A stretch of 45,962 bases of DNA, from NCBI GenBank assembly GCA_029933365.1, contig JAOZOH010000006.1, positions 1-45,962 on the forward strand, read 5' to 3'. The notes beneath the pieces are model-generated. The model ran no database searches. It was not told where the DNA came from and saw only the letters and a list, made by a program, of their open reading frames with translations. Positions within the stretch are counted from its first letter, which is position 1, and each line of letters starts with the position of its first letter. Origin of the DNA: Desulfuromusa sp. (GTDB lineage Bacteria > Desulfobacterota > Desulfuromonadia > Desulfuromonadales > Geopsychrobacteraceae). This document shows positions 1-45,962 of this stretch, one piece after another. Made by a program: the position numbers and the translations under genes.

Positions 1-1
1 A

Positions 2-67
2 GATTACATCGGTAGCATAGCTGAATTTGCAGGTAAGGACGAATTCACCCTGGCTGCCCCCCCGTAA
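2..67 (+). CDS. possible 3' end of an unidentified gene
   Basis: The second forward frame is open from the window edge to a TAA at 65-67 and encodes about 21 residues ending in TLAAPP. It may be the C-terminus of a gene that starts outside the window, convergent with the receiver gene that follows. The stretch is too short to identify and could be chance. Confidence 0.3.
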   Translation, partial: DYIGSIAEFAGKDEFTLAAPP

Positions 68-99
68 GAGAAGCATCTACTTCAGAATTAAAGAGCTAA

Positions 100-2061
100 C
101 TATGCACTCTCTTTTATTTTACGAATTTCTTCACTGATCATAGCTTCGGCCAAATCGGGGACAACTTCCCAGGCAATTTTTTCAAGCATTTCACCAGCTA
201 GTTTTTCAATCATCGGTCCCGCAACATTGGTCACAACTTCTTTCAGCTCTTCATCAGAAAGTTCGCGTAACTGCTGCTCGACCTGCACAGTTGCAGAATC
301 TTCAGCTTCAGCAGTGCCAAGATGGACAGCAGCAACCCCGGCAGCGAGACCAACTGCACCCGCTGTAACAGCAGTAACATCACTGTCATCTTCCTCAGAT
401 GCATCAAAATAAAAATCTTCATCCTCAGTCACTGTTACTAAAGGTTCTAAATCCTCAGCCAAATCGGCAACTTCTTCGACAGGTGCGGCTTCTTCCTCAA
501 GCAGTTCAATCTCTTCCTCAACCAGGTCAGCTTCTCCTTCAACCAGGTCAGCTTCTCCTTCAACCAGGTCAACCTCTTCTTCAACAGATTCAGATTCAGT
601 AGCCATCTCTTCCATAACAAACGGTTCAATATTCTCAGCCGCAGCTTCTTCTAATTCTTCCAGCGGTTCAGACTCAATAATATCATCTTCAGAAAGATCT
701 AAAATTTCATCATCAGCAGAAGTATTATCATCTATTGTTGCAGTAAACGGCACGTCGCTATCTTCTGTGGCAATTGGATCTTGCAGCATGGGCTCAAGTT
801 CAGCCGACTCATCCTCTTCCTGCAACTCCATAATGGCTTCTTCATCGTCTGCTTCTGCAACAAAGGAATTAGATTCCTCAGTAGTAAAATCAACTTCAGC
901 GTTCGGCTCCACTAATTCGTCCGCCATTAACTCCAGAGGTTCATCTTCTGCTGTCGTTGCTGCTAAATAGTCTGATTCTTCGGCAGCGACAGCGGAACCC
1001 TCATCCAATTCATCAAGTAACTCCAGCGGCTCATCATTTTCGAGATCAGGAACAAAATAGGCCGCTTCCTCAGTCACATCAGTAGTGGACTGTTGAAAAT
1101 CATCTTCAGCTTCGCTGTAAGCTGAAAAATCGACAGGCTCAGCCACTTCTGCTGGTGGTTGCGAAACTATGTCAGAAACTGGTTCAACCTCATCTCCTAG
1201 CTCAGTCACCGTTTCTTCTTCTATGAGATCAACACCTGCAAAAGGCTCCGCTTGAAATTCTTCTACGCCGCTTGCTGCAGAGGCCTCTTCAACCAAGTCA
1301 GTTTCAACTTCATCAACAGGGAGATCCATTTCATCGTCTTCAGCTGCAAATGCAGAAATAACCTCCTCATCAGTAGCCGGTTCAATGGCAATATCATCAG
1401 CTCCTGAAGGATCAATAACGTCTGCAGCAAATGAGACCTGTTCCGCTGAATCAAGAGTAGCAGCTGAACTTGGTTCCTGCAGATCCTCTTCCGCAAAAGA
1501 AACCGCATCCCAAATATCGTCTGGAGAGTCCTCATCGGCCTCATCGGTGGGTGCAGCTAAGTCATCCACTTCATTGAAACCAAGAACTTCTTCATTGACA
1601 GGTTGATCTTCATCAATCCCGGCTGCCTCCACTGTGTCTTCCACAGGGGCATCTATGGTATCTGCTACGGCAACACCAGCCATTCTTACCGGCTCAGCTT
1701 CGAGAAGTTGAGAAACTTTATCCAGAAGAGCTTGCGATTCAAATGGTTTCGTCAACCAACCATCGGCACAGACCTCCCCCGCCTTTGCTTCGTCAAAATG
1801 GTCAAAAGCTCCCGGCAACAGTAACACCGAGGTGTTCGATAAACTCGGTTCACTCTTGATAGCGCGACATAGCTCAAAACCATCTTTACCAGGCATTGAA
1901 ATATCAGCGATCACCAAATCAGGGATTTCTTCTAGCGCCTTTGTAAAAGCACTATCCCCATCATCCGTCATCTCAAGCTGATATTCTTCTGTCGAGAAGA
2001 TAATACCGACGACTTTCTGAATGGTAATACTATCATCGGCCAACAGCAGTTTTTTCATCAT
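100..2061 (-). CDS. receiver-domain protein with very long acidic linker
   Basis: 653 residues. Residues 2-122 form a CheY-like receiver with acidic pocket D9/D10, phosphoacceptor D53 (IADISMPG) and the conserved lysine in TKPF. Residues ~125-590 are an extremely Asp/Glu-rich low-complexity linker with almost no basic residues. The last ~60 residues (from RELSDEEL) form a helical tail ending in EKIAWEVVPDLAEAMI. This head-linker-tail plan resembles the FrzS-like and Geobacter-type single-domain regulators; the output is probably protein-protein contact, since no DNA-binding or enzymatic domain is visible. The start ATG overlaps the stop of the upstream CheW gene (two ATGs at 2061 and 2058), with GAGGAGG just upstream, so translation is probably coupled. 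The linker contains an in-frame 21-bp tandem repeat. Phosphodonor kinase unknown. Confidence 0.85.
   Translation of the reverse strand: MMKKLLLADDSITIQKVVGIIFSTEEYQLEMTDDGDSAFTKALEEIPDLVIADISMPGKDGFELCRAIKSEPSLSNTSVLLLPGAFDHFDEAKAGEVCADGWLTKPFESQALLDKVSQLLEAEPVRMAGVAVADTIDAPVEDTVEAAGIDEDQPVNEEVLGFNEVDDLAAPTDEADEDSPDDIWDAVSFAEEDLQEPSSAATLDSAEQVSFAADVIDPSGADDIAIEPATDEEVISAFAAEDDEMDLPVDEVETDLVEEASAASGVEEFQAEPFAGVDLIEEETVTELGDEVEPVSDIVSQPPAEVAEPVDFSAYSEAEDDFQQSTTDVTEEAAYFVPDLENDEPLELLDELDEGSAVAAEESDYLAATTAEDEPLELMADELVEPNAEVDFTTEESNSFVAEADDEEAIMELQEEDESAELEPMLQDPIATEDSDVPFTATIDDNTSADDEILDLSEDDIIESEPLEELEEAAAENIEPFVMEEMATESESVEEEVDLVEGEADLVEGEADLVEEEIELLEEEAAPVEEVADLAEDLEPLVTVTEDEDFYFDASEEDDSDVTAVTAGAVGLAAGVAAVHLGTAEAEDSATVQVEQQLRELSDEELKEVVTNVAGPMIEKLAGEMLEKIAWEVVPDLAEAMISEEIRKIKESA
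519..581. repeat. 21-bp tandem repeat, three units, in acidic linker
   Basis: Three head-to-tail 21-bp units at 519-539, 540-560 and 561-581. The first two are identical and the third differs at a few bases. On the minus strand each encodes a seven-residue acidic unit of the type EADLVEG. The repeat is in frame, so copy-number change would lengthen or shorten the linker without breaking the gene. Confidence 0.85.
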
Positions 2062-2525
2062 TGATGCCTCCTCGCACCACCAGTATTAGGCTGATTTTGC
2101 CAAAACCCCTGGGTCATTTCTATGGCTAAAAAATCGATGTCCAAAACGTTATACTCTTCACCTTGATATGTAAATTTGGCAACCGTACTAAAACTTATCT
2201 CTTGTGCATCAATTGGCGATAGCTCACCTTTTTGTTCAGCAACAATTCGACCGGTCAAGTCAGCCGGCAAAGCAACAGTGCCATATTCTGATTCGACCAG
2301 CACTTGATAACTCTCTGTTGTTTGCCCCAGCAGAATTTTCTCTCCTACCATCTGACTCAAATCCAGCAGGGGAATGAGTTGACCAGCATCAACCAGAACA
2401 GCTAAAACCGCTCCGGGAAGACGCGGCAACAAATAGCTTTTCGAATTCTGGAGGATCTTTTGAATCTGCGGCAATGAAACCGCAAAACCATACTCTCCAA
2501 TTCTAAACAGCCCGAGACGACTCAT
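2058..2525 (-). CDS. CheW-like domain protein (second)
   Basis: 155 residues forming one CheW-like domain. It opens with the family pattern LFRIGEYGFAVSLPQIQKIL, followed by a strand-rich core with the LIPLLDLSQMVG segment and VALPADLTGRIV, where CheW and CheA contact. CheW proteins link chemoreceptors to a CheA kinase. It overlaps the upstream CheW gene by ATGA and the downstream receiver gene by its stop codon, so all three are probably one translationally coupled unit. No CheA, receptor or methylation enzymes are in the window, so these may work with a distant chemosensory cluster. Family assignment good, pathway unknown. Confidence 0.8.
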   Translation of the reverse strand: MSRLGLFRIGEYGFAVSLPQIQKILQNSKSYLLPRLPGAVLAVLVDAGQLIPLLDLSQMVGEKILLGQTTESYQVLVESEYGTVALPADLTGRIVAEQKGELSPIDAQEISFSTVAKFTYQGEEYNVLDIDFLAIEMTQGFWQNQPNTGGARRHQ

Positions 2526-2974
2526 ACCAACGCAGCAGCCGATCCGTAATAGCGTTCCGGTTCAAAAACAATCATAGGTTCGTTGTCTAAAAGCTTAATC
2601 TGCGAGTAAAAACTCATCGCTGCAACCCTTAAAAGAAAAGGGATCTCACAGGTTTGAAAGTTTTCTGTAGCAGATAATTCGTCCACTCTGTCCACTAGCA
2701 AAGCCCAATTTCCCTCAGAACCGCGGAGAATAACAGCGATTTTATCCTGCAGTTTAACCTCAGAACAAATATCCAGTTTCAACGCTGGATCAACTACAGG
2801 AATCCACGTCTGCCGAAATTGCAGCGCTGAGACAATCCCTCGACCAATATCACTACGACTGGAATCGAGAGCCCCAGCTATGTGTTCGACAACCTCAACG
2901 ACCTCGCCTAACTCCAGCAAAAAGCCTGTTTTTCCTAAGCGAAAAATAAGTTTCTTGCTACCAACTTTTATCAT
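2522..2974 (-). CDS. CheW-like domain protein (first)
   Basis: 150 residues with a single CheW-like fold. Visible features are LIFRLGKTGFLLELGEVVEVV at the N-terminus, WIPVVDPALKLD in the middle and WALLVDRVDEL towards the end, which match the order of strands in CheW. It is the first gene of a three-gene unit with a second CheW and a receiver protein, with four-base overlaps. Two dissimilar CheW proteins side by side suggest a split scaffold, or that one has been adapted to bind the long-linker receiver protein. A promoter-like sequence lies upstream at 3027-3055. Confidence 0.8.
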   Translation of the reverse strand: MIKVGSKKLIFRLGKTGFLLELGEVVEVVEHIAGALDSSRSDIGRGIVSALQFRQTWIPVVDPALKLDICSEVKLQDKIAVILRGSEGNWALLVDRVDELSATENFQTCEIPFLLRVAAMSFYSQIKLLDNEPMIVFEPERYYGSAAALV

Positions 2975-3026
2975 AAAGCCTCTAAAACTTCTCGAACTCC
3001 TTGATTTTTCAAGGAAAGCGCTTCAA

Positions 3027-3055
3027 AAGCTAACATAGAGATTAGAGACTGTCAA
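3027..3055 (-). promoter_or_regulatory. sigma70-like promoter for cheW-cheW-receiver genes
   Basis: On the minus strand a perfect -35 TTGACA (3050-3055) is followed after 17 bp by TAGCTT (3027-3032), a weak -10. A 7-bp inverted repeat TCCTTGA/TCAAGGA with a TTTT loop follows at 2998-3015. The spacing and perfect -35 support a promoter in the 116-bp gap after dgt. Confidence 0.45.
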
Positions 3056-3090
3056 GCTTTTATCAATAAACTCCAATAAGTTATTACACA

Positions 3091-4131
3091 TCAAATACTT
3101 TTCCATGATTGCGGTAGAAAACATTCCCGATAGAGGGCCAAAGCAAAACGATCGGTCATCCCAGCAATAAAATCGGCCACTGAAACCTCCAAACTATCTC
3201 CGGCAAAGCGTCGCCCACCGTGCTGCAGGAAGATACCTTCATTGCCACAAAAGTAGAGAAACAGTTCCTCAAGTAGATGTGAGGCTTTATTAAATTCACC
3301 CTGGACAGATTCCGCGTGGTAGACATGCTCAAACAGCCAACTTCGCAAGGTCCTGATTGTTTCATCCATCTCTGCCGAAAGACGGATCTGAAGATCATCT
3401 CCCAACATTGATTCACTGATCAAATCTCGAATCATCCGGTCAATTCTGCAAGAATGGCGCAGACCAACCACAGCTGATATTTCTTTGGGAATATCGGTCG
3501 ACTTGATGACATGTCCACGAATAGCATCATCAAGATCATGACTGACATAGGCAATAATATCTGCTAATCGGACAACTTGGCCTTCCAGAGTTTGAGCACG
3601 GGAGTGCGCATCCGGAGTCAATAGCCCTCCCTGTCCTTTAGAATGCTTTAAAATCCCATCACGGACTTCATAGGTAAGGTTCAATCCTTTACCGTCCTTT
3701 TCCAATACGTCAACAACCCGCAAACTCTGTTTAACATGACGAAAACCACCCGGCAACAGGCTATTCAAAACCCGCTCTCCAACATGCCCAAAAGGGGTAT
3801 GGCCAAGGTCGTGCCCTAAGGCGATTGCTTCAGTAAGATCTTCATTGAGACGTAATGCCCGGGAAATAGTACGGGCGACCTGAGAAACTTCAAGGGTGTG
3901 AGTCAGGCGAGTACGATAATGGTCCCCCTCCGGAGAGAGGAAAACCTGGGTCTTATATTTAAGTCTCCTGAAAGCCTTACTGTGTAAAATACGATCACGA
4001 TCATGTTGAAAAACTGTCCGAATAGTACACACTTTGGACGGAAACTTCCGACCCTGACTTTTTGAACTTAAGCAAGCTCTGGACGAAAGTGCTTGCAGTT
4101 CAAAATTTTCAATAGATTGTCTAATATTCAT
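3091..4131 (-). CDS. dgt: dGTPase-like HD-domain triphosphohydrolase
   Basis: 346 residues, the length of the shorter deoxyguanosinetriphosphate triphosphohydrolase-like proteins. The family releases inorganic triphosphate from dNTPs. The HD metal site is visible: H in RLTHTLEV, the HDLGHTPFGH motif, and a later Asp in VRLADIIAYVSHDLDDA. The N-terminal FRRLKYKTQVF and SPEGDHYRTRLTH segments are hallmarks of the family. The start has an AGGTG Shine-Dalgarno sequence 6 bases upstream. It is divergent from the MucR-type gene across ~190 bp of AT-rich DNA. Some family members act as phage-defence dGTPases, but nothing here distinguishes that from nucleotide-pool housekeeping. Confidence 0.88.
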   Translation of the reverse strand: MNIRQSIENFELQALSSRACLSSKSQGRKFPSKVCTIRTVFQHDRDRILHSKAFRRLKYKTQVFLSPEGDHYRTRLTHTLEVSQVARTISRALRLNEDLTEAIALGHDLGHTPFGHVGERVLNSLLPGGFRHVKQSLRVVDVLEKDGKGLNLTYEVRDGILKHSKGQGGLLTPDAHSRAQTLEGQVVRLADIIAYVSHDLDDAIRGHVIKSTDIPKEISAVVGLRHSCRIDRMIRDLISESMLGDDLQIRLSAEMDETIRTLRSWLFEHVYHAESVQGEFNKASHLLEELFLYFCGNEGIFLQHGGRRFAGDSLEVSVADFIAGMTDRFALALYRECFLPQSWKSI

Positions 4132-4320
4132 CCAAACACCTGTCGTATTTAACTATAAAAGCCCTATCAAGTATTTTCTTAACAATTTATCGCTGTAACA
4201 GTAGTACAAAAACACAAGAGATAAAACTGCTATAAAGTTAAAAAGAAAATTAATTCTTGCCTTGTTTTAAATTATATTCTAAAAATTATTTTCCCTTTGA
4301 CCCAACAGGAGAAATAAAAA
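4132..4320. promoter_or_regulatory. AT-rich divergent promoter region dgt / mucR
   Basis: This 189-bp AT-rich gap separates two divergent genes and must hold both promoters. I cannot place -35/-10 pairs convincingly. Ros/MucR proteins bind AT-rich promoter DNA and often their own gene, so autoregulation here is a reasonable inference. An AGGAG ribosome site lies just before the plus-strand start at 4321. Confidence 0.4.
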
Positions 4321-4743
4321 ATGGCGAATATCATGGAAATGGCAGCAGATATTATTGCGGCACATGCATCAACAACCCCCATGTCAAAAGAAGAACTGCT
4401 TGCTGAACTGAATGAAGTTCATGCGGCTCTTTCTTCTCTGGAAAAGGGAGAAGTTATGGAAACAGGTGAAGTGCTTGAAGAAGCTCCTGTCGTCAGTAGA
4501 AAAAAGGCCTTTGGTAAGGACAAAATCTATTGCATGATCTGCGGCAAGGGGTTCAAAACGCTTTCTCGACACCTGAAAACCGCTCATGACATGACGGCTA
4601 CAGAATACCGGAAGCAGTTTGATATTCCCCGCAGTCAGTCACTCGCATCAAAAAATTATTCAGAAACCCGCCGCAAAATGGCTGTTGATCGTGGTCTGGC
4701 CGATAATTTGGCCAAAGCTCGAGCAGCGCGGAAAAAAAAGTAA
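4321..4743 (+). CDS. MucR/Ros-family zinc-finger transcriptional regulator
   Basis: 140 residues. The first ~60 are an acidic helical N-terminus. Residues ~65-125 carry the Ros/MucR fold: YCMICGKGFKTLSRHLKTAH supplies the Cys2His2-type zinc site, followed by the family signature MTATEYRKQFDIP and SQSLASKNYSETRRKMA. The C-terminus is basic. In alphaproteobacteria these proteins silence AT-rich promoters of surface and virulence genes; deltaproteobacterial members are mostly untested. Start chosen by the CAGGAG site 8-9 bases upstream. The gene stands alone, ended by a strong hairpin shared with the convergent neighbour. Confidence 0.9.
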   Translation: MANIMEMAADIIAAHASTTPMSKEELLAELNEVHAALSSLEKGEVMETGEVLEEAPVVSRKKAFGKDKIYCMICGKGFKTLSRHLKTAHDMTATEYRKQFDIPRSQSLASKNYSETRRKMAVDRGLADNLAKARAARKKK

Positions 4744-4758
4744 GAGATTTTCAGTGAC

Positions 4759-4796
4759 AAGTAAAAAGGCGACCCTCACGAGTCGCCTTTTTACTT
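4759..4796. terminator. bidirectional rho-independent terminator
   Basis: Perfect 15-bp inverted repeat (4759-4773 with 4782-4796) and an 8-base loop. The stem contains AAAAAGGCGAC/GTCGCCTTTTT, so a U-run lies on the 3' side for either direction. It sits between the stops of two convergent genes and can serve both. Confidence 0.9.
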
Positions 4797-4810
4797 GAAA
4801 TACAACTGAT

Positions 4811-5197
4811 TTATTCCAGCCGGAACGGAATGGTCGCAATTTCATTTTGTTCTCCATCCAAGACAACAACCCTCCACTCCCCAGCCCACTGTGGCAAAAA
4901 CCGCTTAGATGAATAGGTTCGCCAATCTGAAGATCTGATTGGCAGCGTCACCCTGGCTAATTCATTGTCCTGAAAATACCAAACATGGGTGACCTCAGTG
5001 TCCCCCTGCGCACCAACAATCCGGGTAAAACAATATAATTTACCAAAATCAGCACGATAGGATTCAATCCGATCAACCGGTATTTGATTTTCAATTGCTG
5101 AAGTAATTGTTCCATCAGCAACCCTCAAGTCTGCCGCTTGAGCTACAGAAACACCCATGGCAACGATAACAACCATCAACATCAGTAGTTTTTTCAA
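4811..5197 (-). CDS. secreted DUF2914-domain protein
   Basis: About 128 residues. Residues 1-22 form a Sec signal peptide (MKKLLMLMV...SVAQA, cleaved before ADLRVADG). The rest matches the DUF2914 fold: FGKLYCFTRIVGA, VTHVWYFQDNELARV and AGEWRVVVLD are its recognisable strands. Function is unknown; the family is periplasmic or extracytoplasmic. I prefer the TTG start at 5197 because GGGGG lies about 8 bases upstream and it gives a clean MKKLL signal peptide. A GTG at 5203 is the alternative. The gene overlaps the end of deoB, suggesting co-transcription, though a functional link is not obvious. Confidence 0.8.
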   Translation of the reverse strand: MKKLLMLMVVIVAMGVSVAQAADLRVADGTITSAIENQIPVDRIESYRADFGKLYCFTRIVGAQGDTEVTHVWYFQDNELARVTLPIRSSDWRTYSSKRFLPQWAGEWRVVVLDGEQNEIATIPFRLE

Positions 5198-6384
5198 CTG
5201 CACGACCCCCTTTTGTCAGGTTTAAGTTGGGGAAAAAAACTTTGCCCCTCCGGTAAAAAAATCTGAAAATTATCTGCCACAGTTGCTCCAACATCAGCAA
5301 AGGTCTGACGAACCCCTAAATTTCTTGGAGCAAGGATAGCCTGAGAATAGAGTAACAACGGCACATATTCACGGCTGTGATCCGTTCCTGGAATGGTCGG
5401 GTCACAACCATGATCAGCAGTAATCATCACTAAATCATCAGCAGCTATTTTTTGCAACAGCTCGGGAAACCAACGATCAAATTCCTGTAATGCCCTGCCA
5501 AAACCGGCAACATCCAACCGATGCCCGTATAGCATATCAAAATCCACTAGATTGGTCATGATCAAACCACGATTTATTTTATCTAGAGCCTCCAAGGTCA
5601 TCCTCATGCCATCAGAGTTACCGCTGGTTGGAAATGATTCAGAAAGCCCCTCTCCGGCAAAAAGATCCCCAATTTTACCAATTCCACAGGTCGGTATACC
5701 TTGCTGTTGCAGTAAATTGAGTAATGTCACTTCGGGTGGCTTACGGGGAAAATCATGGCGGCCGGAGGTACGATAAAAATTAGCCGCACACGTTCCCTTA
5801 AAAGGTCGCGCAATAACCCGACAGACATTGTGTGGCAATAGAATTTTTTCCACCTGATGACAGATGGTATAGAGCCGCTCCGGGGAAATAATTTCTTCGT
5901 GGGCGGCAATTTGAAACACCGAATCACTGCTGGTATAGATAATCGGACGGCCAGTTTGTAGGTGTTTTTCACCCAGATCGCGGAGAATATCGGTTCCGCT
6001 AGCAGCGATATTGCCCAGAGGTTCGAGGCCAGTCTCTGCCATAAAAGCATTAACAATTTTTTTGGGGAACCCGTGGGGAAAGGTTGCAAACGGATGATCG
6101 AGGACCACTCCCGCCATTTCCCAATGACCGGTGATAGAGTCCTTTCCCGGGCTTTTTTCTACCATTTTACCCCAGCAACCAATGGGTGCAGAGATTTTCT
6201 TAACTCCTGCAACTGCCGCAATATGCCCAAGACCCAACTGTTCCAAGTGTGGCAAAGACAATCCACCGGCAGCTTGCGCAACATGCTGTAATGTTGCCGC
6301 CCCCTGATCCCCATATTTATCAGCATCGGGCAGGGCCCCGATACCGACACCATCCAATACGATCAGGATAATTCGTTTAAACAT
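5194..6384 (-). CDS. deoB: phosphopentomutase
   Basis: 396 residues, normal length for DeoB. It interconverts (deoxy)ribose 1-phosphate and 5-phosphate in nucleoside salvage. Alkaline-phosphatase-superfamily metal sites are visible: IVLDGVGIGALPDA at the N-terminus, the central GKDSITGHWEMAG with the phosphorylatable Thr, and TADHGCDPTIPGTDHSREYVP near the C-terminus. The start MFKRIILIVLDG is standard. It precedes the DUF2914 gene with a short overlap and follows argJ closely (33 bp), so the three may share a transcript. Confidence 0.96.
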   Translation of the reverse strand: MFKRIILIVLDGVGIGALPDADKYGDQGAATLQHVAQAAGGLSLPHLEQLGLGHIAAVAGVKKISAPIGCWGKMVEKSPGKDSITGHWEMAGVVLDHPFATFPHGFPKKIVNAFMAETGLEPLGNIAASGTDILRDLGEKHLQTGRPIIYTSSDSVFQIAAHEEIISPERLYTICHQVEKILLPHNVCRVIARPFKGTCAANFYRTSGRHDFPRKPPEVTLLNLLQQQGIPTCGIGKIGDLFAGEGLSESFPTSGNSDGMRMTLEALDKINRGLIMTNLVDFDMLYGHRLDVAGFGRALQEFDRWFPELLQKIAADDLVMITADHGCDPTIPGTDHSREYVPLLLYSQAILAPRNLGVRQTFADVGATVADNFQIFLPEGQSFFPQLKPDKRGSCS

Positions 6385-6417
6385 GATGCACTCGCAAAAA
6401 TGAATCAGATGGAGAAA

Positions 6418-7608
6418 TCAGGTGCGATAATCTGCATTGATTTTGACATACTCATAGCTGAGATCAGAGGTGTAGTAGCTTGATTCAGCTTGGCCTTGAT
6501 GCAGATCGACGGTCACAACAAACTCATCCAGCTGCAACACCTTGCTCGCTGCGGCCTCCTGCTCTCCCCCAACAGCCAAACCGTTTACCGCCACAGGAAT
6601 CTGATTAAAACCGATATCGATCCGATTCGGGTCAATATCAATTCCGGAATATCCGACCGCTGCAATAATTCTCCCCCAGTTGGCATCCTCACCAAAAAAA
6701 GCTGTCTTCACCAGAGACGACATTGCAACTGAGCGCGCAGCTATTCTGGCGGAATCTTCACTTTGGGCACCGACAACCTTGATTTCAACCAGTTTAGTTG
6801 CCCCTTCCCCGTCGCGGACAATCATTTTGGCAAGATCCAGAAGCACCCGTTCCAAGTGTTCGATAAATATTTTTGCCTCATCCGTATCGGGTTTGATCAC
6901 TGCAGAATTAGCTGCTCCGTTGGCCAGCAAAAGAACCATATCATTGGTAGAGGTATCACCATCCACAGAAATGGAATTAAAGCTTTTCTGCACCGCCTGT
7001 TGCAATGCTGTGTTAAGTAACTCAGGGGCAACTTGTGCATCAGTGAGGATAAATCCGAGCATCGTGGCCATATTGGGATGAATCATCCCGGCCCCTTTTG
7101 CAAGGCCGAGAATTCTATAGTCTAGCTCCCCTTGTTCCTCCGCAGCAGCAATCTTTGAAAAAGCATCAGTGGTCATCATTGCTGCTGCCAAGATAGGAGC
7201 TTGATCCGCAGATAAACTTGCCACAAGTTGAGGAATTCCAGTAGCAAAAGGTTCCAGTGGAAGGGGTTCACCAATGACCCCGGTGGATGCAACTGCGATC
7301 AAGTCATCAGCTATCTGCAACTGTCCTGCAAGTAATTGAAGGGTCATTTCAGCAGTCTGTAAACCTGCGGCACCCGTACAAGCATTTGCGTTGCCGCTGT
7401 TGACCAAGATAGCCTGACATTTCCCCTTGGCAATGTTTGGCTTAGTCAATATCAATGGTGCAGCAATCACTTTATTGAGGGTAAAAACGCCAGCACAATC
7501 TGCAGGACGATCAGAAAAGATCAGTCCCAAATCAAGCTTTCCCGATTTTTTAATCCCACCAGCCATTCCTGAAAAACGGAACCCGGCAGGGATATCAACT
7601 CTATTCAT
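6418..7608 (-). CDS. argJ: bifunctional ornithine acetyltransferase / N-acetylglutamate synthase
   Basis: 396 residues from the chosen start. ArgJ transfers acetyl from N-acetylornithine to glutamate in the arginine pathway, and many versions also acetylate glutamate from acetyl-CoA. It self-cleaves at the Thr of the conserved PNMATMLGF segment, present here, and the flanking AKGAGMIHP and later DGDSTSNDM-like SVDGDTSTND motifs are intact. The frame is open upstream, but I start at ATG 7608 (MNRVDIPAGF) because the extra 30 codons lie inside a repeat element and do not look like protein. A short GNAT-type ArgA is encoded at 13.5-14.0 kb, so both routes to N-acetylglutamate may exist. Confidence 0.95.
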   Translation of the reverse strand: MNRVDIPAGFRFSGMAGGIKKSGKLDLGLIFSDRPADCAGVFTLNKVIAAPLILTKPNIAKGKCQAILVNSGNANACTGAAGLQTAEMTLQLLAGQLQIADDLIAVASTGVIGEPLPLEPFATGIPQLVASLSADQAPILAAAMMTTDAFSKIAAAEEQGELDYRILGLAKGAGMIHPNMATMLGFILTDAQVAPELLNTALQQAVQKSFNSISVDGDTSTNDMVLLLANGAANSAVIKPDTDEAKIFIEHLERVLLDLAKMIVRDGEGATKLVEIKVVGAQSEDSARIAARSVAMSSLVKTAFFGEDANWGRIIAAVGYSGIDIDPNRIDIGFNQIPVAVNGLAVGGEQEAAASKVLQLDEFVVTVDLHQGQAESSYYTSDLSYEYVKINADYRT

Positions 7609-7635
7609 ATTCGATGGTCTCACAAAAACGAATGA

Positions 7636-7762
7636 GATGGCTAAGCAAAAATTTTGCACCACAAGGCGTAGTGGTTTTTCGAGGGTGAAGACATACATAT
7701 TGTATGTCGAAGTCTCGAAAAACTGCTACAACGCCGTGGAGCGGACTTTTTGCAACGCCATC
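7636..7762. repeat. long-hairpin interspersed repeat, copy 1
   Basis: 127-bp element starting GATGGCTAAGCAAAAA and ending TTTTTGCAACGCCATC. The two halves are imperfect reverse complements along the whole length. The centre is an 8-bp hairpin GACATACA-tat-TGTATGTC enclosed by TTTTTCGAG/CTCGAAAAA and a bulged GGCGTAG/CTACaACGCC stem. Related copies lie at 12242-12367 and 15778-15904. It starts 4 bp after the stop codon of the downstream histidine kinase gene. Confidence 0.9.
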
Positions 7763-7766
7763 ATAT

Positions 7767-9464
7767 TTAACTCTGCAACATATTGTAGGTTTGTTCAGTT
7801 GGCAGCATTAAACCAAAGCAGGTTCCTTCTTCGGAAAGTTCCTCCAAAAAGATATCCCCCTTCATCCGATCGACAACTACTTTTACCAGTGCCAGCCCGA
7901 TCCCGACCCCATGAGGTTTTTCCGTATCGATGTCTCCAAGCTGAGTATAGGAATCAAAAATCGTCTCGTGGGCTCTTGGTGGAACGGTCTGCCCTTGATT
8001 GAAAACTTGCAAATAAATATAGTCTAACCCCTCAAGGTTTTTCACCTCTGCTTTAATTCTTACGACTCCACCATCACAATTAAATTTGACGGCATTATCA
8101 ATCAGAGAGTTAAAAGCCATGCCAAACTTCTCTGGGTCCCCATATATTTCCGGCAAATCATCCTGGATATCGATTTCAGTGATCAAGTTACGCTCACCCA
8201 TTTTCGCGCTATAGTACTGAAAAGAGTCAGCAATTGACCAGGGCACGCCAAAGGATTTCCACCGCCAGACCTCACGTTCTGATTCAATGGAAAACAACCT
8301 CAACATCCCGGTGATTAACTTTTCCAGCCGCTTCCCCTCACCATGAACCTGAATCAAATTATCTTTAATTTCCTCTTCGGAAAGCTTATTGAAAAAGGAG
8401 AGGGACAAATCAACGTATCCCATAATTGAGGTTAAAGGAGTTTTTAATTCATGGGAAAGATTGCACACCAGCCGGGTGCGAGCTCGATTTACCCGCACCA
8501 GATCTTCATTTGTATGTTCAAGTACCAGGGCTTGCTGACGCAGGCTATTGATCAGTTTAAAGTTTTCCATCGCCAGAGAAACCTGGTTAGCGATTGCCAC
8601 CAAAAGATTCTGGTCTTCTAAATCGAAAGGATATCCAGTGGTTTTATTGTTGACGTTAATAACCCCAACCAGTTCATCGCGCACATAGATTGGTACAGAA
8701 AGCAAAGACTGGTTTTTGTAGCGCTGCCCACCATCCAAACTTTTAAAACGGCTATCCTGATCAATATTAGGAACCAGTACCGGTTCACCAGTGGCCAGAA
8801 CATGACCTGAGATTCCCTCTCCCGCTGCAACTCGAACCGAACGGGCAATATTCTTAGATAATCCGTAAGCAGAAGCGATGTGAAGCAAACCATCATCTTT
8901 AAGCAACATCAGGGAAGCAACCTCAACTCCGGTGGAATGAACAATCGAATCGAGTATTTGATCAAATAATTCCTGCAAGTCGTTTCCGGAATTGGCAGTT
9001 TCCCCCACCTTTTTAAGGAGGATAAGATCTGCCATCCGCCGCTGCGCTTCCAGGCGAGCCTGATTCTGATGTAGCGCATGGAAATAGGCACTGATTCCCT
9101 GTCTGGCAGCTTGTAGAACTTCCTCCTGAGAAAAGGGTTTGACCAGATAATCAAGAGCTCGCTCCCGTAATACCTGACGAGCAACATTGAAATCCTGTTG
9201 TCCGGAAATCATGATCACCTGAATCTCAGGGGTGTGCTGTTTGATCATTTGCAGCACATTAACCCCATTAATATCAGGCAGAGAAACATCACAAAAAACC
9301 ACTGCAACATTCTCCTGATCAAGGGTCTTCGTGATGCCAAGACCTGATCCGGAACGCAACACCTGACATTCGAGACATTCCAGCATATCTTCCATAAGAT
9401 CCAGAATGAGGGGTGCGTCATCGATCAGCAGAATTGCTGGGTTTGCTTGTGGTGGTTCTGTCAT
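7767..9464 (-). CDS. receiver-GAF-histidine kinase hybrid
   Basis: 565 residues, no membrane segment. Residues 8-125 are a receiver with D15/D16, phosphoacceptor D59 (FCDVSLPD) and K109 (YLVKPFS). Residues ~160-315 form a GAF domain (FDQILDSIVHSTGVEVASL ... GEGISGHVLATGEPVLVPN). After a short coiled coil, HisKA carries H338 in NLSHELKTPLTS. The HATPase domain has an N-box FNSLIDNAVKF and G-box GVGIGLALVKVVV. It therefore senses a cytoplasmic signal through GAF and can be driven by an upstream kinase through the receiver. It lies 15 bp after the secA stop, probably co-transcribed. Its own response regulator is not adjacent. Confidence 0.92.
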   Translation of the reverse strand: MTEPPQANPAILLIDDAPLILDLMEDMLECLECQVLRSGSGLGITKTLDQENVAVVFCDVSLPDINGVNVLQMIKQHTPEIQVIMISGQQDFNVARQVLRERALDYLVKPFSQEEVLQAARQGISAYFHALHQNQARLEAQRRMADLILLKKVGETANSGNDLQELFDQILDSIVHSTGVEVASLMLLKDDGLLHIASAYGLSKNIARSVRVAAGEGISGHVLATGEPVLVPNIDQDSRFKSLDGGQRYKNQSLLSVPIYVRDELVGVINVNNKTTGYPFDLEDQNLLVAIANQVSLAMENFKLINSLRQQALVLEHTNEDLVRVNRARTRLVCNLSHELKTPLTSIMGYVDLSLSFFNKLSEEEIKDNLIQVHGEGKRLEKLITGMLRLFSIESEREVWRWKSFGVPWSIADSFQYYSAKMGERNLITEIDIQDDLPEIYGDPEKFGMAFNSLIDNAVKFNCDGGVVRIKAEVKNLEGLDYIYLQVFNQGQTVPPRAHETIFDSYTQLGDIDTEKPHGVGIGLALVKVVVDRMKGDIFLEELSEEGTCFGLMLPTEQTYNMLQS

Positions 9465-9479
9465 CAGATTATCTCAACT

Positions 9480-12170
9480 CTATTTGCCGCAACATTTCTT
9501 ATATTTTTTCCCGCTGCCACAGGGACATGGATCATTTCGCCCGACCTTGTCTTCTTCCCGGATGGTCGGTTTATTGACTTGGACATCTCCTTCGTTCCGG
9601 TTCATCGACATCTTCTGCTGGCGCTGTTGTGCCTCCAACTGCTCAACGTCTTCTTCCCGCGCTAACTGGATACGGAAAATTTTCTGCAGAACTTCCTCCC
9701 GGACCCGCCCCATCATCTCCATAAACAAACTATAAGCTTCGCGCTTATATTCTTCTTTGGGGTTTTTCTGTCCGTAGCCACGCAGACCGATTCCCTCTTT
9801 AAGGGAATCAACAGAAAGCAAATGGTCTTTCCACTGTGAATCGATTGTCTGCAATAACAATATCCGCATCAAGTGTTCCATGATCGGCGGGGTGAAATCC
9901 ACTTCCTTTTCCAACAAACGATCATTAGCCTGTTTTTTCAACAAGGCTTCTAATTCTTCATATTTGGTGCGGGAGACATCCAATGAACTTAAGTCCGGGG
10001 GAAAATTAAACTGATTTAAAAAATCGTCTGCAAGCCGCTGCCAATCCCAATGGGTTGACGAATTTCTATCGGGGCAGAACGATCCCAGCATATCCTCAAC
10101 AGTATCGGAGATGATTCCCTGGAAGGTCTCCGGCAGTTGTTCCCCACCTAAAACTTCACGACGTTGAGTATAGATAACATCGCGCTGCCGATTCATAACA
10201 TCGTCGTACTCAATCAGATGCTTACGAATATCGAAGTTATGTGCCTCAACCTTTTTCTGTGCATTTTCAATAGCCTTACTGATAATTCCGTGTTCGATCG
10301 GTTCACCTTCAGGGATTTTCAGCTTATCCATCACAAATGCAACACGCTGCGAACCAAAAATACGCAGCAAGTCATCTTCCAGGCTGAGATAGAAATGGCT
10401 CTTTCCAGGATCGCCCTGACGACCAGAACGCCCACGCAACTGATTATCTATGCGCCGCGATTCATGCCGCTCGGTCCCTAGAATGTAGAGACCGCCGGCA
10501 TCAAGGACATCCTGTCGCTCTGCTTTACAGCGCTCCTCATAACCGGGGAAAAGCTCACTGAAACGAGCCGCGGGGTCCTCCGCATTGGCAGCTTCGGCCC
10601 GCGCCATCATTTCCGGATTGCCGCCAAGGACAATATCAGTTCCCCGACCCGCCATATTGGTTGCAATTGTGACCGACCCTTTACTGCCGGCCTGAGCAAC
10701 GATATAAGCCTCGCGCTCATGTTGTTTTGCATTGAGAACGTTATGGGGGACTCCCCTTTTTTTCAATAAAGCTGAAAGCACTTCTGATTTATCGATAGTG
10801 ATTGTTCCAACCAGAACCGGCTGTCCATTTTTATGGCACTCAACGATATCTTCCACCACAGCAAGAAATTTTTCTTTTTCTGTCTTATAGATAACATCAG
10901 CCATGTCATCGCGCTGCATGGGTCGATTTGTAGGGATGACAACCGTATCCAAATTATATATTTCATTAAATTCAGCAGCCTCAGTTTCCGCAGTACCAGT
11001 CATTCCTGCTAGTTTTTCATACATACGGAAATAATTCTGGAACGTAATTGTTGCCAGAGTTTGATTTTCGTTAGCTATTTTTACCCGTTCCTTGGCCTCA
11101 ATCGCCTGGTGTAAACCATCACTCCAACGCCGTCCTGGCATCAACCGCCCGGTAAATTCATCAACAATCTGAACTTCACCATCCTGGACAACATAATCAA
11201 CATCTCGATGGAACAGGGCATGAGCCTTGAGTGCTTGGTTAACGTGGTGCAATAGTTCAATATTATTCGATTCATACAGATTATCTACATTGAGTAACTG
11301 CTCTACCTTTGTCACCCCTGCTTCGGTCAAAGCAGCCGATTTTGCTTTTTCATCAACAGTAAACTCACCAGTATGCCGTTTTGTTGCCTGACCAATCTTC
11401 CCATCCCGTTCTTCAATTACCTCCCCTTTTTTCAACCGGGGAATGATCTGGTCGACGGTATAATAGAGCTCGCTTGAAGATTCACTTGGGCCGGAGATAA
11501 TCAGCGGAGTTCGAGCTTCATCGATCAGAATTGAGTCAACTTCATCCACAATCGCATAATGCAGATCGCGTTGAACATAATCCTCCAGATCAAACTTCAT
11601 GTTATCCCGCAGATAGTCGAAGCCAAACTCATTATTAGTTCCATAGGTAATATCTGCAGCATAAGCCGCCTTGCGTTGCACATCGGTCACCCCATGAACG
11701 ACGCAATCGACAGTCAAGCCAAGAAACTGATAAAGTTGTCCCATCCAGGCAGCATCACGTTTTGCCAGATAGTCATTGACGGTGACAACATGGACACCCT
11801 TACCAGTCAAAGCATTGAGATAGATTGGCAAAGTCGCCATCAGCGTTTTCCCCTCACCAGTCTTCATCTCTGCAATTTTTCCAGCATTGAGAACCATCCC
11901 GCCAATCAACTGAACATCAAAAGGACGCAAGCCAAGAACCCGCTGACTGGCCTCCCTGACAACAGAAAAAGCCTCGGGCAATAATTGCTCCAAACTTTCA
12001 CCAGAGTCTAACCGTTGACGGAAATCGGCGGTTTTGGCTTTCAGTTGCTCATCATTCAGTGCGGTAAAATCAGCCTCAAGAGAATTAATCTGTTCAACCA
12101 TTGGCTTCAGTTTTTTAAGATCACGCTCATTTTTGTTGCCAACAACTTTTTTTACTAAATTACGAATCAT
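9480..12170 (-). CDS. secA: preprotein translocase ATPase SecA
   Basis: 896 residues, full length. SecA drives export of unfolded proteins through SecYEG. Walker [15 protein letters not shown], the DEAD-type VDEVDSIL, the AGMTGTA segment, the helicase-like [16 protein letters not shown] and [13 protein letters not shown] motifs are all visible. The C-terminus ends in the SEC-C zinc finger [16 protein letters not shown], which binds SecB and ribosomes. A ~350-bp spacer with a repeat element separates it from the upstream M23 gene. Confidence 0.98.
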
Positions 12171-12241
12171 TGCTGAATAATACTCCAGAAATCCCCATCA
12201 AAACACACGACAGGGGTAAAATACCCGAAAAAAAAGAATAA

Positions 12242-12367
12242 GATAGCTAAGCAAAATTTTTATCCTACAAGACGTTGTGATTTTTCAGGAGCGAAGACCT
12301 ACACTATGTAGGTCGAGATCCAGTAAAAACTCTGAACACAGTAGGACGAACTTTTTGCGACGCCATC
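12242..12367. repeat. long-hairpin interspersed repeat, copy 2
   Basis: 126 bp, starting GATAGCTAAGCAAAAT and ending CTTTTTGCGACGCCATC. The central hairpin is GACCTACA-cta-TGTAGGTC: the A-T pair at position 4 of copy 1 is a C-G pair here. The outer arm carries TCCTAC on the left and its partner GTAGGA on the right, in place of the different paired sequence in copy 1. It lies between secA and the M23 peptidase gene. Confidence 0.88.
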
Positions 12368-12526
12368 AACATTGGCCGGCATAGTAGCACATGAAAAGAA
12401 ACACTCACAAGCATTTAAGAAAGGGCAAAACGTTGGAATTATCGGAAGTTGAAGCACTATTAGAAAGGTTGATGTGAATGTTGAGATGATGTTCTGAGAG
12501 GGTCTGACAAAGCAAGAAATTAGAAT
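12368..12526. other. intergenic remainder upstream of repeat copy 2
   Basis: No convincing gene. A plus-strand frame at 12391-12477 could encode 28 residues (MKRNTHKHLRKGK...LLERLM), which reads like a protein fragment but has no clear ribosome site and no recognised family. The rest shows no hairpin or promoter I can defend. Confidence 0.35.
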
Positions 12527-13393
12527 CTAGAGGGTTTTTCTCGGGTCGATAGGAACCCCGTTTAAACGCAGTTCGTAATGTAAATGTGAGCCTGTTGATT
12601 GACCGGTATTTCCAACCTTGGCAATGATATCACCACGCTTGATTTGTTGCCCAGCTTTGACAAGGACCTTTGAAGTATGCCCAAAAATTGTGCGGTAGCC
12701 ATAACCATGGTCAATAATCAGCATTTTACCATAGCTGGGTGAATATTTAACTCGAGCCACGATCCCATCAGCTGTTGCAGTGATCGACGTCCCAATATTT
12801 GCCGCGATATCCAGCCCTTCGTGCATTACCCGTCTTCCAGTAAAAGGAGATTTACGCATCCCAAAATAAGAGGTTAACCACCCTTTTGTTGGCCAGCCTT
12901 GAGGAGTTGCCCGGCTGAGTGAAACCTGATCATTAAGGAGATTTCTCACATCTTCCTGACTCTGCCGCCGAAGTTCGATCTCAACCTGCAGTTTATTGAT
13001 CTGCCGCTGTATTTCATCGACAGCTTCTCCAGGCTCAATATCCGAAAGGCCTCCAATAGCAACGGGAATTTCTTCTGGAACAACTTCCAAATTTGCCAAC
13101 TGGCGAACTCGCGCTTCTGTCGCAGCCAGAGAACTCATCTGTTGATGAATCCTGTCTAAATCACCAACCAGATGCTGTATAGTCTGCCGCTGTTGACTGG
13201 TCGTAACCCTAAGACACTGCAACTCGTCACGATCAAGTGTGTTGTTAAAATAACTATACGAAAAAACAGCAAGGAGCCCGGCAGCAATTAAACAGCAGCA
13301 GAATAAGGCTTTAACCATTCCACTTTGAATCCGGAAACGTCGTACCTTACTGTCCCCTTCCGGAACAACTATGACTGAAAAACGTTTAGCCAA
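12527..13393 (-). CDS. M23-family murein peptidase, membrane-anchored
   Basis: About 288 residues. A transmembrane helix (~residues 28-48) is followed by a coiled coil (~50-160) and a C-terminal M23/LytM domain (~165-285). The zinc ligands are visible as MHEGLDIAA (H and D) and GSHLHYEL (HxH), so the enzyme should be catalytically active on peptidoglycan cross-bridges, unlike degenerate EnvC-type regulators. I prefer the TTG at 13393 (MAKRFSVIVV), which follows GGAG by 5 bases. A GTG at 13408 would add five residues. The basic N-terminal SKVRRFRI segment is common in deltaproteobacterial relatives. Probably periplasmic, at sites of wall growth. Confidence 0.88.
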   Translation of the reverse strand: MAKRFSVIVVPEGDSKVRRFRIQSGMVKALFCCCLIAAGLLAVFSYSYFNNTLDRDELQCLRVTTSQQRQTIQHLVGDLDRIHQQMSSLAATEARVRQLANLEVVPEEIPVAIGGLSDIEPGEAVDEIQRQINKLQVEIELRRQSQEDVRNLLNDQVSLSRATPQGWPTKGWLTSYFGMRKSPFTGRRVMHEGLDIAANIGTSITATADGIVARVKYSPSYGKMLIIDHGYGYRTIFGHTSKVLVKAGQQIKRGDIIAKVGNTGQSTGSHLHYELRLNGVPIDPRKTL

Positions 13394-13531
13394 AATAACT
13401 CCAAACACCTGTTCGATTACTGATTTAATCCTGAAATTGCCCCTTGAGCAACCACCTGAAATCTATATTCCATTTTCAGAGAGAATGGTCCCTTAAGATA
13501 ATTATTTTCTACTAATAACATATTTCTAAAC

Positions 13532-13987
13532 TTATTCCAACAAATTAATTGCTAAGGCAAATTCATCACAATCAGGAAACTTAACACAATTAATACAAAC
13601 GCCCCAAACTTTCTGTGGCAGTTCAGCTTTTTCAATATCAAAAAAGCCAAGGAGTTTAAAAAATTCAGGCTGATAGGTTAGTGCAAACACCCTCCTGATC
13701 CCAAGTTCGGTAGCCTCACGCAGACAACTTTCGACAATTTTACGGCCGATTCCCTTCCCTTGCTGCCCGGCCACTACTGCCAAAGAGCGAACCTCTGCTA
13801 GATCTTCCCAGCAAATAGCCAAAGCCCCTATCCCAAGAATTTCACCATCCTCTTCATAAACATAAAAATCACGAATAGAATCATAAATATCGGCCAGAGA
13901 ACGACCCAGCAATTGACCGTCTTTGGCATAATCAAGCAACAGCTTATGGATCACCCGAGCGTCCGCAATCCGAGCGTGGCGAATCAT
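13532..13987 (-). CDS. argA: short ArgA-type GNAT, N-acetylglutamate synthase
   Basis: 151 residues, a stand-alone GNAT domain. The acetyl-CoA loop is VVAGQQGKGIGRKIV. The C-terminal signature YQPEFFKLLGF...ELPQKVW...CINCVKFPDCDEFAL is typical of the short N-acetylglutamate synthases, which lack the amino-acid-kinase domain of classical ArgA. It would supply the first acetylated intermediate of arginine synthesis, complementing argJ at 6.4-7.6 kb. It follows recN with a short spacer. A different small-molecule acetyltransferase cannot be excluded, but the signature is fairly specific. Confidence 0.82.
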   Translation of the reverse strand: MIRHARIADARVIHKLLLDYAKDGQLLGRSLADIYDSIRDFYVYEEDGEILGIGALAICWEDLAEVRSLAVVAGQQGKGIGRKIVESCLREATELGIRRVFALTYQPEFFKLLGFFDIEKAELPQKVWGVCINCVKFPDCDEFALAINLLE

Positions 13988-14013
13988 ATTATCTCCATAT
14001 TAATAGGTGTTTA

Positions 14014-14068
14014 GGCTGAAGGTTTTAACCCTCCGCCCTATCAACCTTCAGCCTATCAACCTTCAGCC
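14014..14068. repeat. inverted and direct 11-15 bp repeats at recN 3' end
   Basis: GGCTGAAGGTT at 14014-14024 is repeated in inverse orientation at 14043-14053 and again at 14058-14068. The latter two are part of a 15-bp direct repeat TATCAACCTTCAGCC. The recN stop codon lies inside the last copy. A hairpin formed here could end the recN transcript, but it lacks a clear U-run. Confidence 0.75.
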
Positions 14069-15745
14069 TTGTTTTACTGCCTTAGCCCTGGAATTCTCAA
14101 TCAACTCACGAGCATGGACTAGCGCTTGTTGCCCCACTTGGGAACCACCCAGCATGCGCGCCATTTCAGCAATCCTGGCCTCAATGTCCAGCAGGTTCAG
14201 CTTGGTCGTTGTCCGACCATTATTCTCTTCCTTGGCAACCTGATAGTGTTGATCAGCAAAGGCAGCAACCTGCGGTAAATGGGTCACACAGAGAACCTGC
14301 ATAGCTTTTCCCAAACGACTGATCTTTTCACCAACTGCTGTTGCCGCCTCACCACCAATGCCAGCATCAACCTCATCAAAAATCAAGGTTCTGATGCCAT
14401 CGCCGTCGGGAACACTCCGCTTTAAAGCCAACATGATTCGTGAAAGCTCACCCCCCGAGGCTATTTTTGTCAACGGTTGAGGCTCTTCACCAGGGTTGGC
14501 AGCAAGATAAAATTCTCCACTCTCCAGACCATCAACCGATGCTTCTGGTAAAGGGGTAAGCTGGATGAAGAAGTCTGCTTTGGGCATCGCCAGATCAGAG
14601 AGTTCCCGCTTCACTTCATCTGCAAGTCCAACAGCTGCTTGTTCACGTTGACGGCTCAGATGTTCCCCAGATTCAAAAAGCAGTCTCTTTTGTGCCTGTA
14701 ACTGCAGTCCTAGCTGCTCCCGGCGCCCTTCAACATCGCTCAAGTCACCGAGTTCAGCAGTAATTTTGGCTAAATATTCCAGCAACTCAGCAATCGTCGG
14801 AGCGTATTTTCTCTTCAGGCTCGACAGTAACGCAAGTCGATCTTCAACCTGTTGTTGCCGTTGTGGCTCAAAATCAAGCTTATCCGCATAGTCACGTAAT
14901 TCCGACGCAATATCCTCCAAATTATACAAATTAGTCTGCAACGATTTGGCTAAAGAACCCAGTTGAGGGTCGATCTGCTGCAAAGCTTCCAGTTGACCCG
15001 CCACTACAGAAATTTTTCCACAAGCCGCCTGCTGACCGGAATAGAGACTTTCATAACCACCCACAGTTGCAGCAGTTAATTTTTCTGCGTGTTGCAGAAT
15101 GGAGCGCTCTCTCTCTAACTCATCATCTTCACCAATTTGTAGGTGTGCATTTGACAATTCCTGCTGCTGAAAACCGAGCATATCGAGTCGTTGCTGACGC
15201 TCACGTTCAGCCAAATTCAACTGGCTCAGCTCTTTTTTCAATCGCTGATATGCTGCAAAAGCAAACCGATAGTCCTGCAGAATCTCTTGCAAACCCGCGA
15301 AATTGTCCAATAATCCCAAATGAGTTTCGGTGCGCTGTAGATTCTGATGTTCGTGCTGGCCATAGATATTAACCAGATCGCTCACTAATTCACGTAGTTG
15401 CGTCAACGGAACAGGTGATCCATTGACAAAGACCCGGTTTTTCCCCGAACGGGCAACGATCCGTCGCACCAGTAACTCACCATCGTTATCCAGCCCGGCA
15501 TCCACAAGTTTCTCTCCCAGCAGAGGTTCTGCACCGAGGTCAAAAATCGCCTCAACCGAGGCCTCCTCCTCGCCAGTTCTGATTATCTCACCACGTGCTC
15601 GCCCACCAAGAAGCAGATTAACAGCATCAATAATAATCGATTTACCAGCACCAGTTTCCCCGGTCAACACATTAAAACCCGACCCGAAAGTGACGTGAAG
15701 ATTTTCAATAATGGCAAAATTTTTGATGATGAGATCTGTCAGCAT
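14063..15745 (-). CDS. recN: DNA repair protein RecN
   Basis: 560 residues, full length. RecN is an SMC-like ATPase acting at double-strand breaks. The N-terminal half has MLTDLIIKNFAIIENL and Walker A TGETGAGKSIIIDA. A long coiled coil spans ~residues 155-380. The C-terminal ABC half has the signature IASGGELSRIMLALK and Walker B TLIFDEVDAGIGG, followed by VTHLPQVA. Often SOS-controlled in bacteria; I did not find a LexA site I could defend in the spacer upstream, which is mostly repeat copy 3. Confidence 0.97.
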   Translation of the reverse strand: MLTDLIIKNFAIIENLHVTFGSGFNVLTGETGAGKSIIIDAVNLLLGGRARGEIIRTGEEEASVEAIFDLGAEPLLGEKLVDAGLDNDGELLVRRIVARSGKNRVFVNGSPVPLTQLRELVSDLVNIYGQHEHQNLQRTETHLGLLDNFAGLQEILQDYRFAFAAYQRLKKELSQLNLAERERQQRLDMLGFQQQELSNAHLQIGEDDELERERSILQHAEKLTAATVGGYESLYSGQQAACGKISVVAGQLEALQQIDPQLGSLAKSLQTNLYNLEDIASELRDYADKLDFEPQRQQQVEDRLALLSSLKRKYAPTIAELLEYLAKITAELGDLSDVEGRREQLGLQLQAQKRLLFESGEHLSRQREQAAVGLADEVKRELSDLAMPKADFFIQLTPLPEASVDGLESGEFYLAANPGEEPQPLTKIASGGELSRIMLALKRSVPDGDGIRTLIFDEVDAGIGGEAATAVGEKISRLGKAMQVLCVTHLPQVAAFADQHYQVAKEENNGRTTTKLNLLDIEARIAEMARMLGGSQVGQQALVHARELIENSRAKAVKQG

Positions 15746-15777
15746 TATTTCTGATCACCAGTCAATAACAAAAAATA

Positions 15778-15904
15778 GATGGCTAAGCAAAAAATTCGAT
15801 CTCCAAGGCGCAGCATTTTTTCAGGGGCGAAGACATATATAAGTATGTCGAGATCCTGAAAAGCTGCTGCAACACCGAAGATCGGAGATTTTTGCAACGC
15901 CATC
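15778..15904. repeat. long-hairpin interspersed repeat, copy 3
   Basis: 127 bp, starting GATGGCTAAGCAAAAA and ending TTTTTGCAACGCCATC like copy 1. Central hairpin GACATA...TATGTC, flanked by TTTTCAGG/CCTGAAAA where copy 1 has TTTTTCGAG/CTCGAAAAA, so both arms changed together. The outer arm has CGATCT on the left and AGATCG on the right. The right end overlaps the nadK stop codon by 2 bp. Confidence 0.9.
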
Positions 15905-16760
15905 AACGTTGTCCCCAGTTCAATTTTGTCCGCAATATTTCAAAATAATCTTTACTTGGGCTACTCACTAAGCGGGTTCGCGACTCAGAGCGGCGCACCT
16001 CGACTCGATCACCCGGCAGCAACTTTCGCCCAACCTGACCATCTCCCGTAAAAAAGACAACATCATCTTCAAAGCTGACTTTAATTTCGATTACAGAACG
16101 ACTCCAGACCATGATCGGACGATTAGTCAACATATGCGGGCAGATAGGGGTAATCAGTAAACTATTAATATCGGGATAGATGATCGGACCACCGGCAGCC
16201 AAATTATAGCCGGTCGAGCCGGTGGGTGTAGAAATAATCAGACCATCAGCCTTATAACTGGTCAAATGACGACCATCAATTGAGGTTTCCATATCAATAA
16301 TTCGCGCCAATGCCCCTTTATTGATAACGATGTCATTGAGCACGGTGAATTTCCCGACCACTTTGCCATTTCTATGGATTGAGGCATCAAGCATCATTCG
16401 ATCGGAAACTTGATAATCATTGGCAATCAACCGTTCCAGCATCTCCGGCAACTCATCACGGGTAATCTCGGTCAAAAAACCAAGCCTTCCTAAGTTGACA
16501 CCGACAATCGGAACATTTTTCTCACCCACCAAACGAGCAACAGAAATCAATGTACCATCCCCACCCAGGACGATGATCAGGTCAACTAACTCTGGAATTT
16601 CTTCCCCTGCGTAACCGTTTACCTGTCCTATCTGTTCGGCCAGACTGTCTTCAAGCAAAACCTCAATCTGCTCCCGCTTGAAACGTTCGCAGATATTCGA
16701 AGTAATCTGCTCCACATCAGGATGATTCTTTTTTGCGTAAACACCAATTTTTTTCAACAT
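15903..16760 (-). CDS. nadK: NAD kinase
   Basis: 285 residues from ATG 16760. It phosphorylates NAD to NADP. The family motifs LIIVLGGDGTLISVAR (GGDG, catalytic Asp), VNLGRLGFLTEI and the nucleotide-binding PTGSTGYNLAAGGPI are intact, and FFTGDGQVGRKL closes the C-terminal part. The frame stays open 18 codons upstream, but ATG 16760 (MLKKIGVYAKKNHP) has GGTGGG before it and matches family N-termini. Its stop codon is part of the adjoining repeat copy 3. It diverges from rarA across a spacer holding a large hairpin. Confidence 0.96.
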   Translation of the reverse strand: MLKKIGVYAKKNHPDVEQITSNICERFKREQIEVLLEDSLAEQIGQVNGYAGEEIPELVDLIIVLGGDGTLISVARLVGEKNVPIVGVNLGRLGFLTEITRDELPEMLERLIANDYQVSDRMMLDASIHRNGKVVGKFTVLNDIVINKGALARIIDMETSIDGRHLTSYKADGLIISTPTGSTGYNLAAGGPIIYPDINSLLITPICPHMLTNRPIMVWSRSVIEIKVSFEDDVVFFTGDGQVGRKLLPGDRVEVRRSESRTRLVSSPSKDYFEILRTKLNWGQR

Positions 16761-16916
16761 TTTCCCACCATAAAAAAGATTTAAAGTGAAAATCCTCAAA
16801 ATGAAAGCCGACAATTATCACAAATTACCAGCGAAAGTCCATCTCATAGGATGTTGAAGTGGTCACAAACTGCATGCTACATTGTTGAGATGTAAATCCA
16901 TTCTCGGCAACAACCC

Positions 16917-16990
16917 CATCATGCTTCAGGCATTGCTTGCGGGAAGTTAAGCGAAAAGCGTTGGACGCAAGCAATGCCTGAAGCATGATG
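16917..16990. repeat. perfect 25-bp inverted repeat upstream of rarA
   Basis: Arms at 16917-16941 and 16966-16990 are exact reverse complements (25 bp), separated by a 24-base loop that itself contains GCGAAAAGCG. A shorter outer complement, ATCCATT near 16896 and AATGGAT near 17000, extends the structure. It occupies the divergent nadK/rarA promoter region, ending 33 bp before the rarA start. It has no U-run, so it is not an ordinary terminator. Confidence 0.9.
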
Positions 16991-17023
16991 CCTACAGATG
17001 CAAATGGATAAGTTGGAGCACCC

Positions 17024-18340
17024 ATGGATCTCTTTGAACAAACAGCACAAAATAGCGACAACACCCCGTTAGCAGAACGGATGCGCCCACAGACCCTTGA
17101 TGAAGTCGTTGGGCAACAGCACCTGCTCGGGCAGGGGAAGCTATTAAGGCAGCTGATTGAAAACGATCAACTCACTTCAATTATTTTCTGGGGACCACCC
17201 GGCACCGGAAAAACAACCCTAGGCCGGGTAATAGCCAACTGCACAAAAAGCCGCTTTGTATTTTTCTCAGCAGTTCTTGGCAGTATCAAAGAAGTCAGGG
17301 AAATTGTTGCTGAAGCAAAACAGCAGCGTGCTTATCATGCTCGCAAAACCCTCCTGTTTGTCGATGAAATTCACCGTTTTAACAAAGCACAACAGGACGC
17401 ATTTCTCCCCTCGGTCGAAAAGGGAGAGATAACCCTGATCGGAGCGACAACCGAAAATCCCAGCTTTGAGGTCAATTCAGCACTGCTGTCGCGGTCACGA
17501 GTTTTTGTTTTGGAACCTCTGGCTCCGATAGATCTGAAAATTCTGCTGAATCGCGCCATATCTGCTCAACAGGGGCTGAACAAACCCGATCTCCAGGTTG
17601 AAGATGCCGCTCTCGATTTCTTTTCTGATCAGGCCGGGGGAGATGCTCGAATCGCTCTCGGGGCATTGGAGGTCGCCGCCGCTGCTGTTCAAGGTGATGT
17701 TATTTCGCTTGAAACCGCCCAGGAAGCGATGCAGAAGAAAGCACTTCTTTACGATAAGGGTGGCGAGGAACACTATAATGTTATCTCAGCATTCATCAAA
17801 AGTATGCGCGGCTCCGATCCTGACGCAGCTCTTTACTGGCTGGCACGAATGCTGGAAGCGGGGGAAGACCCGTTATTTCTCGTCCGACGGATGGTTATTT
17901 TCGCCTCGGAAGATATCGGCAATGCCGACCCACGTGCTTTACAGATTGCTTTGGCAGTACAGCAAGCGGTCCATTTTGTCGGTTTACCGGAAGCCAGGAT
18001 CAATCTGGCTCAGGGAGTTACCTACCTGGCAACAGCGCCAAAAAGTAATGCCAGTTACGTTGGAATAGATGAAGCTCTGGCCGAAGTGCGAAAATCGGGG
18101 GCATTACCCGTTCCAAAGCATATCCGCAATGCTCCAACCAAATTGATGAAACAGCTTGATTATGGCAAGGGATATAAATATGCCCACAATTTCCAGGATG
18201 GTTTTGCGGAACAGAGTCATCTGCCGGAGCAGATCAGCGGAAAAAAGTTTTATCGTCCAACAGACCGAGGCTATGAAAAGTTGATCACCGAGCGGATGAA
18301 TCATTTGCACAACAGATCAAGCAAGGAAACATCAGAATGA
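17024..18340 (+). CDS. rarA: replication-associated recombination protein A (AAA+ ATPase)
   Basis: 438 residues, the usual length of RarA/MgsA (WRNIP1 relatives), which acts at stalled replication forks. The N-terminus [22 protein letters not shown] is diagnostic. Walker [10 protein letters not shown], Walker [18 protein letters not shown], sensor 1 [11 protein letters not shown] and the C-terminal tetramerisation part [22 protein letters not shown] and [13 protein letters not shown] are all present. GGAG precedes the ATG by 6 bases. The stop overlaps the next gene by ATGA. Confidence 0.96.
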
Positions 18341-18720
18341 AAGTGATTTGCGGAGTCATCATGCTCCTGTCAGTTTTAATTACAACACCTGCAATAGCTG
18401 ATGATTGGGAACCTTGGGAAGTCAGCGAGCAAACACAAAAACCAGAGTCTACAAACAATTCGGTTTTACAAACGGCAGTACATCTTTTCCAAAAATACAT
18501 ATCACCCGTCGATGGTCAGCGCTGCGCCATGTACCCAACCTGCTCCTCTTACTCACTGCAAGCAATCGGCAAGCACGGACCACTCATCGGAGTTTTCCTG
18601 ACTGTTGACCGCCTTTACCATGAAGGTGATCCGATCGAACAACAACATCCGATCAACAAATGGGGATATATCCGGTTTTATGATCCGCTAGAAAATAATG
18701 ACTGGTGGCTGGAAAAATAA
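18337..18720 (+). CDS. YidD-domain protein with signal peptide
   Basis: 127 residues. Residues 1-22 are a Sec signal peptide (LLSVLITTPAIA, cleaved before DDWEPW). After a ~20-residue linker, the YidD domain is clear: FQKYISPVDGQRCAMYPTCSSYS, QAIGKHGPLIG and TVDRLYHEG. Ordinary YidD is a short cytoplasmic factor that aids YidC-dependent membrane insertion. This version is predicted to be exported, and its tail (WGYIRFYDPLENNDWW) replaces the normal GGYDPVP end. It starts within the rarA stop, so it is probably translationally coupled. A periplasmic role is inference. Confidence 0.8.
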   Translation: MKVICGVIMLLSVLITTPAIADDWEPWEVSEQTQKPESTNNSVLQTAVHLFQKYISPVDGQRCAMYPTCSSYSLQAIGKHGPLIGVFLTVDRLYHEGDPIEQQHPINKWGYIRFYDPLENNDWWLEK

Positions 18721-18734
18721 TTGTCGCTACAATG

Positions 18735-19763
18735 CTACCGTAAATCAATCTGCCGACGAATCAACTCGCTCCCAGTATTTTCACGCACCCTCTGCAGTAA
18801 ATGCTGCGCACGCGCTGTCCCATTATTCTTCAGTACAACCACAGCATTCTTACGCAGCTGGGTTACGCCAGCATAGGCGGTGGCATTACCTTTGATAGTA
18901 CGGCGAATTTCGGATGCAGGAGCTTTGAACAACCATTCGAGATCAACCGGGATGCGCATATCGACCTCGGCTTGCTGCGGACAAACCATAGTGCAGTCAT
19001 CACAGCCAAACAACCAGTTTCCAACCGACACACCTTCTTCACGTGAAAGAATTCCGCGTTTTTCAATAGTTAAATAGCTGATGCACTTCCGCGCATCGAT
19101 CGGTTGGCCGAATTGAATTGCCCCGGTCGAACAGTTCTTCACACAAGCGCAGCAGGTAGCACAAGTAAATGGCATCGGTAACTCATGGATAACTTCCGGC
19201 AGCTCTTCAGCAACAAAGAGGCAGCCAATAAAAGCCCGGGTATTCCCAGAATCGGGAACCCGCAAAAGATTATTGCCACCCACCTCGCCGAGCCCACCAA
19301 CAGTGGCAAACAAGCGTTCATAAACAGCTGCGGTATCGACCGTTGCTTCGGCATGGATATTTTCACCGAGCATCGCTTTCAATTTAGAGAGAATGGCCTG
19401 CCCGGTTAAGTGGTAGTCAATTCCTCGGGCATAAGCCGAAATATAGCCAAGCAGAGCATCATTTGCAAGGAGGGGGAATGGGTGTGTAGTGGCAGGATCG
19501 CTCCAACTGTTGGTGAAAGTGAGGACTATTACCGATTTGGCGAATGGAAAAGTTTTCCATGGATTGGACTTTTCGGGAAACATCCTTTCGAGATAGTCCA
19601 TCTCACCGTGCATCCCAAGCTTCAGCCAGTTGGCCACTTGCGTATTATTTTCATCGATGCGTTGCCGCAGGACCGGGTTATCCATGCTGATACACGCAAT
19701 CGAATGCGCCCCGATTTTCCGGGAAGCTTCTACCAGCCATGCACTGAAATTATCCCGATTCAT
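18735..19763 (-). CDS. queG: epoxyqueuosine reductase (QueG-like)
   Basis: 342 residues. QueG reduces epoxyqueuosine to queuosine in tRNA using cobalamin and two 4Fe-4S clusters. The catalytic Asp is in ARGIDYH. Cluster motifs are CATCCACVKNC and GCDDCTMVCP. The C-terminal part has the small HEAT-like helices (AYAGVTQLRKNAVVVLKNNG). Where most QueG proteins have a WIGKN-type segment this one reads GEVGGNNLL, and the usual CP after the first cluster is CS, so it is a divergent member. Convergent with the yidD-like gene, with 14 bp between the stops. Confidence 0.8.
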   Translation of the reverse strand: MNRDNFSAWLVEASRKIGAHSIACISMDNPVLRQRIDENNTQVANWLKLGMHGEMDYLERMFPEKSNPWKTFPFAKSVIVLTFTNSWSDPATTHPFPLLANDALLGYISAYARGIDYHLTGQAILSKLKAMLGENIHAEATVDTAAVYERLFATVGGLGEVGGNNLLRVPDSGNTRAFIGCLFVAEELPEVIHELPMPFTCATCCACVKNCSTGAIQFGQPIDARKCISYLTIEKRGILSREEGVSVGNWLFGCDDCTMVCPQQAEVDMRIPVDLEWLFKAPASEIRRTIKGNATAYAGVTQLRKNAVVVLKNNGTARAQHLLQRVRENTGSELIRRQIDLR

Positions 19764-19801
19764 TTCGCTCCATTACTGAAAGTTGTTGAAGGGGCAGGCT
19801 C

Positions 19802-19850
19802 GAATAGCACTAAGCTTAGCTAGAAGGTTGTCGGGCTTTGCGACGCCATC
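19802..19850. repeat. short, internally deleted copy of the hairpin repeat
   Basis: A 49-bp stretch starts GAATAGC..TAAGC and ends CTTTGCGACGCCATC, matching both termini of the ~127-bp repeats but lacking the middle. A small palindrome CTAAGCTTAG lies inside. Its right end overlaps the rodA stop codon, as copy 3 does for nadK. Assignment rests on the terminal ~15 bp on each side. Confidence 0.6.
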
Positions 19851-20946
19851 AAAACATGAAGCGCCGCATACTCACATTCATCAACAACCCAACCCCAATC
19901 ATCGTTGTCACCATACTGGTACCACCATAAGAAAAAAGCGGCAACGGTACCCCAACCACCGGAAGCAACCCAATCACCATTCCCAAATTAACAACGATAT
20001 GCCAGAAAATCATTGCCGTCACCCCGACAGCAAGGAACAAACCAAACCGATCGGCAGCTCGACGGGCAACATACAATCCCCAGACAATCAAGAACAGATA
20101 GAGAAACAATAGCACCAGGCTGCCAGTAAAACCCCACTCTTCTGCAAAGACAGAAAAAGCAAAATCGGTATGTCTCTCAGGTAAAAACGAAAGTTGTGAC
20201 TGAGTTCCCTGGACGAACCCCTTACCGAAAAAACCGCCACTGCCAACCGCAATTTTAGATTGAATGATATGGTAACCGCTCCCTAAGGGATCAGCTTCTG
20301 GATTCATAAAGGTGCGGATTCTGGCGCGTTGATAATCGTGCAGACCAAACCAACCGGCAACAGCAATAGCGGCACCGAGAAAACTCAGACCAATCAGAGT
20401 ACCCCGCTTAAGTCCAGCAAACAGCAACATTGATGCGGCAATAAATATAACCATCATTGCCGTTCCCAGATCGGGTTCTTTAAGAATTAATACCACAGGT
20501 ATCAGCAACCAGAGTGCCGGTTTCCAAAGTTCAAATAAACCGTAACCAAATGGATTTGCAGTTTTAGCAAAAATCCGAGCCAACAGTAAAATAATAGCAA
20601 TTTTAATAACTTCACCGGGTTGCAAATTAAAAAAACCAAGATTGATCCAGCGCGTTGCCCCCATAGTGGTTTTGCCCATAACCAGAACATAAGCCAACAA
20701 ACCGATACTTAAACCATAGAAATGGATAGCAAAATATTCCAAATGACGATAATCAAACAGACAGATCAGCAAAGCAATCAGAACTCCACCGGACAGCCAG
20801 AGAAGCTGTTTCAAATACAGAGGGGTTCCACCAGAATGCCAACTAGCCGTTGCACTGAATAGATTGGCAATTCCAATCCCGGCAACGATAAGCACTGTCA
20901 ACAACAACACCCAATCAAAGTTAGATACCAAACGTCGATCAAACAT
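19849..20946 (-). CDS. rodA: rod-shape SEDS glycosyltransferase RodA
   Basis: 365 residues with about ten membrane helices, typical of the SEDS family. RodA polymerises lipid II into glycan strands during elongation together with PBP2. Signature segments are visible: GATRWINLG near the middle, VLILKEPDLGTAMM (catalytic Asp region), and the C-terminal GVPLPLFSYGGTSMVT. It starts 3 bp after the PBP2 gene (mrdA), giving the normal enzyme pair in one operon. Confidence 0.97.
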   Translation of the reverse strand: MFDRRLVSNFDWVLLLTVLIVAGIGIANLFSATASWHSGGTPLYLKQLLWLSGGVLIALLICLFDYRHLEYFAIHFYGLSIGLLAYVLVMGKTTMGATRWINLGFFNLQPGEVIKIAIILLLARIFAKTANPFGYGLFELWKPALWLLIPVVLILKEPDLGTAMMVIFIAASMLLFAGLKRGTLIGLSFLGAAIAVAGWFGLHDYQRARIRTFMNPEADPLGSGYHIIQSKIAVGSGGFFGKGFVQGTQSQLSFLPERHTDFAFSVFAEEWGFTGSLVLLFLYLFLIVWGLYVARRAADRFGLFLAVGVTAMIFWHIVVNLGMVIGLLPVVGVPLPLFSYGGTSMVTTMIGVGLLMNVSMRRFMF

Positions 20947-20949
20947 CGA

Positions 20950-22806
20950 TTATTCCTTTCGCTCCTGCGGTATCTGCCCTTTCAGCTCCATATAACGCTG
21001 AATAATCTGTTTAGCAACTGGCCCGGCAGCACGTCCGCCAGACTGTCCGTGTTCCACCACAACCGCAATTGCTATCTCTGGTTTTTCTGCTGGTGCATAG
21101 GCGACAAACAGAGCATGCGGGCGAAAACGATAGGGAATTTTCCCATCCTTATCGAGTTCTTCTTCTTCATCAGAGCGGCGTCGAACCACCTGTGAAGTTC
21201 CAGTTTTCCCAGCCACCAGAACATCCTCAAGATAAGCCGCCCGGCCGGTTCCGCGTGGCGCGTTAACCACAGCAATCAAGGCATCCTGAACTGCTTTCCA
21301 GTCTTTTGCTGAATATTCGATCTGGCGCACAACTTCCGGCTCAGGCTGCAACAAAATATTGCCCTCCCAGTCTTCAATTTGCCGGATAACCTGGGGTTTT
21401 AAAACTTTGCCATCATTAGCGATAGCAGCCATCATCACCACTAACTGCATAGGGGTAGTAAGGACAAAACCCTGTCCAATTGACGCAATAACAGTTTCCC
21501 CCGCGTACCAGGGTTTGTTGTAGCGTTTGCGCTTCCATTCCCGGGTAGGCATAAGGCCTGATCGCTCCCCCGGCAGGGGGTATCCAACCGGAGATCCCAA
21601 TCCGAACTCTTTAGCCGCTGCAGATAATTTATCAATACCCAGCTCCAGCCCAACCTGATAAAACCAGACATCACAGCTTTCCCGCAGAGCTTTTTTCAGA
21701 TTGGTTGGACCATGGCCCCATTTCTTCCAACAGCGATAGCGAGAACCACCTATAACAATATCGCCTTTACAATCGATTTGTCGTTTTGTCCCGGTGATTC
21801 CTTCACGCAACGCGGCCAAAGCCACAACCATTTTGAATGTCGAGCCTGGTGGATATTGTCCCGAAATAACCTTATTCTGTAACGGATGACGATTATCCTG
21901 TTCCAGCGTATGCCATTCTTCCCCGCCGATCCCTCTGGCAAACAGTGCAGGATTGAAAGTTGGTCGGCTGGCCATCGCCAGGATCTCGCCAGTCTTGACA
22001 TCCAGAGCAATAGCAGCACCAGATTGAGAGCCAAAAGCTTCATCAGCTGCACGTTGCAGCTCACGGTCAAGCGTCAGATAAATTTTATTACCCGGACGGG
22101 AAGGCTCCACCTGCAATTGCCGTAACAACTTGCCTTGGACATCAACCTCAACCAGGCGCTGGCCCTTTTCACCTCGCAAATATGGATCAAAGGTTTTTTC
22201 AAGAGCAGTTTTACCGATATAATCTCCGCCTCTTGACTGATTGAAATCCCCGCTCCGCAATTCATCTTCGGTAATTTCACCCAGGTAGCCAATCAGATGG
22301 GCTGCTGATCCATGCTCTAAATAATCCCGCACCGGACGCACTTCAGTGATGACTCCAGGGAGATTCACACTGTGTTCTTGAACTCTCTCCATGATCTCCC
22401 GGCTAACATCATGTGCCAGTGGAATCGGGCGATAAATCGGGAATCGTTTCCCTTCTTGCCAGCGTGATTCGAGCTCAGAGGTTTCAATATCCAACAATGG
22501 AGATAATTGCTCAAACAGAAGAGATCGGTTTTCCACATCCTGCCGCATGACAGAAATCTGAAAGGAGGGGCGATTATCAACTAATAAGATCCCATTACGA
22601 TCAAAAATCGGTCCACGCGGCGCATCCAGCGACAAAACCCGGGTACGATTGCGAATGGAACGTTCCTGTAGATCTGTATAGCTAATGACTTGCAGATACC
22701 AGAGTCGTAAGAGCAACAATAAAAACACCGTAGCTGCTGCTGCAGAATAGAACAGGAAACGACGCTGAACGACTGGCAATTCTTTCCATTTCAGATCAAG
22801 ACCCAT
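20950..22806 (-). CDS. mrdA: penicillin-binding protein 2 transpeptidase
   Basis: 618 residues, class B PBP. One N-terminal membrane helix (~residues 16-40), a pedestal domain with the PRGPIFDRNG signature, then the transpeptidase: active-site serine in PPGSTFKMV (SxxK), the second motif near RESCDVWFYQ, and AGKTGTSQ (KTG). It cross-links peptidoglycan during elongation as partner of RodA. Its start overlaps mreD by about 11 bp. The order mreC-mreD-mrdA-rodA is the standard elongasome cluster. Confidence 0.97.
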   Translation of the reverse strand: MGLDLKWKELPVVQRRFLFYSAAAATVFLLLLLRLWYLQVISYTDLQERSIRNRTRVLSLDAPRGPIFDRNGILLVDNRPSFQISVMRQDVENRSLLFEQLSPLLDIETSELESRWQEGKRFPIYRPIPLAHDVSREIMERVQEHSVNLPGVITEVRPVRDYLEHGSAAHLIGYLGEITEDELRSGDFNQSRGGDYIGKTALEKTFDPYLRGEKGQRLVEVDVQGKLLRQLQVEPSRPGNKIYLTLDRELQRAADEAFGSQSGAAIALDVKTGEILAMASRPTFNPALFARGIGGEEWHTLEQDNRHPLQNKVISGQYPPGSTFKMVVALAALREGITGTKRQIDCKGDIVIGGSRYRCWKKWGHGPTNLKKALRESCDVWFYQVGLELGIDKLSAAAKEFGLGSPVGYPLPGERSGLMPTREWKRKRYNKPWYAGETVIASIGQGFVLTTPMQLVVMMAAIANDGKVLKPQVIRQIEDWEGNILLQPEPEVVRQIEYSAKDWKAVQDALIAVVNAPRGTGRAAYLEDVLVAGKTGTSQVVRRRSDEEEELDKDGKIPYRFRPHALFVAYAPAEKPEIAIAVVVEHGQSGGRAAGPVAKQIIQRYMELKGQIPQERKE

Positions 22807-23332
22807 GATGTTTACTCTGGTAAACCAGACCGGCTAAACCGGGTCGATAACCGAATATGCGCTGAAAACGCAGCAATAGAAACAACAACACCGAGGCAAA
22901 TAAGATGTTTATCAGTAGCTGTTTGGGGAGAGCCGGGAGAAGAATGTGAAATACGGGTGCAGACTCAGCAAGAACAGTCAGATAAAAACCAACAAGGAGA
23001 TTTTGAAGCAACGTTCCACCGGCAATCAACAGCAATAACAATGGCGGGCTCTCAACATTAAGTTGTTCTGAAAGCACTCGCGTTACCAATACAATAATCA
23101 GATAAATCGAAATATACAAACCAAGACTGGGACCACAAAAACTATCCTGAATAGCTCCAAGCAGTAGACCCACAATAAGGGCTCGGGGCAAACTCTCACT
23201 CAGCCCCAGATAGAGAATCAAGATCAGGATAAGGTTCGGTCGCCAATTAGGGGCAAGAAATAATGGCAGGACACTACTCTGCAGCAACGCAAAAAATACA
23301 CCGGTAAAAAGAAATAGGAAAAAACCTTTCAT
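22796..23332 (-). CDS. mreD: rod-shape protein MreD
   Basis: 178 residues, almost entirely hydrophobic with five to six predicted membrane helices, as expected for MreD. Conserved features are PNLILILILYLGL near residues 33-45 and the GALQDSF-like GAIQDSFCGPSLGLY. It links MreC and the cytoplasmic MreB filaments to the PBP2-RodA synthase. It overlaps mreC by ATGA and mrdA by about 11 bp, supporting one transcript. Confidence 0.93.
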   Translation of the reverse strand: MKGFFLFLFTGVFFALLQSSVLPLFLAPNWRPNLILILILYLGLSESLPRALIVGLLLGAIQDSFCGPSLGLYISIYLIIVLVTRVLSEQLNVESPPLLLLLIAGGTLLQNLLVGFYLTVLAESAPVFHILLPALPKQLLINILFASVLLFLLLRFQRIFGYRPGLAGLVYQSKHHGS

Positions 23333-24159
23333 CGATCTTCCCCAACAATAACCATAACCTCTTCAAGGTGGGAAAAATCAATAGTCGTCGTTGCCTTGAC
23401 CTGTTGAAACAAACCAAATTGGTTTTTTTCAACAGAATCGACCAGACCAAGAGCTAACCCTTTTGGAAAAATTCCTCCCATTCCTGAGGTCACCAGCAAA
23501 TCTCCTACCTGAATATCGGCTTCACGCAAAGCATATTCGATAGATAGATTTTCACCCCGCCCGCGGGCAACCCCACGAGTTCGAGTGCGTTGAATCAGAG
23601 TAGCAACAGCTGAAGAGGCATCGGTTATCAGCAGAACCCGCGAACTATTTGGTGCAACCTTAATGATGCGCCCCACGACACCTTGTGCTGCAACGACAGG
23701 CAAACCATTGTGCAGCCCAGCTGAAGTTCCCTTATCAATAAGAATTGTTCGCGCCCAGTTACTGGCATCTTCACCAATAACCTGTGCTGGCAAGGCCGGT
23801 CGATCCAACTCATCAACAAAAGCCAGAAGCTTCTGCAGGCGTTCATTCTGCAGTGAAATTTCCTGAGTTTGTTGCAACCTGGAGCGTAGTTCCAGATTCT
23901 CCTGTTCAAGAACCAGATTTCGTTGCTGAGCATCAACCAACCAGAGATAATTACCCCAGAAACCAGATACGGAATCGGCGATACCATCGATACCGCTCTG
24001 AAAAGGGGCAGAAAAAGTGAGGACAGCACGCTCAAAAAAGGTGGTAGCAGATTTTTGGCGAAGATTATAGGAGTAGAGAATTACCGTTGCCAGCAGTAGA
24101 ATAATGACCAGCAATATAAATTGATAGCGTCTTAACAGCTCACGCACTGACTGCTCCAA
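23329..24159 (-). CDS. mreC: rod-shape protein MreC
   Basis: 276 residues. One N-terminal membrane helix (~residues 12-28), a coiled coil (~70-105), then two beta-barrel domains. Family features include VIGEDASNWARTILIDKGTSAGL, the VGRIIKVAPNSSRVLLITD segment, and the late LLVTSGMGGIFPKGLALG. Periplasmic MreC activates PBP2-RodA. It is separated from mreB by 107 bp that contain a strong terminator, so it may need its own promoter or readthrough. Confidence 0.95.
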   Translation of the reverse strand: MEQSVRELLRRYQFILLVIILLLATVILYSYNLRQKSATTFFERAVLTFSAPFQSGIDGIADSVSGFWGNYLWLVDAQQRNLVLEQENLELRSRLQQTQEISLQNERLQKLLAFVDELDRPALPAQVIGEDASNWARTILIDKGTSAGLHNGLPVVAAQGVVGRIIKVAPNSSRVLLITDASSAVATLIQRTRTRGVARGRGENLSIEYALREADIQVGDLLVTSGMGGIFPKGLALGLVDSVEKNQFGLFQQVKATTTIDFSHLEEVMVIVGEDR

Positions 24160-24203
24160 GCAGATCCTGTAGTAACAAAAAAATTAAACAGGGCAACAAC
24201 ACT

Positions 24204-24230
24204 AAAAAGGGAGGATCGGCTGATCCTCCC
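24204..24230 (-). terminator. rho-independent terminator after mreB
   Basis: Perfect 9-bp stem GGGAGGATC/GATCCTCCC (24209-24217 with 24222-24230), 4-base loop, followed on the minus strand by TTTTT (24204-24208). It lies between the mreB stop and the mreC start, in the middle of what is usually one operon. Confidence 0.88.
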
Positions 24231-24266
24231 GAGAATAACACCATATGACCAGACTATGCCCTGACA

Positions 24267-25520
<1,254 letters not shown>

Positions 25521-27479
25521 ATGCTTCAATTTGTCAGATCAAAACAAAAATCGGTATTGATCAAGATTGCCTTTGGCGTGATCATTCTGAGCTTTGTCAT
25601 CGGCTATACCATGCTAACGGCACCTTCTGATCAGAGAGCTAATCAGGGCGGAGATATTGCTGCTCGCGTCAATGGAGACGAAATTGGCTACACCGAATAC
25701 CAGAGTAGCTATAGTAATCTCTATAATTTGTATCAAAATATCTATCAGGGTAAGTTTGATGCCAAACTGGAAAAACAGCTCAACCTGCCCAGACAGGCAA
25801 TGCAGCAATTGATCGAACAATCACTTTTGATTCATCAAGCGGAGCAACTCAACCTAGAAGTTTCGGAGCAGGAATTAATTGAGAGTATTGCCCATTACGA
25901 TGCTTTCCAGGTCGATGGCAAATTCAATCGAGACCGCTATCTGGAAGTATTAAACTATCAACGCATGAACCCTGAACAATTTGAGGCCACTCAGCGGAGA
26001 CAACTACTGACCCAAAAAGTACGTGTCAAATTGCAGCAAGGTGCCAGCATCAACGATGCAGAGATTTCCGCTGCATTTCATAATGAAAATGATAAAATCG
26101 ACCTTAATTATGTCTGGCTGACGCCTGCTCTAGTTGAATCTAAAGTTGATGTAACCACTGAGGGTTTAAAAACCTTCTTCGAAAAGAATATTGAGACATT
26201 CAGAGTGCCGGAAAAGGTATCGCTGCGCTATCTACAGTTCGATCCAGCTCGGTATGAAGACAAGGTGGGTACTTTAAGTGACGAAGATCTCCAGCGCTAC
26301 TACCGCCGCAATCTCGATCAATTTGAAATCAAGGAACAGGTTAAAGCAGCACATATATTGCTGCGTGTCCCAAAAGATGCGAGCAAAGAGATGCTGCAAA
26401 AACGGCAGGATCTTGCCAACGATCTTCTGAAACAACTGCAGGATGGAGCAGATTTTGCGCAATTGGCAAAAACCTACTCAGACGACAAGAGTAATGCCTC
26501 CTCTGGTGGTGAACTTGGTACTTTCGGACGTGGCACCATGGTCAGTGAATTTGAAGATGCTGCCTTTGCCTTGCGGCCGGGTCAATTAAGCAAAGTTGTC
26601 CAGACCCCATTCGGTTTCCATATCATAAAAGTAGAAGAATATATTGAAGCGGGTGTTAAACCTCTCGTTGACGCCATTGGAGAGGTTAAAGCTGGATCAC
26701 AGTTGGAGAAAGCCCGCCAACTGGCATACGAAAAAACGATGGACGCTTATAATATCAATCGTAAAACTGGTGATCTAGAAGCTGCGGCGACAGCAAATGA
26801 CCTAGGAATCAAGGAGACCGGATTTTTCTCTGTGAATGATGCAATTGACGGCATCGGCAAGGTGACTGATATCAGTCAGGCAGCTTTTACTTTGAAGCCT
26901 GGCGAACTGGCTCGACCAGTACAAACCACTCAGGGAGTTTTCCTTTTTACCCTGAAAGAGCGACAAGCAAGTCATCTGCCTGAACTGTCCAAAGTGAAGT
27001 TTGCAGTCGAACAGGCCTATCGAACCGAACAAGCCCAGTCCCTGGCTAAAGAGTTGGCGGACAAACTGCTCGCTGAGGCCATCGCAAAAAAAAGCCTGAG
27101 AACTGCTGCAAAAAACTTACAGTTGATAGTTGAAGAGTCGGGTGATTTCAGTCGCAGTTTCGGCTTTTTCATCCCCCGCATCGGCTCCTCACAAGAACTT
27201 TCTGAGGAAGCCTTTTCCTTAACCAAGGAAGCCCCTGTCGCTACAAAAGTTTATACTATCAGCAATAAATATCTGGTTGCCAGTCTGAAGAATGCTGAAG
27301 TGGCTGATTTAGCGAGTCTGGATGAGGCCACTCTCAGCCAGTTGAAGAGTCGATTACTGGCAGAGAAAAAAGAGCAGATAGTTACTGAAGAAATAAAACA
27401 ATTATTACAAAAAGCTGAGATTGAAATCATGGTTCCAGAATTAATCAGCGCTTTTGGAAATAGGGAGAATAAATCATGA
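25521..27479 (+). CDS. ppiD: membrane-anchored PpiD/SurA-type peptidyl-prolyl isomerase
   Basis: 652 residues from ATG 25521. One N-terminal membrane helix ([19 protein letters not shown]) anchors a periplasmic SurA-N-like chaperone domain (~residues 40-230). A parvulin domain follows at ~270-375 with [29 protein letters not shown] and [14 protein letters not shown]. The C-terminal part (~400-640) contains a second, degenerate parvulin-like repeat ([20 protein letters not shown]). It assists folding of exported proteins at the SecYEG exit. The frame is open upstream, but GAGGAG decides the start. Its stop overlaps purC by ATGA. Confidence 0.93.
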
Positions 27480-28357
27480 TACCGATTATTACTCAAACCG
27501 ATTGCCCAGCACTCAACCTGATCACGCGTGGGAAAGTCAGGGATATTTATGACCTGGGAGAACATCTACTGATCGTCACCAGTGATCGGATCTCCGCCTT
27601 TGATGTCATCATGGATGAAGGAATCCCACAAAAAGGCTATGTCCTGACTGAGATTTCTAAATTCTGGTTTGAGCAAATGTCTGACCTGGTTCCCCATCAC
27701 CTGATCTCAACCGACATCAATGACTTTCCAGTAATTACCCATCAATATCGGGATCAGCTGGAAGGGCGCAGCATGTTAACGAAAAAAGCTCAACCACTAC
27801 CGGTAGAGTGTATTGTGCGGGGGTATCTATCTGGCAGCGGGTGGAAAGAATATCAACAGCTTGGCTCCCTCAGCAGTATTCCACTACCAACCGGGTTGGT
27901 GCAGAGTGATAAATTGCCCGAAACATTGTTCACTCCATCGACAAAAGCGGAACTTGGCGAGCACGACGAAAACATCTCCTTTGCACAAACGGTTGAACTC
28001 TGTGGTGCCAAGATAGCTGAGCAGATGCGTGACATCAGCATTAAAATTTACGAACGGGCCAGAGATCTAGCTGATAAAAAAGGTCTGATTATTGCCGACA
28101 CCAAATTTGAATTTGGCTTATTGGATAATAAACTCATCTGGATTGATGAAGCGTTGACCCCTGACTCGTCCCGTTTCTGGCCTAAAGATCAATATCAGCC
28201 AGGTGGTGCACAACCAAGTTTTGATAAACAATTTTTGCGCGATTATCTCGAAACCCTTGATTGGGGAAAGCAGGCCCCTGCCCCGAAACTACCAGCAGAA
28301 ATTGTCCGCAAAACCGGCGAAAAATACCTGGAAGCCCTCAAACGTCTTACTGCTTAA
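27476..28357 (+). CDS. purC: SAICAR synthetase
   Basis: 293 residues, the longer PurC form. It joins aspartate to CAIR in purine synthesis, using ATP. Signature segments: [14 protein letters not shown] at the N-terminus, [37 protein letters not shown], and the aspartate-site region [12 protein letters not shown] followed by [15 protein letters not shown]. It is coupled to ppiD by a four-base overlap and ended by a strong hairpin. Confidence 0.97.
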
Positions 28358-28382
28358 GTAAAAATAAATCCCTGTTATTTTC

Positions 28383-28425
28383 AAGTAAGTCATAGTGTTT
28401 CTGCACTATGACTTACTTTTCCTTT
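28383..28425 (+). terminator. rho-independent terminator after purC
   Basis: Perfect 15-bp inverted repeat AAGTAAGTCATAGTG / CACTATGACTTACTT (28383-28397 with 28404-28418), 6-base loop, followed by TTCCTTT. It lies 25 bp after the purC stop. Confidence 0.88.
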
Positions 28426-28460
28426 ACGTCATTCCATTAGCTTCTCAAATCTTTTTTCAA

Positions 28461-28528
28461 AACAAAACAATGTTTGCTATATGTATAATTTTGTCATATA
28501 TTGTTCTTTTTTCTCATGAAGAGAAAAA
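28461..28528 (+). promoter_or_regulatory. probable promoter of the sensor-exonuclease operon
   Basis: A perfect -10 TATAAT at 28484-28489, directly preceded by TG, lies in very AT-rich DNA after the purC terminator. No good -35 is visible at the right distance. An 8-bp inverted repeat TTTTTCTC / GAGAAAAA at 28508-28528 would lie in the 5' leader and could be an operator or leader hairpin. Confidence 0.45.
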
Positions 28529-28590
28529 TGAATTTCTACATGCAAAAATAATTCGGGCTCCCGTTTTTCATTATAAGGTTGCTTAGATAT

Positions 28591-30750
28591 ATGAAACCAA
28601 GCTTTAAATATTGGATTTTTCTTGGTGCAATCTATTTTGCTCTTATCAGCATTATTGTCGCTAGTCTGATCGGTGCCTGGGCCAGCCTCAATGAAGGGCA
28701 ACAGGTGGCCTTGGGGGAAATGATCAATAAGTTGGTTCCTTTCCCATTACTCGGAACAATCACAATTCTGTTTATTATCGGCGCATTGATTAACCTGTTA
28801 TTCAATGACTATATCATTCCCATACTCAAACTTGCGGAAAGTGCAAGAATCATCTCATCTACAAACCCGGCACATCGGGTTCAAATCAAAAATGCCTCTA
28901 AAGAGATTCAATATTTAGCAGAAATTATCAACCAGTCGGCAGATGCTTTCATTGAACTACAAGAAGATGTTACCGGCAAGATCGCTGTGGCACAATCATC
29001 CTTGAATGAAGAACGCACTCGTTTGGCAGCACTGATGTCTGAACTGCCACACGGTGTTGTTGTCTGCAATACCGATGGACAGATTCTCCTCTACAACCAG
29101 CAAGCGCAAAAACTATTCGCAGATGAACCAACCGCAGTAACCCAGACAGGATATACTCAAGGCATCCTTGGACTGGGACGTTCAATTTTCAGTATTCTGG
29201 ATCGTGATCCGATTGTCCACGGATTGGAAATGCTGCATAAATGTCACAAGTCGGGTCGCACGAAGATGGTCAATAATTCCATGATAACCCTGCATACAGG
29301 GCTCTGTCTGCGGGTCAATATGGCGCCATTTTTTACTGAACATGAAGGCCAAAAGATTATTTCTGGATTTGTACTGACCTTGGAAGATATGACCAAGCAG
29401 ATAGAATCAGACAGTCGCCGCGACATGCTGATCCAATCCCTGATTGATGAGCAGCAAAAAGACTTAGAAGATATTCGTGACTCGATTACAAACATCCTTG
29501 ATAGGCCTAAACTTGATCCGGAAGAATTACATAGTTATCGAAAAAAAATCGATCAAGCCTCCCAGTCATTGCAGGAAAAAGTCAGTGAAGCAAGAGCCAA
29601 CTATGCTCTTCATCTACATGCCCTGAGTAAAAATGAGAATGTCCTGGCTGACAACCTCCTCGATATTATCAGCAACAACATTAACGAAAGGTTTTCAATC
29701 AAGGTGACCGCTCTTGCTCCTAAAGGTGTCTGGTTGCAACTTGACAGTTATTCCATGGTCCAAGCCATCTCTCATCTTGCAGGATTACTGAGCACTCATA
29801 CACAAATCCCGGAGTTATTGATGACCTTAACAGCTGAAGAGGAATCTGGGACAGAGCTTGTTATTGCCTGGCCGGAAGCAAGAGCAGACTTAACTCTACT
29901 TGAAACCTGGCAACAAACACCTTTGATCACAGATGCAAATGGAAAGTTACTAAATTTTAAAGACACCATCGAAAATCTGGCCGGAAAAATTACCCCAATT
30001 TTTGGCAATAACGAAGAATATACAGGGGTCATGATTAGCTTGCCACCGCTGGATCAAGACCACCGTCTGGCAATCCAAAGTGACATTGAGCACCGCCCGG
30101 TCTCTTACGAATTTGACCTATTCAACCGAGGGGAGTGGAAGGAATTGGGGCAAACCCCCCTGCGCAAACTGACCTATGTTGTCTTCGATACAGAAACAAC
30201 GGGTCTAAGTCCGTCAAAAGGGGATGAGATTATTCAACTTGGTGCCATCAGAATCATTAATGGACAGCTTCTTTATCACGAAGTTATCGACCAACTGGTG
30301 GATCCAAAACGTTTTGTACCACAGGAATCGGTTGCCATCCACGGCATTCAGCCGGCTCTACTTCAGGGGCAACCAACCATCGATAAAGTCCTGCCACATT
30401 TTCACACCTTTGCTGAAAACTCAGTGCTGGTTGCCCACAATGCCGCCTTCGATATGCGCTTTCTGCAACTTCAGGAAGAAAAAACCGGTATTGTTTTCGA
30501 CAATCCGGTTCTTGATACACTGTTGCTCTCATCAATTATCCATCCAAATCAGGAATCCCACTCTCTGGATGGATTAGCAGAACGGCTCAATGTTACAATC
30601 GTCGGTCGTCACACTGCTCTCGGTGATGCTATTGTAACCGGTGAAGTTCTGGTGAAGATGATCCCACTTTTGGAAGCGCATGGAATATATACCTTGGCCG
30701 ATGCTCTGGCCGCTGCCGCACAATCACCCTTTGCCAAAGTTGCCTATTAA
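28591..30750 (+). CDS. membrane PAS sensor fused to DEDDh exonuclease
   Basis: 719 residues from ATG 28591 (a TTG at 28579 would add four). Two membrane helices (~7-30 and ~52-73), a HAMP-like and coiled-coil stretch (~74-140) and a PAS domain (~146-260, ELPHGVVVCNTDGQILLYNQ). Next comes a region (~270-510) laid out like a histidine kinase core but with no phospho-acceptor His and no N-box or G-box. Residues ~529-700 are a complete DnaQ-like 3'-5' exonuclease: D533 and E535 (FDTETTG), D621 (HNAAFDMRF), H674 and D679 (GRHTALGDA). So a sensor kinase seems to have swapped phosphotransfer for a nuclease output. It heads an operon with a second exonuclease and an Acs-like protein. Function not established. 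Confidence 0.85.
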   Translation: MKPSFKYWIFLGAIYFALISIIVASLIGAWASLNEGQQVALGEMINKLVPFPLLGTITILFIIGALINLLFNDYIIPILKLAESARIISSTNPAHRVQIKNASKEIQYLAEIINQSADAFIELQEDVTGKIAVAQSSLNEERTRLAALMSELPHGVVVCNTDGQILLYNQQAQKLFADEPTAVTQTGYTQGILGLGRSIFSILDRDPIVHGLEMLHKCHKSGRTKMVNNSMITLHTGLCLRVNMAPFFTEHEGQKIISGFVLTLEDMTKQIESDSRRDMLIQSLIDEQQKDLEDIRDSITNILDRPKLDPEELHSYRKKIDQASQSLQEKVSEARANYALHLHALSKNENVLADNLLDIISNNINERFSIKVTALAPKGVWLQLDSYSMVQAISHLAGLLSTHTQIPELLMTLTAEEESGTELVIAWPEARADLTLLETWQQTPLITDANGKLLNFKDTIENLAGKITPIFGNNEEYTGVMISLPPLDQDHRLAIQSDIEHRPVSYEFDLFNRGEWKELGQTPLRKLTYVVFDTETTGLSPSKGDEIIQLGAIRIINGQLLYHEVIDQLVDPKRFVPQESVAIHGIQPALLQGQPTIDKVLPHFHTFAENSVLVAHNAAFDMRFLQLQEEKTGIVFDNPVLDTLLLSSIIHPNQESHSLDGLAERLNVTIVGRHTALGDAIVTGEVLVKMIPLLEAHGIYTLADALAAAAQSPFAKVAY

Positions 30751-30822
30751 TTGTTCAAAAAGACCCCTAAATAAAGAGGCACGGGGAAGAATCAGACATC
30801 ATTTTAAGATTGGACAGAGCAG

Positions 30823-31521
30823 ATGTTGAAATCAATTTTCAAGGGATTGGCCAGTAAAAAAAGGGAAATCAATGATCCCCTGCTTGCCTATGTAATCGAT
30901 GCCTGTGCCACAATTGAAGATCGCTCTACACTTAAACAAAAAATACCAGAAACCAGCTTCTGTGTGCTTGATCTGGAAACCACCGGGCTGGATATGGCCA
31001 ATGATGTGATTATCAATATTGGTGCGGTCAAACTAAAAAAAGGCAAAATCACCAAACTTTTTGAAGCCTATACCAAGCCTCCAATTTCGATTCCGGAAAA
31101 ATCAACCGAATTTCATGGCATGGTTGATTCCATGTTTGAGGATAAGCCGGTCATCGGTGAGGTTCTCCCTGAATTTCTGCAGTTTGTCGGTAACAGCGTT
31201 ATTGTTGGTCACCACATCAATTTTGATATCCGCATGTTGCACCGCCACCTGAAAGAGTTCTACGATGTTGGTATCTCCAATGCGGTCTGGCTCGACACCA
31301 TGTTCCTCTATCAGATGGCTCACGAGGATCAGGCTCATCAACCACTGGATCATTTACTCGAACGATATTGTGTTCAATGTGATCAACGTCATACGGCACT
31401 AGGTGATGTTGTGGCAACAGCCAAGGTCTTCGTCAAAATCATGAAAGAGTTACCGACCTCTCACAAAACCATTGGGGATCTGTCCCGTGCCCAGAATGAA
31501 ATGCGTAGAAAGGATCAATAA
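30823..31521 (+). CDS. DEDDh 3'-5' exonuclease (DnaQ/Orn superfamily)
   Basis: 232 residues. A ~40-residue N-terminal helix precedes one exonuclease domain with every catalytic residue: D50 and E52 (LDLETTGLD), D135 (HHINFDIRML), H190 and D195 (QRHTALGDVVAT). No polymerase or other domain. It lies 72 bp after the sensor-exonuclease gene and 3 bp before the Acs-like gene. Stand-alone DEDDh exonucleases next to acetyl-CoA-synthetase and acetate-uptake genes are known in several proteobacteria without an agreed role. Substrate could be DNA, short RNA or a dinucleotide signal. Confidence 0.88.
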   Translation: MLKSIFKGLASKKREINDPLLAYVIDACATIEDRSTLKQKIPETSFCVLDLETTGLDMANDVIINIGAVKLKKGKITKLFEAYTKPPISIPEKSTEFHGMVDSMFEDKPVIGEVLPEFLQFVGNSVIVGHHINFDIRMLHRHLKEFYDVGISNAVWLDTMFLYQMAHEDQAHQPLDHLLERYCVQCDQRHTALGDVVATAKVFVKIMKELPTSHKTIGDLSRAQNEMRRKDQ

Positions 31522-31524
31522 CAT

Positions 31525-33390
31525 ATGTCTGAACCTGTTTGTGAATATGGGCGAAAAGTTATATCTGCCGACGAATATGAAAGTCTGCTGCACTTGGATA
31601 CAAATGAAGTAATTGATATTCTGGCAAAAAGATATCTGCAATGGAAAACCCCCTACCAGGAGATACTGAATAGCTCGCGGGCCCCATTCTACCGCTGGTT
31701 CACTGAAGGAAAAATAGATATTTGGCAGAACACTATTGGCAAACATCTGCGTACCAACCGACGCAACAAGGCGGCCATAATGTGGGTCGGGGTCGATGGT
31801 CAAGAAAAGGTTTACACCTACCATACCCTCGCTTATAAAGTAGAACGTCTGGCGATGGCACTCCTGAACATCGGGGTCAAAAAAGGGGACAATGTCCTTA
31901 TCTTCACCCCCAACCTCCCTGAAACCATTGTCACCATGCTCGCCTGTGCCCAAATTGGTGCCGTCCATATTATCTATCATATTGCCTATTCATCAGAATC
32001 ATTAGCTGAGCGGATACAGGACTGCAAAGCCAAATATATTGTCACTGCCGATAGCTGCCCACAAACCGCACATAGGTTGAAAGAGAAAGTCAATGATGCA
32101 TTAAGCAAGATTAATCATAAAATTAAACACTGCATCGTTATCGAACGAACCGGGGAGCGGGTCCACATGCACCCAAAGCGGGATCTCTGGTATCGGGATC
32201 TGATCACCGATGAAAATTATTCGCAGGGAGCCGAGGTTGATACCGTACATGCTGCCGATGATCCTCTGTTTATGCTTTACACCTCCTCCAAGACCAAAAC
32301 CGCTAAAGCTGTCGTCCACAATACTGCCGGATTTCTCATGTGGGCACAGTTTACCACCGAGCTGTTGTTCGATATGGATGATCGCGATATTTTTTGGTGT
32401 ACCGCTGATCTGGCTTGGATCACTGGCCATACTTATGGAGTTTACGGCCCCCTCTCCCTTGGCAGTACGGTTTTTATCTATGAAGGAAGTATCACCTACG
32501 AAAATACCGCCCTCTTTTTTGATTTTCTGGATCGCTTTCACATCACCCGAATGTTCAGTAATCCGGCATTACTGCGCAGTGTTATGCGAGCTAAAAAGAG
32601 CCGCCACTATGAGGCTAAATCAGCCAATTCTTTACGCCTTATTGGCTGTGGTGGTGGTGAGATCAAAGACGATCTCTACCATTGGGTTTTGCATACACTG
32701 CCCAAACAAGGGAAAATCCCTTTGATCAATATCTGGGGGCAAACGGAGGCAGGTGGCAGTTTGATGGCCAATGTTCCAGGAAGTTTAGGCAGCAAACAAA
32801 ATACCCGATTACTTCCTCTCCCCGGGGTAAAGTGTAAATTGGTCAACAAGAATGGTGAGGCAATTGAGGCTTACGATGAGCCGGGTTTTATGGTTCTTAC
32901 CGATCCCCTACCCTTTATTTGCAATGATCTTTATGGTGACAGCAAAACCTATCGATCTATTTACTGGGAGAAATTTAAAGGGAAAAAATACTACTCCACC
33001 GGGGATCAGGCGATTGCCTGGAAAGATGGCAGTTACGTATTGACCGGGCGGTCAGATATTGCACTCAGCTCCGGGGCTGGAAACCGTAAAATTGATGAAG
33101 TGGAAGCGACAATCCTCAGCCATCCACGGGTTAAGGAATGTGCAGTCGTGTTTATTGATCATCCAGTGCATGGCTATATGCTACTGGCTTTCTGTGTTTT
33201 AAATTCGTACAAGGATGAAAGCTATAATGATGAATCTTTGCAGTCGATCAAAGAGCATGTCATTGAAGAAAGTGGGGAGTTTGCCCTTCCCGATGCGATT
33301 CGCCTGACCAAATTTTTACCCAAAACTCCAGACAACGAAATCAATCGTCCCTTGCTCAAAGAGATTTCCCTACAGATGGAGGGGCTATAA
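31525..33390 (+). CDS. acetyl-CoA-synthetase homologue with degenerate active site
   Basis: 621 residues, uninterrupted, aligning over its length with AMP-forming acetyl-CoA synthetase. Fold-level motifs survive: WCTADLAWITGHTYGVYGPL, IWGQTEAGG and YYSTGDQAIAWKDGSYVLTGRSD. The ATP P-loop, normally YTSGSTGxPKG, reads YTSSKTKTAKA (252-262). The conserved NVSGHR after the hinge reads SSGAGN. The catalytic, acetylation-controlled lysine of PKTRSGK is E605 (PKTPDNEI). Adenylation is therefore probably lost. No stop or frameshift and normal-looking sequence argue for a maintained pseudoenzyme rather than a decaying gene, perhaps binding acyl-CoA, AMP or the exonucleases. It follows the exonuclease by 3 bp. 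Confidence 0.85.
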   Translation: MSEPVCEYGRKVISADEYESLLHLDTNEVIDILAKRYLQWKTPYQEILNSSRAPFYRWFTEGKIDIWQNTIGKHLRTNRRNKAAIMWVGVDGQEKVYTYHTLAYKVERLAMALLNIGVKKGDNVLIFTPNLPETIVTMLACAQIGAVHIIYHIAYSSESLAERIQDCKAKYIVTADSCPQTAHRLKEKVNDALSKINHKIKHCIVIERTGERVHMHPKRDLWYRDLITDENYSQGAEVDTVHAADDPLFMLYTSSKTKTAKAVVHNTAGFLMWAQFTTELLFDMDDRDIFWCTADLAWITGHTYGVYGPLSLGSTVFIYEGSITYENTALFFDFLDRFHITRMFSNPALLRSVMRAKKSRHYEAKSANSLRLIGCGGGEIKDDLYHWVLHTLPKQGKIPLINIWGQTEAGGSLMANVPGSLGSKQNTRLLPLPGVKCKLVNKNGEAIEAYDEPGFMVLTDPLPFICNDLYGDSKTYRSIYWEKFKGKKYYSTGDQAIAWKDGSYVLTGRSDIALSSGAGNRKIDEVEATILSHPRVKECAVVFIDHPVHGYMLLAFCVLNSYKDESYNDESLQSIKEHVIEESGEFALPDAIRLTKFLPKTPDNEINRPLLKEISLQMEGL

Positions 33391-33586
33391 AAACTTCACA
33401 AGACCGAAGCAGGAAGTCGTTATCCTTGCAAAAGCAAGCGTCCGCTGAAACCAGAACCCACAAGATGTACAGGGACAGCCTGTTCAGCCAGATTCTGCTC
33501 CAACAATTCAGCTGTATGACAGAGATGTCAAACGTACACTCATCTATGCCTTCTTCTTTTTTTTGGGGTTTCTATGCAGAAGCTAT

Positions 33587-35500
33587 TCAATTAACACTGG
33601 GTAGTTGCCAGGCAACCCTTTTATCATCAACTCGGCGGGTATATTTGTAGCTGTCAAACAACTCCAGCAAAGCTTGAACCTGCTTACGACCACTGTCCAG
33701 TTGATCCCTGAATTCGGCTAAAGTCATGGTTTCTTGCCGCTGAAAAATATCAACCAGGAGCTTTTCCGCTTTTTGATAGCTTTCCATGTGCAATGAACTT
33801 TCCTGATTCAATCGGACCAGAGAGCCTTCGAGAACCAGATAGGAAAAATAAGTTTCACTATCTAGACCCTCCAAGCCAAGTTGAAGCAAAACATCCTTAT
33901 TGTTCTTGACTTGAAATCCACTAGTTCGGAAATATTGCTCAAGATTTTTTAGAATTTGCAGTTCTTCGGCGGTTGGCTGTGGTTGCCAATCCGGAGTTGC
34001 CACCAGATCACGATTCTGTACAATTAGGTTTTCATCTAGTGCCCACTGTAGCAAAACTTCAAAACCTTTAGGTGCCAGTTTCTCTGACAATCTTGATTGT
34101 AAAGTCGCTCTGGGAATCCCGTGTCGCAAATGGTGTTGCTGTTGATATTCCACTACAACCTGCGGCAATTGTTGCTTCCAGCTACGCACTCGATCAGCAA
34201 GCACCCACTGTTCGGCAAGCAATTCAACCTGCCCGGACGCCTTAAGCTTCTCCAACCCCTGCAATAACTGTTCACGCCCAGTTCCAGTCTGCTTTTCCAG
34301 ATCCTTGATTTTGGCAACTTCCAACTCATCCAGTTTCTGCAACCAGAAACCCAGATCACCAGAAGCAAGATCGGCCAGACGTTGCGTCACTTCGCTACGA
34401 AAGCGTTTATGCTTTTGTGGTTCGGCATCGATCACCATCCCACCACCAATCGTGACCATGGGAGAATAGGAGCGGATAATAAAGCGATCACCACGGTGGG
34501 CTAACAAAGGATGATCAAGTGTCATCTGCACCAGAGCCTCTTCCCCTGGTGCCATTTCATCGCGATCAAGCAGTACCACCTTGGCAACACTGCGACCGGT
34601 ACCCAAATGAAAATGGACTGGATCACGAAATTTAAGAGCACGGGGAGCTTCTTTAAGGAGCTGCAAGCGAACATCAATCCTCTGACTCGCCCGGAACAAG
34701 CCTGGGGTACCAATGATCGAACCTCGTGGAACCTGTTCACGGGTGACCCCGGAGAGATTTAATGCTACCCGCTGACCGGCAAAAACAGCCGGGACTTGTT
34801 TATCATGAACCTGAGCTTCACGCACCCGCGCCATGATGGCTGCAGGTAAAATCTCTAATGTGTCTCCAGGCTTGATCTGACCACTATTCAAGGTGCCAGT
34901 CACAACTGTCCCAAAACCACTGATACTGAAACAGCGATCAACCGGCAAGCGCACCGCACCACCGGAATCGCGAGGAGGAACCTGGCTTAATTGCTCGCGG
35001 ATCACCTCCATCAAGTCGCCCAACCCCTCTCCGGTGACTGCGGAAACCCTACAGCAAGGGGCTTTCTCCAGAAAGGTTCCTGTGACCTGATCACGAATTT
35101 CCTCTTCGACGATATCAAGCCAATCCGGTTCCACCAGATCACACTTGGACAGAACGAGAATCCCCTTTTTTAACTGTAGCAGTTGCATGATCTGCAGATG
35201 TTCACGAGTCTGCGGCATCACCCCTTCATTGGCATCAATCACCAGAAGAACAAGATCTATTCCAGCAATGCCACTGAGCATCTGCGGAATAAACTTTTCA
35301 TGTCCGGGAACATCAACAACCCCGGCAATCTGCCCATTCCCTAGATCGAGGGGAGCAAAACCGAGTTCGATCGATATTCCCCGTTCTTTTTCCTCCCCCA
35401 ATCGATCAGTTTCGACCCCAGTCAAAGCACGGATTAAGGCAGACTTGCCGTGATCGACGTGTCCAGCGGTTCCGATGATAAAATGTCCCTGTTCTGCCAC
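33587..35500 (-). CDS. selB: selenocysteine-specific elongation factor SelB
   Basis: 637 residues. The N-terminal EF-Tu-like part has the G motifs GTAGHVDHGKS, DVPGHEKF and SKCDLV. The middle holds beta-barrels with the EF-Tu-like DRFIIRSYSP. The C-terminal ~250 residues are winged-helix repeats, which bind the SECIS hairpin in the mRNA. It delivers Sec-tRNA to in-frame UGA codons. It lies downstream of selA with a 141-bp gap. I saw no selC or SECIS-like gene in the window. Confidence 0.96.
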   Translation of the reverse strand: MAEQGHFIIGTAGHVDHGKSALIRALTGVETDRLGEEKERGISIELGFAPLDLGNGQIAGVVDVPGHEKFIPQMLSGIAGIDLVLLVIDANEGVMPQTREHLQIMQLLQLKKGILVLSKCDLVEPDWLDIVEEEIRDQVTGTFLEKAPCCRVSAVTGEGLGDLMEVIREQLSQVPPRDSGGAVRLPVDRCFSISGFGTVVTGTLNSGQIKPGDTLEILPAAIMARVREAQVHDKQVPAVFAGQRVALNLSGVTREQVPRGSIIGTPGLFRASQRIDVRLQLLKEAPRALKFRDPVHFHLGTGRSVAKVVLLDRDEMAPGEEALVQMTLDHPLLAHRGDRFIIRSYSPMVTIGGGMVIDAEPQKHKRFRSEVTQRLADLASGDLGFWLQKLDELEVAKIKDLEKQTGTGREQLLQGLEKLKASGQVELLAEQWVLADRVRSWKQQLPQVVVEYQQQHHLRHGIPRATLQSRLSEKLAPKGFEVLLQWALDENLIVQNRDLVATPDWQPQPTAEELQILKNLEQYFRTSGFQVKNNKDVLLQLGLEGLDSETYFSYLVLEGSLVRLNQESSLHMESYQKAEKLLVDIFQRQETMTLAEFRDQLDSGRKQVQALLELFDSYKYTRRVDDKRVAWQLPSVN

Positions 35501-35641
35501 TCTCTAAGTCTCTTCCATTAGAAAAATATCAAGATCTATCTTTTGACGGAATAAAGGCGATAAGGTCTGATGTTAGACCTTCAACCTGACTCTGACTTTA
35601 CCTTTGATTCTACATCCGCAGCTATCAGATTTTTATCCTGT

Positions 35642-37057
35642 CTAAGAAGCTTTTAGCACTGAAATCAAAATCTGCGCCAGTAACGCTTCCTCTTCTTCAA
35701 ACACCGCCCGCATATTAACCAACAACCGGTCATTTTGCACTCTGGCAACAACTGCAGGAGAAAAGGTTCGCAGCTGTTTTGCCAGATCAGCAGTACGCCC
35801 CGCCAAGGGATTGATTTCCACTGCCCAATCCGACAATTCAGTCAGCGGCATAGCTCCTCCGCCAACTCGAGAAACATCTTCGATCAACTTAATTTCTGCT
35901 GCTAATGACTCAGCTGCAAGGCGTTCAAACAGGCGTTGACACCGTTGCTGTTGTTGCTCGGGATCAGCAGAAAACATTTTTAATACCGGTAATTCCTGTA
36001 GTGCCTGGTCTGGCTGCAGGTACAGGCGTAATGTTGATTCCAACGCGGCAAGGGTAAGCTTATCAATCCGCAAAGCCCTGGCTAATGGATGTTTACGAAT
36101 TTTTTTGATCAGATCAGCCCGCCCGACAATAATCCCTGCCTGTGGCCCACCCAGCAATTTATCACCACTGAAGGTAATGACATCTACCCCGGCTTTAACC
36201 ACTTCGGGAACGGTAGGTTCTCTTTCCAATCCATAGTGACTGAGATCAACCAGCAGACCACTCCCCAGATCCTCCATCAAAACCAAATTGTTCTCCCGGG
36301 CAAGTGGCAGCAACTCTCTTGCCGGGACATCTTTGGTGAACCCTACAATCCGATAATTGCTGGTATGAACTTTGAGGAGGATTGCAGTATTCTCGTTAAT
36401 TGCCTTCTCGTAATCATGCAGGTGAGTACGGTTTGAAGATCCTACTTCACGTAAAATCACCCCGCCAGCTTCCATAACTTCTGGAATCCGGAATGCTCCG
36501 CCGATCTCCACCAGTTCACCGCGTGACACAACCGCTTCACGCCCTTTACCCAGCGCAGTCAATGCCAGCAGAACCGCACCAGAATTATTGTTGACCACCA
36601 GTGCTGCTTCGGCTCCAGTTAGCTGAGTTAATAGATTTTCAACATGGGAAAAACGTTCACCACGGCAACCGCTATCGAGTTCAAATTCCAGATTCGAATA
36701 ACCCGCAGCAACATCATTGATGGCACGTAACGATTGAGAGGAAAGAGGAGCCCGCCCCAGATTGGTATGTAAGAGAGTCCCTGTTGCATTGATCACTTTA
36801 CGCAATGAGGGCTGCAGCAACTCCCGACAGTTCTGGGCTGCAACAGCAGCAACATTTTTAGGATGGAGCCTTTCAGGGGGGACAATCTGACCGGTCTCAA
36901 GAATTTCCTGGCGTAAAGACGCGATCAATTCCTGAACAGCATGGGACAAAGTATCTTGCGGCAACTGCTGAGATAAACTCCGCAATGGCTCTTCACGTAA
37001 AACTCGATCAATTGCCGGTAGAGTTCGTAGCAGATCCTGTTGCCCGCTCATAGTCAT
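35642..37057 (-). CDS. selA: selenocysteine synthase
   Basis: 471 residues, full length. This PLP enzyme converts Ser-tRNA(Sec) to Sec-tRNA(Sec) using selenophosphate. The N-terminal helical tRNA-binding part is followed by INATGTLLHTNLGRAPLS, a family hallmark. The PLP lysine is in FSGDKLLGGPQAG, and VVNNNSGAVLLAL and MEDLGSGLLVDL build the cofactor pocket. selA-selB order is the usual one and shows that the host makes selenoproteins. A 7-bp inverted repeat AAGGTCT/AGACCTT sits in the selA-selB gap at 35562-35581. Confidence 0.97.
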   Translation of the reverse strand: MTMSGQQDLLRTLPAIDRVLREEPLRSLSQQLPQDTLSHAVQELIASLRQEILETGQIVPPERLHPKNVAAVAAQNCRELLQPSLRKVINATGTLLHTNLGRAPLSSQSLRAINDVAAGYSNLEFELDSGCRGERFSHVENLLTQLTGAEAALVVNNNSGAVLLALTALGKGREAVVSRGELVEIGGAFRIPEVMEAGGVILREVGSSNRTHLHDYEKAINENTAILLKVHTSNYRIVGFTKDVPARELLPLARENNLVLMEDLGSGLLVDLSHYGLEREPTVPEVVKAGVDVITFSGDKLLGGPQAGIIVGRADLIKKIRKHPLARALRIDKLTLAALESTLRLYLQPDQALQELPVLKMFSADPEQQQQRCQRLFERLAAESLAAEIKLIEDVSRVGGGAMPLTELSDWAVEINPLAGRTADLAKQLRTFSPAVVARVQNDRLLVNMRAVFEEEEALLAQILISVLKAS

Positions 37058-37155
37058 CCTTTCCTAGGTACATTTGGAAGATTTTGAGATTTTTCGCACA
37101 GAAGTCTAGCACGACATTTAATAAATGAACAACAATATAGATTTGTTTATTTTTA

Positions 37156-37185
37156 TTGACACTTTAATCATAGCTTTGTTATAAG
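37156..37185 (+). promoter_or_regulatory. promoter of tRNA-Ala
   Basis: Perfect -35 TTGACA at 37156-37161. TTATAA (37179) or TATAAG (37180) follows after 17 or 18 bp as the -10. It lies about 15 bp before the tRNA, the expected distance. Confidence 0.75.
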
Positions 37186-37199
37186 TCGCCCACCTATAA

Positions 37200-37275
37200 G
37201 GGGCTGTAGCTCAGTTGGGAGAGCGTTTGACTGGCAGTCAAAAGGTCCGCGGTTCGATCCCGCGTAGCTCCACCA
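37200..37275 (+). tRNA. tRNA-Ala (anticodon GGC)
   Basis: 76 bases with encoded CCA. Acceptor GGGGCTG/TAGCTCC contains the G3-U70 wobble pair that identifies alanine tRNA. The D arm is GCTC..GAGC, the anticodon arm TTTGA-CTGGCAG-TCAAA with GGC at the centre, the T arm CGCGG-TTCGATC-CCGCG. It reads GCC codons. An accessory gene pair lies just beyond it, consistent with tRNA genes as integration sites. Confidence 0.96.
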
Positions 37276-37284
37276 TAAAAAAAA

Positions 37285-37317
37285 GGGTTACAGATTTTAG
37301 TCTGTAGCCCTTTTTTT
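37285..37317 (+). terminator. rho-independent terminator after tRNA-Ala
   Basis: GGGTTACAGA (37285-37294) pairs with TCTGTAGCCC (37301-37310) with one G-U pair, loop of 6, followed by seven T. It directly follows the tRNA. Confidence 0.88.
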
Positions 37318-37413
37318 GTTTTTCTCGTTTTGCTGATACTTTTGCTAATAATGAAGAAAGAAATTTGCCAGACAGCTTTAAATAATTGTAGCCCAGCATC
37401 TGGGAGTACCTGA

Positions 37414-40400
37414 TCATGTTAAAACCTCAACCAGAAAAGCAACAATGGCAAAATCCCCTGCGGCAGCCTCTTCCTCCGGGATAATGACTTCATCATAATC
37501 AGGGTTCTCTGGTTTCAGTATAATGCTCTCATGGATCCATTCAGAGTCAGGATCAATTCGCTTTTTACTTTGGTATCGTTTGACTGTAAAGGAGGCTCCC
37601 GTTTCCTCGTCTATACGACCACCATGTCTGGCCAATACCACCCTGCCCTGCCTTGTTCCACCAACATTTCTGGAGAAAAGGCAATAACTGCCATCTTGGA
37701 TCATGGGCTCCATGGACCTCCCCTGTATTCTGGCGACAAACATGGAATCGTCAAAATTTGACCGGTTGGTCAATCCTGTCATATTCAGCCAATCATCCGG
37801 ATCTAAAGGCAGTGAAGATTCTAGGAAAGCACCAGCAGCAATCGCTAGAGAATAATGAGGAACAACGTTTATGAACCGGTCTTTGGCTGGGGGATTATCG
37901 AGAAAGATCAACTTTGGTTTCAGGATCTTGCTCTCTTTTGATCTCACGCCCCTCTCTGCAGGGAGTAGAAAGTGATAGTCGTGGTCTTCAAGCTCTATCT
38001 CAAGTTGTGCAAAATACTTTTGAAGATCTTCAATCATCTGCGTCCTGATAGATTGGTAGTCTTCCTTCGTAAGTTGGGCCTGTAACACAGAATCAATAGC
38101 TACATAATTTAAATCCCGACAGTGATGAAAAAATTTTTTCCGTTCAAATTTCTCAAAAGGATTCCTGAATAAATTAGCTTGAAGCTCAGCTCGATCTTTC
38201 AAATATTCATCCCGGTTATAAGGGCTTTTATTCTTTTCACAGCGACCAACCCGTTCATGAACCACCATATAGAAACGTTGATAAAGTTCAAAAACTTCAG
38301 GTAATATTGCCTCACCTCGGTTGTTCCTGACCTTAAGAAAGGCCAGCAGAAAAATAATTTTGTATGAAAAAGTATAATCACGTTTTTTAAGAAACTCCAT
38401 GAAGTCCTGACGACGTGTTTCTGCAGTGTGAACAGGTAATCCCAAGGTCGACCGCATGTTTTCAACTTTCTTAGGATCAAAAAAATGCAAGGTTGAACGA
38501 CCAAATGGATGAGCGAAGTCGGCCGTAATTGCTCCCTTTTTTAGCCAGGCTATGACTGTGCCAGTGGAGACAAAGAGTTCACGAGCCAATTGTTCCTCGT
38601 TTAAAAAGTTGCCATACAAACTGTCAAAGGTGAAGATATCTATCGGCTCAACTCTACGAACACCCTCATATAATCCATCAAGAGTAACAATTTCATCTTG
38701 TCTGGTACCTGTTTCAGATTGAATAAGATCAGAGAAAGGGCTGTAAGTTCGGATGCCAAGTAGGGCGTGCAAAGACATAGGATTAAGTCTGGCACCATAA
38801 TTGTCCACTACGTCCAGAACATAAAGAGCCTCTTTACCCGGATAATGGCGGAGACCCCGCCCCAGTTGCTGGGTATAGAGAACCTTGGAAAAGGTCGGTC
38901 GTGCCATAACCAGTATTTGAGTTTGTGGTGCATCCCAACCCTCGGTGAGCAGATCACAGGTACACAAAAATCGAACTTCGCCAACCTTGTATTTCTGCTG
39001 AGCAGCCTCGGCATATCGGCGATCTTTACCATCCACCGCCATAGAGGTTAGACCAGACTTGTTCAAAGCGTCAGTCATTCTCCGGGCATGAGCAATATCC
39101 ACGCAGAACACCACTCCCTGTTTGCCACTGAAGGAACCACCAAAATATTTAGTGATAATCTCGACAATAAGTTGATCACGTGAAGGCACCCTTAAGGTTT
39201 GTTGAAGATCACTTTTGACATATTCTCGACCATTGAAACGAACCTCTGAAAGATCAATATTTGACTTAATTCTAAAGCAACGGACCGATGGAACAAGACC
39301 CTTGGTGATCGCCTCGGCCAGGCCCAGAGGGGATTCATACTCTCCGAATATCTCTTCCAGATTCTGCCGATCCAGACGTTCTGGGGTAGCAGTCATCCCG
39401 ATAAGATGTCTGGGGTTAAAATGTTCCAGTACCCGCCGCAATCCGGCAGCTGCCGCATGATGAGCTTCATCAATCACGATATAGTCAAAATGGGTACCCT
39501 CCAACTCATAATAATGCCTATGCATAAAAGCATAGGTCTGGACAATGACCGAAAGAGTTGCCACAGAAAACAAATCGTCACCAATATGATCTCGGTATAT
39601 TGGGAGTCGCATCTTGAGACGAGCCACGGTCTGTGTACGCAATTTATGGCTGGGCACAAGAATTAGAGCCCTAAAAGTTGAGCACGCTAAAAGGAATGAT
39701 TCAATGTCCTTGATAAAGATCTCGGTCTTACCAGTACCAGTCGGCAGAACAACAAGAAAATTGCTACGACCTTTTTTTCTCTCCCTGGTGAAATATTCCA
39801 AAGCATCTATTTGATGGTCATGGAGATCAAGGGTAGCAAGCTGACGGTCTACTTTGAAGTGCGAGCGTGGCAGGAAATGTGTTGAGTCACCAAGAAAAGT
39901 TTGTAATTCTTGGATGAATTTCTCCCGGTCAGCCATGCCTCGTAGTGACCATCGAAAAGTTTTAAAACCATCCGCAGTAAGGGAATTTTGTTTAAAAAGC
40001 TGGGAGCGATATTTCTTCGGTCCAATAACTGCTGGGTGGTGAAAAGATTCCCCGTTCAGTTCAACGGCAAACTTCACCCCTCTAGAGAAAAGGGCGTAAT
40101 CGATAAATCTACGTTTCCCTTCACAGTCATAAAAGGGGAACTCCCTATAAAGAACATCACGAGAAGCTTCACCAAAGGCTGTAATGAAACAATCCTCAAA
40201 TATCGACTCAGGACGGCTGGGGTCGATATCCTGCTCTTGCCGGTTACGGCCAAAGTGCCTGATTTGATCTGGCTCCTCGCCTCCACCCAGAAAAAATCGA
40301 ATTTCGCTCAAAAGGTCATCTAACGACTCACCAGAATCATATAAAAAGCGGAAAACCCGATCATATTGATGAACAAAACTATTCTGGATGCTGGTGTAAT

Positions 40401-40557
40401 CAACATATTGGTGGTCGACAAGATCGCATATTCCCATGTCAATTATGACGCAGGTTCCGGCACCATCATCATAGATGAAGCCGGTATCGACTGTCCTGAT
40501 GTGAGAAAGCTCAAGTGGAGCCAGAAGATTGCACAAGCCGTGATTAACGACTGTCAT
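37414..40557 (-). CDS. nuclease - SF2 helicase - LexA-type S24 protease fusion
   Basis: 1047 residues from ATG 40557, chosen for the AGGAGA site 7 bases upstream. Residues ~120-220 resemble Vsr/DUF559-type PD-(D/E)XK nucleases: D153 (RRFIDYAL), E166 (AVELNGESFHH), then a basic tail ending FKTFRW. Residues ~245-600 are an SF2 helicase: Walker A PTGTGKT (272-278), DEAH (363-366), GMTATPERLD, LLTEGWDAPQT and QQLGRGLRHYPGK. A helix-turn-helix-like segment (~653-675) and a helical middle follow. Residues ~895-1047 are an S24 domain: candidate cleavage site A908-G909 (AIAAGAF), serine S948 (GRSMEPMIQDGS), lysine K993 (FTVKRYQ). It overlaps the upstream methyltransferase by 14 bp. Defence or repair role is inferred; I know of no characterised protein with this order. 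Confidence 0.85.
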   Translation of the reverse strand: MTVVNHGLCNLLAPLELSHIRTVDTGFIYDDGAGTCVIIDMGICDLVDHQYVDYTSIQNSFVHQYDRVFRFLYDSGESLDDLLSEIRFFLGGGEEPDQIRHFGRNRQEQDIDPSRPESIFEDCFITAFGEASRDVLYREFPFYDCEGKRRFIDYALFSRGVKFAVELNGESFHHPAVIGPKKYRSQLFKQNSLTADGFKTFRWSLRGMADREKFIQELQTFLGDSTHFLPRSHFKVDRQLATLDLHDHQIDALEYFTRERKKGRSNFLVVLPTGTGKTEIFIKDIESFLLACSTFRALILVPSHKLRTQTVARLKMRLPIYRDHIGDDLFSVATLSVIVQTYAFMHRHYYELEGTHFDYIVIDEAHHAAAAGLRRVLEHFNPRHLIGMTATPERLDRQNLEEIFGEYESPLGLAEAITKGLVPSVRCFRIKSNIDLSEVRFNGREYVKSDLQQTLRVPSRDQLIVEIITKYFGGSFSGKQGVVFCVDIAHARRMTDALNKSGLTSMAVDGKDRRYAEAAQQKYKVGEVRFLCTCDLLTEGWDAPQTQILVMARPTFSKVLYTQQLGRGLRHYPGKEALYVLDVVDNYGARLNPMSLHALLGIRTYSPFSDLIQSETGTRQDEIVTLDGLYEGVRRVEPIDIFTFDSLYGNFLNEEQLARELFVSTGTVIAWLKKGAITADFAHPFGRSTLHFFDPKKVENMRSTLGLPVHTAETRRQDFMEFLKKRDYTFSYKIIFLLAFLKVRNNRGEAILPEVFELYQRFYMVVHERVGRCEKNKSPYNRDEYLKDRAELQANLFRNPFEKFERKKFFHHCRDLNYVAIDSVLQAQLTKEDYQSIRTQMIEDLQKYFAQLEIELEDHDYHFLLPAERGVRSKESKILKPKLIFLDNPPAKDRFINVVPHYSLAIAAGAFLESSLPLDPDDWLNMTGLTNRSNFDDSMFVARIQGRSMEPMIQDGSYCLFSRNVGGTRQGRVVLARHGGRIDEETGASFTVKRYQSKKRIDPDSEWIHESIILKPENPDYDEVIIPEEEAAAGDFAIVAFLVEVLT

Positions 40558-41137
40558 TTCGTTCTCCTGGACAGAGTAGATAACCAAGCCAGATGTCCGA
40601 TGACCGAAGTTTTGACACCTGCCGTGAAAAACCTTTCACCCTAAGATCAAGCTTCATAAAAATTGTTTCCATCTGCTCTTGTGACCAAAGAGTGAACACC
40701 CGTCCATCATCAACAACATGTTTCCCTGTACCCTCCTTCAGTGACAGATAGATCAAACCACCATCATTTAAAGCAACACGGACTCGGCCTAAAATTTCTG
40801 CAAACAGATGCCGTTCCACATGTACCAATGCACCGATCAAGATAAGTGCATCAACGGAGATACTGGCAAAATTAAAGGTAAAGAAATCGCCTACGAATAC
40901 CGGGCAACCAGAAAACTCTCGTGCCATAATGGCTAGGGATGGGGAACGTTCTAGCCCGGTGGGATTGAATCCTTGATTAGCAAGCCACCGTAGGTCACGG
41001 CCTGATCCACAGCCAACATCAAGGATAGATGCACCAAGCTGCAACTCTTTAGCTAGTGGCATAAGAAAAGATGTTGAATCGAGCTGAAAAGTAGAGTCAA
41101 AATAGCTTTTAGCGTGTTTTTGGTAAAAATCAATCAT
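40544..41137 (-). CDS. class I SAM-dependent methyltransferase
   Basis: 197 residues, a Rossmann-fold methyltransferase of the Methyltransf_11/25 type. Motif I is SILDVGCGSGRDLRWL. The acidic residue closing strand 2 is in PTGLERSPS, VFVGDFFTFNF is motif II, and DALILIGALVHVER is motif III. There is no DPPY/NPPY or PCQ motif, so it does not look like a DNA base methyltransferase, and its substrate is unknown. Its last codons overlap the start of the nuclease-helicase-protease gene by 14 bp, and the ribosome site of that gene lies inside this one, so the two are very likely made together. Confidence 0.85.
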   Translation of the reverse strand: MIDFYQKHAKSYFDSTFQLDSTSFLMPLAKELQLGASILDVGCGSGRDLRWLANQGFNPTGLERSPSLAIMAREFSGCPVFVGDFFTFNFASISVDALILIGALVHVERHLFAEILGRVRVALNDGGLIYLSLKEGTGKHVVDDGRVFTLWSQEQMETIFMKLDLRVKGFSRQVSKLRSSDIWLGYLLCPGERNDSR

Positions 41138-41479
41138 GGTTCTTATAATCTTTCCAATATGAACACATCGGCAGTAATTTCATGTGCTCAAAATCACCAT
41201 CCAACAATACAGACACTACCGGACAAAACTTAATTAGCAATTTTTTGCAAAAAGTAATGCAGCCAAATTATCACTAAAAAACACTAAACTCAATCGACCT
41301 TTTAACAGTTAATTTCCCTAAAATGACTTCCCCGACGCCAAAACGTATCCGGCAGAATGACTATAGATCTGAACCGTAGACTTATACGTCATTCAATGTG
41401 ATAGTAAAATTCAGGAATTTCAATCAGCAGACGGGCGACCAAACAGGTACCGTTCTTTATTCTGTAGAGCCCCGAAACC
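41138..41479. other. gene-free spacer between divergent methyltransferase and pabB
   Basis: About 340 bp without a credible gene. It should hold promoters for both neighbours. Inverted repeats seen: GAACACAT/ATGTGCTC at 41161-41189 (one mismatch) and a longer one, GAATGACTATA / TATACGTCATTC at 41355-41394 with one bulged base. The part near 41200-41310 is AT-rich. I could not recognise a LexA-type site by eye. Confidence 0.5.
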
Positions 41480-41521
41480 GTGTTTGCTACCGGCGACCCC
41501 TTTATGACTAGAGTATTATTA

Positions 41522-42871
41522 ATGGCAATTTCTACCTACAGTTGCTTCCTTCCACATTTTGACCCATTGGCTCTCTATCTCCATTTCTGCCCAAATGGGC
41601 CAGGCCTGCTTGAATCGCTGAACCCCCTGCCAAAAACCGGGCGCTATTCCATTGTTCCACTGCACTGGCAGGAGCGTTACCGGCTCCAGAACGGAATCCT
41701 TTTTCGCCATGATCAAGATGGCTCAACCGAGTTACCCGGCAAACCGCTGACAACACTTGCCCAGATTCTGCAAGAAAGAGTTGTTCCAACATCACCGGAG
41801 ACACCCTTCCCCGGTGGTTTTTTCGGCTATTTCGGTTACGATCTGGCGGCTCAGATTGAAGACCTGCCGCAACACGCTGAGCGCGATCTGCCAATCCCTG
41901 ATCTGGAATTATATTGGGTTGATGTCACGGCTGTATATGATCACAAAAACATGCGACTGACTCTGGCAACTCTTGATCCGACTGTCGATTTAAAAAGTCT
42001 GGAACCCAACATAAAAGAATTGCAAAAAGCATTACCTGTACAAACTCTGAAAACAACCCGACAGCCTGAACCAATCATCTCCCAGAATGATTTCATCTCT
42101 ATGGTTGAGCAGGGCAAAGAATATATTGCTGCCGGGGATATTTATCAGGTCAGCCTCTCCTGCCGCTTTGACGGTATGCTGGAAGGACCATCAACCGAAC
42201 TCTATCGGCGCTTACGCACAATCAATCCATCTCCATTTGCCTGTCTGTTAAACTTTCCGGAGGTGGAGATTATCTCTAGCTCGCCCGAACGTTTGGTTTC
42301 GCTGCAGTCGGATCTGGCAGAAACAAGACCGATTGCAGGAACCCGTCCGCGCGGCTATACTCCCCCGGAGGATCAACAGCTAGGCAAGGAGTTACTCGAC
42401 CATCCTAAAGAACGTGCTGAACATATCATGCTGCTTGACCTTGAGAGAAATGATCTTGGCAAGGTCTGCCAGGCCGGGAGTGTTGAGGTTGACGAATTGA
42501 TGGTCCTGGAGCGCTACTCCCACGTAACTCACATCGTCTCTAATGTTAGGGGAAAATTGAGGGAAGATTGCGGCCCGTTCGATCTACTGCAAGCAACTTT
42601 TCCAGGTGGCACCATCACCGGCGTGCCAAAGAAACGTTGCATGGAAATCATCGATGAGCTTGAATCAGTTGGACGTGGCAGTTACACTGGCAGCGCTGGG
42701 TATATTAGTGCCTGTGGCAATATGGACCTGAACATTTTAATCCGTACTTTCCAGCGAATCGGTAAAAAACTGACTTACCAGACTGGAGCCGGAATCGTCG
42801 CCGACTCAATTCCAGAAAAAGAATGGCAGGAATGTCTGCACAAAGGGGAAGCACTACGCACCATCCTGTAA
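41522..42871 (+). CDS. pabB: aminodeoxychorismate synthase component I
   Basis: 449 residues from ATG 41522; GTG 41480 and ATG 41504 are in-frame alternatives and none has a strong ribosome site. PabB makes 4-amino-4-deoxychorismate for folate. Chorismate-binding motifs are complete: SSSPERLVS, HIMLLDLERNDLGKVC, GTITGVPKKRCMEII and GSYTGSAGYIS. The loop reads RPIAGTRPRG: alanine where E. coli PabB has the nucleophilic lysine of PIKGT, as in anthranilate synthase. The pabC gene 18 bp downstream supports the folate role, but anthranilate synthesis cannot be excluded on sequence alone. No glutamine amidotransferase partner is in the window. Confidence 0.9.
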   Translation: MAISTYSCFLPHFDPLALYLHFCPNGPGLLESLNPLPKTGRYSIVPLHWQERYRLQNGILFRHDQDGSTELPGKPLTTLAQILQERVVPTSPETPFPGGFFGYFGYDLAAQIEDLPQHAERDLPIPDLELYWVDVTAVYDHKNMRLTLATLDPTVDLKSLEPNIKELQKALPVQTLKTTRQPEPIISQNDFISMVEQGKEYIAAGDIYQVSLSCRFDGMLEGPSTELYRRLRTINPSPFACLLNFPEVEIISSSPERLVSLQSDLAETRPIAGTRPRGYTPPEDQQLGKELLDHPKERAEHIMLLDLERNDLGKVCQAGSVEVDELMVLERYSHVTHIVSNVRGKLREDCGPFDLLQATFPGGTITGVPKKRCMEIIDELESVGRGSYTGSAGYISACGNMDLNILIRTFQRIGKKLTYQTGAGIVADSIPEKEWQECLHKGEALRTIL

Positions 42872-42889
42872 AAATGGGAGGTTAAATCA

Positions 42890-43723
42890 ATGATCGTCTG
42901 TCTCAACGGAACCTTTATCCCCCAGGAAGATGCCAAATTACCAATTAATGATGGCGGCTTTCTGTTTGGTGATACTCTATTCGAAACCCTCAAAGCACAT
43001 GAGCAGAGAATACTGCTGACAACACAACACCTGGATCGACTGGAGCAGTCGGCACAACTACTCAATTTCCCTTGTGATCGACAAAAAATCGAATCCTCCC
43101 TCCTGCAAATGGCTGCAGCACTTAAATATCCAACCGCACGGATTCGGCTGACTCTCAGTCGGGGTAACTTTCAGGGGTTATTATGGCCGACAGAAGAACA
43201 AAGTAGCTTTCTTTTAACTGCAGTTGAATATGAAGAACTGACCGATGTTGAGCGCCAGTCAGGAGCTGCGTGCATAATCGCCCCGAACCGGCGGGTCAAC
43301 CCGGTCAGCCATCTGCCACAAATGAAACGTGGTAATTATGCTGACTGCCTCTATGCAGCCAACTATGCCCGTCAGTCCAGCACCCGTGAAGCATTGTTTA
43401 TTGATCAGGATCAGAATATTCTTGAGAGCAGTACCAGCAACTTGTTTGCGATGATTGATGACCGGTTGATCACTCCCCCAATCGGGACATTGGTTCTAGA
43501 TGGAATCACCCGCCAACAAGTGATCGATACTGCTGCAGAGCTGGGAATCTTAGTTGCCGAACGAGAACTCCCCTTTAGTGAATTGATGCAGGCGCAAGAA
43601 ATATTTTTGACCAATTCATTGATCGACATCCTGCCAGTATCCAGCATCAACAGACAAACTGTCAAACGTGGCGATTGCTGGAAATCGTTACTTAAAACGC
43701 TCTGGATGCGGATAGAGACTTAG
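42890..43723 (+). CDS. pabC: aminodeoxychorismate lyase (class IV PLP enzyme)
   Basis: 277 residues of the branched-chain-aminotransferase/PabC fold. It removes pyruvate from aminodeoxychorismate to give 4-aminobenzoate. N-terminal INDGGFLFGDTLFETLK is characteristic. The PLP lysine is in LPQMKRGNYADCLYA. ALFIDQDQNILESSTSNLFA and GITRQQVIDTAAELGI form the cofactor pocket. GGGAGG precedes the ATG. It directly follows pabB, so the two are one operon. D-amino-acid aminotransferase is the main alternative, disfavoured by context. Confidence 0.9.
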   Translation: MIVCLNGTFIPQEDAKLPINDGGFLFGDTLFETLKAHEQRILLTTQHLDRLEQSAQLLNFPCDRQKIESSLLQMAAALKYPTARIRLTLSRGNFQGLLWPTEEQSSFLLTAVEYEELTDVERQSGAACIIAPNRRVNPVSHLPQMKRGNYADCLYAANYARQSSTREALFIDQDQNILESSTSNLFAMIDDRLITPPIGTLVLDGITRQQVIDTAAELGILVAERELPFSELMQAQEIFLTNSLIDILPVSSINRQTVKRGDCWKSLLKTLWMRIET

Positions 43724-43865
43724 GAGCCTGTCCGAGAATACAAGAGCCTACTACGAAACCGTCTGATCGATTCATATTTTCGTGCGTTTTCGACAAATAG
43801 CGGTACTATTCGCTTTCAAACCTACGAAAATCCACCCTCGGTTCGCAAAACCGCTGGTGGATTTT
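43724..43865. repeat. repeat-like palindromic segment with strong stem-loop after pabC
   Basis: The segment begins AGGAGCCTGTCCGAGAATA, contains the loose palindrome ATTTTCGTGCGT...ACCTACGAAAAT around AATAG-cggta-CTATT, and ends in a perfect 10-bp stem AAAATCCACC (43827-43836) / GGTGGATTTT (43856-43865) whose loop holds GGTT..AACC. The stem-loop can end the pabBC transcript just before the tRNA promoter. The opening motif looks like a dispersed genomic repeat, but only one copy is in this window. Confidence 0.55.
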
Positions 43866-43868
43866 GGC

Positions 43869-43896
43869 TTGACAAACCAGCCCGGAACAATATAAT
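43869..43896 (+). promoter_or_regulatory. consensus sigma70 promoter of tRNA-Leu
   Basis: Perfect TTGACA (43869-43874) and perfect TATAAT (43891-43896), 16 bp apart, 12 bp before the tRNA start. Confidence 0.92.
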
Positions 43897-43908
43897 CGTC
43901 GCACCCAT

Positions 43909-43994
43909 GCCGAAGTGGTGGAATTGGTAGACACGTCGGTCTCAAACACCGATGAGCTCAGCTCGTGCCGGTTCGATTCCGGCCTTCGGTACCA
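43909..43994 (+). tRNA. tRNA-Leu (anticodon CAA)
   Basis: 86 bases with encoded CCA and a long variable arm, as in leucine tRNAs. Acceptor GCCGAAG/CTTCGGT, anticodon arm TCGGT-CTCAAAC-ACCGA with CAA, T arm GCCGG-TTCGATT-CCGGC. Reads UUG. A tyrosine integrase gene lies 270 bp downstream in the same direction, so the 3' end of this tRNA is the likely attachment site. Confidence 0.96.
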
Positions 43995-44005
43995 AAAATG
44001 AAATT

Positions 44006-44033
44006 AGCCCCTGAGAAATTAGGGGCTTTTTCT
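44006..44033 (+). terminator. rho-independent terminator after tRNA-Leu
   Basis: AGCCCCT (44006-44012) pairs with AGGGGCT (44021-44027), loop of 8, followed by TTTTCTTT. It lies 11 bp after the tRNA and should isolate it from the integrase gene. Confidence 0.85.
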
Positions 44034-44168
44034 TTGTCCCAGACTATCCTACACGTTCCCAATAAATCCATAAATATCTATTAATTCAATATCTTATTGA
44101 ACACCAACCCTCTCAAGACAAGACCCATTATGAAAACCTTTCCACCCTAAAACGTCCCACCACAGCCC

Positions 44169-44239
44169 TTGACATCCTGAGTTTTTAGGTATACACGTTA
44201 GGTATACAGGCCAAGACATCTGAACACGCGTATACCTAA
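44169..44239 (+). promoter_or_regulatory. integrase promoter with three TTAGGTATAC boxes
   Basis: Two direct copies of TTAGGTATAC (44185-44194, 44198-44207) and one inverted copy GTATACCTAA (44230-44239) lie 24-78 bp before the integrase start. A perfect TTGACA at 44169-44174 is followed after 15 bp by TATACA inside the first box, so a protein on the boxes would block this promoter. They could be operators for an element regulator, or arm-type integrase/excisionase sites. Confidence 0.65.
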
Positions 44240-44262
44240 AATAGCCTTCAAGAGGTGCCAAA

Positions 44263-45498
44263 ATGGCGAGAAGAACCACCCCCCTGACCGACGCTCAAGT
44301 AAGAAACGCAAAATCAAAAGATGGTAAACAAGCTACTTATTTTGATGGTGGCGGCATGTACCTGCTGGTTAGACCGTCCGGAGACAAAGGCTGGAGGTTC
44401 AAGTATCGCCTTCATGACAAAGAAAAGCTCATATCCTTTGGCACCTACCCCGACATTAGCCTATCAGAGGCACGTAAATTCCGATCTGACGCACGCAAAC
44501 TTGTTGTCAAGGGCATTGACCCCCTTCAAGCCAGAGAAGAGCAAAAACAGCATTCAAAAACGGTTCGAGAGAACACATTCAAAAAGGTTGCCCTTGAATG
44601 GCATAGCAATCAAACTGATTTGGCAGAGACGACAAAACGACTGCACATGCGCCGCTTCGAGAAAGATATTTTTCCGATAATTGGAGACATGCCGATCAGC
44701 GAGATCAAAACAAAGCAGATATTGGATAAAGTTCTTCGACCCATGGAAGCCAGAGGTGTGGGAGAGATGACGGCTCGTGTCAAAAGTATCATCTCTCAAG
44801 TATTCCGCTTTGGTGTGGCTTCTGGGTACACTGAACGAGATATAACCACCGACCTGACAGGAGCTTTGAAAAAAGTTGTTCGTGGACACCGTGCAGCAAT
44901 CACGGAACCAGCAGAACTGGCAAAGCTGCTGAGAGCAATCGACAATTACGACGGCAATAAAGTTGTCAAACATGCCCTTCAGATAGCCCCGCTGTTGTTT
45001 GTTCGTCCTGGTGAGCTTCGAGCTATGAAATGGACAGACATTGATTTTGAAAATTCTGAATGGCGATACTTTATTGGCAAGACAAAGACGGAACATATCG
45101 TCCCCCTGTCCCGTCAATCAGTGGCAATTCTGCAATCACTCCACCCCCTGACAGGAGCATGTGAGCTTGTCTTTCCTTCTGTCCGATCCGTTGCTAGACC
45201 GATCAGCGACAACACCCTGAATGCAGCTCTTCGGCGCATGGGGTATACCAAAGAGGAAGTCACAGCACATGGATTTAGAGCCACGGCCAGAACGATTCTT
45301 GAAGAGGTTCTGCAGGAAAGAATTGAATATATTGAGCACCAGCTAGCTCACGCCGTCAAGGATGCCTTAGGGAGAGCATACAACCGGACGAAGCATCTGG
45401 AGCAACGCCACCGCATGATGCAAGTCTGGTCAGACTATTTAGATGGCTTAAAATTGGGTGCAGCCAAGGTAATACCGATCCGCAAGGCAGTTGAATGA
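44263..45498 (+). CDS. P4-type tyrosine integrase
   Basis: 411 residues. The N-terminal DUF4102-type arm-binding domain (~1-90: LTDAQVRNAKSKDG, YLLVRPSGDKGWRFKYR, ISFGTYPDISLSEAR) is followed by a SAM-like core-binding domain (~100-195) and the catalytic domain. Active-site residues: first Arg in VRPGELRAMKW, Lys in GKTKTEHIVPL, HxxR in AHGFRATAR, His in HQLAHAV, and Tyr in GRAYNRT. All are present, so it should be active in site-specific integration at the neighbouring tRNA-Leu. AGAGGTG lies 5 bases before the ATG. Confidence 0.95.
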   Translation: MARRTTPLTDAQVRNAKSKDGKQATYFDGGGMYLLVRPSGDKGWRFKYRLHDKEKLISFGTYPDISLSEARKFRSDARKLVVKGIDPLQAREEQKQHSKTVRENTFKKVALEWHSNQTDLAETTKRLHMRRFEKDIFPIIGDMPISEIKTKQILDKVLRPMEARGVGEMTARVKSIISQVFRFGVASGYTERDITTDLTGALKKVVRGHRAAITEPAELAKLLRAIDNYDGNKVVKHALQIAPLLFVRPGELRAMKWTDIDFENSEWRYFIGKTKTEHIVPLSRQSVAILQSLHPLTGACELVFPSVRSVARPISDNTLNAALRRMGYTKEEVTAHGFRATARTILEEVLQERIEYIEHQLAHAVKDALGRAYNRTKHLEQRHRMMQVWSDYLDGLKLGAAKVIPIRKAVE

Positions 45499-45522
45499 TA
45501 AACGTGGAATGGAGATAAGCAC

Positions 45523-45813
45523 ATGGGAAAACCAATGGAAATTATTAGTCTGGAAAATTTTAAAAGCTCAAGAGCTATGATTACCGTGTGGGAAGGTGAG
45601 CCACCGAGGCCAATCGCTGAAGTCAGAAAAGAGGCAAAAGTGCTCAACCGGTTTGTATCAAAATTAGAGGATGGAACATTCAATGGGAAAAACTATGAAG
45701 AGGCTTTAGATATCATTCCATCACTCGCCACCATTGTCGTGCCAGCGGTAATAGAGAGCGGACTTACGCAAAGGTTAACAGCTTTAGAAACTTACAATAA
45801 CCAAACGGCATAA
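45523..45813 (+). CDS. small hypothetical protein of the integrated element
   Basis: 96 residues with no recognised domain. The N-terminus (MGKPMEIISLENFKSSRAM) is mixed alpha/beta; the middle is charged; the end (ITDIIPSLATIVVPA-like region, ~65-80) is mildly hydrophobic but too short for a sure membrane helix. GGAG lies about 8 bases before the ATG, supporting translation. It follows the integrase by 24 bp in the same direction and may be co-transcribed. Position suggests an element-encoded accessory protein; the function is unknown. Confidence 0.6.
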   Translation: MGKPMEIISLENFKSSRAMITVWEGEPPRPIAEVRKEAKVLNRFVSKLEDGTFNGKNYEEALDIIPSLATIVVPAVIESGLTQRLTALETYNNQTA

Positions 45814-45962
45814 ATTAAAAGATACTTTTCACCCTGGAGGTCAATCTATCAAAAAATGATTGTCCAGCATAAAAAAACACCTTCCTTAAAATATCCCCCA
45901 GTATTTCAGGTAGTGTAACTTCTTTTCTGTAATTTCGATTCTACCCTGATTTTTTAGAAATT
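45814..45962. other. window end, no feature recognised
   Basis: 149 bp of AT-rich DNA. A GGAGG at about 45836 could precede a gene starting beyond the window, but no frame is convincing here. Confidence 0.4.

Follow-up and report, generated by a model that had tools for sequence, protein, structure and literature searches.

A gene on the minus strand of the window (the whole stretch of DNA analysed, 45,962 nucleotides) encodes a nuclease, an SF2 helicase and an S24 domain in one protein, and the S24 sub-family at its C-terminus is portable across nuclease and motor chassis. We tentatively propose, with slightly less than even confidence, that this effector and the methyltransferase encoded beside it form a two-gene anti-DNA defence module, in which the S24 domain would be a portable autoprotease acting as an off-switch on DNA damage. 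The original prediction was of a defence or repair nuclease whose state is set by proteolysis. This is supported in part: it fits the defence-rich context, the patchy occurrence and an S24 site and dyad that appear intact by sequence. It had also been suggested that no characterised protein has the same three parts in this order, and that still stands, as PDB sequence matches of the effector cover the helicase core only and none was found in the full-text literature searched. Our search of the open-licence full-text literature, supplements apart, found no description of a nuclease-helicase with S24 attached to it.

Domain structure of the effector and its partner

The features of the two genes are as follows.

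37414..40557, minus strand: Vsr-type nuclease / SF2 helicase / S24 fusion, 1047 aa
40270..40557, minus strand: degenerate nuclease-like domain, residues 1-96 (from hhalign and invariant residues)
39877..40224, minus strand: Vsr-type PD-(D/E)XK nuclease domain, residues 112-227 (E139, D153, E166, N168)
39376..39831, minus strand: helicase lobe 1 (ResIII), residues 243-394, with Walker A K277 and DEAH at 363-366
38845..39138, minus strand: helicase lobe 2 (Helicase_C), residues 474-571
38452..38598, minus strand: MerR/HTH_17-like segment, residues 654-702, weak (in a relative) and strongly conserved
38005..38415, minus strand: conserved helical region, residues 715-851, ending in the NPFEKFERK segment
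37417..37881, minus strand: S24 module, residues 893-1047
37831..37836, minus strand: codons of the predicted self-cleavage bond, Ala908-Gly909
37714..37716, minus strand: codon of the predicted nucleophile, Ser948
37579..37581, minus strand: codon of the predicted general base, Lys993
40544..41137, minus strand: class I SAM methyltransferase, 197 aa, the upstream gene, with a 14-nt overlap at the start of the effector

The single uninterrupted frame of 1047 residues is real, and the nuclease, helicase and S24 parts and their order had been read correctly. What the first reading missed here was the minus strand, the methyltransferase partner and the degenerate first nuclease-like domain. The N-terminal nuclease domain has a Vsr-like fold, as expected. 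The PD-(D/E)XK-like residues D153 and E166, which had been picked out earlier, are conserved together with E139 in 190-191 of the 192 family rows of the alignment, and the domain thus has, by sequence, the acidic residues predicted to be catalytic in the Vsr-type PD-(D/E)XK class. Vsr is a stand-alone mismatch enzyme, and the family is known for T:G mismatch specificity. The domain described here differs in being fused to a helicase and in being preceded by what looks like a degenerate copy of itself, such that degenerate and intact domains would stand in tandem. This suggestion comes from a profile comparison by hhalign of residues 5-96 with residues 108-230 (probability 90.8, E 1.2e-6, 42 columns), which pairs YTxxQN..VYRF in the first segment with YxSQLxKQN..KVFRW in the second. 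In the first segment D40, Y51, Q58, N59 and R70 are invariant among 39 aligned relatives.

The helicase core is of the SauUSI type. SauUSI, a type IV restriction enzyme (PDB 7clg), is the best PDB sequence match of the effector (2.4e-38 over residues 249-594), and the best PADLOC match is to mREase_IV profiles (6.3e-44), again through the helicase core. The similarity is confined to residues 233-594, and the ends differ. SauUSI-type enzymes have an N-terminal PLD nuclease and a C-terminal DUF3427, neither of which is present in the effector among Pfam matches to E 1; in their place are the Vsr-type N-terminus and the S24 C-terminus. The effector also resembles HsdR, in which an N-terminal PD-(D/E)XK nuclease is likewise followed by an SF2 motor. 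The NCBIfam model of the EcoAI R-subunit matches the motor at 4.7e-29, but the score of 101.3 bits is well short of the HsdR cut-off of 550. The match to DruE, the YprA-family helicase of Druantia, described in a 2026 preprint as a helicase-nuclease defence effector (PMC13192584), is weak (0.025, PADLOC).

The HTH-like segment reported earlier is present at residues 654-702 and is strongly conserved, although the match is weak. It is followed by the helical region that ends in NPFEKFERK, shortly after which the S24-less relatives have their C-terminus; these natural proteins are about 840-880 aa long. The assignment of the C-terminal segment to S24 was right, with a score of 39.1 bits against the curated Pfam cut-off of 23.3. 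Like LexA, UmuD and CI-type autoproteases, which share the Pfam S24 domain, the effector has an Ala-Gly site and a Ser-Lys dyad (A908-G909, S948, K993); here, however, the domain belongs to a nuclease-helicase, and neither to a repressor nor to a subunit of a polymerase. The S24 segment alone gave no PDB sequence match to 0.01. The full-length structure model has a mean pLDDT of 81.1, and a fold search with it gave mostly helicases with low TM among the matches listed. Residues 906-910 and 912-917, around the predicted cut, have pLDDT below 50, as would be expected in such a model for a mobile cleavage loop.

With the window's own methyltransferase as query, a homologue was found no more than six genes away from the effector at 64 of 80 related genome loci, and in 58 of these it is directly adjacent on the same strand. 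A methyltransferase profile raised this to 67 of 80, partly by construction since it was built from the same loci, a circularity that does not affect the single-protein search; the only match at 18 SecA control loci scored 15.9 bits. The methyltransferase is present at every one of the 18 loci whose effector has a fused S24, and in P0114 and L047 it is itself fused to the effector. The protein matches Methyltransf_25/11-type and small-molecule methyltransferase models, and its closest PDB relatives are uncharacterised or small-molecule enzymes. No HsdM-type model was matched at the thresholds used.

Some loci have other small neighbours. A protein of 104-141 residues stands beside the effector in eight loci (L034, L036, L037, L039, L040, L071, L074 and L079), five of them without the methyltransferase, and the relatives of the L034 protein are MazG-superfamily pyrophosphatases according to their source names. 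In two other loci without the methyltransferase the neighbour is an HIT protein. Restriction-modification with a classical DNA methyltransferase is not favoured, given the models and PDB relatives that the partner matches and the MazG-type (5 loci) or HIT (2 loci) protein next to the effector in some loci that lack it. The methyltransferase is a conserved accessory whose substrate is probably a small molecule, a nucleotide or a protein, and it is probably not a classical DNA methyltransferase. An identity as MADS is not supported by the two window genes scanned with PADLOC, the effector and the methyltransferase: this requires a full mad gene match and a multi-gene mad cluster, and the only mad match is a partial one to mad2 in the methyltransferase (5.7e-14 over 280-399 of 492); a mad2 match is also seen among control genes.

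Distribution of the S24 module

The survey of homologues called for at the outset gave a mixed answer. The neighbours are rich in defence families (see below), but the domain order is shared only in part: a fused S24 is absent from 61 of the 104 core sequences in the tree, the remainder being of a Lys type (30) or an Arg type (13). The first reading had not seen that most relatives have no S24, nor that the module is common to other effectors. Starred branches of the 104-row core tree force at least six changes for the S24-less state. Since S24-less relatives are common, the core can evidently exist without S24. L022, which is fused, and L023, where core and S24 are neighbouring genes, are sisters with support of 100. 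L023 is the only locus with a separate S24 gene beside an S24-less core (4.1e-34); L037 has a weak S24 match (0.0013) in a protein of 1805 aa.

Among 121 S24 sequences (120 fused and one separate), the site, Ser and Lys positions read AG/S/K in 103, AS/S/K in five and CG/S/R in 13. The triplet preceding the predicted bond is IAA in 87, VAA in 13, AAA in eight and IAC in 13. Hence [IVA]AA precedes the predicted cut in 108 of 121, which we take to resemble the LexA degron, at the C-terminus of cut LexA. The 13 Arg-type sequences have a Cys-Gly site and Arg at the position of the catalytic Lys, while the nuclease residues are kept, and all 11 of those with a named organism are from Gammaproteobacteria. 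Arg-type S24 occurs on the same core in L010, L011, L012, L014-L017 and L068. Long branches, with 4.28 and 2.6 changes per column, separate it from the Lys type, and a Lys-type profile, A9, had no match at 1e-12 in G008, the genome of the Arg-type L010. This indicates that a second type of S24 joined the core or replaced the first. The Arg type may have its own chemistry.

Residues 893-1047 were used as a query among proteins of 576-1832 aa sharing exact words, and gave 17 proteins: ten family members, five HNH_4 proteins (579-609 aa) and two DruE-like helicases. The domain assignment of P0246 is from a precomputed label only, and the S24 of P0247 falls just under the Pfam cut-off (22.9 against 23.3 bits). 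The HNH_4 protein P0241 and family member P0091 share 72% identity in their S24, although the chassis differ. P0241 was then used as a query in 398 genomes from the phylum to which G008 belongs. This recovered four SLFN-g3 helicases carrying the S24 module, along with one HNH protein lacking it; in two of the helicases there is also a weak match to GIY-YIG, under the Pfam cut-off (18.6 and 20.2 against 22.6 bits). By eye, the SLFN-g3 proteins have an N-terminal PD-(D/E)XK stretch and the DruE-like ones a DUF559-like stretch.

Profile A9 was made from 17 rows, representing five chassis and the separate S24, and was used at a threshold of E <= 1e-12. It matched in 4/398, 10/395 and 4/178 genomes, a total of 18/971; seventeen matches were at 1.1e-43 or better and one at 3e-20. 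Six of the genomes found are represented in the profile (G478, G447, G460, G552, G005 with L007, and G213 with L023), three were already known as carriers (G001, G287, G340), and nine were new (G288, G083, G371, G092, G281, G076, G825, G895, G868). In 15 of the 18 the S24 sub-family terminates a nuclease or helicase frame of 732-1996 residues, and no HTH repressor was found among the frames of the 16 matches that could be resolved.

The chassis were Vsr-helicase in four genomes (G001, G287, G340, G005), SLFN-g3 in seven (G478 and G460 by Pfam; G083, G371, G092, G281 and G895 by similarity to them), GIY-YIG-SLFN-g3 in two (G447, G552), DruE-like in one (G825, L170, 67% to P0243 and P0245, which carry the same module) and HsdR in one (G288, matching EcoR124I HsdR at about 1e-35). 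In G213 the S24 is a separate gene, with the sequence seen in L023. HsdR lay outside the A9 profile and is therefore an independent addition. The HsdR-S24 protein, at L159:7219-10500 on the minus strand, has Ser-Leu in place of Ser-Met, and its N-terminus is cut off by the contig end. The frames at L164:7808-8359 (G076) and in L169 (G868) are short or interrupted, with no effector identified beside them, and may be broken genes.

A tree of 40 S24 modules places those of HNH_4 proteins within the Vsr-helicase group (100/98), and the Vsr-helicase label changes at least four times, from which we conclude that the module has passed from one chassis to another. Each of the 11 modules added has the Ala-Gly of the cleavage type (Val-Ala-Gly in L163) and the Lys; Ser-Met is present in ten, the exception being L159. 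The presence of S24 kin on at least five other kinds of nuclease or motor hints at a shared damage-linked on/off control. It is possible, though we consider it doubtful, that one dedicated sub-family of S24 autoproteases serves as a general plug-in that moves among at least six DNA-attacking chassis (Vsr-SF2 helicase, DruE-like, HNH_4, SLFN-g3, GIY-YIG-SLFN-g3 and HsdR) and ties the life of the effector to the state of host DNA damage, as cis-encoded restriction alleviation. If so, damage sensing and defence would be joined directly, through a portable S24 tail found on HsdR, DruE-like, SLFN-g3-type, HNH and Vsr-helicase proteins. The tail would also be a sequence handle with which to find undescribed defence genes, and single point mutations could probe the link.

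Possible functions of the S24 module

A host with damaged DNA is endangered by its own restriction and defence nucleases. In our proposal, the Vsr-type nuclease and SF2 motor, recognised by sequence and fold, would attack invading DNA, as their context suggests. The S24 module would sense DNA damage by analogy with LexA, most likely via RecA on single-stranded DNA, and is predicted to cut itself at A908-G909. The cut would remove S24 and leave an effector ending in -IAA, like the C-degron of LexA-family proteins, which Clp-type proteases would be expected to degrade. The module would act as a safety valve, a restriction alleviation in cis whereby damage to host DNA by an effector would set off the removal of that effector.

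Precedents exist for several of these steps. When LexA-family proteins are cut between Ala and Gly, degrons are uncovered that Clp, Lon and FtsH recognise (PMC7101444), and the N-terminal fragment of a phage CI is removed by ClpX (PMC10584840). In restriction alleviation, HsdR of the type I enzyme EcoKI is removed via ClpXP; in that account the degron in HsdR was not found (PMC4231737). RecA need not be the trigger for S24, because self-cleavage of IrvR is stated in PMC7101444 to proceed without it. DruE is described in the preprint (PMC13192584) as a helicase-nuclease acting on intermediates containing single-stranded DNA and likely competing with RecA, which makes RecA filaments plausible company for such effectors.

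The proposed switch is more likely to be off than on. An off-switch is ranked first because the predicted cut would leave an end, -[IVA]AA, like the C-terminus of cut LexA, and in cut LexA-family proteins exposed degrons lead to degradation; because one of the chassis, HsdR, is a known ClpXP target in restriction alleviation; and because one clade with its nuclease residues intact tolerates an S24 that has Arg at the Lys position and may not cut. Against it, S24-less lineages would be without a valve, and the Ala-Ala before Gly may reflect only protease specificity.

The opposite arrangement, which we regard as unlikely, is that S24 keeps the nuclease-helicase inactive, and that self-cleavage on infection or damage frees residues 1-908 to destroy DNA. 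The product would be similar to the natural S24-less proteins, the site and dyad are intact in 108 of 121 sequences, and the context is rich in defence families, all of which would suit an on-switch. However, Arg replaces the catalytic Lys in 13 of 121 while the nuclease residues are still kept, which argues against an obligatory on-switch if Arg abolishes cutting. The degron-like new C-terminus also speaks against it, as does the fact that, to our knowledge, HsdR needs no proteolytic activation elsewhere.

Less probable still is that S24 is a docking or dimerising domain, bringing the effector to RecA filaments or pairing two effectors, with cleavage secondary or absent. This would suit the retention of Arg-type S24 in 13 sequences (the 11 with a named organism being all gammaproteobacterial) and the separate S24 gene of L023, but docking alone would not need Ala-Gly (or Ala-Ser), Ser and Lys, which are co-conserved in 108 of 121.

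Genomic context and occurrence

The neighbours of the effector were compared with PADLOC at E <= 1e-8. An eligible neighbour was one of 110-1500 aa no more than five genes away, with the methyltransferase excluded. The loci used numbered 20: 18 in which S24 is fused to the core, L023 with a separate S24 and L013 without S24. Their 102 eligible neighbours matched 104 PADLOC families, among them DpdE, SspC, mREase_IV, ZorD, DarG and mad3; these are counts of profile families and not of genes, as one helicase can match many. For the control, the first 102 of 166 eligible SecA neighbours, drawn from the same set of genomes and covering 11 of 18 SecA loci, matched ten families: PDC-S07 with eight members, and mad2 and mad3 with one each. 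At the other loci, 101 hand-picked neighbours of 209 eligible gave 224 families, which is not an unbiased count.

The Vsr-helicase family is rare and patchy: at a threshold of E <= 1e-60, a search of 395 genomes from a single phylum found it in 4, and the centre genome is among these. That the protein is an SOS-regulated DNA repair nuclease-helicase and not a defence protein is improbable in view of this rarity, the defence-rich neighbourhood and the same S24 on HsdR and DruE-like proteins.

A viral scan gave seven loci with helicase-core relatives at 26-31%. A relative without S24 lies at 8076-10487 of MT836124.1, an unannotated 12.7 kb phage-collection record from human faecal samples, and matches 79% of the query at 39%. 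Matches were found in 428 plasmid records, none over more than 80% of the query. Promoter and terminator scans were near shuffled background, and no convincing att-like repeat was found between the tRNA-Ala and the cassette. At 43909-45498 of the window, a tRNA-Leu is followed by a frame that looks by eye like a tyrosine integrase, and the two are likely to mark the start of an island near the cassette. A 723-aa frame at 28579-31521 appears by eye to be a sensor with a C-terminal DnaQ-type exonuclease, and is adjoined by a second DnaQ-type frame.
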